Shown: positions 1 to 36,851 of the stretch, one piece after another | Layout: each line of letters starts with the position of its first letter | How positions within the stretch are numbered: position 1 is the stretch's first letter | Source of the DNA: a virus | Strand: one strand, 5' to 3' | Length of the DNA stretch: 36,851 nt | Virus record (IMG/VR): IMGVR_UViG_3300007760_000948 | Coordinates: 1-36,851 of that record | The notes under the pieces: model-generated | Databases searched by the model: none | What the model was told of the DNA's origin: nothing | What the model saw: the letters and a program-made list of their open reading frames with translations, nothing else | Made by a program: the position numbers and the translations under genes

Positions 1-2
1 AC

Positions 3-1775
3 ATCGGACCCAAGGTGGCATCCACCAAGCGAATGGTAAAGAACGATGAGCTTGGGGCTACGATTGATGCAGCCATCAAGAAGTCTCGCCCAAAGAGTGA
101 TGTCAGCCTCATTATTGCCGCCGCTAACGGGAATGGCTCAGTCACGTTTTATAGTGAGCCGAACGGTATCCAAGCAGAGAAAGACGCCAAGGCGTTCGCC
201 AAGCAAATCGAGAAGGATGGTGTCAAGACCAAAGCGGAGTCGCTCGGCGGAGGCACCTCGAAGTGGAAAGTTAGTTTGACTTCGACCAAGAAGGCATCCA
301 CCAAGATCGCTGCTGGTCACGGAATGTATGGCTACCGAGTGAAGACGGCGAAGTTGGCACTTCAGGCTTGTTTAGACATTTCCCAAGAAGCGGGATCAGT
401 TGCTTACGACCTGCACACACGCCGCACAGCCAAGTATGAGAAGATCACTTCGTTCCTCCGTGATCACTCGAAGCGTGGCCGGTGTCGGTTTGCCCGTATT
501 CTTCTCCGTTTCTACCCCGAAGCCGCTTCTCTTGTGACCGCCTCCGATAAAGAGGATGAGAAAGAGGCCGATGAGAAAGAGGCCAAGCACGAAAAGGGTA
601 AGAAGGTTCCTTTGAGCAAGATGCCCGAAGAGCTTGCGGCCAATGCCAAAGATCCCTCGAAGCACATCAAGGCTGCTCGCCTTATGAAGCGGCAAGAGAA
701 GGTGCTTGAGAAGTATCTGGCGAGTGGTGGCAACGCCATGAGCTACGACGACCTCCCCCGTAATGTTCGGGCATCCTTGGAGCGCATCAAGGACACAGAG
801 ACCCTTTGGTCTGATGTGGAGCGGTGGTTGTCGGATAACAACAACCCCCACCTGAAATCAATGTGGGCGAACAAACTGATCGCCCAAGCCGAGGCTATCC
901 TTAAAGCCGCTGGATGCGAAAACCTCCCCAATGAGGCGATGCAAGAAGCCTGTGAAGCTAAAAAGAAGGATGGAGATAAGGAAGGCGAGGACGACGAAGA
1001 CGGTAAGACCGCTGGTTGTGAGAACCTTCCTAATGAAGCCATGCAAGAGGCTTGCGAAGCCAAGAAGAAAGATGGCGACAAAGAAGGTGAAGATGAGGAT
1101 GAGGACGGTAAGACCGCTGGTTGCGAAAAACTGCCTCCCGCCTTGAAGGAAAACTGCGAAAAGAAAAAGAGCGAAGGCAAGGAAGGCGAGGACGACGAAG
1201 ACGAAGGCAAGAAGGCCACCGCCAAGGACGATGATACCGAGGATGAAGAATCCGGTGATCCCGCCATCGTAGCCGAAAAAGATTCGGGGCTGCTTGGAAC
1301 TCCAGTCGTGAAAGCCATCAAAGATGGTTTGAACCCGAAGAAAGCCTCCCGTGTCCGTCTGACTACCCGTATCGCTAACGGCGAACTTCAACGAGGCCGT
1401 GTCATGTTTGGTGCGGAGGATGACGAGGACGAGGACAAAGAAGGCGAAGGCATGGGCCGCTCACAACTTCCCGGTGAAGATGAGAGCAACGAAGCGCAGC
1501 CTAAGCTCGAAGGCAACTCTGGCTACAATCCAGGGGCAACCGAGTTCAACGGAACCACCACGCCGCCTAAACAGGCTGCTGAAGACTCTGAACTCAAAGA
1601 GAAGGCCGAAGGCCACAGCACTCTCCCCAATGATGAGGATAGCAACAAGGTACAGCCCGATATGGGCCAGCACGGTTACGAAGCTGGTCATGCCGTGAAG
1701 GTTGGCAACGAGTATGTCACTTACACCAGCGTTACGGACTTGCCTGACGGGGCACAGATCATTTGGGTAGACTGA
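3..1775 (+). CDS. Putative virion protein with acidic Cys-containing repeats (5' partial)
   Basis: The reading frame is open to the left edge, so the gene probably begins outside the window; a GTG at 15 and an ATG at 33 are internal candidates. About 590 residues are visible. A basic, helical part (roughly residues 95-300 from the edge) is followed by three tandem units of about 34 residues, each starting AGCE and ending in a Lys/Glu/Asp-rich run (DNA 909-1214), then long acidic segments and a C-terminal part ending IIWVD. No enzyme motif was found. Length, charge pattern and low-complexity linkers resemble phage virion or internal head proteins, but that is inference. It is followed after one base by the helicase gene, so the two are probably co-transcribed. 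The antisense frames opposite it are long only because of the acidic codons. Confidence 0.75.
   Translation: MGPKVASTKRMVKNDELGATIDAAIKKSRPKSDVSLIIAAANGNGSVTFYSEPNGIQAEKDAKAFAKQIEKDGVKTKAESLGGGTSKWKVSLTSTKKASTKIAAGHGMYGYRVKTAKLALQACLDISQEAGSVAYDLHTRRTAKYEKITSFLRDHSKRGRCRFARILLRFYPEAASLVTASDKEDEKEADEKEAKHEKGKKVPLSKMPEELAANAKDPSKHIKAARLMKRQEKVLEKYLASGGNAMSYDDLPRNVRASLERIKDTETLWSDVERWLSDNNNPHLKSMWANKLIAQAEAILKAAGCENLPNEAMQEACEAKKKDGDKEGEDDEDGKTAGCENLPNEAMQEACEAKKKDGDKEGEDEDEDGKTAGCEKLPPALKENCEKKKSEGKEGEDDEDEGKKATAKDDDTEDEESGDPAIVAEKDSGLLGTPVVKAIKDGLNPKKASRVRLTTRIANGELQRGRVMFGAEDDEDEDKEGEGMGRSQLPGEDESNEAQPKLEGNSGYNPGATEFNGTTTPPKQAAEDSELKEKAEGHSTLPNDEDSNKVQPDMGQHGYEAGHAVKVGNEYVTYTSVTDLPDGAQIIWVD
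909..1214 (+). repeat. Three tandem protein-level repeats in the virion-like gene
   Basis: Units start at 909, 1011 and 1116, each with AGCE and a second Cys 11-12 residues after the first, followed by Lys-rich then Asp/Glu-rich stretches. Units 1 and 2 are identical over their first 28 residues, yet 19 of those 28 codons differ, all synonymously. Unit 3 is diverged (CEKLPPALKENCEKKK). Two Cys per unit could form a disulfide or bind metal; this is inference. Confidence 0.85.
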
Positions 1776-1776
1776 A

Positions 1777-4700
1777 ATGGAAGTTGGGAATGCCCTTCCC
1801 TCCAAGACAGCTAAAGTCAATTTGGAGGAGCTTGGATTAAGCAAGGCGCAGATCAAGCTGATTGAAGCTGGTCGGACGCTAATTCAGCCCGCCATTGAAG
1901 TGAAGCTCCGTAGGGCTTTCACTGTGAAGGGCTTAGAGTTCTTCCAAATCTACCGCAAGCTGTGGGAATTCCGACATGGGATGCCTTTACAGGAAGACCT
2001 TGTCATCCTGTACCGCAAAGAAGCCTTACGGCTGACTCGCATTACATCCCCCGTGGACAAGCGAGGGCTGAGTCCAACTATTGTCAACATGCTCGCAGAC
2101 CAGCGAACAGAAGTCCTTCAATGTATTCGTAAAGTCGTTGCCCGCCCCGAAAGCTCGATCCTATGGGGTCGGCTCAATCGAATCCTCGTGCCTTTGTTAA
2201 TTGAGGTCGCCAGAGATAAGGGTGTTTACATGAAGTCCATGAGGATTGGTGGAGTGCCACCAACCGAATGGTGGTTGCGCCTCAAGCCTGCTGCGAAAGG
2301 CACCGCTGAACTCGAAAGGATCAAAGACGAAGATCCTGAAACCTATGCGTTGATGCTTGAAGAAAAGAAGACCCTTCGAGAGATTGACCTGAACACAGAA
2401 AAGGCTATGCGGGCCGATGGTCACAGCGTTCGTCGAATTAAACTAATGGGAAGAATCCCATTAGTTGCGACTAACGAGGAAACTGGGGAAGAGCTGATTT
2501 ATGACCGAGACGGGAAAAAGCTCACGATCCCAGAATACATCGAGAAGCGAAAGACCTACGAGGAACAGCAAAAGAAGCTGTCCAAGCTACCCACAAAGGT
2601 CAATGTCCCCCTCAAGCGGCTACGCAAAGTAGACGATGAAGCCATTGAAGAGCTTGGTGGAGAAACCGAATACTCTTCCCTGACGGATGATAAGGCCAAA
2701 CGAGGCAAGCTCACCCGCCTGTACCCCACAAAAATGATCAGCGTTCCCGTGACAGACGGCGAAGGTAACGTCACCTACACCGAAATGAAGGTGATTACGG
2801 GGGGTCGCTACAAGGGGATTTTCCTTGATGACATGATCAACGCCAATGGGCGTATGATTGAAGGCACCGCTTATACCTACAATCCTCGAAGTGGGGCTTC
2901 GCACCCTGTTCCCGAACGGATCGACCCTGCTGAAAGGGAGCCGTATGTCACCGTTGCGGATGTAACGAAAACACGCACGGTGATGGGGAAGCGGAAGAAG
3001 GTCAAAACCCAAAAGATGATGATCACCATTCCAGGAGATGGTCCTCTTAAAGATATCCGAAACGACCTAAAAGAACTCTGCTGCGCTGGTGGCACCAAGT
3101 CCTTTTCCCCCGCAAGGCGATGTATTCCGAGTATGGAATGGTTCCCAGTAAAAGGGTCTCGTGCCATCTCCGTGTACTTTGATCCCAAAGATTACGGCAC
3201 GGTGATGAAGAAAACCGAAGGGTTGGCCTTATCCGAAGCCGCAAATAAGAAGATCAAACAGTATTACAAGGATCTGGCGAACGCCGAAGAAGCGACCAAG
3301 GACACCACCGCATACAAGGCGGCGAACTTGAGTACGGCTATTCGGGATGAAAATGGAGAAATCGTAGAGGACTTCACCTTTATCCCATCCTACAAAAAGG
3401 ATGGGGAGCCTAAAGAGTTCGAGTTGTTGGGCAAGCAGCGGGAAGCTCTGGCGTGGATTGATGCCAATGGTGGGGCAGGGGTTTGCGCTCTGGAAACAGG
3501 CGTAGGAAAGACTCTCACGGCGATTGGTGGCATGGTTAAAGCTGTCCGTGATGGTTGGCTCGAAGAAGATGCCAGCTACACCCGGCCAGATGGTCGTGAA
3601 GTAAAGACCAATGGGCGGTTCCTCTATGTGTGTCCAAAGTCTCTGGTAGGCAACATGCCTAAAGAGATTGAAGCCTTTATCAAAGGTAAAGGCGGGGGGT
3701 TGATCGACCGAGTTGACTGTCTCCCCTACTCCAACTTTTCAGGTTCCTCTCGTTCGGGGAAGATTCCCGCTCCTTTGAAGAAGCAGCATGATTACTGGAA
3801 ACAGAAGCAAGAAGAGTGGGATCAACAATATGGGGGCGTGGGGAAGCAAGCTGCTAAGAGCAAGAAGCCCCCGAAAGCGTGGAACCCCGAAGAGTACGTT
3901 CAGATTTACTTCGATGAAGCTCACGCACTCAAGAACCCTAAGACACAGCGATCCCAAGCAGCCCTCAAACTGTGGCACCCCCGTAAAGTCTGTCTGACAG
4001 CTTCCCCTATGGAAAAGAACCCCATGGAAGCCTATGTGTTGGCGGCCATCTCGAACAACACCCCTCTATTTGGGCGGGATGTTGAACCACGAGAGAACCG
4101 AAAGACCATGCAGCGGTTCAAAAACCGCTTCTGCAATATCGTTGGTGGCCGCATTGTTGGCGTAACTCGTGATGAAAACTCAGCACGAGATATGAAAACT
4201 TGGGTAAAGCGTAATGTTTTTTATGCTGATAAAACCAAGGTCGATGAATATGACCTCCCTGATCCCTTAGTGGAAACACGAGTAGCGGAGATGGCTCCCG
4301 AAGTCGAAACCGCCTACCGAGCAGTCACCGCTCAAATGACTACCGTTCTTCAAGCGGCTGCGGTCAAGTTCAAGGAACGGCGCAAACAAGACTCTTATCG
4401 AGACAAGAAAGCCGAAGATATTTTCGGACTACGATTGCGGCCTTGGGTCAATCTATTGAACACCCTCTCGAACAGGCCCGCTGACGCTATGCGAGACTTG
4501 TCGGAGATCGCTTCTGGAAACCCGCCAGAGAAGTACAAGTATTCAAAGCGGTTTCGGAAAAACTGGGGCGAATATCCTCGTGGGATCAAGAAGGTCGGGC
4601 AAACTCTTTTGGATCAATTGGGGTCGCCAGAAGAAATCGAGCGGTTGGCTGAAACGATGCCGAACCCCAAACTGGACACTTGCGAGCAAACTCTTGCGGA

Positions 4701-5571
4701 TAAGATCATCTCTACGGAAGAGAGCGGGGGTTTTACTGGCTCACGAGCCTTGATCTTTAGCGATGACCCGAAGCTCTGTATCGACTCCGTGATGCGAATG
4801 TCCTCTCGGATTGGGGGGCTTCATGTTTTGGCCCTCAAAGATTCGATTCAACTATACGAAGGGGGTTCCCCCATCGATTCCTACACCGTGCCGTTTGAGC
4901 GTGGTGATATGGAACTGTTGTTTGCAGATCAAGCTGATCGGTGGGTAGCTGAAGCGGGTGGTCGAGCCATTTTTCAACTACCGTTCCGCAAGCGCAAGTA
5001 TCGCAAGTACCCGAACCTTCCACCTAAAACGAAGCTGGTTCGAGCCGAGGGTTTGAATAAGAACTATCCAGCGGCCCAATGGCAACAGTTTGTGCTCAAA
5101 GAAATCGTTAAGAAGAACCCTGAGATCAAGACCGCAACCATGTTGGGGAAGGAATACTCTCACGGACACAACCTTCAGACTTTCGATACCGTTGTTCACC
5201 TTGACCGTAACCACTGGAACAGCGAAGCGATGAAGCAGCGCACCGCTCGTGCTTGGCGACAAGGGCAAGAGCAAAAGGTACAGGAGATCACGATTGACTC
5301 TTGTTATTCGGGGTCGGCAAGTAATGTGGGTGAGCGAGGTTACGAAGACGTAACCCTTGATACGATTCGTGCTCTCTACCAGAAGATGGATTCCGACATC
5401 TTTGATGACATCATCAAAGCCTCTCAAGAAATGGACCTGACCGAAGAATGGGGGTCAGTCTCAAAACGGGATGCAAGTAAGTGGCGGCTCGATAAGAAGG
5501 TGCTTGACCTACAAGCAAGCCCTTACGCTGGTCGATCCCGCCCCCCCGGAGTGGAGGATGAGGATGAGTAA
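1777..5571 (+). CDS. SNF2-family (SF2) helicase/ATPase, 1264 aa
   Basis: An SF2 helicase core occupies about residues 540-1190. Visible motifs are Walker A ETGVGKT (about 571-577), DEAH (about 712-715) with the following ALKNPKTQRS typical of SNF2 motif II context, motif III TASP (about 742), and motifs V/VI around LDRNHWNSEAMKQRTARAWRQGQ (first 20 residues begin near 1142) with the arginine finger region. SNF2 proteins use ATP to translocate on dsDNA and remodel DNA-protein complexes. The first 530 residues match no domain I recognise and contain a charged, possibly DNA-binding region. Start: ATG one base after the previous stop. Its place behind a virion-like gene hints at a late or packaged role, but this is a guess. 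Confidence 0.88.
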   Translation: MEVGNALPSKTAKVNLEELGLSKAQIKLIEAGRTLIQPAIEVKLRRAFTVKGLEFFQIYRKLWEFRHGMPLQEDLVILYRKEALRLTRITSPVDKRGLSPTIVNMLADQRTEVLQCIRKVVARPESSILWGRLNRILVPLLIEVARDKGVYMKSMRIGGVPPTEWWLRLKPAAKGTAELERIKDEDPETYALMLEEKKTLREIDLNTEKAMRADGHSVRRIKLMGRIPLVATNEETGEELIYDRDGKKLTIPEYIEKRKTYEEQQKKLSKLPTKVNVPLKRLRKVDDEAIEELGGETEYSSLTDDKAKRGKLTRLYPTKMISVPVTDGEGNVTYTEMKVITGGRYKGIFLDDMINANGRMIEGTAYTYNPRSGASHPVPERIDPAEREPYVTVADVTKTRTVMGKRKKVKTQKMMITIPGDGPLKDIRNDLKELCCAGGTKSFSPARRCIPSMEWFPVKGSRAISVYFDPKDYGTVMKKTEGLALSEAANKKIKQYYKDLANAEEATKDTTAYKAANLSTAIRDENGEIVEDFTFIPSYKKDGEPKEFELLGKQREALAWIDANGGAGVCALETGVGKTLTAIGGMVKAVRDGWLEEDASYTRPDGREVKTNGRFLYVCPKSLVGNMPKEIEAFIKGKGGGLIDRVDCLPYSNFSGSSRSGKIPAPLKKQHDYWKQKQEEWDQQYGGVGKQAAKSKKPPKAWNPEEYVQIYFDEAHALKNPKTQRSQAALKLWHPRKVCLTASPMEKNPMEAYVLAAISNNTPLFGRDVEPRENRKTMQRFKNRFCNIVGGRIVGVTRDENSARDMKTWVKRNVFYADKTKVDEYDLPDPLVETRVAEMAPEVETAYRAVTAQMTTVLQAAAVKFKERRKQDSYRDKKAEDIFGLRLRPWVNLLNTLSNRPADAMRDLSEIASGNPPEKYKYSKRFRKNWGEYPRGIKKVGQTLLDQLGSPEEIERLAETMPNPKLDTCEQTLADKIISTEESGGFTGSRALIFSDDPKLCIDSVMRMSSRIGGLHVLALKDSIQLYEGGSPIDSYTVPFERGDMELLFADQADRWVAEAGGRAIFQLPFRKRKYRKYPNLPPKTKLVRAEGLNKNYPAAQWQQFVLKEIVKKNPEIKTATMLGKEYSHGHNLQTFDTVVHLDRNHWNSEAMKQRTARAWRQGQEQKVQEITIDSCYSGSASNVGERGYEDVTLDTIRALYQKMDSDIFDDIIKASQEMDLTEEWGSVSKRDASKWRLDKKVLDLQASPYAGRSRPPGVEDEDE

Positions 5572-5944
5572 AGAACGGCCAAACAATATCGAAGATTGGG
5601 AAGCCTACGTAGCTGACTTAGCTGGTAAGGATCTCCGATCTCAAACCGCCGATGTGAACTCCCAACACTTCATTGAAGTCCTTCGAGAAGAGGGGGCTGA
5701 TGTGAAGTTCGCTAAACAGGTCGTTCTATGTTTTGTTCGACAGTGCAAAGCCACTGGAACCTACTTACCTAAGAACGGAATGTGGGATTTGAGTAGGCTG
5801 GCCGCATTGGATGAGCTTGCGTCACTTGGGCCGCAGATGGATGAAGAAGAAGCCGAGGCGTTGGCCGAGTCTTGGGTGGCACCCATGCAAGACGATTTAG
5901 AATCATTCCTACTTGAAGCGGAGTACGGTTACGAGACTGACTGA
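5564..5944 (+). CDS. Small protein of unknown function, 126 aa
   Basis: I chose ATG 5564 because GGAGG lies 6 bases upstream (5553-5557), inside the end of the helicase gene, which stops at 5571; an upstream in-frame extension would overlap the helicase by 100 bases. The protein begins MSKERPNNIEDWEAY and is soluble, mostly helical and acidic, with a Glu-rich C-terminal third. No known domain was recognised. The eight-base overlap with the helicase gene suggests translational coupling. Its 3' end overlaps the convergent minus-strand gene by 16 bases. Confidence 0.75.
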   Translation: MSKERPNNIEDWEAYVADLAGKDLRSQTADVNSQHFIEVLREEGADVKFAKQVVLCFVRQCKATGTYLPKNGMWDLSRLAALDELASLGPQMDEEEAEALAESWVAPMQDDLESFLLEAEYGYETD

Positions 5945-6213
5945 TCTTCGATATGCTCGAAGATCGTGTCTCCAAACTGGTCCTCTGGTCGAAACGCCCA
6001 TGAGGGCATCTCTTGACGGCCCTCTCGAACCGCTACACCAGCATCGAAGCCGTCATTGTACTCTTGCCCACCAAACTCTTTGGTAGAGCCTGTCCAGCCT
6101 TTGTAAAAGCCCAACACATAGCGAGTTGGTCTCTCCGATTGGACTTGTGAAAAGTCCACGATCAGGGCGGGTTGGCGGTCTTTGGTAATGGTTTTAAGCT
6201 CTACTTCTTCCAT
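5929..6213 (-). CDS. Small protein of unknown function, 94 aa
   Basis: ATG at 6213 has GGGAGG 5 bases upstream on the minus strand. The protein is soluble, with a likely beta-rich first half (VELKTITKDRQPALIVDF) and an acidic C-terminus. No domain recognised. It lies downstream of the sigma-like gene in the same orientation, separated by 80 bases that hold a hairpin and a copy of the putative phage promoter motif, so it may have its own transcript. Confidence 0.7.
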   Translation of the reverse strand: MEEVELKTITKDRQPALIVDFSQVQSERPTRYVLGFYKGWTGSTKEFGGQEYNDGFDAGVAVREGRQEMPSWAFRPEDQFGDTIFEHIEDQSVS

Positions 6214-6252
6214 GTTGTCCTCCCAAGGGGGGTTCGGAGGGTCACGCCCTCA

Positions 6253-6274
6253 CCTATCTACGTACTGAGATAGG
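6253..6274. other. Perfect inverted repeat (7-bp stem)
   Basis: CCTATCT (6253-6259) and AGATAGG (6268-6274) are perfect complements around an 8-base loop. The repeat overlaps the putative promoter of the 94-aa minus-strand gene (-10-like box at 6263-6268), so it could be an operator or an RNA hairpin. No T tract follows on either strand, so a classical terminator is unlikely. Confidence 0.5.
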
Positions 6275-6290
6275 GAGGAAAACGGGCACC
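6263..6290 (-). promoter_or_regulatory. Putative phage promoter, second subtype
   Basis: On the minus strand GTGCCCGTTT is followed after 11 bases by TCAGTA, matching sites at 21102 and 30093 in box sequence and spacing. It precedes the 94-aa gene starting at 6213 by about 50 bases. Confidence 0.45.
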
Positions 6291-6293
6291 CTC

Positions 6294-7457
6294 TCAATTT
6301 GATAGGGAGGGGGTCTGAAGAAATGTCGCCCAATACCGCAGGGTTCGTGCTCTACGCTTTGCGGTACTCTCGGAAAGAGTAGATCGACTTTGAAGGAAGT
6401 CGAACGCTGAATCTGGATCAAGGCCGTTCACACCGAACGAGTCTGACCACTTCAACCAAGTTTGACCCACCACAGAAGCCTCAAAAACGAGCCTCATAGC
6501 CCTTTTGAAGTAGGCGGGAGGGGTAATGTTCAAAGCCTTCCCAACTTTCGTCAGGGAGCCATTCTCGTCGGTTAGGTCCATAGCTCGGAGAGCGTGGGTG
6601 AGATACCCGACCTGACGGTCTGATAAGGACGGGAGAGTTCCCCAATTTTGGAGGGCTTCTTGAAGAATCTCTAAGTTATCGAATTGAGGAACATTTGATC
6701 CGTTCACCTGCTCCACGGGTTTCGAGACTTCCATCACGAAAGAGTCGGTTTTCTTTACGGGTCGGCTCCGCTTGATCACTGTCTTGCGGGGTCGGAGAGC
6801 GTGGGTGACTACCTCTCGGATCTCCTTTTTGAAGGTCTTGGCACGAGTTGGTCCTACACCAAACTCTCGTTCAATGTCGCCTTGGGTTCCCCCTTCGGCT
6901 TGGAGCTTCAAAACTCGCATCCGTCGAGCCAAGGCTTCTCCCGACCATTCTCGCTCCATTCCAGCTTCAATGATCTCCCAAAGCTCGCCAACAACCAGCA
7001 TGTCGTCAGGGCTTGGAGAAGGGTCTACGAAATCCACCTGATCCGAAGCCTGTTTCGAGTCGGCTTCCTGATCCTTCGGGAGTCGGACAGCCTCACCGCC
7101 CCAATCAGGAACGAGGACGGGGAAGTCTTCACCGCTTTTCAATTCCGCACGGGTCTTGCACCCTTTGGAGCGACCGAGCATATCTCGACCGTCATGGTCG
7201 AGGCTTTGGCCGTGCATCTGACACACGAAATTCAGCAAGACGCTGAAAGACAGGTCTTTGCCTTGTGCCAATCGCTTCTCGAAGCTCTCGGTACGGATCA
7301 TCTTGAAGATAAGGTTGCTTACCGCATCCTCACGATCTTCGTCGTTCCCCAGATACTTCGGGAGGTGTTTGAGGGAGTATTTGAAGAATGACTGATAGTT
7401 CTCGGTCATCCATTCAGTAAGTAGGGGACGTGTTGTGGTGGCTGTGGCGTTGCCCAT
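6294..7457 (-). CDS. Sigma-factor-like / HTH DNA-binding protein, 387 aa
   Basis: Residues about 12-60 (MTENYQSFFKYSLKHLPKYL, then NDEDREDAVSNLIFKMI) have the spacing of a sigma-70/ECF region 2: a helix, a short acidic turn, and an E/D-D-x-V-x-N/Q-x-x-F helix. Residues about 165-215 (ALARRMRVLKLQAEGGTQGD then IEREFGVGPTRAKTFKKEI) resemble a region-4-type HTH. A third domain at about 275-387 ends with LSESTAKRRARTLRYWATFL, a winged-helix signature I associate with the C-termini of some restriction and NTPase proteins. The family assignment is inference from pattern; an HTH regulator that is not a sigma factor remains possible. ATG 7457 has AAAGGA upstream. A copy of the putative phage promoter (7549-7583) lies about 90 bases upstream, compatible with autoregulation. 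Confidence 0.6.
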   Translation of the reverse strand: MGNATATTTRPLLTEWMTENYQSFFKYSLKHLPKYLGNDEDREDAVSNLIFKMIRTESFEKRLAQGKDLSFSVLLNFVCQMHGQSLDHDGRDMLGRSKGCKTRAELKSGEDFPVLVPDWGGEAVRLPKDQEADSKQASDQVDFVDPSPSPDDMLVVGELWEIIEAGMEREWSGEALARRMRVLKLQAEGGTQGDIEREFGVGPTRAKTFKKEIREVVTHALRPRKTVIKRSRPVKKTDSFVMEVSKPVEQVNGSNVPQFDNLEILQEALQNWGTLPSLSDRQVGYLTHALRAMDLTDENGSLTKVGKALNITPPAYFKRAMRLVFEASVVGQTWLKWSDSFGVNGLDPDSAFDFLQSRSTLSESTAKRRARTLRYWATFLQTPSLSN

Positions 7458-7753
7458 CTGATAATGTCCTTTGGCCTTTTGGCCTTGGTTAAGCGTTTCA
7501 GTTTCGAGGCGGCGACAGTGTTCGGAGAACGAGGTCTATGCCTACTAACGATACTACTGATAGGACTAAAATTTAGCCCCCCCTGAAGTATCTTTTCCAA
7601 CCTTATGCCATTGAACGGGGGATTGCAAGGTGGGTCAAGGATTTTTTTCAGTAGGGAATTTAAGGGGTTCGAGAAGATTTCGGGCAGACGGTAAAACCGC
7701 TATAGATCCGCTGAAGACAGCAACGAAACCCTCAGGGCGTTGGAGAGGATAAA
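7458..7753. other. Divergent intergenic region, about 300 bases
   Basis: Lies between the divergent sigma-like gene and the 377-aa gene. It holds the minus-strand promoter motif at 7549-7583. Toward the plus-strand gene it holds a T7 run (7652-7658), a small CGGT/ACCG inverted repeat at 7689-7699 with TATAGAT just after it, and an SD just before ATG 7754. No convincing small ORF was seen. Confidence 0.6.
7549..7583 (-). promoter_or_regulatory. Putative phage promoter upstream of sigma-like gene
   Basis: Minus strand: GGGGGGGCTAAAT, 10 bases, then TCAGTAGTATCG. The 34-base stretch aligns without gaps to the site at 15256-15289, including the shared ACTAC(T/C)GA(T/C)AGG(A/G)CTA core on the plus strand. 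It is the only strong signal upstream of the gene starting at 7457. Confidence 0.6.
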
Positions 7754-8887
7754 ATGGAAGCACATCAATTACGCATAGCGATCCAGCTTACGCTACGGGC
7801 TGCCAGAACGGGTAAGACCGCCGGGTTCTCGGACAACCTTAAAGATTACAATCCGATTGCGAGAGCGAATATTCTCGAAGGCGCACACGGATGGAAAAAA
7901 GACAGCCTTCTTCGTAGAGGCACCCGCCCTGAACAAGTCGCTTCAGCTTTGGCAAAGATGGAAGTCGCCCCTTCCGTTGACCCACTACTGTTGGATTTCT
8001 CACGTTCGGGGATCATGCAGGGTCCAGTTACCAAGTATGCCCTTTCTAAAGCTGACTCCATCATCAAGAAGTCTGGTGGCCGTGGTATGTCCGTGGACAT
8101 GATTCTGGCTGGTATGTGGAGTTCCGCCATGATGCCGAGTTTCAGTGGTGACGGCATGGGGATCAGCCAGCCTGATTATTGGTATGCGTTGGGCCGTAAG
8201 GCCGCCAGCGGTATCAAGAGCGGTTCAACCACTTTGAAGTGGTTGAATGGAGCGACCAATAAAGCTCTCCTTCAACATGCTCTCAAAATCGCACAGGCGG
8301 CGGGGCAGGTTCAAAATGAAGGGGATGCTGATATTGCGGGTCAAGGGTTTGAGGCTCCCGAAGTTGGGACCGACAGTCTTGTGGTCCTCTTGTTCGATGC
8401 TATTTCCAACCCTTCCCACCGCTATTACAACCGAGCGAAAGAATGGTTCAACGAGCATGTGGTCGGAAACGGTCGAGGCCGTATGACTGAAGGGCAACTG
8501 GATGTCTTGGAAGCGTATCAAACCTTAGGGGCGACCGAAAAGGGTGGTATCCAAGGTGGCTATCGAGCGGCGGTTGAGTTCATCAACCAAAAGCGAGAGC
8601 GAGATGGGCGAGAGCCTATTTCCGAAAAAGGGGTCAAGAAGGCGTGGGAAAAGGTCAAGGCCAAGTTCCCCCGTGCTGTTGAAACAGGTCTTCAAGACAG
8701 TTCTTACGATGACCTGTTCGGCGGGCTACAAGATCAATACTTGATTCAGACAGGTCAGGCTGGTCGTGGTTATCTTGAAGATCAAACAGGTAGAGATCCA
8801 GACAACCAACGGTGGGCCAATGTTCTTGCCAGGGCTACCTACCGCCAAGAGCTTCGTCAGCGTAGGTTCCTATCTAAGTTCCAATAG
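7754..8887 (+). CDS. Protein of unknown function, 377 aa
   Basis: ATG 7754 follows GGAGAGGATAAA. The protein has a basic N-terminus (MEAHQLRIAIQLTLRAARTG), a central Gly/Met-rich segment, an acidic linker near 190 (NEGDADIAGQGFEAPEVGTD), and a helical C-terminal half rich in Lys/Arg/Gln ending RRFLSKFQ. No catalytic motif or transmembrane segment was recognised. It stands alone on the plus strand after a 300-base divergent region and is followed 9 bases later by the Nudix gene, so the pair is probably one operon. The N-terminus resembles that of virion-associated proteins elsewhere in the window only in its Arg/Lys/Ala richness. Confidence 0.7.
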   Translation: MEAHQLRIAIQLTLRAARTGKTAGFSDNLKDYNPIARANILEGAHGWKKDSLLRRGTRPEQVASALAKMEVAPSVDPLLLDFSRSGIMQGPVTKYALSKADSIIKKSGGRGMSVDMILAGMWSSAMMPSFSGDGMGISQPDYWYALGRKAASGIKSGSTTLKWLNGATNKALLQHALKIAQAAGQVQNEGDADIAGQGFEAPEVGTDSLVVLLFDAISNPSHRYYNRAKEWFNEHVVGNGRGRMTEGQLDVLEAYQTLGATEKGGIQGGYRAAVEFINQKRERDGREPISEKGVKKAWEKVKAKFPRAVETGLQDSSYDDLFGGLQDQYLIQTGQAGRGYLEDQTGRDPDNQRWANVLARATYRQELRQRRFLSKFQ

Positions 8888-8896
8888 GGGGAATCG

Positions 8897-9334
8897 GTGC
8901 CAACCTCTTTTCCCATAGGTGGACGCTATCAAGGGCCTGAATGGGCCGACGCAGCGGGGCTTGTCATTCGTCAGAAGGACAAGGTGCTACTCTTACTCCG
9001 TAAGGGCGAACGTGCGCTAACGTGGGGGCTTCCTGGCGGTTACCGAGAGGAAGGGGAGACTCCCCTTCAATGTGCAATCCGAGAAGCCGAGGAAGAGCTT
9101 GGGAGAGTTCCACGGAACCTCAACCTCAAAAAGAAGTGGGCGCACAATATTTTCAGAGGCACCCGCTTTGTGGCTTGGCTTGCCGAAAGCCCGATTCAGT
9201 TCCGACCCTCAAAGCTGGATCGTAGGGAACACTCCCTATGGCGTTGGTACGGAAAAGAAGAAATCAAGAACCTCAAGCTCCATGAAGGTGCCGAGGCGAT
9301 CCTGAAAAAACTCGCCCCTGAATTACTCAGGTGA
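8897..9334 (+). CDS. Nudix hydrolase, 145 aa
   Basis: A perfect Nudix box GX5EX7REUXEEXGU is visible: G48, E54, R62-E63, E66-E67 and G69 (GGYREEGETPLQCAIREAEE starts at residue 47). This family cleaves nucleoside diphosphates linked to another moiety, with E66/E67 binding the metal. The substrate cannot be told; phage Nudix enzymes have been linked to nucleotide pool cleaning, (p)ppGpp or NAD-type substrates. GTG at 8897 is chosen because GGGGGAA lies just upstream; length is typical for the family. It is the last plus-strand gene before a convergent cluster. Confidence 0.9.
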   Translation: MPTSFPIGGRYQGPEWADAAGLVIRQKDKVLLLLRKGERALTWGLPGGYREEGETPLQCAIREAEEELGRVPRNLNLKKKWAHNIFRGTRFVAWLAESPIQFRPSKLDRREHSLWRWYGKEEIKNLKLHEGAEAILKKLAPELLR

Positions 9335-9503
9335 AATTACTATAGACGACTGAGAGAGAGGAAATCGGACAGTTAGCTCGGATTTTTTTTGGACATCCGA
9401 CGTAAGTACCCGTAATAACTCGATATTCTTTTCAAGAAATCTTCTAACTGTCAGAAACCAGGAATTGGTGGTTTTCTTTCGGGGGCCTTGATCCCGGCCT
9501 CCC
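9335..9503. other. Convergent intergenic region with nested inverted repeats
   Basis: GACAGTTAG (9368-9376) is a perfect complement of CTAACTGTC (9444-9452). Inside lie CGGAT/ATCCG (9379-9383 with 9395-9399, loop containing T8) and TTCTT/AAGAA (9426-9430 with 9434-9438). The region could fold as a three-way RNA element or serve as a shared terminator zone for the convergent Nudix and 99-aa genes. No gene was seen in it. TATAGA at 9342 upstream could be a -10 box. Confidence 0.45.
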
Positions 9504-9505
9504 CT
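9481..9505 (-). terminator. Possible terminator-like GC hairpin
   Basis: GGGGGCC (9481-9487) can pair with GGCCTCCCC (9496-9504) with one bulged T, directly at the stop of the minus-strand 99-aa gene. There is no U tract after it on the minus strand, so it is not a textbook intrinsic terminator. Confidence 0.35.
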
Positions 9506-9803
9506 ACTGTGCAGACAACACCAAAATAATCGTGTAAATGACTCGATTGGCTCTAAGGTCGGAGTGCATCGGCCCGTTGTTTCGGTACTCAAAAGTGATG
9601 CCCTTGTCATCTATGTGGGCATTACAGACATGCACTGTATCGAAGAACACTCGAATAGTGCTCCAATCACAATACGCAACAACTCCCGTGTCGGCTTCGT
9701 TGATGCCTTGAATGATCTTATCGGCCAACAGAACGGGGTCTAATTGAAGGAACTCTGCCCCAATCCCATTCTTTAGGATCATCTGGTAAGCGGGATGGAC
9801 CAT
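9504..9803 (-). CDS. Small protein of unknown function, 99 aa
   Basis: ATG 9803 (MVHPAYQMILKNGIGAEF) is one base after the thioredoxin stop, which favours this start over a longer frame beginning at 9887 inside thioredoxin; GGCGGA overlaps the end of thioredoxin as SD. The protein is soluble, with mixed alpha/beta character and the segment VVAYCDWSTIRVFFDTVHVC. No domain recognised. It is the last gene of the minus-strand cluster. Confidence 0.65.
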   Translation of the reverse strand: MVHPAYQMILKNGIGAEFLQLDPVLLADKIIQGINEADTGVVAYCDWSTIRVFFDTVHVCNAHIDDKGITFEYRNNGPMHSDLRANRVIYTIILVLSAQ

Positions 9804-9804
9804 G

Positions 9805-10158
9805 CTACTTTCCGCCTTTAGCCAAAAACGAGTCGTCAAACTGTTCGGAAAGCAGGGAGTGGATTTGTTCGTATGTGGAGAACCCAATCAACCTTCCCAA
9901 TTCTCCCCCCTTTTCGTCAATTAAAACGAGAGTGGGGACAGATCGGACAGCCCATTTGTCGGCGGTTACGGGGTCGGCTTCAACATCGAGGTCATAAACC
10001 TCAACGTCTCCTTCCCATTCGTCAGCTATTTTTTCAAGAGTTGGTTGTATGGCTACACATGGCGTACACCATGCGGCCCCAAACTTCACAAGGAGAAGGG
10101 TTTCTCGTTCCTTTTGTAGGATCTCTCCAAGTGTTTCACTGTCTTTGGGGTCTACCAT
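9805..10158 (-). CDS. Thioredoxin, 117 aa
   Basis: The active site is W30-C31-T-P-C34 (WCTPC) rather than the common WCGPC, and the cis-proline loop is SVPT (P75). Length and the order of beta strands (LLLVKFGAAW, VEVYDLDVE, PTLVLID) fit classical thioredoxin. It reduces protein disulfides in the cytoplasm; a likely partner encoded here is the class II ribonucleotide reductase at 22795-24894, whose C-terminal CxxxxC pair needs a thioredoxin. The start overlaps the end of the Hint-domain gene by 23 bases, indicating coupling. Confidence 0.93.
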   Translation of the reverse strand: MVDPKDSETLGEILQKERETLLLVKFGAAWCTPCVAIQPTLEKIADEWEGDVEVYDLDVEADPVTADKWAVRSVPTLVLIDEKGGELGRLIGFSTYEQIHSLLSEQFDDSFLAKGGK

Positions 10159-11068
10159 TAGGCCACCACTCCGCTTTCAAAACTTGACTCGACACCTCAC
10201 GGGAGTCGGGGATGTTTGTGAATGCGTACATGCTGGCCGTCAGAGCCGTGATTTCATCGGCTCCAAGGTGTTTTGCGAGGGCGTAGCCGAGCTTTACTGT
10301 CCATTCGGCTATTTTCCGCTCATCTTTACGGATTTCTTCCTCTTCCGAGGGTTCTGGACCTTCCGCTTTTACCGCTTCGTGTTCATCTTCGTCAATCTTA
10401 GCGTTGTGGGCAACCAGCCCATCTACGATGTATGTGTGAGGGGCTTCCTTCATTTCCATCACATAAACATTGGCAGGGTGCTCAATAATTTCAATGGAAC
10501 GGACTTCGGAAGAGACTTTCATGCCCCCAAGGATCTCTAACAAGGAGTCTCCAGCCCGAATATTCCCTGCCTCTACCCATCCTGTGCGAGTTAGAAGAGG
10601 GTGGGATTCAGTTACCCGCACCTTCGTATCCCCAACACTGATTTGAAGGTATTGCTCCACGGGGGAGCTAAGGATCTTTTCTACGGTTACCGAGCAGACA
10701 GTGCCCGTGTTTTCGTTAAATCCGAGAACCTTGCTCCCATAAGACAAAGCCTCAATGGGCATAGTTCCTGTCTTAGTGGAGATTTCTGAACCTTCAACGA
10801 AACAGCTACCTCCGCCACCGAAGCCGCCACTGGGGGCGTAGCTACTACCGCCACCGCCACTGTCGCTTTTGCTTTTACCTTTGGCGACTTTCGCCCAACG
10901 GTTCGCAATAGAGTCACAAAGGGAGCCACGGGCAGCTTTGATTGCTGAAGCCAAGCCTTCTTCGGTGGCACTTTTTGGGAGTTTGCTATGGTTGGCAACC
11001 ACCATTCGGTTCAAGGCCACGGCAATCCGTGGGTTTACTCCGAGATCAATGAGGTCTTGAAAGATCAT
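10136..11068 (-). CDS. Protein with intein-like Hint domain in a glycine linker, 310 aa
   Basis: A Hint domain spans about residues 89-222: C89-F-V-E-G-S after GGFGGGGS, block B T153-E-S-H156 with PLLTRTGWVEAGNI, and the C-terminal block HTYIVDGLVAHN ending H221-N222. The next residue is Ala223, not Cys/Ser/Thr, so classical protein splicing is not expected; this fits bacterial intein-like (BIL type A) or related autoprocessing domains that cleave peptide bonds. Flanks are an 88-residue helical, Gly-rich N-part and an acidic then helical C-part (about 224-310). ATG 11068 is chosen (GGAAGGAG 6 bases upstream, ATGA overlap with the preceding gene) over TTG 11083. There is no homing endonuclease insert. 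The host protein itself is unknown, possibly a virion component. Confidence 0.82.
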   Translation of the reverse strand: MIFQDLIDLGVNPRIAVALNRMVVANHSKLPKSATEEGLASAIKAARGSLCDSIANRWAKVAKGKSKSDSGGGGSSYAPSGGFGGGGSCFVEGSEISTKTGTMPIEALSYGSKVLGFNENTGTVCSVTVEKILSSPVEQYLQISVGDTKVRVTESHPLLTRTGWVEAGNIRAGDSLLEILGGMKVSSEVRSIEIIEHPANVYVMEMKEAPHTYIVDGLVAHNAKIDEDEHEAVKAEGPEPSEEEEIRKDERKIAEWTVKLGYALAKHLGADEITALTASMYAFTNIPDSREVSSQVLKAEWWPNGRPQRQ

Positions 11069-11559
11069 TGTAGCTCCTTCCAAACAGAAATCAGCCCAAA
11101 CTGATCTTTGTCATAGCCGTGCCGATGTGGTCGAAAGGTAGAATAGCCCCCCCAAGATTTGCTCAGGTCAGATTCGGCTTCTTTGGAGCCTTTGCCAGGG
11201 AAGTATTCGCCCGTGTCCTTCTTACAATGCTCTGATCCCGGCTCCTTATACTTGCAGTAGATACTCCAAGCTGTCGCCCAAACCTTTGCGTCATCATAGT
11301 CAGGATTCTTATCTTGGACGCTTTTGGCGTACTCCTCGACCTTCTTCGGGATGTTGACCGCTACTTTATCTGATTTCGGAGGATTTGATTTCATAGCACT
11401 CACCACGGCACGAAGTTCTTTCTCTGACATATCATCCAAGTGTTCTTTACCCACCACCTGCTTAGTCCATGCCATAAAGCCGGGATCGTTATCCCAACTG
11501 ACATTCAGCTTATCCGCTAAATTGTGGACATCTTTAGGCGTGGTGGCAGCTTTCGACAT
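11065..11559 (-). CDS. Virion-like protein of unknown function, 164 aa
   Basis: It has two recognisable segments. About residues 15-55 (WDNDPGFMAWTKQVVGKEHL followed by DDMSEKELRAVV) resemble a small helical module seen in several phage proteins. About 78-115 (VEEYAKSVQDKNPDYDDAKV then WATAWSIYCKYKEPGSEHCK) resemble a short module found at ends of phage structural or unknown proteins. Function is not known. ATG 11559 has AGGGG nearby; a longer frame to 11589 would overlap the previous gene. The end overlaps the Hint-gene start by four bases. Confidence 0.7.
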   Translation of the reverse strand: MSKAATTPKDVHNLADKLNVSWDNDPGFMAWTKQVVGKEHLDDMSEKELRAVVSAMKSNPPKSDKVAVNIPKKVEEYAKSVQDKNPDYDDAKVWATAWSIYCKYKEPGSEHCKKDTGEYFPGKGSKEAESDLSKSWGGYSTFRPHRHGYDKDQFGLISVWKELQ

Positions 11560-11570
11560 TCTTGAAACCC

Positions 11571-11933
11571 CTACTGTGGTTTCCCGCAAGGACCAGACTC
11601 GCCTTGTCCCTTAGGACAGGTTTTACGACCCTTGTTCCCTTTTTCCACATAGCCGGGATAATTCTTGTTGTACTTGCTCTTGGGCTTAGAAACGCCAGAG
11701 CCGTACTCGTTGTAGATATCGTTGCAGTAATTGCCCTTCCCAGGTTTGCCTTGCCCCTCATAATCGTCATGTGAGTGGTAGCAGGCTTCCATATCCTCCG
11801 CTTCCATATCCTCCTCGGCTTCCATCATTGATGGAAGCAAGGCGTATTTCTGGATTAGGGGTAGCAGATGGGGGCGCAGTTCGGGCTTGGCGTGGGCCAA
11901 TCGTACCGTGCGCTCAAAAAGGTTCTTGTTCAT
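11571..11933 (-). CDS. Small virion-like protein, 120 aa
   Basis: ATG 11933 follows GGAGGATGAA; an in-frame start at 11975 lacks an SD. The N-terminus (NLFERTVRLAHAKPELRPHL) ends in a Lxxxx-K/P-ELRPHLLPLI motif that I have seen in small structural-type phage proteins, usually as an N-terminal helix. The rest is low-complexity: an acidic Met/Glu stretch (MEAEEDMEAEDMEA) then a Gly/Lys/Tyr/Cys-rich tail with four Cys. Function unknown. It is followed closely by the 164-aa gene with a related virion-like character. Confidence 0.7.
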   Translation of the reverse strand: MNKNLFERTVRLAHAKPELRPHLLPLIQKYALLPSMMEAEEDMEAEDMEACYHSHDDYEGQGKPGKGNYCNDIYNEYGSGVSKPKSKYNKNYPGYVEKGNKGRKTCPKGQGESGPCGKPQ

Positions 11934-11997
11934 TTCATCCTCCGGTAAGGGGCGGGACACGTTCCCCCGCTTCAATCAAAAGAGGATGATAGAAGGT

Positions 11998-12690
11998 CTA
12001 TTGCTTATTTGCCCGTCTCATGCGCTTTGGGCCAAGCCATTTCCATAGGCGGGTCTGCATAGGGCCAGAACGGGTCAGGGTGTGGTACAGCCGCCTACAA
12101 TCTTCGGTGTCTTGCATGGCCGTATGAGCACCCTCCGTAGACCAGCCGAGCCATTTTCGACAGTTTACGAGGGACACGCTGTTCAGCCCTGTGGGTTTGA
12201 GGTGGGTTCGGGCAAGGTCTTGGGTATCAATTTCGGCCACATGATCAAGGTCAGATTCGTAGCTGGTGCTGGTAAAAAGCTCTTGAATAAAACGAAGGTC
12301 GAATTTGATATTATGGCCAACAACAATGGCCCCCTCCAACCTTTCAGCTACGAGTGGGGCCACGGTAGTAGGACACCAAGCATCTTCCCACGCTTTAGGC
12401 GTATAGCCATTGATTTCGAGGGCCTTGGGATGGGCCGTATGTATATGTTGAGGGGCAACCTTGACGCACCAATACTCCACCGAACCCTCAGTGGTTTCGG
12501 TGATCATGGCGATCTCAATAATCTCGGCTTTGTCTGGCCCCGGCTTGAGGCCCGTAGTTTCGGTATCAAGAAAAACGGTTTTGGTTTGCGGAGTTCTGCC
12601 AAGCAGATTTCTAAAGAACTTCCGCCCCTTTTCAACGAGGGCATGGATAGCCCACGCTTGCTCACGGGCTGTTTGTCGATCTAAATACAT
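11998..12690 (-). CDS. DnaQ-like 3'-5' exonuclease (DEDDh), 230 aa
   Basis: The three exonuclease motifs are in order: ExoI DTETTGL (D42, E44), ExoII HNIKFDLRF, and ExoIII HTAMQDTEDC with the His five residues before the last Asp, which defines the DEDDh type. This is the fold of the DNA polymerase III epsilon subunit and RNase T. An N-terminal 30-residue helix precedes the fold; the C-terminus is basic (KRMRRANKQ) and could bind nucleic acid. It may proofread for, or trim DNA beside, the replication proteins at 21-37 kb; there is no polymerase in the window. ATG 12690 follows GGCGAGGG. Confidence 0.9.
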   Translation of the reverse strand: MYLDRQTAREQAWAIHALVEKGRKFFRNLLGRTPQTKTVFLDTETTGLKPGPDKAEIIEIAMITETTEGSVEYWCVKVAPQHIHTAHPKALEINGYTPKAWEDAWCPTTVAPLVAERLEGAIVVGHNIKFDLRFIQELFTSTSYESDLDHVAEIDTQDLARTHLKPTGLNSVSLVNCRKWLGWSTEGAHTAMQDTEDCRRLYHTLTRSGPMQTRLWKWLGPKRMRRANKQ

Positions 12691-12703
12691 CCCTCGCCAC
12701 CCC

Positions 12704-13195
12704 TCACACCTCTAAATCAGCTATCCGTTTTTCTTCTTTCTCGATTACAGGCCAAATCCTGTTCCAATCGTCAATGTGCATAACTCTGCACGACATGAAG
12801 ATAGGATACCCGTTGATGGATCGTGGTAGGGACTTATCCCAATACTCCCAAATTAGTCCAAGCTGTTGTTTGTATTGTTGCTCAAGATGATCGTTTGCCT
12901 TTCGCCAGTTCTCTAAAATCGTTTCTCGGTTGTCGTGAAGACGATCAAAATCTTCTACGGCCATATCCTCAGGTATCTCTTCGGGAAACTCTGGCTCCCT
13001 AATCTCTGGAAGCACTCCCCCGAATAGGACGGGGTAGAAAACATGCCCCAACATACCTTCATCGTGGGGCCGAAGATGGCACGATGAAAAGATATGGTTC
13101 TTAAGCCAATCCCGAACGAAGTCCTTTCGCTCTTGATCATTCATTCGAGGGATCAAGAGAGGGGTTTTGGCTGGTTTTACGTCTTCATCGGCCAA
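12704..13195 (-). CDS. Protein of unknown function, 163 aa
   Basis: The start is TTG 13195 (TTG GCC GAT), with GGGAGGG 8 bases upstream inside the end of the preceding gene. The protein is acidic in the middle (EPEFPEEIPEDMAVEDF), Trp-rich (WRKANDHL, WEYWDKS, WNRIWPVI), and ends in a charged helix. No domain recognised. It overlaps the 142-aa gene by 19 bases, so the two are probably translated together. Confidence 0.65.
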   Translation of the reverse strand: MADEDVKPAKTPLLIPRMNDQERKDFVRDWLKNHIFSSCHLRPHDEGMLGHVFYPVLFGGVLPEIREPEFPEEIPEDMAVEDFDRLHDNRETILENWRKANDHLEQQYKQQLGLIWEYWDKSLPRSINGYPIFMSCRVMHIDDWNRIWPVIEKEEKRIADLEV

Positions 13196-13605
13196 CGGCT
13201 TTTCCCTCCCCCTCGTAGGTTTGCGGCGGTGTTAACGGTTTCGATCACCTTATCGGCATAGGGGTGGGTAGCCGTACCCTTCAAGTAGATTGCAAGGATC
13301 GCCCCTCCGTCAAAGGTTCCTTTTTCGGTTTGACGGCGATCAGCGATGACATGAATATCCTCAAGCCCAAAGTAGGCGTAGTCGGTGCCACGGTCGCTTG
13401 GGTTTGTAGACAAGACTCGAAAGAGGGGTTGGTCATCATAAACTCGACCGTCCAAGTTTCCATGAACGGCGATCTGTGGCCCAAACTCGTGTTGGTAATC
13501 CTTCATAAAGGAAACATGGACACGAACTCGTTCCCCGTCCATTTCCTTCAAAAGCTCAAAGTGTTCCTCTGAGTTCAGGACAATGGCTTTCTTGATGTCG
13601 TTCAT
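13177..13605 (-). CDS. Protein of unknown function, 142 aa
   Basis: ATG 13605 follows GGAG six bases upstream (CATAGGAGACTTCA). The predicted protein is mixed alpha/beta, with strands such as RVRVHVSFM, PQIAVHG, GGAILAIYL, and a basic end (GGGKSRWPMKT). No motif recognised. It lies between the MGTDIH-family gene (9-base gap) and the 163-aa gene (overlap) in the minus-strand cluster. Confidence 0.7.
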   Translation of the reverse strand: MNDIKKAIVLNSEEHFELLKEMDGERVRVHVSFMKDYQHEFGPQIAVHGNLDGRVYDDQPLFRVLSTNPSDRGTDYAYFGLEDIHVIADRRQTEKGTFDGGAILAIYLKGTATHPYADKVIETVNTAANLRGGGKSRWPMKT

Positions 13606-13614
13606 TGAAGTCTC

Positions 13615-14295
13615 CTATGAATCAAAACTGATACAGATGCGAATGTTCTCCCCGCCATACTTGTTGGCAGCTTCTTGAAACTTGGTGGACAGCAACCACC
13701 GTCGAAAAGATGAGTCGGCCAAGGGCTTCCAACGCCAACGGGCTTTGACATAGATCAACCCCGTAGGTTCTCCGCTCTTGTGGATTTCCACGGCTTCCTT
13801 TTCGGTTACCATGCGGGTTCCGCCACCCCCGACACCACCACTCCAAAAACTCGGTACGGTGTTGGAAGACTTTTTCCAATCGACCCATTCATCGAAGGCG
13901 AGAACCCCGTCCGTAATCACTTCTCGTGTCCACGGAGCGTTCAAGGCTTCGTCGTAGGTACACCAAGTAAAGCTGTGGTATCCGTTGAGCCAGTGTTCGT
14001 CCTTTACAGGGAAGCAGGTGTCTTCGGGAACCCCACGATTGGGAAAGCAAGGTCGCACAGGGTCACACCGAACAGACCCGCCAAATCCGACCCCATTCCG
14101 AACATCCGCCAGCATCGCAAACAAGTCGTAGTTTCGATGAAGGGGGTACTCGTTTAGGAGAGTAATTGATTCAGGGGCTTCGTGGTTCTCATAAGCCAGC
14201 CTGACCTGTTCCCATGTTGGAAAGACCTCTGACAGTTCTTCCCATTTTCCATTTCCATTACGGCGTTCAACGCCCAAGTGAATATCGGTTCCCAT
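13615..14295 (-). CDS. Conserved phage protein starting MGTDIH, 226 aa
   Basis: The N-terminus MGTDIHLGVERRNGNGKWEE and the later NYDLFAMLADVRN are hallmarks of a family of phage and bacterial proteins of unknown function that begin MG(C/T)DIH. The usual Cys at position 3 is Thr here. A Gly-rich loop (SGGVGGGG) separates the two halves. The conserved D-x-H near the start could bind metal, but that is inference. ATG 14295 fixes the family N-terminus; the SD is weak. Confidence 0.8.
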   Translation of the reverse strand: MGTDIHLGVERRNGNGKWEELSEVFPTWEQVRLAYENHEAPESITLLNEYPLHRNYDLFAMLADVRNGVGFGGSVRCDPVRPCFPNRGVPEDTCFPVKDEHWLNGYHSFTWCTYDEALNAPWTREVITDGVLAFDEWVDWKKSSNTVPSFWSGGVGGGGTRMVTEKEAVEIHKSGEPTGLIYVKARWRWKPLADSSFRRWLLSTKFQEAANKYGGENIRICISFDS

Positions 14296-14315
14296 ATTAA
14301 TCCATAATCCTCGTT

Positions 14316-14357
14316 CCCCCCGTTTGGGGGCTGTGGGGGGCAGTTTCCCGCCCCCCG
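14316..14357. other. Two adjacent G/C-only hairpins between minus-strand genes
   Basis: CCCCCC (14316-14321) with GTTT loop pairs with GGGGG (14326-14330), and GGGGGGC (14335-14341) pairs with GCCCCCC (14350-14356) around an 8-base loop. They lie in the 73-base gap between the 275-aa gene and the MGTDIH gene. With no U tract they may attenuate or stabilise transcripts rather than terminate them. Confidence 0.55.
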
Positions 14358-14368
14358 TTTAGTTGACC

Positions 14369-15196
14369 TTATGCGGCATCTTCCAGAGCCGTGAGGCCCA
14401 AAACTTCGTTAGCGTCCTTGGCCGTGATCTCAAGACCGTGTTCGGTCATGGCAAGTGCGGCCTGACCACCGACCTTGAGCCGCCACTGTTCCCCCGCAGG
14501 GATACGGTATTGGACATAGCGGCGGGAAGGGAGCTTGAACCACGATTCGATGCGCTTCTTGGCAATCGCCTTACCACCGCTTTTGGTGGCGGGCTTCGGG
14601 TGTTCCGCTTCTTCAACCACTCGGCTTGCGATATGCAACCCTGCGATATGGATCGAACCTGCTTCGGGAGTACGGCTATCTTCAGCCGCATCTACACCAC
14701 CGTTGCCGATATAGACCTTACAGCCCTTGACCTTGCGACCGTCCACTTCAAGAGGCTCATACACATGGGCCGAAGTAGAAGTGTTGGTGCCAGCCAGAGT
14801 CTTGTCGATAGACTCCATGATGGCTTCGTAAGCGTCCTTGAAGTCTTGGGCCGTGATCGCCACATCCTGTGTAGCGTTCTTGCCTCGACCACTCCAAGCC
14901 AGCAAACCAGCATCGGCGGCTTTCGTTTCGAGAGTCGTGAACAGATCAGGGTCGTTAGCCAAAGCCTCGACCAGAATAGCTCTGTCCCGTGTTTTGAGAT
15001 TGAGGTAGTTGACCCCACCCAAAATGACCGCAGCTACCTTGTCGTCTCCAACACGGTATTTGGCACCTTTAGGGCCACGAAGTTGTCCCGCCTTCTGGAC
15101 GGCAACTGAAAGGAAGCGGTTTTCCAACTTCCCTGCGTGATCCGCATTGTTCAAGTGTAGTGCAGCGGCTACTGGGCTTGCGTTTGTTCCATACAT
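14369..15196 (-). CDS. Protein of unknown function, 275 aa
   Basis: ATG 15196 (MYGTNASPVAAALHLNN) follows AAAGGAAAACTAAG; an ATG at 15220 has no SD. The protein is Ala/Lys-rich and soluble, with a Ser/Thr/Gly linker near 140-150 and a basic segment at about 210-225 (KSGGKAIAKKRIESWFKLPS) that could bind nucleic acid. No known domain. It has its own strong copy of the putative phage promoter (15256-15289) and is followed by G/C hairpins, so it may be expressed more strongly than the genes after it; this is inference. Confidence 0.72.
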   Translation of the reverse strand: MYGTNASPVAAALHLNNADHAGKLENRFLSVAVQKAGQLRGPKGAKYRVGDDKVAAVILGGVNYLNLKTRDRAILVEALANDPDLFTTLETKAADAGLLAWSGRGKNATQDVAITAQDFKDAYEAIMESIDKTLAGTNTSTSAHVYEPLEVDGRKVKGCKVYIGNGGVDAAEDSRTPEAGSIHIAGLHIASRVVEEAEHPKPATKSGGKAIAKKRIESWFKLPSRRYVQYRIPAGEQWRLKVGGQAALAMTEHGLEITAKDANEVLGLTALEDAA

Positions 15197-15255
15197 CTTA
15201 GTTTTCCTTTGGACTATCATTAGTCACGGTTTAAGCGGAGCTTTGTGCTCCTGTT

Positions 15256-15289
15256 CGTACTACCGACAGGGCTATCAATTAGCCCCCCC
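15256..15289 (-). promoter_or_regulatory. Putative phage promoter, main subtype
   Basis: Minus strand: GGGGGGGCTAATT, 10 bases, then TCGGTAGTACG. It is the best match to the window consensus and lies about 60 bases before the 275-aa gene at 15196, heading the minus-strand cluster. Confidence 0.65.
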
Positions 15290-15526
15290 TTCACATGAAA
15301 TGTTGATGACTCCAGTGCCAGCACCATCAGCGGGCCAACGGGGGTCGCTGGCATTGAGGTGGGCGTGGAAGTCCACGATCTTGCCGTCTGCGAAAAGGAG
15401 CAGATCGCCACAGTTGGGGCAATCACAGGTGGCACCCTCACATTCAGCAATGTCGCTGATGCCGGGGATGCCGAAGCCCTTTCCACAGTTGGGGCAGTCA
15501 AATCGAATGTCGTTAGTATCGCTCAT
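15275..15526 (-). CDS. Small zinc-ribbon protein, 83 aa
   Basis: Two Cys pairs (CPNCG at 11-15 and CDCPNCG about 20 residues later) form a likely zinc ribbon, followed by LLLFADGKIVDFHAHLN and a Gly-rich end. Zinc ribbons of this size are common in nucleic-acid-binding proteins; the function is unknown. There is no SD: the start at 15526 is only 8 bases from the end of the ACGGTA box of a putative promoter, so the mRNA may be leaderless. The 3' end overlaps the downstream promoter of the 275-aa gene. Confidence 0.72.
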   Translation of the reverse strand: MSDTNDIRFDCPNCGKGFGIPGISDIAECEGATCDCPNCGDLLLFADGKIVDFHAHLNASDPRWPADGAGTGVINISCEGGAN

Positions 15527-15534
15527 ATGGAGGC

Positions 15535-15562
15535 TACCGTTCGGCTGTCGAATCGGCCCCCC
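15535..15562 (-). promoter_or_regulatory. Putative phage promoter for a leaderless gene
   Basis: Minus strand: GGGGGGCCGATT, 10 bases, then ACGGTA, with the start codon 8 bases further. It sits back to back with the plus-strand copy at 15582-15608. Confidence 0.55.
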
Positions 15563-15581
15563 TTACTACCTTTTAATTAGA

Positions 15582-15608
15582 GGGGGCTGTTTAGCTTACT
15601 AATCGGTA
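15582..15608 (+). promoter_or_regulatory. Putative phage promoter for a leaderless gene
   Basis: GGGGGCTGTTT, 10 bases, then TCGGTA (15603-15608), with ATG 15617 after 8 bases. Spacing is identical to the other copies. Confidence 0.6.
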
Positions 15609-15616
15609 AACTGAAC

Positions 15617-15796
15617 ATGGACAGACACCTACAAGCGATACTGTTGAGACAGCGGGGGCAGAACGGCCCCTTGGTCATGGAGCTTTTGGAGAAGCTATCG
15701 CCAGAGGCGAAAGAGCGACTCTTCCGAATCCTCCAAAACATGGAACAAGACAACCAAAGTGCAAATGGCAAATTACGCCGCTACGGAATGAGGTAG
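15617..15796 (+). CDS. Small protein, 59 aa, probable leaderless mRNA
   Basis: The ORF begins MDRHLQAILLRQRGQNGPLV and ends KLRRYGMR. It is amphipathic and helical, with ELLEKLSPEAKERLFRIL in the middle, so a small regulator or adaptor is possible; no family recognised. There is no SD, and the start codon falls 8 bases after the TCGGTA box. The next gene starts 3 bases after its stop and uses GAGG inside this ORF as SD, supporting translation through this region. Confidence 0.6.
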   Translation: MDRHLQAILLRQRGQNGPLVMELLEKLSPEAKERLFRILQNMEQDNQSANGKLRRYGMR

Positions 15797-15799
15797 AAA

Positions 15800-16216
15800 A
15801 TGAAACCGAATCTGACAATCGATACTGAAGATGCCGCTTCCATTCGTGAAGCCCAAGAGGTCTTGAACAAAGTGATCCTTCCATGGTCGCCAGACTCCTC
15901 CCACCCCCCTCGATTTATTCGAGTTAACGGTTTGGGAACACAGGTTGCACTTGTGTCCTCATGGTTGGGTGGCTTCGGTGACTCACACGGGGGAACTGAT
16001 GGATGGGGCTACCGAAGTTGTCCTCAAGGTCAGGGTCACTCCACCAGCGGGATCGAAAACACTAAAGAAGAAGCGATGGCACAGGTGGACGCTTTTCTTG
16101 CACAGCACTTCTCCTTCTCGGTTTTGACCGATGACAACGACCCACATTGCGACGAGCCAAATGACGCTCACGGGTGCTACGGCACGAAAGACAACTACGC
16201 TTTCAGGCTTCAATAA
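15800..16216 (+). CDS. Protein of unknown function, 138 aa
   Basis: ATG 15800 follows GAGG six bases upstream. The protein begins MKPNLTIDTEDAASIREAQE and has a Gly/Trp-rich middle (SSWLGGFGDSHGGTDGWGYR) and a Cys/His/Asp-rich end (DNDPHCDEPNDAHGCYGTKD) that could bind a metal. No domain recognised. It is in a run of small plus-strand genes that starts at the promoter at 15582. Confidence 0.7.
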   Translation: MKPNLTIDTEDAASIREAQEVLNKVILPWSPDSSHPPRFIRVNGLGTQVALVSSWLGGFGDSHGGTDGWGYRSCPQGQGHSTSGIENTKEEAMAQVDAFLAQHFSFSVLTDDNDPHCDEPNDAHGCYGTKDNYAFRLQ

Positions 16217-16242
16217 TATGTCCCACGACAAAGCAGGTAAAT

Positions 16243-16488
16243 ATGTTTGGCCTATACGGGTTGAGAACGGAGCACCTTCGATTGGGTTGGGACCGAGGTT
16301 TCGAGACCATCTACCATCGGGATCTGGTGGCCTTCTTCAAGTCCGAGAAAGAGGCTTGCGACTACGCCCATTCGTGGTCGCTCAAGAGTCGAGAAGGCTT
16401 CCACGCTCGTTCAGTCCTAAAAGGCTACACGAGTTTCGAGGTCGAAGAACACGATGTTCCACACAGCCCTCAGAGCAAGGGGGGCTGA
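16243..16488 (+). CDS. Small protein of unknown function, 81 aa
   Basis: I selected ATG 16243 (MFGLYGLRTEHLRLGWDRGF) with a weak AGG 4-6 bases upstream; a longer frame from 16174 would overlap the previous gene. An alternative frame over the same DNA (ATG 16218) is Arg/Ser-rich and less protein-like. The product is basic/acidic mixed, with the helix AFFKSEKEACDYAHSWSL. No domain recognised. Its stop lies inside the GGGGGGCTGATT box of the next putative promoter. Confidence 0.55.
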   Translation: MFGLYGLRTEHLRLGWDRGFETIYHRDLVAFFKSEKEACDYAHSWSLKSREGFHARSVLKGYTSFEVEEHDVPHSPQSKGG

Positions 16489-16506
16489 TTTGTTGGCTGG
16501 CCGATA
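16479..16506 (+). promoter_or_regulatory. Putative phage promoter upstream of 86-aa gene
   Basis: GGGGGGCTGATT (16479-16490), 10 bases, then CCGATA (16501-16506). GGCCG/CGGCC around ATAAAA (16499-16514) forms a small hairpin over the second box. ATG 16564 lies about 57 bases downstream. Confidence 0.5.
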
Positions 16507-16563
16507 AAACGGCCATAAGGTGCCCTCAAAGGGGTATCGTTAGTATTACGAAAAGAGGGAACC

Positions 16564-16824
16564 ATGTTTGATGAATCAGACACATTAGTTGATCGAGTTT
16601 GCGGAGTTGTTTTGCTGGCCACTATAGCGGTCGCTGGCATTTGGTACGTCGGGTTTGCTTTGCCAGAGCGTGACGCAAAGTTATGGGCCATCCACGAGTG
16701 CTACATCAGCAGTGGTTGTGAGGCCGAACTTGGCGTTCCCTCCTCCCGTAACTTGCCAGCCGAACAATGTTGGGCTGACTGCACTGAGATCGTAGCTCAC
16801 CATTACCAAGGGAGAGACCTCTAA
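16564..16824 (+). CDS. Small single-pass membrane protein, 86 aa
   Basis: ATG 16564 follows GAGGGAACC. Residues about 12-32 (VCGVVLLATIAVAGIWYVGF) form one transmembrane helix, followed by a short extracytoplasmic or periplasmic region with four Cys (HECYISSGCEAEL, EQCWADCTE), likely two disulfides. It could be a small membrane effector or spanin-like protein, but there is no specific family match. The next gene begins one base after its stop. Confidence 0.7.
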   Translation: MFDESDTLVDRVCGVVLLATIAVAGIWYVGFALPERDAKLWAIHECYISSGCEAELGVPSSRNLPAEQCWADCTEIVAHHYQGRDL

Positions 16825-16825
16825 G

Positions 16826-17005
16826 ATGGCCAAGTCGAAGAAGAAGTCCATCAAGTCGAAGCAACGCAAGAAGCGTAACCGCAAGGCGAAGGACATGAGA
16901 ACAGTCCTTTCCACCCATAAGGTTGAAATGAAGGGGGGGCCGATTCCAAACCCCCCCGATAGTGCAAAGGAGGCAATACCGCCTCCACTAACAAAGAGGC
17001 CGTAG
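16826..17005 (+). CDS. Very basic Lys/Arg-rich small protein, 59 aa
   Basis: The ORF starts MAKSKKKSIKSKQRKKRNRK and has a Pro-rich C-terminus (PIPNPPDSAKEAIPPP). Nearly half of the first 22 residues are Lys or Arg, suggesting nucleic-acid binding. GGGAGAG lies 10 bases upstream and the gene begins one base after the previous stop. The middle codons contain a GGGGGGG/CCCCCCC inverted repeat (16933-16957), so part of its sequence may be constrained at RNA level. No known family. Confidence 0.55.
   Translation: MAKSKKKSIKSKQRKKRNRKAKDMRTVLSTHKVEMKGGPIPNPPDSAKEAIPPPLTKRP
16933..16957. other. Perfect 7-bp G:C inverted repeat inside the 59-aa gene
   Basis: G7 (16933-16939) and C7 (16951-16957) flank CCGATTCCAAA. 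The same bases also give a weak copy of the promoter motif (GGGGGGGCCGATT, 10 bases, CCGATA) in front of the GHKL gene at 17035. A second hairpin GGAGGC/GCCTCC follows at 16969-16986. Confidence 0.5.
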
Positions 17006-17034
17006 GCCCAAAGGAAAAAGGAAACAAGAATAGA

Positions 17035-18498
17035 ATGAGTACAACAGAAATTTTGAAGGTGGACACAAAGGGGTTTAGTAAACTCCTGTCCGAAAATGGA
17101 ATCGATTGGATTCCCCGTGAGCTTTTACAAAACGCATGGGACCAAAACGTAACCGAGGTTCGCATGACCATCGAGTCGGTGGGACATGGCCGAGGTAAGA
17201 TCGTCATCACAGATGACGATCCTGACGGGTTTGCAGACCTGTCGCATAGCTTCACCCTCTTTGCCGAAAGCGGCAAGAAGGTGGACCCGACCTTGCGAGG
17301 TCGATTCAATATGGGCGAGAAACAAGTCATCGCCTATTGTGTGGAAACAGGTGGAGAGGTCGAAATCCTCACCACCAGTGGGGGCTACCACTTCTCTAAG
17401 GCGAAGGGTCGAACCAAGTTGCGTCGGACTACGAACAAGGGGTCACAGATCACTTGTACTTTCCGAGCCTCAAAGCAAGTCATCACTGGCATGGTTGAAA
17501 GCATTGACGGGTTCCTCCCGCCACATGACTTCCCGACTTTCGTCAATGGTACTGAGCTTACGGTTCAGAAGCCCTATGCAAAGGTCACAGAGTCGCTTCC
17601 TACGGTGATTGCGAACGATGAGGGGGAACTTACCCACTCGGCTCGAAAGGCCCTTGTAGAGCTACACAGGGCGGAGAGCGGGGATACCTCGATGATCTAC
17701 GAAATGGGTATCCCCATCGTAGAGAACCCGACCCCGTATCATGTCAATGTGCATCAGAAGGTGCCGCTGAACTACAAGCGAGATTCAGTGACCCCTGCTT
17801 ACCTCCGTAAGATTCTGACCATCGTAGGCAACCTGTCAGCTTCAGACCTGACTCCCGAAGAAGTGAAGGAGTCGTGGGTCAACAAGGCTATGGAGACAAC
17901 GAACCCTACAGCCACACAGACGCTTTTCGTTGCGAAGCACGGCAAGGATGCTGTGAAGCATAACCCAAGTGAACCTGAGTCATCCGCAGCCGCAACCGCC
18001 GCTGGAATGAAAGTGGTTTACGGGGGTAACCACACCAAGGCTGCGTGGGGAAATATCGATGCGTCGGTCAATGTCCCAACCGCTACGGATTTGTTTCCAG
18101 AGGCAACCGTCAAGTATGGCGATGGGCCTAATGTGAACATCCCGAAAGAGAAGTGGACTCCCAACATGGCTACGCTGGCGCAGTACGCTTCGTGGCTCCA
18201 TGAGAAGGTCCACGGAAGCCCCATCACAGTGAAATGGCATAATGACCCTCGTGGGCATCAAGCCGTTTACGGAAGCGGCCTCGCTTTCAACAAGCGTTCT
18301 TTAGGGAAGCGGTGGATCGATGCCGCTGTTGAAACCCGTGCAGGTTTTCAGCAGTACCTCGACATTTGCATCCATGAGTTCGCTCACAAGTATGGGGACT
18401 CCCATTACTCGGATGCTTTCTATCAGGGCTGTACAAAGGTTGGGGCGAAGGTCGCCATGATCTTAGTGGAAGAGGATCTTCCAAGTTGGCTCGATTGA
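17035..18498 (+). CDS. GHKL-type ATPase with C-terminal HExxH motif, 487 aa
   Basis: The N-terminal half has Bergerat-fold motifs: N-box RELLQNAWDQN (about 28-38), G1 box DDDPDGFAD (about 60-68) and G2 box GRFNMGEKQV (about 89-98). This fold is shared by Hsp90, GyrB, MutL and histidine kinases. There is no kinase dimerisation domain. After a linker rich in Ala/Ser/Pro at about 310-330, a separate C-terminal part contains HEFAH (447-451) followed by KYGDSHYSDAF, a zincin-like metal site with possible third ligand D455 or H457. Such a fusion could couple ATP-driven conformational change to proteolysis, but that is inference. ATG 17035 has AAGGAAA upstream. Confidence 0.8.
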   Translation: MSTTEILKVDTKGFSKLLSENGIDWIPRELLQNAWDQNVTEVRMTIESVGHGRGKIVITDDDPDGFADLSHSFTLFAESGKKVDPTLRGRFNMGEKQVIAYCVETGGEVEILTTSGGYHFSKAKGRTKLRRTTNKGSQITCTFRASKQVITGMVESIDGFLPPHDFPTFVNGTELTVQKPYAKVTESLPTVIANDEGELTHSARKALVELHRAESGDTSMIYEMGIPIVENPTPYHVNVHQKVPLNYKRDSVTPAYLRKILTIVGNLSASDLTPEEVKESWVNKAMETTNPTATQTLFVAKHGKDAVKHNPSEPESSAAATAAGMKVVYGGNHTKAAWGNIDASVNVPTATDLFPEATVKYGDGPNVNIPKEKWTPNMATLAQYASWLHEKVHGSPITVKWHNDPRGHQAVYGSGLAFNKRSLGKRWIDAAVETRAGFQQYLDICIHEFAHKYGDSHYSDAFYQGCTKVGAKVAMILVEEDLPSWLD

Positions 18499-18662
18499 AC
18501 GTAATCAAGTACCTGTTTAGTGGGGCTATGCTGGAGATCCTTGTGGTCTTCGGCATAGTCCTCTCTATGATGTGGGCTTTTGACGCAGCGGGTTGCGAAG
18601 AAAACCATGCCCCTACACCACCCGAAAGCCTTTGGCTTCCAAAGGATACTCAATCCCGATGA
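18495..18662 (+). CDS. Small membrane protein, 55 aa
   Basis: The TTG at 18495 overlaps the GHKL stop (TTGA), and the stop overlaps the next ATG (ATGA), so translational coupling on both sides is likely. ATG 18528 would give 44 residues. One transmembrane helix, MLEILVVFGIVLSMMWAF, is followed by a short Pro-rich tail (HAPTPPESLWLPKD). Function unknown. Confidence 0.5.
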   Translation: MNVIKYLFSGAMLEILVVFGIVLSMMWAFDAAGCEENHAPTPPESLWLPKDTQSR

Positions 18663-18808
18663 CTGTAGTTCTAAAAGACGGTAGCCGAGTTCCGATCCCT
18701 GAGGGGTACACTCTTGAAGAAGTTTTGGACATTCTAAAAGAAGTTGGGCATGAACCCGCCCACTTGCTTGATGAAAACGGCAACCATTTAGAACTCAAGG
18801 CGGCATAA
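18659..18808 (+). CDS. Small protein, 49 aa
   Basis: The start MTVVLKDGSRVPIPEGYTLE overlaps the preceding stop. The compact beta-alpha pattern (VVLKDGSRVPIPEGYT then LEEVLDILKEVG) resembles a small ubiquitin-like or regulatory fold, but no family is recognised. The next gene starts 1 base after its stop. Confidence 0.55.
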   Translation: MTVVLKDGSRVPIPEGYTLEEVLDILKEVGHEPAHLLDENGNHLELKAA

Positions 18809-18809
18809 T

Positions 18810-19061
18810 ATGTCAGTAGCACGAGACGAACGGCGGAAGCGGGCTGAAGCTCTGGCCGAAGAACGGGCCAAGCGCACCCCCGAACAGCAGATTGCTCGTT
18901 TGGATCAAATGTTCGGTGAGGGTAAGGGGGCCGTTAAGGAACGGGCCAAGCTCGCCAAGCGGATTGCGGATGCCAAGCCGAAGGCCAAGGCTGAAAAGCC
19001 TGAAAAGAAGGCCAAGGCTGAAAAGAAGGGTAAGAAGAAGGGCAAGGCTAAAGATGGATGA
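18810..19061 (+). CDS. Lys/Ala/Glu-rich small protein, 83 aa
   Basis: The N-terminal helical part (RDERRKRAEALAEERAKRTP) is followed by EQQIARLDQMFGEGKGAVKE and a Lys/Ala repeat tail (KPKAKAEKPEKKAKAEKKGK). The tail resembles histone H1-like or nucleoid-binding tails; DNA or RNA binding is plausible. The SD is weak, so translation is probably coupled to the preceding gene. Confidence 0.65.
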   Translation: MSVARDERRKRAEALAEERAKRTPEQQIARLDQMFGEGKGAVKERAKLAKRIADAKPKAKAEKPEKKAKAEKKGKKKGKAKDG

Positions 19062-19242
19062 GCCGTGCCTTGACAAGCCGAGCCTTGTCAAACCTTCCCC
19101 TAACGTCAAGGTTTCAAAACCTATCAAGCATTCCCGTACCGTGAAGGTCAACGGGCGGGAGGTCGAAGTTGCCTACCGATCTACCAAGCCGTCATCATCT
19201 TCATCGATGACCACACAGCAATCAGGGCAACGGGAGCAGTGA
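19054..19242 (+). CDS. Possible small basic protein, 62 aa
   Basis: ATG 19054 overlaps the end of the 83-aa gene. The product contains VKVNGREVEVAYRSTK, plausible as a beta-hairpin, then a Ser-rich tail. Its last 70 bases overlap the convergent lipoprotein gene on the minus strand, so only one of the two ends may be correct. I keep it with low confidence. Confidence 0.4.
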   Translation: MDEPCLDKPSLVKPSPNVKVSKPIKHSRTVKVNGREVEVAYRSTKPSSSSSMTTQQSGQREQ

Positions 19243-19376
19243 TCTCGGATATAGAGAACGCTCCAATGGGTTTCTTCCTCTCTAATATCGCCAGCATCCG
19301 AAACATCGGGGGTTGGTGCCATCTCAACACAAGAGAGGATCAAGAGGGTAGGGATCAAGAGTAGTGTTGTTTTCAT
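19173..19376 (-). CDS. Small lipoprotein, 67 aa
   Basis: The N-terminus MKTTLLLIPTLLILSC is a signal peptide with a lipobox (LILSC, Cys16), predicting a membrane-anchored lipoprotein. The mature part is short and acidic, with four further Cys (HCSRCPDCC) and an acidic DEDDDG end. The start overlaps the previous stop (TAATG). Small phage lipoproteins act in lysis (outer spanins) or superinfection exclusion; no other lysis gene is visible nearby, so neither can be chosen. Confidence 0.7.
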   Translation of the reverse strand: MKTTLLLIPTLLILSCVEMAPTPDVSDAGDIREEETHWSVLYIRDHCSRCPDCCVVIDEDDDGLVDR

Positions 19377-19618
19377 TATCCTGCGGCCCTTTTCCGAAGC
19401 AGTTCAAACAACTCAGGGTGATCATCGCAGATGCTTTCGCCGTTCCCTTCAGGAAGGTCATCCACTCGCCGCATTAATGCGACAGCGAAATCAACGACCC
19501 CACCCATCTCCTCGACTGTTTCGGGGGGAACGCACAAGTCCTCTACCAAACGCCGTGCAAGTAGGCGTAAATAGAGTTCTTCTCTGAGATCAATAAGCTC
19601 GCCCATCAGTTTCTTCAC
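19376..19618 (-). CDS. Small protein of unknown function, 80 aa
   Basis: GTG 19618 has AGGG nearby; ATG 19606 is an alternative four codons later. The product is acidic and helical (LIDLREELYLRLLARRLVED), with an ELFELLRKRAAG end. No family recognised. It overlaps the 56-aa gene at one end and the lipoprotein at the other, forming a three-gene minus-strand operon. Confidence 0.65.
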   Translation of the reverse strand: MKKLMGELIDLREELYLRLLARRLVEDLCVPPETVEEMGGVVDFAVALMRRVDDLPEGNGESICDDHPELFELLRKRAAG

Positions 19619-19760
19619 TTTGCCCTGATTTCTTATCCACAGGCTTACGGGGCAGGTGGTCCTTCATAAAGGGAAGAACAAGTTGCTGCCCGCCGAAATC
19701 CTCCGGGGCGTTATTCTTGGTGTCGGTCTTTTTTGTTTCAGTTTCTTCTGGCTGTGGCAT
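19590..19760 (-). CDS. Small hydrophilic protein, 56 aa
   Basis: ATG 19760 follows AGAGGTGA. The sequence is mostly charged and probably disordered (PQPEETETKKTDTKNNAPED), with a short LVLPFMKDHL motif in the middle that resembles a QLxLPF-type peptide (QQLVLPF). QLxLPF-like peptides bind sliding clamps, so this could contact the phage or host beta clamp; that is inference from one short motif. Confidence 0.55.
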   Translation of the reverse strand: MPQPEETETKKTDTKNNAPEDFGGQQLVLPFMKDHLPRKPVDKKSGQSEETDGRAY

Positions 19761-19780
19761 GTCGTCACCTCTACACAATT

Positions 19781-20440
19781 GGGGAGTCTCATAGGATACC
19801 CACCGAACCAGCCCACATAGGGCGTTTAGGGGTGTGGTTCCATAACTACCCGATAAGATTGGTTGAACCTACTTTCTCAAAAAGTTCACCATCAACCTTC
19901 TTGCGAAATCTGATGAAGGCGGGTAGAAGCATCCTCATTGTTCAGTCCTGTCATTGACAGGCCAGCAGAGGTCACGCCCGTTGCAAGAAATCTCAAAAAA
20001 GAGAGCATCAACCATCGGGATTGAGAGAAATAGCCAGCCATCGGACATTTCTCGAAGCACTTTGGGGGGGAAACCCTCGTGGGATTGGCTAAACCACCGA
20101 ACAGTGACGGCTCAGGGTTCCCTACAGCATCTTCGGATTGAGGGATCTCGGAGGGAGAGTATAGAAACCCTCTATCCTATGTTGTTCCGAGGGAGGTGGC
20201 ATTCCGAAAGGAGGCTCCCTGTTGCGATTAAACTGAAGACTCTAATTAAGTATTCAGGAAGAGACATAGGATCTGCAATCATCAACACCAGAAACCAAAG
20301 ACTTTGAACCAAAACCAAAACCGAACTTACTACTAAACCAATACCTACTATCACTACTCTTACTCTAACTAATGCTACGCCCAAACTTTTACGCTCAAAG
20401 TTCTACTTCTACGCTTAAACCAGACCTTTAGGCTCGATAT
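19781..20440 (+). ncRNA. Candidate large structured non-coding RNA
   Basis: No ORF here has an SD or protein-like composition. Perfect helices visible on the plus strand: GAACCA/TGGTTC (19805-19810 with 19835-19840); CCTGTC/GACAGG (19947-19952 with 19956-19961); GAGAAAT/ATTTCTC (20025-20031 with 20047-20053), whose loop AGCCA (20032-20036) can pair with TGGCT (20086-20090) as a pseudoknot; TCCCT/AGGGA with an inner cUUCGg tetraloop (20119-20145); AGGGAG/CTCCCT (20190-20195 with 20215-20220) capped by TCC-GAAA-GGA; and CTGAA/TTCAG (20233-20237 with 20253-20257), the last two enclosed by ATCCTATGT/ACATAGGAT (20174-20182 with 20264-20272). UUCG and GNRA loops exist only in this orientation. Large ornate RNAs such as GOLLD and ROOL occur in phages, but I cannot assign this one to either. 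Confidence 0.6.
20281..20440 (+). other. G-depleted tract with ACGC-spaced repeats
   Basis: The plus strand is rich in A, C and T, with only a dozen or so G in 160 bases (ACCAAAACCAAAACC, then CTACTATCACTACTC). Three ACGC words appear about 15-20 bases apart near 20377-20415. It would be nearly unstructured as RNA and lies at the 3' end of the candidate ncRNA. The complementary strand has a Leu/Val-rich frame that lacks a start and SD. Confidence 0.6.
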
Positions 20441-20485
20441 CCAATGACGTTCCTATTTCGGGATCTTTCCTGTGGAGGGATTCCT

Positions 20486-20878
20486 GTGAGGAAAGTACAT
20501 CCAGATACCGTAGCGATCCTGTTTTATGGTTTAGGATTGGCCAGAGTTGACTACCCACTTTCGGGTGCTGCTGGTCCTTCTAAGTTTGTTGTGCTGTCTC
20601 AAAAGGTTTCGGGGATTGCTCCTATGGGCTTGACCTTTCCCCCTACGGCCATCCGTGGGGACTTGTGGTTTGCCATCAAGGATAAAGTCGCTTCTTTAAG
20701 CCTGTCCCGTCCGTCGATCAGTGTGATGTTCCAACAACGAGATGTTGGTTCGTTGCTGAAGATTGCCGAAGATATTTTGTATGAAGCCTTGGCTGCGGTC
20801 GCTCCTGAATATGTAGAGCAGACCCAAAACCCTTCGGGGATTCGTATTCCTGGTTGGGACGCTAAAGCTGGCGGGTAG
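20486..20878 (+). CDS. Protein of unknown function, 130 aa
   Basis: GTG 20486 is chosen because GGAGGG lies 6 bases upstream; an ATG at 20444 has no SD. The product begins (M)RKVHPDTVAILFYGLGLARV and contains a Pro/Gly-rich middle and a helix LLKIAEDILYEALAAVAPEY. No domain recognised. It is the first gene after the candidate ncRNA and is followed by a hairpin that covers the next gene's SD. Confidence 0.65.
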   Translation: MRKVHPDTVAILFYGLGLARVDYPLSGAAGPSKFVVLSQKVSGIAPMGLTFPPTAIRGDLWFAIKDKVASLSLSRPSISVMFQQRDVGSLLKIAEDILYEALAAVAPEYVEQTQNPSGIRIPGWDAKAGG

Positions 20879-20879
20879 T

Positions 20880-20906
20880 ATCCCCTCTCAAAGATATTGA
20901 GGGGAT
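20880..20906 (+). promoter_or_regulatory. Hairpin sequestering the SD of the 62-aa gene
   Basis: ATCCCCTC (20880-20887) and GAGGGGAT (20899-20906) form a perfect 8-bp stem with an 11-base loop. The 3' arm contains the only SD (GAGGGG) for ATG 20910. It may repress translation unless opened by a ribosome or factor, or act as a weak terminator; there is no U tract. Confidence 0.6.
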
Positions 20907-20909
20907 CGC

Positions 20910-21098
20910 ATGACAGACCAAGAGCAAAAACAGCCGCCACCATCAAAAAAACCACTGCACTTTATCCGTTGCCAAGCCTCACAACGCTGTGAGGGCAATC
21001 AGGCACGGCTTGATTTCAAGAAGAAGCTCGCAAGTGGCGGCCATGCTTATCGCTACACGTGCCTCACCTGTAATAAGGCGTGGCATATCTCTTTGTGA
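20910..21098 (+). CDS. Small Cys-containing protein, 62 aa
   Basis: MTDQEQKQPPPSKKPLHFIR is followed by C-x5-C (CQASQRC) and a later CLTC, spaced like a small zinc-binding unit, and the end NKAWHISL. Zinc-ribbon function is likely but the partner is unknown. ATG 20910 follows GAGGGGATCGC. Confidence 0.65.
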   Translation: MTDQEQKQPPPSKKPLHFIRCQASQRCEGNQARLDFKKKLASGGHAYRYTCLTCNKAWHISL

Positions 21099-21101
21099 GA
21101 T

Positions 21102-21128
21102 GTGTCCGTTTCCGCCAAATTTTCGGTA
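21102..21128 (+). promoter_or_regulatory. Putative phage promoter, second subtype, before clamp-loader genes
   Basis: GTGTCCGTTT (21102-21111), 11 bases, then TCGGTA (21123-21128). It stands 24 bases upstream of ATG 21152 and would drive the two clamp-loader genes and perhaps the reductase. Confidence 0.5.
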
Positions 21129-21151
21129 TGGAAATTAGATAAGGGAGAGAC

Positions 21152-21766
21152 ATGGAGCAGCGGATCGAGACATCGCTTGTAGGAGCCTCCGTAAGCCTGT
21201 TTCACGGTCAAGGTGCTCAGGATGCGGCTATGGAAGCCGCAGGGCAATACGGGCGAATCCTCGCTGTTTTAGGGGGAGAAAAAGGGCTTCGTAAGGATGA
21301 CTCCAGAGAGATGCTTCGTCTCCACAACATGCCACCAGCTTCGGATGCTTTTGGTTCCGTGGTTCTTGGACCGATGGACTTGGCTACCTTTGAGGCTGCG
21401 GATGCCCTTCTCAAGATAATCGAAGAACCCAGCCACTACACCCGACCGTTTTTGTGGGCTTTTGATTTAGGCGAAGTTCCGAAAACGATCCGATCTCGAT
21501 GCCAAGCCGTTTGGTCTTATGGCGAGTCCTCCACCTCAGAAGAAATCGACCCAAAGCTAATCGAAGAAGCCTTGGCGGGAAACGGGACCACCATTGGGGA
21601 GTTGATGCTAAAGCACGACCCCAAAACCGTCTTGGATGCCGCCTTGGACCATCTCTCAAAACGAGAGTTCGAGCCTCGCATGTGGTTGCTCATGAAGAAT
21701 GTCCTTGGGCGTGAAAGTATCGCATCAGTATCTGCGGCATTGGCCAACGCAGGTATTGAAAAATGA
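21152..21766 (+). CDS. Clamp-loader delta'-like subunit, 204 aa
   Basis: The segment ADALLKIIEEPSHYTRPFLW with the following DLGEVPKTIRSRCQ matches the region of bacterial DNA polymerase III delta' and gamma/tau where the SRC motif contacts the neighbouring ATPase site. There is no Walker A motif, as expected for delta', and the protein is shorter than E. coli HolB (334 aa), lacking most of the N-terminal lid. It would sit in a clamp-loader pentamer that opens the beta ring. The next gene is delta-like and overlaps by 4 bases, which strongly supports the call. Start: ATG 21152 after GGGAGAGAC. Confidence 0.75.
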   Translation: MEQRIETSLVGASVSLFHGQGAQDAAMEAAGQYGRILAVLGGEKGLRKDDSREMLRLHNMPPASDAFGSVVLGPMDLATFEAADALLKIIEEPSHYTRPFLWAFDLGEVPKTIRSRCQAVWSYGESSTSEEIDPKLIEEALAGNGTTIGELMLKHDPKTVLDAALDHLSKREFEPRMWLLMKNVLGRESIASVSAALANAGIEK

Positions 21767-22752
21767 ATGTGGACGTAATCCATGGGAATTGTAGTTTTCG
21801 GATTTCCCGTCATTCGCAGAGCCTTCAGAACGAGCTTTACACACAAGGCTTCCGAATAGAGTCCGTAGACGGGAACAACAAAGGGTCCGTCTTAGATGCC
21901 TTGTCAGGCTCCGTGTTCTTTTCCGAACCATTAGCCATCATCGTAAAGCAGCCGTTGAAAGACCTTGAAGGGGTGATCGATGCGGTCGGGCGATCTGACG
22001 AGACTTTACGGTTGGTTCTGATTCAAGACAGCACGATCCCCAAGTCTTCTAAACTATTCAAGAAAGTAGTTGAAAAGACTTCTCGTGCGTATGCGTACAT
22101 CACACCAACAAAGCCGTGGGAACAAACACCTTACGCAGCAGATTTCGGAGTAAGCATCGCAAAAGCGATGGGAACACCGATTACCAAGGCTCTTTCAACA
22201 TCCTTGGTGGGTCGAGTTGGGACCGACTTGGCAACGCTTTGGTGGGAGATCAAAAAAGCCTCCATGCTGGCAGGGCTGGAAGGCTCCCCAACGATTGAAG
22301 CCACCCACGTCAAGCGAGTAATGGCCCCGATCTCGGAGGTTGGGCCAGAAGCGTTGATAGCCCCATTAGAGGCACTATCCGCTAAGAAGTTCTTGGCCGC
22401 CGCCCTCCGAGTTCAACAATATGCGGGCAAAGACCCAACCATGTGGACCTGTGCGCTTTTGTCGAAAAGGGTTCTACTTTGGTTAGCGGTTTCTCACGCC
22501 CACGAAAATAAGATTTCTTTAGATTTAGTAGCTCAACGCTTGGGAAAAAATTCTTGGTACTTGAAAAACCAAGTTCTTCCTCCCGCACGGAAATGGGGGT
22601 CGAAGGGGTGCGCTTCACTCCTAAGTGCTTTGGCAGAGGCGGAAAATTCCGTCAAGGCGGGAGCCGTCGCCCCTTTCAATAGCTTAGTGTGTCAGGTCGT
22701 AAGGGCCATCCACGAACGCAGGGGTGTCGGTAGACGCTTGATTGACCCCTGA
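21763..22752 (+). CDS. DNA polymerase III delta-like clamp-loader subunit, 329 aa
   Basis: The overall pattern matches HolA: an N-terminal domain with VFFSEPLAIIVKQP, the stretch ETLRLVLIQDSTIPKSSKLF, then the AAA+ lid-type helices and the conserved LVGRVGTDLATLWWEIKKAS followed by a C-terminal collar (EALSAKKFLAAALRVQQYAG). Length is close to E. coli delta (343 aa). Delta binds and opens the beta clamp. It follows the delta'-like gene by ATGA overlap, and a beta-clamp-like gene begins at 36102. No gamma/tau ATPase subunit is in the window, so a host subunit may complete the loader. Confidence 0.72.
   Translation: MNVDVIHGNCSFRISRHSQSLQNELYTQGFRIESVDGNNKGSVLDALSGSVFFSEPLAIIVKQPLKDLEGVIDAVGRSDETLRLVLIQDSTIPKSSKLFKKVVEKTSRAYAYITPTKPWEQTPYAADFGVSIAKAMGTPITKALSTSLVGRVGTDLATLWWEIKKASMLAGLEGSPTIEATHVKRVMAPISEVGPEALIAPLEALSAKKFLAAALRVQQYAGKDPTMWTCALLSKRVLLWLAVSHAHENKISLDLVAQRLGKNSWYLKNQVLPPARKWGSKGCASLLSALAEAENSVKAGAVAPFNSLVCQVVRAIHERRGVGRRLIDP
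22719..22751 (+). other. Inverted repeat around the end of the delta-like gene
   Basis: CAGGGGT (22719-22725) is a perfect complement of ACCCCTG (22745-22751) with a 19-base loop and no T tract. It could affect 3'-end stability between the loader genes and the reductase. Confidence 0.4.
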
Positions 22753-22794
22753 TAACGGAAGCTACTTTCGACCTTGATGCGGAGGATAAAACAA

Positions 22795-24894
22795 ATGGGA
22801 TTAAATTATGAGTTCTTCCCCGAAGGGGCTGATGGAAGAAAAGTGCGAGTCTTTTCTCTCAGCGAGTCCTTTATGGAAGATTACAAGACACGACAACCAC
22901 AGTGGGGGCCAACAGGCCATTTCACCTACAAGCGTACTTACGCACGGGTGAAAGAAGATGGAATGACCGAAGAGTGGTGGGAGACGTGTCGGCGGGTGAT
23001 TGAAGGCACCTTCAATGTTCAGAAGATTCATTGTCGGAAGCTCAGTCTGCCTTGGAATGAACCCAAGGCACAGAAATCAGCCCAAGAGATGTACGAGCGA
23101 ATGTGGTCATTCAAATGGACCCCTCCTGGCCGTGGGCTGTGGACGATGGGGACCGATGTTATTTATGAGAAGGGTTCGGCGGCCCTGAACAACTGTGCGT
23201 TCGTGTCCACAAAGGACATTGAAACCGATTTTGCGGCCCCGTTTTGCTTCTTGATGGATATGTCGATGCTTGGCGTAGGCGTAGGTGGCGACTGCCGGGG
23301 TGCGGGCAAAGTTAAGATTCAGAACCCCCGATCCCGGACGGAGCCTTACGTTGTAGAGGATTCCAGAGAAGGTTGGGTTGAGTTGGCTCGCACAATCTTG
23401 AACAGCTTTGTGGGCAAGGGGTACTACCCGCTCAACATCGACTTTTCCGAAGTGCGTCTTGAAGGAACCCCAATCAACGGGTTTGGTGGCGTGGCCTCTG
23501 GTCCCGAACCCTTAAAGACGTTGGTATCCGAGCTAACTACGCTTTTGATGCCGAAAGATGAAAAGCCTTATCGGATCGGATCTTCTCAGATCGTTGATAT
23601 CTTCAACATGGTTGGAAAGTGCGTTGTTGCGGGCGGAGTCCGCCGTACTGCTGAGATCATGTTTGGTGATCCCGACGACAAAGAATTCAGGGCCTTGAAA
23701 GATCCCACCAAACTCAATCGTTGGGTGGAGGAACTTGGAAACTTGAAGTCCAAAGGTAAGGGAGACAGCAAACAAGCCCTCTCCTTGGAGCGGAAGATCG
23801 AAAAGCACCCTCTTCGTACCCACCGATGGGCCTCGAACAATAGTATTTTTGGCACGATTGGGATGGATTACGAGGAAATCTCCGAGGCCATCGCCACTAA
23901 CGGCGAGCCAGGGGTCATTTGGTTAGATGCTATTCGTGGTTACGGTCGGCTCAAAGATGCCCGAAACGACAAAGATCGTCGGGTGATGGGATCAAATCCC
24001 TGCTCTGAGCAGAGCTTGGAGAGCTTCGAGCTTTGCTGCTTGGTTGAGACTTTCCCTGCCCATCACGATTCTTTTGAGGATTACCAAAGAACCCTCAAGT
24101 TTGCGTATTTGTATGCAAAAACTGTGACCTTGATCCCCACACATGACGCTCGAACAAACGCCGTTATGTTGAGAAATCGCCGTATTGGGTGCTCTCAGTC
24201 GGGAATCATTCAGGCGATGGTCAAGTTGGGCCGCCGAGAGTTCCTACGTTGGTGTGATGAGGGGTACAACTATATCCGCAATCTCGATACGATCTACTCG
24301 GATTGGCTTTGTGTGCCTTCCAGTAGGAAGATGACCAGCGTAAAACCGTCAGGCACGGTAAGCCTACTCTGTGGGGCTACGCCAGGGATTCACTACCCCC
24401 ATGCCGAATACTACATCCGTAATATTCGACTGATTGCGTCCTCTCCACTGGTGGCTGTGGTCAAGAAGGCGGGGTATCCAATGGAGAAGTGCGCCTATCA
24501 GCCTAACTCGTGGGTTGTGAGCTTCCCTGTCCATGAGAAGCATTTCATTAAGTCGAAGAGTGATGTGACCATGTGGGAGCAGTTTGCTAATGCGGCTGAC
24601 ATGCAGAAATACTGGGCCGACAACCAAGTTAGTATTACGGTTACTTTCAAGCCTGAAGAAGCGAAAGATATCGCCACTTGTTTGTCGGTGTACGAGGATC
24701 AGTTGAAGTCGATCTCGCTACTTCCGATTGATGAGCATGGTTATGTGCAAGCACCTTACATTGAGATCACCAAAGCTAAATACGAGAAACTAATGGCGAA
24801 GATTAAGCCGTTGGATTTGACTATGGCGCAACACGAAGCAGACGATAAGTTCTGCGACGGTGAAACTTGTACGGTCAGCTTCGGGTCTGCCTAA
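22795..24894 (+). CDS. Class II (adenosylcobalamin-dependent) ribonucleoside-triphosphate reductase, 699 aa
   Basis: Residues match the monomeric Lactobacillus leichmannii type: C134 in NNCAF and C414 in ELCCLVE as the redox pair, N401/C403/E405 in NPCSEQ as the radical site, SVKPSGTVSLLCGATPG as the phosphate-binding loop, and the C-terminal C687-x4-C692 shuttle (CDGETC). Offsets from the leichmannii numbering are constant (5) across the active site. The enzyme makes dNTPs from NTPs using vitamin B12 coenzyme, without oxygen and without a second subunit. ATG 22795 follows GGAGG with 9-base spacing; two upstream in-frame starts overlap the SD. It supplies the replication genes around it and can be re-reduced by the encoded thioredoxin. 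Confidence 0.95.
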   Translation: MGLNYEFFPEGADGRKVRVFSLSESFMEDYKTRQPQWGPTGHFTYKRTYARVKEDGMTEEWWETCRRVIEGTFNVQKIHCRKLSLPWNEPKAQKSAQEMYERMWSFKWTPPGRGLWTMGTDVIYEKGSAALNNCAFVSTKDIETDFAAPFCFLMDMSMLGVGVGGDCRGAGKVKIQNPRSRTEPYVVEDSREGWVELARTILNSFVGKGYYPLNIDFSEVRLEGTPINGFGGVASGPEPLKTLVSELTTLLMPKDEKPYRIGSSQIVDIFNMVGKCVVAGGVRRTAEIMFGDPDDKEFRALKDPTKLNRWVEELGNLKSKGKGDSKQALSLERKIEKHPLRTHRWASNNSIFGTIGMDYEEISEAIATNGEPGVIWLDAIRGYGRLKDARNDKDRRVMGSNPCSEQSLESFELCCLVETFPAHHDSFEDYQRTLKFAYLYAKTVTLIPTHDARTNAVMLRNRRIGCSQSGIIQAMVKLGRREFLRWCDEGYNYIRNLDTIYSDWLCVPSSRKMTSVKPSGTVSLLCGATPGIHYPHAEYYIRNIRLIASSPLVAVVKKAGYPMEKCAYQPNSWVVSFPVHEKHFIKSKSDVTMWEQFANAADMQKYWADNQVSITVTFKPEEAKDIATCLSVYEDQLKSISLLPIDEHGYVQAPYIEITKAKYEKLMAKIKPLDLTMAQHEADDKFCDGETCTVSFGSA

Positions 24895-24897
24895 CCG

Positions 24898-25011
24898 ATG
24901 GAAATCGCACTGTTTATCGGCTCTGTGGCGGTGATGGTGGGGGCAACTTGTCTTACCCTTTGGTACATTCTCAAAAAGGGTAAGGTCCATTTCGACGGAC
25001 CCGATGAGTAG
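24898..25011 (+). CDS. Very small membrane protein, 37 aa
   Basis: The start is 3 bases after the reductase stop. One transmembrane helix (IGSVAVMVGATCLTLWYI) is followed by a short basic-acidic tail ending GPDE. No clear SD, so it probably depends on coupling to the reductase gene. Its stop is 2 bases before the G-run of the next promoter. Function unknown. Confidence 0.5.
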   Translation: MEIALFIGSVAVMVGATCLTLWYILKKGKVHFDGPDE

Positions 25012-25013
25012 CA

Positions 25014-25040
25014 GGGGGCTAATTCTCCATATTATCGGTA
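25014..25040 (+). promoter_or_regulatory. Putative phage promoter for a leaderless gene
   Basis: GGGGGCTAATT (25014-25024), exactly 10 bases, then TCGGTA (25035-25040), with ATG 25050 after 9 bases. There is no SD before the ATG, so transcription would begin at or next to the start codon. Confidence 0.65.
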
Positions 25041-25049
25041 TTCCGAGAT

Positions 25050-25844
25050 ATGGAGAACGCATACCACGATAGGGATTTGTCGGAAGTGGAGTTCCGTGTT
25101 CCGTCAAAGGCATGGCCCGTTCTACGTTCTTTGGTGGAACGGGGTCGTGGGGGCTTGCTTACGCACGACGAGTATTACCATGCGTATAAGCTCCTACGAA
25201 GCATCGACTTTGCTTCGGCTTATAGGGCCAGAGAGTATTACACGGCCCAAGTGTCGTGGGCCGTTTTTACCGTAGAGTGGCTTGATTCGATGGCTCGACT
25301 TCTCAAGAACAACAAGGTTCTGGAGGTTTGTGCTGGTCGAGGGGTCTTAATCGACCTCATGCGAAAGCGTGGTGTTGCTTGGGAAGCAACAGAAACCCAC
25401 ATCCCCGTGGGTGGGCATCCTGAAATAATCCAACAAGAAGCCTTGGAAGCGGTAAGGGGTAGAAACCCCGATGTGGTGTTTGCTTCTTGGATTCCATATG
25501 AGTCAACCCTTGACCAAGAGTTGATGCTTTTGTGCAAGGAGAAGCAGATCCCACTAATCCTTGTCGGGGAGTCTCCTGGCGGCTGTACGGGATCACACAC
25601 CTTTGGGCAGGATTACGTGAATGAGTGGGACGAAGAGAAAGGCTTGAAAACCTGCTTGGCCATGCCTTTTTGGAGAAAGTCTATGGATACTGTTTTTGAA
25701 CAGTATGGGTTAGGCGACTTCTATGACGTACCTGTATGGGACGGAATTCACGACTATACCTGTGTCTGTTTTACGGGGGATTCGGTAATAGAAGGTGTAC
25801 TTGAGAGGGCAACTTATGGTGGAAAACCAACCAATAGTAGATAA
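25050..25844 (+). CDS. Putative SAM-dependent methyltransferase, 264 aa
   Basis: The class I methyltransferase signature is visible: motif I VLEVCAGRGVLIDLM (about 91-105), an acidic end of strand 2 (ATETH), and a motif IV-like VVFASWIPYE (about 141-150), where DNA methylases have (D/N)PP(Y/F). The N-terminal 85 residues are helical and may be a substrate-binding part. The substrate cannot be told; DNA, RNA, protein and small molecule are all possible. No restriction enzyme gene is adjacent. Start: ATG 25050, with no SD and a promoter box 9 bases before it. Confidence 0.65.
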   Translation: MENAYHDRDLSEVEFRVPSKAWPVLRSLVERGRGGLLTHDEYYHAYKLLRSIDFASAYRAREYYTAQVSWAVFTVEWLDSMARLLKNNKVLEVCAGRGVLIDLMRKRGVAWEATETHIPVGGHPEIIQQEALEAVRGRNPDVVFASWIPYESTLDQELMLLCKEKQIPLILVGESPGGCTGSHTFGQDYVNEWDEEKGLKTCLAMPFWRKSMDTVFEQYGLGDFYDVPVWDGIHDYTCVCFTGDSVIEGVLERATYGGKPTNSR

Positions 25845-26313
25845 TCTGACGGGCATGGCCGAGAGGGTCGATGGTGCTCTGCACATTGATGGCACTAACA
25901 TTGAAGCCCTTTTAGCCACTTATTTTGGGTATGAGGTACGACTACTTCTTTCGCACCACCCCGCAAATGCGGCCCTACCCGAAACCAGTATGCTTTTTAT
26001 GGTGAAGGGGGACGGTGTTTTGAATGGCCCCGAAGATACTGGTGTGGGGGGCCTTTACCGTCTTGGGAACCAAGTCTTTGAACTTAATGCTTTAGAAGGT
26101 GAGCGTTGTACGCTGGCCATCGTGAACCTCGACTTCAAGATTGTGGATGATGTGGACAAGTTGGATGACCTCATCTCTGACTTGAACTTGGGGAAGTTAG
26201 ATCGCACCGCAAAGGATGTGGAAGCGATTCGTTCTGCCGAAGAACGGGCGCATCAGGCAATGGGTAAATTGTCTGAAGCATTGAATGGCTTGTTCGACGG
26301 GACGAAGAAATGA
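25816..26313 (+). CDS. Protein of unknown function, 165 aa
   Basis: ATG 25816 follows GAGAGGGCAACTT; the in-frame start at 25795 has no SD. The product begins MVENQPIVDNLTGMAERVDG, is mostly acidic, and ends in a charged helix (RSAEERAHQAMGKLSEALNG). No domain recognised. It overlaps the methyltransferase gene by 29 bases and the RecD2-like gene by 4, so it may work with one of them. Confidence 0.65.
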   Translation: MVENQPIVDNLTGMAERVDGALHIDGTNIEALLATYFGYEVRLLLSHHPANAALPETSMLFMVKGDGVLNGPEDTGVGGLYRLGNQVFELNALEGERCTLAIVNLDFKIVDDVDKLDDLISDLNLGKLDRTAKDVEAIRSAEERAHQAMGKLSEALNGLFDGTKK

Positions 26314-28625
26314 TGTATTTTAGCGGTGTTGTAGACAGGGTTATTTTCGCTGACGAGTCTCAACCTTTCTACATCTTTAAGCTGGCCTTAGATCAGGGTG
26401 GTTCGGCCACCTTTAAGGGGCCTGTAATCGGCTCTCCTCCTTCTTCGGGTACATGGTTAGGGATTAAAGGGGAGTGGGTTAATGACCAGACGCATGGCGA
26501 TCAGGTCAAGATTCACCAAGCCCCCGCTGTTGAAGGTGGTTGGTCGAACGAAAAGATCAAGCGGGCCTTGGTAGCGAACGGTTGTAGCTCCCTAACGATG
26601 GAACGGCTGGACAAGGTTTTCGGAGAAAACCTATTCGACTCCCTTTCTGATGAAGACCTTCTCCAAGAGAAAGGGGATCTTACACAGTTTGAAGCCCTCC
26701 ATTTGGCTCGAACTTGGACAAAGACCCGCCTGTTTTACGACACCATCCCTGTCCTAATGGATTTGGGCTTTAGTGGATCTGAAGTCAGTAAGTTGTACAG
26801 GATTTTTGGTACGGATTGCATTGAGGTTGTTACGGAAAACCCATGGGCGATCACGGAAGCGGGCTTCTCTTTAGCCCGTGGGGATACCTTGGCTCAAAAG
26901 TTGGAGGTTCCTTTGGACTCTCCTTATAGGGTGCAGGGTGTCTGTGCGGCATCTGTGCGAGAAGCGTGTAGCACAGGCCACACCTATTTGACGTTGGGTC
27001 AGGTGCTTGGGGAGATTCAATCCCGTTGTCCACGACTAACTAACGAAGAGATAGCCCCAAGTTTAGCGGCTGCTCACAAGAAGGGGAGTGTAGTAATTGA
27101 GCGGGATTTGCCTATGGGGAAGTTGCTGTACGCTCCAGATATGCACCGCTTTGAACGAGACGCTGCTGTTCGTGTGAAGGAGATGTTGAGTGCTCCAAAG
27201 AAGGAGCTTACGGTTCCTTCTGCGATGAGCGTTCTTGGGATGCTGCCTAAACGGTGGAATGAGAAGTCCTTCCGAAACAAGGTTCGGAAGATGGTTCAGC
27301 AAACAGCTAAAGACATGAGCTTTGAGTTGACTGAGGATCAATGTCTTGGGGTCGAGAACGCCCTAACTTCCCCGATTTCTGTATTCAGTGGCCTCCCAGG
27401 AACAGGGAAAACCACTTCCTTAAAGGTGTTGGTTCAGGTTCTTCATAGTTTGGGTTTCCAGACGGCATCGGACAAGAGTGAAAACCTTGACGTGTTGTTG
27501 CTGGCCCCTACGGGGATCGCAGCCAAGCGGGTAGCGAACATTACTGGAGTGACTTCAGCCTGTACGGTTCACCGAGCTTTGGGGGGCAAACCTAAAGACA
27601 CCAAGAACAGGGATAGCTCTTACGAAGGTATTGTGGGGGAAGCTGTCGGAAGTTCGGAGTCAGCGAAGGGGTCGTGGGGGTCGTGGTCTTACGGTGTGAA
27701 TAGCCGCCATCCAGCACAATTTGTGGTGGTAGACGAGTCCTCGATGCTTGATATCGAAGCCTTTTCACGGATCGTCGGAGCACTTCGAGAGGATGCCCAT
27801 CTGGTTTTGATGGGGGATCACGCACAGCTTCCGAGTGTGGGGCCAGGAAATGTTCTCCGTGATCTAATCGGGGCGGATTGTGTTCCCAAGGTGCGTCTTA
27901 CGGAGATTTTCAGACAGGCCGAAACGTCTGACATTGTACAAGCGGCCCACGCTATCCATGCGGGGGAAATGCCTGAGATTGGGAAAGACTTCTCTTTAAT
28001 TACCGCTAATAGCGAAGATGCCGCTTTGGACATCATCTTGAAGGCCGTCAACAAGCTCTATGAGAGGGAGTCCAACTTTCAGGTGTTATCTCCACGGCAT
28101 AAGGGGATCGCTGGTGTCACAAACCTGAACTCTGAATTACGGGCAATGTTGAACCCCGCTGGTCAGGGTTGTCGTCAACTTCGAGTTGCGTCGGGGCATA
28201 TTCGAGAAGGCGACCGAGTGATGATTACGGCCAATGACTACACTCTTGGTATCTATAACGGGGATGTGGGCAAGGTTTCCGAGATCGATTTGAAGAATAA
28301 GTTTGTTCGAGTCAAGATCCACGGGCCAGTGGCTTCCTATGTCTCTATGGATACTAAAACAGCAAACCGCTTGCTTCGGCTCGCTTATGCTCAAACGATT
28401 CATAAGAGCCAAGGCCAAGAATACGACATTATCGTTATGCCTATCTTGGAGTCCTTTGGGAGACAGCTACAAAGGAACCTGATTTATACGGCTGTGACCC
28501 GTGCGAGGAAGAAGGTCATCTTGGTAGGTGTGGCCTCTGCCCTACACCGTGCGGTGCTCTCCAATAAAGAAAGCCTACGAAATTCAGCTTTGGGTGTCCG
28601 TATTCTGGACGGGGTGCCCCAATAA
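26310..28625 (+). CDS. RecD2-like SF1B helicase, 771 aa
   Basis: The helicase core has Walker A GLPGTGKTT (about 361-369), motif II VVDESSMLD (about 472), motif III around LVLMGDHAQLPSVGPGN, motif IV LTEIFRQAE, and C-terminal motifs V/VI AQTIHKSQGQEYDIIV and YTAVTRARKKVILVG. The 350-residue N-terminal part starts with an OB-like strand pattern (FYIFKLALDQGG) and contains helix-hairpin-like repeats, as in RecD2 of bacteria without RecBC. RecD2 moves 5' to 3' on ssDNA and helps repair stalled forks. ATGATG at 26310 overlaps the previous stop. Confidence 0.9.
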   Translation: MMYFSGVVDRVIFADESQPFYIFKLALDQGGSATFKGPVIGSPPSSGTWLGIKGEWVNDQTHGDQVKIHQAPAVEGGWSNEKIKRALVANGCSSLTMERLDKVFGENLFDSLSDEDLLQEKGDLTQFEALHLARTWTKTRLFYDTIPVLMDLGFSGSEVSKLYRIFGTDCIEVVTENPWAITEAGFSLARGDTLAQKLEVPLDSPYRVQGVCAASVREACSTGHTYLTLGQVLGEIQSRCPRLTNEEIAPSLAAAHKKGSVVIERDLPMGKLLYAPDMHRFERDAAVRVKEMLSAPKKELTVPSAMSVLGMLPKRWNEKSFRNKVRKMVQQTAKDMSFELTEDQCLGVENALTSPISVFSGLPGTGKTTSLKVLVQVLHSLGFQTASDKSENLDVLLLAPTGIAAKRVANITGVTSACTVHRALGGKPKDTKNRDSSYEGIVGEAVGSSESAKGSWGSWSYGVNSRHPAQFVVVDESSMLDIEAFSRIVGALREDAHLVLMGDHAQLPSVGPGNVLRDLIGADCVPKVRLTEIFRQAETSDIVQAAHAIHAGEMPEIGKDFSLITANSEDAALDIILKAVNKLYERESNFQVLSPRHKGIAGVTNLNSELRAMLNPAGQGCRQLRVASGHIREGDRVMITANDYTLGIYNGDVGKVSEIDLKNKFVRVKIHGPVASYVSMDTKTANRLLRLAYAQTIHKSQGQEYDIIVMPILESFGRQLQRNLIYTAVTRARKKVILVGVASALHRAVLSNKESLRNSALGVRILDGVPQ

Positions 28626-28639
28626 CCCCCTGTGCGGTA
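28611..28639 (+). promoter_or_regulatory. Putative phage promoter, second subtype
   Basis: GGGGTGCCCCAAT (28611-28623), 10 bases, then GCGGTAATA (28634-28642). The distance from GGGGTG to CGGTAATA (18 bases) is the same as at 30092-30122. It precedes ATG 28679 by about 35 bases. Confidence 0.5.
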
Positions 28640-28678
28640 ATAAAACCTGAGAAACCCCGATTGCGGAGGACAAGACAA

Positions 28679-29182
28679 ATGGACCAATCAAAAACTACAA
28701 AAGCGGTAACAAAGAAGCCGAAAAGCCGTAAGAAGGCGGCTACAAAGAAGAAGCCCCCTGTTCAAGCAACCCCTGTAGAGGGTGAAGTTGTTGTGGAAAC
28801 CCCTGATAACGGGGTTTCCGAGTCGAATAAGGTGCGGGATCTTCTTCTATCTGTGAAAAATAAGATGAAGATCACGAAGGTAACGGCTACTCGCTGTGTG
28901 AAAACGAAGCGGGGAGATCATTTCGTGGCTTTCAGTTCAGAGTGGGATTCAGTTCGAGACGACTCCGAGATCGATGTGGTCGAAGGTAGTGTTTCGGGCA
29001 TGAGTTTGAAAGAAGCCTCTCTTGCTTTGGCGATCCTCCAATTTAAGGCGGATACGGCGGCGATTGACGGGGCTTTTTTGGCTGGGGATATTTCTGAAAC
29101 GGATCGAGATCACGAGATTCGACAGTTGCGATCTCGTTATGGCTCGAAGCTGAAGGAGATGGCACATGACTCAACCACCTAA
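28679..29182 (+). CDS. Protein of unknown function with basic N-terminal tail, 167 aa
   Basis: ATG 28679 follows GGAGGACAAGACAA. The first 35 residues are nearly all Lys/Thr/Ala/Pro (KAVTKKPKSRKKAATKKKPP), a likely DNA-binding tail. The rest has a strand-rich region (KITKVTATRCVKTKRGDHFV then AFSSEWDSV) and a charged C-terminal helix (REIRQL-like). No family recognised. Gene order places it with ssDNA-handling genes. It overlaps the next gene by 17 bases. Confidence 0.65.
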   Translation: MDQSKTTKAVTKKPKSRKKAATKKKPPVQATPVEGEVVVETPDNGVSESNKVRDLLLSVKNKMKITKVTATRCVKTKRGDHFVAFSSEWDSVRDDSEIDVVEGSVSGMSLKEASLALAILQFKADTAAIDGAFLAGDISETDRDHEIRQLRSRYGSKLKEMAHDSTT

Positions 29183-30092
29183 TCAGGATACGGAAGCCTT
29201 TGCTTTCGACCCCTCCTACATTGACGTTATGTATGGGGAAATCTCCGAAATGGGGGTCGATTTGGACGATGACCCGATCCGGTTCGGTCCCAAGAGGGTG
29301 AACGGTAAGGTCGCTTACTGCAAAAGGCTTGTGTCTCGATGCACTGAGATCGAGATCAGTCTGTCCCGTGATTTGACCAACCTCAATAGAAAGCTCCGAG
29401 CGGCACAAGCCCGTTTGGATTTGAGTGTTCAAGACTTGCTTACTTCAGATCCTGAAGTTCGTGCGGGACGGAGCGTGAAAGATCGAGAAGCGATTGCCAA
29501 CACCAAACTTCGATCTGAAACGGGGTTGGTGCGAAAGATCGAACAAGCCGTAGAAGAAGTTAAGAGTGCTATTACGGTTGTGCGGTGTAAGAAGGGCGAC
29601 CTTAAAGACACTCAAGGGCGACTCCGAGATCAAATCCGTTTGATCGGAGAAGAGGTTTCCTTGGGAGCCATGTGGGGGAGTTCTCCACCACCCGACCAAA
29701 CAGTAAAGCCTGTTCAAAGTTGGCAAGGCCCTTCCTCAAGCTCATCGGGAAGTCTCGTTGAGTCTGTGGTTGGTGATGTTGACGAACTGGCGGGGATCTT
29801 GGACGACGAAGAGAAGTTCGACCCCACCACAGAGTCCGATTCCGACGAAAAAGATCCTAACTCTCTTGAACCCGAAATTGACGGCCCCGACTACGGTCTG
29901 TGCGATGACGAGGATGCAGATGAGGACGAGGATGAGTTGGGTACTATGTTGGTCGGCGCAGCGACAGACGAGAAGGCGGATTCCGCTTTGGATGCCATCA
30001 AGGAAGCCCCCTCAAACGGAGGGAGTAAGAAGGTGAGTGTCGTTGGCCTCAACGATGATGATTTAGAAGGACTTTTGAGCGAAGATTGGTAG
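29166..30092 (+). CDS. Coiled-coil protein with acidic C-terminus, 308 aa
   Basis: Residues about 45-170 form long amphipathic helices (SRDLTNLNRKLRAAQARLDL; RSETGLVRKIEQAVEEVKSA), suggesting a coiled coil. After a Ser/Pro linker comes an acidic region with several Asp/Glu runs and the final GLNDDDLEGLLSEDW, a short acidic-hydrophobic tail like those used by ssDNA-binding proteins to recruit partners. No enzyme motif. It may be an accessory factor to the next gene; inference only. The start ATG 29166 has GGAGATGGCAC upstream. Confidence 0.65.
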   Translation: MTQPPNQDTEAFAFDPSYIDVMYGEISEMGVDLDDDPIRFGPKRVNGKVAYCKRLVSRCTEIEISLSRDLTNLNRKLRAAQARLDLSVQDLLTSDPEVRAGRSVKDREAIANTKLRSETGLVRKIEQAVEEVKSAITVVRCKKGDLKDTQGRLRDQIRLIGEEVSLGAMWGSSPPPDQTVKPVQSWQGPSSSSSGSLVESVVGDVDELAGILDDEEKFDPTTESDSDEKDPNSLEPEIDGPDYGLCDDEDADEDEDELGTMLVGAATDEKADSALDAIKEAPSNGGSKKVSVVGLNDDDLEGLLSEDW

Positions 30093-30120
30093 GGGTGTCC
30101 CTTTCAGACACCCTTCGGTA
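30092..30120 (+). promoter_or_regulatory. Putative phage promoter with internal 7-bp inverted repeat
   Basis: GGGGTGTCCCTTT, 10 bases, then TCGGTA (30115-30120) continuing AATAG. GGGTGTC (30093-30099) and GACACCC (30107-30113) are perfect complements, so the spacer is also a hairpin or a dyad operator. It is directly after the previous stop and about 60 bases before ATG 30184. Confidence 0.5.
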
Positions 30121-30183
30121 ATAGACCCGTGGGCATTGTAACTTTTCCAAAAACTAAAACCCGCCCACAACAGGAGAATAGAC

Positions 30184-30885
30184 ATGATTGACGGAATGAT
30201 TGGCTTCGGCCAGAACGATGCGGTTATCACCCGCAAGAACTCACAGTTCAAGGGTGAAACTGGAAAGAAGTATCGTCTTAGCTTTGTCTGGTGGCAAGGC
30301 TACGATGATGACGCACCTGATTTTAGTGGCGACAGCCCGATCATGGTTGCGAAGAACCGTGTGTATATCAAGGGGGCTGGTTACATCATCCCCAAGGGCA
30401 ACGAGTTCAACGACCTCGCTGGTCAGCGTCCTCGCCCCGCCATTGCTACCGTGGTTTGTAAGTGGCCTGTGGATCGTCAGGGTAATCTTGACAAGGCTGC
30501 GTTGAAGAACGGCGACTACGAAGTGCTTACTTGGATCTTTTCCAAGGACAAGTACGCTGACCTCAAGGATCAGCACACCGAATTCCATTTCGGTGAGCAT
30601 GATGTGTTGGTCAACTGTAAGGACGCTAACTTCCAAAAGATGTCCTTTTCGGCCAAGAAGGGGAACCTTTTCCGCACTTTGCTTGAAGGCGACAAGTCTG
30701 CTGGTAAGGACATTGTGGAAAAGACGAAGGCTCTCGCTGATGGTATCTACGATGCTATTGGTCGTGAGTTGACTGTGGATCAGGTCAAGGAAAAGCTCGA
30801 CATGCCTACTTCATCCCCTGTGGTGGATAGTGCGGTGGTGGGTGACCTTGATGATGTCCTCGACGATGCGCTCGATGAGTTGTAG
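30184..30885 (+). CDS. Candidate ssDNA-binding protein, 233 aa
   Basis: ATG 30184 follows AGGAGAATAGAC, one of the better SDs here. The sequence has beta-rich stretches (KYRLSFVWWQGYDDDAPDF; NRVYIKGAGYIIP; PAIATVVCKWPVD), aromatic residues, and an acidic C-terminal tail (VVGDLDDVLDDALDEL) as in SSB and T7 gp2.5-type proteins. There is no recognisable OB-fold signature, so this is context inference: the gene is followed at once by resolvase and RecA genes. Codon use (AAG, GAC, CTC preferred) looks optimised, consistent with an abundant protein. Confidence 0.45.
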   Translation: MIDGMIGFGQNDAVITRKNSQFKGETGKKYRLSFVWWQGYDDDAPDFSGDSPIMVAKNRVYIKGAGYIIPKGNEFNDLAGQRPRPAIATVVCKWPVDRQGNLDKAALKNGDYEVLTWIFSKDKYADLKDQHTEFHFGEHDVLVNCKDANFQKMSFSAKKGNLFRTLLEGDKSAGKDIVEKTKALADGIYDAIGRELTVDQVKEKLDMPTSSPVVDSAVVGDLDDVLDDALDEL

Positions 30886-30887
30886 TC

Positions 30888-31529
30888 GTGAGGGTGTTGG
30901 GGCTTGATCCATCCCTCACAAACTTCGGGTGGGCCGTCCACGATGATTCCGTGGACGGCTCCGCCCGCTGTGAGGGGCGAGGGCGTTTCAAAACGTCTTC
31001 TAAGACCCTTTTCGTAGATCGATATGTCGATCTACGGGACCGTCTTGCCAGCCTCGTTATCGAAACAAATCCTGATGCCGTAGGCATCGAGTACCCCGTC
31101 TTTGGCGATCTTTGGTCCGAGGGGATGTATGGGTTGTTCCTGTACTCCTGTGAAGCCTTGAAGGAAACCAAACAAGATGTGGTGTTCTTCGCTCCTACTC
31201 AAATCAAATCTGTTTCAGCCCTTCTTTTAGATCGCCCGAAAGGGTGGAAGATGGGTAAGGCCGATATGGTTGAGGCAGCGAAAATCGACACGGGGGGCAA
31301 GGGTCGTTGGAACCACAACGAAGCCGATGCTTACCTGTGTGCTAAACACGCCGCTCGTTTCTGGCGTGTCTTTGGTGGGGATCTAACCCTGACCGATCTC
31401 ACCGAAAAAGAGTTACAACAGTTCAATCGAATTCACACTTTCCAGCGAGGGAAAAAGAAAGGTCGCACGGTCAAGTCAGGGATACTTCACCGTGAAGCCG
31501 AACGCTTTTTTCGCTGGTCCGAGAGGTAA
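30888..31529 (+). CDS. RuvC-like Holliday-junction resolvase, 213 aa
   Basis: RNase H-fold motifs are D7 in MRVLGLDPSLT, E68 in VGIEYP, and E145/D147 in NHNEADAYLCA, the same layout as RuvC (D, E, D/E, D). The C-terminus is basic (FQRGKKKGRTVKSG). It resolves four-way junctions made during recombination or replication and would act with the RecA gene next to it. The start is GTG 30888; the SD is weak. Length is slightly above bacterial RuvC (173 aa) because of the basic tail. Confidence 0.85.
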   Translation: MRVLGLDPSLTNFGWAVHDDSVDGSARCEGRGRFKTSSKTLFVDRYVDLRDRLASLVIETNPDAVGIEYPVFGDLWSEGMYGLFLYSCEALKETKQDVVFFAPTQIKSVSALLLDRPKGWKMGKADMVEAAKIDTGGKGRWNHNEADAYLCAKHAARFWRVFGGDLTLTDLTEKELQQFNRIHTFQRGKKKGRTVKSGILHREAERFFRWSER

Positions 31530-32725
31530 TGATGGCAAGGAAAAAGAAGGAAACCGCAAAGAAGACCGCAGGTGACTCAGCTTTGGCGAGGGCAAGGGCG
31601 GCGATCAATAAATCAATGAAGGGTCGAGACGATGAGGTTCAGCTTGATACAGCGAACTTGCGAGAGTCGGCACCCCACTTCCCAAGCGGTTCTGTTGTCA
31701 TCGACTACCTGATTGGTGGGAAGCCCAACAAGTTTGGTGTACCCCCCTGTCCCGGCATCCCCCGTGGACGGATCATGAATCTGTATGGAAACCCCGGTGC
31801 TGGTAAGACCACTCTTGCTTTGACCGCAGCGGCTTCTGTCTGTGAGCTTGGGGGAACGGTCGCTTATATCGATTGGGAGAATGAAGTAGAGCCACGCTAT
31901 GCGGAAATCCTTGGGGTTCCCATTACCGATCCTGAGAAGTTCGTGTTGATCCAACCCACTACCCTTGAAGATGGGATCAGGTATGCCGCCATCATGTGCC
32001 GTGAGGGTGTGGATCTGGTTGTCCTCGATTCTGTTGGGGCTGGTGTGCCTCAAGCATGGTTTGAGGCTGACGAGACTCCGGGTAAGGGTCGGATCGGTTT
32101 GGTTGCAAGCATTTGGAGCCAAGAGCTACCGAAGCTCAAGAGCATCGCATCGAAGACTAATACGGCAATCATCGGTATCAGTCAGCTTCGTACCAACCTC
32201 AATATTACGGGCTACGGCGGGCCTAAAGATGCGGCCCAAGGTGGTAAGGCATGGAAGTTCTATTCGGCCACCCGAATGATGCTGTCTCGTATCCAAGGGC
32301 TGAAAGAGAAGGTTCACGACCCCCTGTCAGGGAAGATCGATGAGGTTGTCGTAGGCCAAAAGGTGAAGGCTCGCTTGGACAAGTGCAAGGTATCTGATGC
32401 GATGAACAGGTCAGCGGTGTTCATCCTTCGATCTGGATACGGGATCGACGATGACGCAACCCTGATCGAGATCGCTTTGGCGAACAACCTGATTACTCGT
32501 GCGGGAGCTTGGTATTCGTGGATCGCCCCTGACGGGAACGAAATTCGGGGTCAAGGTATGGGCAAGTTTCGCACTTTGCTTGATGCCCGTGAAGGTTCTT
32601 TCAATGAACTGTGGGGCCAAATTAGCCCGATCTTGAGTAAGACAGTTGATGAGACTCAAATCGCTGCCGAGAGCGGTGAAGATGAGGATGAAGATGTGTT
32701 TGTGGAAACAGTTTTGGATGTGTAA
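31529..32725 (+). CDS. recA: RecA-family recombinase, 398 aa
   Basis: Walker A is GNPGAGKTT (about residues 87-95) instead of the bacterial GPESSGKTT, Walker B is LVVLDSVGA, and the DNA-binding and filament region includes ISQLRTNLNITGYGGPKDAA followed by GGKAWKFYSATRMMLSRIQG, homologous to the RecA GGNALKFYASVRLDIRR segment. An N-terminal Lys/Ala-rich tail (RKKKETAKKTAGD) precedes the core and the C-terminus is acidic (GEDEDEDVFVE). It forms filaments on ssDNA for strand exchange. It starts at ATG 31529 overlapping the resolvase stop (TAATG); the next ATG (31532) is equally possible. Confidence 0.9.
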   Translation: MMARKKKETAKKTAGDSALARARAAINKSMKGRDDEVQLDTANLRESAPHFPSGSVVIDYLIGGKPNKFGVPPCPGIPRGRIMNLYGNPGAGKTTLALTAAASVCELGGTVAYIDWENEVEPRYAEILGVPITDPEKFVLIQPTTLEDGIRYAAIMCREGVDLVVLDSVGAGVPQAWFEADETPGKGRIGLVASIWSQELPKLKSIASKTNTAIIGISQLRTNLNITGYGGPKDAAQGGKAWKFYSATRMMLSRIQGLKEKVHDPLSGKIDEVVVGQKVKARLDKCKVSDAMNRSAVFILRSGYGIDDDATLIEIALANNLITRAGAWYSWIAPDGNEIRGQGMGKFRTLLDAREGSFNELWGQISPILSKTVDETQIAAESGEDEDEDVFVETVLDV

Positions 32726-33847
32726 ATGAAGGTCAGAGTCAAAAACTTCCAGTCGATCAAGGATGCCGAGGTTGAGGTTGAGGGCTTTACGGTAATCACT
32801 GGCCCCAACAACAGCGGTAAGACCGCTTTGATCCGTGCCATCCGAGGTGCTTTCCAGAACACTTCAGGTACAGGCTTTGTCCGTCACGGAGAAAAGTCGT
32901 GTCGAGTGGAGGTTGAGCTTGGACCCGAAGAAGGCTTCGCTTGGGAAAAGAAAGCAACGGGTAAAGCCGCCTATGAGTTTGGATCAAAGGTAGTAAATCC
33001 GGGTAAGAGCACCGTTCCTCAAGAGGTTGCAGACTTGGGCGTTTGCTCTATTGACGCTGGTAGTGAAAAGATTTGGCCTCAAATTGCCAACCAGTTTACG
33101 GGCCAAGTGTTTTTGGTTGACCAAACTGGAAGTGCGTTGGCCGAAGCGGTGGCCGATGTAGAACGGGTTGGGAAACTCAATAGGGCCTTGAAAGGGGCTG
33201 AGTCAGACCTTCGTTCAGCGAACAGTGAGTTGAAAGTACGAAAGAAAGACTTGAAAGCCTTCGAGGAAGAGTTGCTCTTGTTCGAGGGTGTGGAGCAAGC
33301 CCAAGAAACTGTGGCCTCTGTGGAAGCCTGTCTTGAAAAGACCACAAAGATTGGTCGGGCCGTCACAGGCTTGAGTGTTATGCGAGATCGTTTGGTAGCG
33401 GCTACGGATACGGTGAAACAGCTTTCAGGGGTTCGGACGGACTTCGTTGCCTTGGAAGACACCGAGGATACGGCCCGTGACTTGAAAGCCCTACTTCTTG
33501 AGATCAAGGATCTCAAGATCCTTCAGGGCCGAGTTGATTCAGCCGGAAGAGAACATCAGGCCGTTGCCGATGCTTTCACCGCCGCCCAAGAACTCTCTTT
33601 TCCAGATACGGCCAAAGCGGAAAAAGCGGCCAAGACGATCAGCCTTTTCCAAGGCATTGCTGAAAGGTTGTCGGATGCTGATGAAACAATCGGGAACTTG
33701 CGAGAGCAGTTACAGGTAGCTCAATCGGATTTGGATTCGTTGAACTTCGAGATCAAAGAGACTCTTGGGGAGTTGGGGGAATGTCCTGTTTGCGGGACCG
33801 ACACCCATACGAATACCTGCTCTGTTGAAATGGGGGGTGTCCTATGA
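32726..33847 (+). CDS. SbcC/Rad50-like N-terminal half ATPase, 373 aa
   Basis: Walker A GPNNSGKTALI (about 26-36) and the preceding MKVRVKNFQSIKDAEVEVEG are typical of SMC/Rad50-type ATPases. A coiled-coil part (about 150-345) follows, ending in CPVCG (C353, C356) near the C-terminus, the sequence of a Rad50 zinc hook. The protein stops 17 residues after this motif, so the second coiled-coil arm and the C-terminal Walker B/signature half are absent. The SbcD-like gene follows by ATGA overlap. No second SbcC half is seen in the window. Confidence 0.85.
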   Translation: MKVRVKNFQSIKDAEVEVEGFTVITGPNNSGKTALIRAIRGAFQNTSGTGFVRHGEKSCRVEVELGPEEGFAWEKKATGKAAYEFGSKVVNPGKSTVPQEVADLGVCSIDAGSEKIWPQIANQFTGQVFLVDQTGSALAEAVADVERVGKLNRALKGAESDLRSANSELKVRKKDLKAFEEELLLFEGVEQAQETVASVEACLEKTTKIGRAVTGLSVMRDRLVAATDTVKQLSGVRTDFVALEDTEDTARDLKALLLEIKDLKILQGRVDSAGREHQAVADAFTAAQELSFPDTAKAEKAAKTISLFQGIAERLSDADETIGNLREQLQVAQSDLDSLNFEIKETLGELGECPVCGTDTHTNTCSVEMGGVL

Positions 33848-34818
33848 TCAAGTTGTTGTGGCGTACAGATGTGCATTTGTCTGAACGAACTCCCCGTTCA
33901 CGAAACGACAATTGGCGTGAAGCCATTGTGGGCAAACTTCGTCAGGTAGGAGAGCTTGCTACCGAGATTCAAGCCGATGCGGTTCTTGACGGTGGGGACT
34001 TCTTCGATATCAAAGCCCCTTCTCGTAACAGCCATAGTTTGATTCGAGAGGTTGCGGAACTACATCAAGAGTACCCTTGCCCCGTATATGCCAATGTGGG
34101 GAACCATGATTGTGTGTACGGGGACTACACCTACCTACCCCAACAGCCTTTGGGGGTGTTGTTCTCCACGGGGGTATTCCGCCGACTATACGATGAACAT
34201 GAGGCGGAATTTGGCTCTCCTGGGACGAAGATTCGACCAAGGGTTCGGGTGGTAGGCATTCCGTATCACGGCACCAAGTACGATATGGAACGGTTTACGA
34301 ACATCAAAAAGGGGGATGAGGACTATCTGGTGGTGATGGCTCATGTCCTTGCCAGCCCTAAGGGTGGCACAATGTTCGAGAATGAGGACATCATCAAGTA
34401 CGCCGATCTAAAGGGTCTCGACCCCGATGTGTGGTTGTTCGGTCATTGGCATAAAGACCAAGGGATCAAGGAGATCGCCAAGGGCAAGTATGTCGTGAAC
34501 ACAGGGAGCCTTTCTCGTGGGGCCTTGATTCAGGATGATATGGACCGAAAGCCTTGTGCGGTGGAGCTTCAGTTTGAGCAGTCGGGGATTACGATTGTTC
34601 GACATGACTTGAAGATCCCCGATTCCGTTGAGGTTTTTGATGTGCGAGGTCGTGAACGAGCCGAAATGCGGGAGTCGGTCATGGAGGACTTCGTCTCCAA
34701 CTTGAAGAACAGCTTAGTAAAAGGCGAGGGCGAGAACTCCCTCGAAGCTGTGGTGGCCGTGGCGGATATCTCTGACGAAGTGCGAGAAAGAGCACTCCAA
34801 TATTTAGAGCTTGCCTGA
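33844..34818 (+). CDS. SbcD/Mre11-like nuclease, 324 aa
   Basis: Metallophosphoesterase motifs are in order: D9-x-H11 (TDVHLSE), GGDFFD (D52), GNHD (N87, H88, D89), VMAHV and GHWHKD. These residues bind two Mn2+ ions in Mre11/SbcD, which cut DNA ends and hairpins together with Rad50/SbcC. The C-terminal part ends in a charged helix (EVRERALQYLELA) and may bind the SbcC-like partner. The gene overlaps the SbcC-like gene by 4 bases. Confidence 0.9.
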   Translation: MIKLLWRTDVHLSERTPRSRNDNWREAIVGKLRQVGELATEIQADAVLDGGDFFDIKAPSRNSHSLIREVAELHQEYPCPVYANVGNHDCVYGDYTYLPQQPLGVLFSTGVFRRLYDEHEAEFGSPGTKIRPRVRVVGIPYHGTKYDMERFTNIKKGDEDYLVVMAHVLASPKGGTMFENEDIIKYADLKGLDPDVWLFGHWHKDQGIKEIAKGKYVVNTGSLSRGALIQDDMDRKPCAVELQFEQSGITIVRHDLKIPDSVEVFDVRGRERAEMRESVMEDFVSNLKNSLVKGEGENSLEAVVAVADISDEVRERALQYLELA

Positions 34819-34830
34819 TTCGTGGGTAAA

Positions 34831-34855
34831 GTTTCTCCCATTAGACGGGAGAAAC
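34831..34855 (+). promoter_or_regulatory. Hairpin covering the SD of the nuclease gene
   Basis: GTTTCTCCC (34831-34839) and GGGAGAAAC (34847-34855) form a perfect 9-bp stem with a 7-base loop ATTAGAC. The 3' arm contains the SD (GGGAG) for GTG 34858. This is a translational control element or a weak terminator after the SbcD-like gene; no U tract is present. Confidence 0.65.
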
Positions 34856-34857
34856 GG

Positions 34858-35832
34858 GTGAAGAAACCACTCTATTGGTCAACACTTTCAATGTACGAGG
34901 AATGCCCACAGCGAACCTTATGGTCTCGTGGCTATCCCGGCATTGATTTAGGTGCTGGTGAAGGCAAGCGTAAGCCGGGTGCTGAGAAGAAATCAGAGCA
35001 CCATGCGCTTATGGGGATCGTGATCGCTGATGTAATGGAACACCTCTACAACAACGAAATGTGGCGGTATCCCGATACTTTGCGGGACGAACTGGTTCAG
35101 TTGGTTGAAAAGACTTTCAACAAACTTGTCGAAAAGAAGTACATCGAATGGCATAGGCCGTGGACTCCAAGCCGAGATGAGCTTCTACAGACCTGCTTGG
35201 ATGGGTCTTTGAACTATTTGGCAACCATGAAAGCCAACAAGATTCTCGGCCCCTACGCCAGAGCGGAGGTGGATTTGAGGACTTGGCTCGACAAATACAA
35301 CCCGATTGGGGGTCGAGCGGATTTGATTGTTCGGCGCAAGGACACTGGGATCACCATCTACGATGGCAAGAACTCGAAGTCGGTGGGTGTTTATACAGAT
35401 CCAGATCAACTTCGTTGGTACGCCCTATGTTTCAAGCTGGCCTATAATCAGATGCCAGATCGATTAGCTTTCATCTATTTCAGATACCCGATAGGCAGTC
35501 CTCCCGACAACCAACCCGACAACCAAGAGGATTGGTCGGGGATCGTGGAGGTTCCTTTTACGATGGACGACTTGAAGGGTTTGGCGCATCGTGCAAGGCA
35601 AGCCAGTAAGGGAATGTGGAAAGGGAAATGGGAGGCGAACCCCTCCCCTTCCAACTGTAAATTCTGTGAGTATGAAAAGGTGTGTTCTGAGCGTCAGGGC
35701 CAGCTACAGGCTCGACGGAAGACCCGTAGAAAGAAAGAGGAACCCTTTGAAGAGGGCTTGATTGGTTTCGAGGGTGCCCTTTCGCCCACACTCTCGGTAA
35801 AAAAGAGTGAGTCAGGAGGTTCAAATGAATAG
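34858..35832 (+). CDS. PD-(D/E)XK nuclease with Fe-S-type cysteines, 324 aa
   Basis: STLSMYEECPQR (C16) near the N-terminus, the nuclease core AEVDL, GGRADLIVRRKDTGITIY then DGKNSKS (GxxD...DxK pattern), and the C-terminal CKFCEYEKVC give four Cys as in Cas4/AddB/RecB-type nucleases with a 4Fe-4S cluster. It would cut or trim DNA ends in recombination together with SbcCD and RecD. I chose GTG 34858 because GGGAG is 6 bases upstream and the family usually begins just before the S-x-L-S-x-Y motif; a GTG at 34822 is in frame but lacks an SD. The C-terminal 40 residues are low-complexity. Confidence 0.82.
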   Translation: MKKPLYWSTLSMYEECPQRTLWSRGYPGIDLGAGEGKRKPGAEKKSEHHALMGIVIADVMEHLYNNEMWRYPDTLRDELVQLVEKTFNKLVEKKYIEWHRPWTPSRDELLQTCLDGSLNYLATMKANKILGPYARAEVDLRTWLDKYNPIGGRADLIVRRKDTGITIYDGKNSKSVGVYTDPDQLRWYALCFKLAYNQMPDRLAFIYFRYPIGSPPDNQPDNQEDWSGIVEVPFTMDDLKGLAHRARQASKGMWKGKWEANPSPSNCKFCEYEKVCSERQGQLQARRKTRRKKEEPFEEGLIGFEGALSPTLSVKKSESGGSNE

Positions 35833-36100
35833 TGATCATACGGCGGTTCTTCAGAACGCCACAAAACGACGGGCCGAGTTGGTGGCACAGGTTGAGCGGC
35901 TTAAGGGTCGTCTTCAGGAAGCCGAGGCTAACAAGCAGGCTGTAGAGGCGGAATGCCGAGCGAAGAAGATCGAGCCAGAGCAGATCGATGAGGCTATCGC
36001 TAAATTGGAACAGCGTTTCGATAAAGAAATGAACACCTTGCAGAAAGCGATGGATACCGCTGAATCTGCTCTCCAACCTTATGAAAACGGAGTGAACTGA
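35825..36100 (+). CDS. Small coiled-coil protein, 91 aa
   Basis: ATG 35825 follows AGGAGGTTCAA. The product is helical (RRAELVAQVERLKGRLQEAE; IDEAIAKLEQRFDKEMNTLQ) and probably forms a coiled coil. It starts inside the end of the nuclease gene and ends 1 base before the clamp start, so it may be an accessory to either. No family recognised. Confidence 0.7.
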   Translation: MNSDHTAVLQNATKRRAELVAQVERLKGRLQEAEANKQAVEAECRAKKIEPEQIDEAIAKLEQRFDKEMNTLQKAMDTAESALQPYENGVN

Positions 36101-36101
36101 T

Positions 36102-36851
36102 ATGACTACGATGAAAGTTTCTTTTACTGACCTGCAAGCGGCACTCGCTTGCGTTCGTTCTTGTGTGGCGAATTCGGCGGGGGATATTACCTCCCACTAT
36201 GTTTTTAGGCCGCACGAAAGCGATGGTGTTGCTGTGTATGGGTGGACAGGTAAGACCTTTGCCTTCTGCCCTATTTCAGGAACTACCTACGAAGGGGTGG
36301 AAGCCTTTACTATTGAGGCCAAGCGGCTCGATCTGTGGCTCAACACCCTTGCGGATACCGCTACGGTTGAGTTTGAGTTGGAGGAAGGGGTGGTAAAGGC
36401 CACGGCTCCCCGTGGACACAACCTTTTCCAATCTCTCGATCCAGCATCTTTCCCTTGGTGGGATGAGCTTTGGAACTCCGCTGAAGCGACGGGGAAGGTT
36501 CGGGCTGATCAGCTTCGGTCGGCTTTGAGCCACAGTAAACCATTCGTTTCCGATGACGAAACAAAGCAGCCGAAGCTGTGTGTGGTTGAGTGTATTGAAG
36601 GCACCCTTCGATGTACTGATTTGACGGCCATGAGTCAGTCCTCCGTGCCAGGAATTGAGAACTGCAAGGTTCGGCTCCATGGTAAGGACTTGGGCGCACT
36701 GAACAGCTTCTTGGCCCTTCAGAGCGATGGCGAAGTAACCATTTACGAAACCGACCGAGCACAGTTCTTTGGTGCTCTTGGTGGTAAAGGTGCCGTCTTC
36801 GGAGAAGCACGACCGCTGGCCGCTTTCCCCAAGGTTCAGGTGGAGGACAAC
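36102..36851 (+). CDS. Beta sliding clamp-like protein (3' partial)
   Basis: ATG 36102 begins 250 codons with no stop before the window edge. The N-terminus MTTMKVSFTDLQAALACVRS resembles the first helix and strand of DnaN domains, followed by a strand-rich pattern (AFTIEAKRLDLWLNTLADTA; TVEFELEEGVVKATAP) repeated in a second domain (GTLRCTDLTAMSQSSVPGIE, the equivalent of LRLVATDGHRLA in DnaN). DnaN is a ring that holds polymerase on DNA, loaded by delta/delta'-type loaders, both encoded at 21152-22752. The assignment is by pattern plus context; the protein is diverged. Confidence 0.7.
   Translation, partial: MTTMKVSFTDLQAALACVRSCVANSAGDITSHYVFRPHESDGVAVYGWTGKTFAFCPISGTTYEGVEAFTIEAKRLDLWLNTLADTATVEFELEEGVVKATAPRGHNLFQSLDPASFPWWDELWNSAEATGKVRADQLRSALSHSKPFVSDDETKQPKLCVVECIEGTLRCTDLTAMSQSSVPGIENCKVRLHGKDLGALNSFLALQSDGEVTIYETDRAQFFGALGGKGAVFGEARPLAAFPKVQVEDN

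Follow-up and report, generated by a model that had tools for sequence, protein, structure and literature searches.

To our knowledge, only a few large structured phage RNAs have been described, and what they do is poorly understood. Structured RNA also occurs upstream of phage replication genes, as in T4, where genes 32 and 43 have translational-repressor leaders that are short and adjoin the ribosome-binding site. A homo-oligomeric RNA cage is a mark of GOLLD and ROOL. GOLLD and ROOL are large structured phage RNAs located outside coding genes, with a poorly understood function; both are often found near tRNA islands, and GOLLD is often longer than 800 nt (PMC12286853). In phage ICP1, which has no tRNA genes, an abundant transcript of about 0.8 kb comes from an ORF-less stretch between gp139 and gp140 (PMC7567579).

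Here we analyse a stretch of viral DNA which, on balance, we read as a divergent member of a conserved, uncatalogued RNA of huge phages that lies upstream of a gene for a 144-aa protein (g144) and would act together with that protein. Like GOLLD and ROOL, the g144-linked RNA is a large structured phage RNA outside coding genes, and the first-pass annotation had placed it in their company. That kinship was not borne out by the comparison: the RNA matches nothing in Rfam, whether searched in the window or in 11 related loci; there is no tRNA in the window or in 22 related loci (although tRNA proximity is a tendency of GOLLD rather than strictly defining); its folded part spans about 300-490 nt, shorter than is usual for GOLLD; and it has a constant protein-gene neighbour, g144. 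The ICP1 transcript likewise stems from an ORF-less phage stretch but maps to the lysis cluster of a Vibrio phage, and we set it apart by its description. The T4 leaders share the position upstream of replication genes, whereas the g144-linked fold is large and ends far upstream of its gene.

Gene neighbourhood of the gap

The window (i.e., the whole stretch of DNA that was analysed, a virus record of 36.9 kb) carries many replication genes, encoding helicases, a clamp loader subunit, ribonucleotide reductase, a UvsX-like recombinase and SbcC/SbcD-like proteins. It probably represents part of a huge phage genome, since its delta-like protein has a relative in only one phage record, that of a 485-kb uncultured phage. 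The gap under study is bounded by a minus-strand ORF starting at 19778 on one side and by the start of g144 at 20444 on the other, with the following genes around it:

19376-19618, minus strand: 80-aa gene, retained beside the RNA in the related loci L003 and L304
19590-19778, minus strand: 62-aa ORF divergent from the RNA, weakly identified from its position and by comparison with L304 (696-842)
20444-20878, plus strand: g144, encoding a 144-aa protein, the constant downstream neighbour of the RNA
20910-22752, plus strand: a 62-aa ORF, clamp loader delta' and the delta-like protein, downstream of g144
21152-21766, plus strand: clamp loader delta' (Pfam DNA_pol3_delta2 and synteny)
21763-22752, plus strand: delta-like protein, named from its position and similarity to relatives only

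The small divergent ORFs of the window (19590-19778, minus strand) and of L304 (696-842, minus strand) contain the motifs GGQQLVLPF and KQLTLFPLEGVQLDLF, respectively, which resemble clamp-binding peptides. The window (19173-19376, minus strand) and L304 (153-503, minus strand) also encode small proteins that share an EEETHW..RD/SDHC..CC motif and appear to have a lipoprotein-type signal; these belong to the block that stays beside the RNA.

The first-pass annotation had described the gap as having no plausible ORF and no visible tRNA, and could not place it in a known RNA class; all three statements agree with our searches. No recognisable gene was found on either strand: for the gap ORFs (19733-19957 and 19954-20307 on the plus strand, 20172-20384 on the minus strand), none of the fetched loci contained a relative at E<=0.1, whereas g144 and its 80-aa neighbour did have relatives among them. 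A tRNA search of the stretch found none. A search of Rfam 15, covering OLE, HEARO, group I and II introns and other families, returned no covariance-model match at gathering score, and only chance-level matches at lax thresholds. The RNA matches no catalogued family, and nothing similar is described in the open literature that we searched.

Collection of related loci

Neither a sequence search of phage records with the stretch nor an exact 28-base search of viral contigs gave a match, and scans with the single proteins delta and g144 found no relative; an alignment of delta varied too much to serve for scanning. Related loci came from a scan with ribonucleotide reductase, which led to L003 and further loci, and from an alignment scan with the exonuclease V/Dda-like helicase, which led to 80 loci on contigs of up to 536 kb; in many of these 80, the homologous place was then found with delta and g144 profiles. 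As most loci were obtained through neighbouring genes, RNA contexts away from those genes may be missed. The most similar syntenic locus, L003, has the order minus-strand 80-aa gene, 820-nt gap, g144, 62-aa ORF, delta', delta and reductase, and the extent to which gap and gene order are kept varies among the other loci. Local alignment of the L003 gap with the window stretch scored 52, below the shuffle maximum of 53, so no sequence homology can be claimed between them.

A conserved RNA family upstream of g144

Directly upstream of g144, on the plus strand, we found a common core in 23 non-redundant related viral contigs (the largest of 536 kb), consisting of a GNRA-capped hairpin (HP1) abutting a second hairpin (HP2). 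Across many loci the plus strand upstream of g144 had in common a TTGAC-type box, HP1 and HP2, a bulged hairpin in which UGC and CUC are conserved, and, last, a hairpin termed F. The structured part measured about 325-490 nt in the relatives and about 300 nt in the window. When the g144-upstream regions of relatives were scanned for the HP1-HP2 motif, it was present on the plus strand in 26 of 45 (23 non-redundant) and on the minus strand in none.

The core shows extensive compensatory change. Nine relatives were aligned manually, using N padding; both sides vary in 21 of the 23 pairs, and 95.5% of the cells are paired. Such an alignment leans towards its structure, though conserved loop motifs fix its register. 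Slid versions fall to 34-53% paired cells and no shuffle reaches the observed level. When HP1-HP2 was compared across 23 sequences, each of its nine pairs showed changes on both sides and 99.5% of the cells were paired, a figure biased by the choice of rows for their pairing (one base of L015 was also omitted), and the motif scan is the less biased test. Relatives with compensatory changes at the same place back the central suggestion of the first-pass annotation, a sizeable plus-strand structured RNA outside Rfam. Folding z-scores in the relatives were nearly equal on the two strands (mean about -2.6 on the plus and about -2.3 on the minus strand). We regard it as almost certain that the conserved RNA family is real.

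The HP2 loop contains GCCRUUGAGCU, or a close variant, in subgroup I, and subgroup II (L112, L117, L123, L126, L127, L134, L135, L138, L140, L142 and L151) has AAGGAAC or a close variant; L055, L076, L096, L145, L157 and the window fall in neither. A covariance model (R1) gave one strong match, at g144, in each of three contigs (436, 536 and 402 kb) and a weaker one on the 297-kb contig of L138; R1 was built from subgroup I and also misses most of subgroup II, so that it does not test the family as a whole. Scanning viral contigs for a 17-base motif returned 59 stretches, only two of them strong by R1 and both on contigs already collected, and a scan for the subgroup II motif returned five contigs, all already collected. 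Not every g144 locus had a recognisable copy of the RNA; L107 and L128 apparently have coding sequence instead.

In L107, a transposase-like reading frame (TnpB-like by eye) occupies about 1460-2400, upstream of g144, where other phages carry the RNA. Near the clamp loader genes of L010, positions 1-480 hold tandem GGTCCAACCGGGGACAC-type DNA repeats resembling a collagen-like repeat protein. We also considered, by eye, a pseudoknot linking the HP2 loop to a downstream UAGC, and discarded it because it fails in some members.

Many, but not all, family members have a further helix, P1, which encloses HP1 and HP2. In L013, L061, L114 and L116, the bases that directly follow HP2 pair over 10-11 bp with positions about 120-140 nt ahead of HP1, the sequence differing in each. 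The combined p-value for P1 over 24 relatives was 3e-8, for a geometry that we had made narrower following an initial, broader test (p=0.0035 when the window was counted in; p=0.085 for the window alone). Twelve relatives have a TTGAC-type box 119-205 nt before HP1, and the start implied by this box (36 nt on) lies within about 10 nt of the P1 5' strand in L013, L055, L061, L093, L112, L114, L116 and L117. Because these implied starts fall near the P1 5' strand, P1 probably forms the 5' end of the transcript, as judged from sequence.

The copy in the window

The window copy was recognised by synteny, a single HP1-HP2, P1 geometry and a de novo fold, without a sequence match. Its parts, all on the plus strand, are as follows:

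19901-19929, plus strand: weak promoter candidate TTGCGA-N17-TAGAAG, read from the sequence, with a predicted start at about 19936 and a distance from HP1 that agrees with the TTGAC boxes of relatives
19935-19943, plus strand: P1 5' strand UCAUUGUUC, likely the RNA 5' end, pairing with 20099-20107 (p=0.022 with the geometry taken from relatives; MFE and centroid)
19947-19961, plus strand: hairpin CCUGUC-AUU-GACAGG inside the P1 multibranch (MFE, sequence)
20025-20053, plus strand: arm closed by GAGAAAU/AUUUCUC inside the P1 multibranch (MFE)
20065-20078, plus strand: HP1, GGGGG-GAAA-CCCUC, GNRA-capped (motif scan, covariation over 23 sequences, MFE)
20079-20097, plus strand: HP2, GUGG-GAUUGGCUAAA-CCAC, abutting HP1 (motif scan, covariation, MFE)
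20099-20107, plus strand: P1 3' strand GAACAGUGA, one base past HP2 (geometry test, MFE)
20108-20230, plus strand: 3' domain, weaker than the core (MFE and comparison by eye)
20271-20443, plus strand: G-poor tail to g144, probably unstructured; 5 G in its poorest 100 nt, the lowest of the window plus strand

The RNA proper covers about 19935-20230 and is followed by the G-poor tail towards 20443. The first-pass annotation had drawn one ornate RNA from 19781 to 20440, which is too wide: 19781-19934 precedes the RNA start expected from relatives and is more likely promoter and spacer than RNA, and 20271-20443 is G-poor and not ornate. Several of the elements that it named are in place. Its GNRA-capped arm is HP1, and its multibranch closed by a 9-bp long-range helix (19935-19943/20099-20107) is the P1 domain, found together with HP1 and HP2 in the MFE of 19935-20230, which was computed without relatives. 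The cUUCGg loop is present at 20132-20135, and its hairpin is absent from that MFE; a 3' domain hairpin (UUCC-GAAA-GGAG, 20202-20213) resembles the final hairpin F of relatives by eye. The impression of many perfect helices holds for local stems of at least 6 bp (13 in the stretch vs. 7.3 in shuffles, with 7 of 200 shuffles reaching 13) but not for stems of at least 7 bp, which are not enriched, and two perfect 9-bp pairings (19790-19798/20173-20181 and 20174-20182/20264-20272) are at chance level, as many occurring in 117 of 500 shuffles. The plus strand does fold relatively better than the minus strand (z -0.97 vs. +0.53), but its energy is not striking, with z-scores of -0.97 for 19776-20443, -2.1 for 19776-20280 and -1.6 for 19935-20230; the folding energies are modest and say little on membership.

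We consider it highly probable that the window copy belongs to the family as a divergent member. The opposing explanation, that the relatives have a structured RNA while the window stretch is an unrelated spacer that lost it, would fit the insignificant score against R1 (3.1 bits, E=0.13), the modest fold energy, L003, in which no HP1-HP2 was seen, and the promoter candidate, which is weak (8 of 12 consensus positions, below the cut-off of the scanner, which reported none). This explanation is improbable in view of four observations. HP1-HP2 occurs once on the window plus strand, inside the gap, as against 4 of 2000 shuffles of the stretch, and P1 is significant at the p-value listed above, both having been noticed by eye in the window before the formal tests were set. 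The window also has the G-poor tail, and it is syntenic with L304 (from the L235 contig), where homologues of the minus-strand 80-aa gene and of g144 flank a gap with its own HP1 (GACC-GAAA-GGUU), HP2 (AGCGG-UUUAGCCUA-CCGCU) and G-poor tail, and where the MFE includes both hairpins (z -2.05).

The tails of L118, L120 and L157 are even lower in G (2-3 per 100 nt). Such a tail could be a Rho loading site or a flexible linker; a Thr-rich peptide encoded within it was dropped by eye, since frames and stops are not conserved. Between tail and g144, L108, L116, L122, L121 and L106 carry short, lineage-specific repeats (AAATTAATTT, GATTCTC, AAACTTT), possibly operators or origin repeats. A search for a shared promoter motif just before g144 brought out only a ribosome-binding-site-like AGGAGG.

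Association of the RNA with g144

The g144 protein had no family match in Pfam or PHROGs, and a Foldseek search of PDB and BFVD with its predicted structure (pLDDT 80.8) returned nothing at E<=0.001 (best Z 2.2 in a second look). L235, which one neighbouring protein (65%) marks as a near relative of the window, has neither g144 nor the gap next to delta'. On its contig, g144 lies about 1.4 kb past the locus end on the opposite strand, preceded by the gap and the 80-aa gene, i.e., the block of 80-aa gene, RNA and g144 is intact though apart from delta' and inverted. Since the block survives the loss of its link to delta', we judge it likely that RNA and g144 form one module. The RNA was not seen without g144 among these loci, which were mostly fetched via neighbouring genes.

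Possible functions of the RNA

The RNA is probably non-coding, as read from its plus-strand structure and the lack of a conserved ORF. Transcription would begin at a sigma-70-like promoter, with P1 forming the RNA 5' end, and the RNA would run on into the unstructured G-poor tail. It would then work with the g144 protein, most likely as the RNA part of a putative ribonucleoprotein around phage DNA replication. A trans-acting ribonucleoprotein with g144 as its predicted partner is our tentative preference.

A cis-acting alternative is also a serious possibility, if still short of an even chance: the RNA may be a long 5' leader of the g144 operon that sets its expression, e.g., via the g144 protein or another ligand. 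Its constant place and strand directly upstream of g144, even after relocation, fits a leader, as do the phage-specific short repeats between tail and g144 in several relatives and the absence of a visible intrinsic terminator between RNA and g144 in the window; in most members, however, the fold ends about 180-400 nt before the g144 start, which is unusual for a start-codon switch. We think it improbable that the locus is a replication-origin element, in which the transcript, or the repeat-bearing DNA behind it, starts phage DNA replication. Its position at the head of the replication genes in most relatives and the repeats before g144, differing by lineage, are suggestive of an origin, but on the L235 contig the block and the clamp loader genes are separated, the GC skew of the window takes no clear turn at the gap, and the covariation indicates selection on RNA structure, which a DNA origin does not need. 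Our best guess thus ranks the ribonucleoprotein before the cis-acting leader, with little between these two, and the origin element last.

Significance

The g144-linked RNA recurs across many huge-phage lineages, with a strongly covarying core and a steady gene neighbour despite relocation. We know of no large phage RNA with a role in DNA replication, and it is a rather speculative proposal that the g144-linked RNA represents a new RNA class of phages, joined with its putative partner g144 in an RNA-protein module that would serve DNA replication in huge phages. The covariance model is now usable for searching other phages, and g144 provides a concrete candidate partner to test, which GOLLD and ROOL lack.
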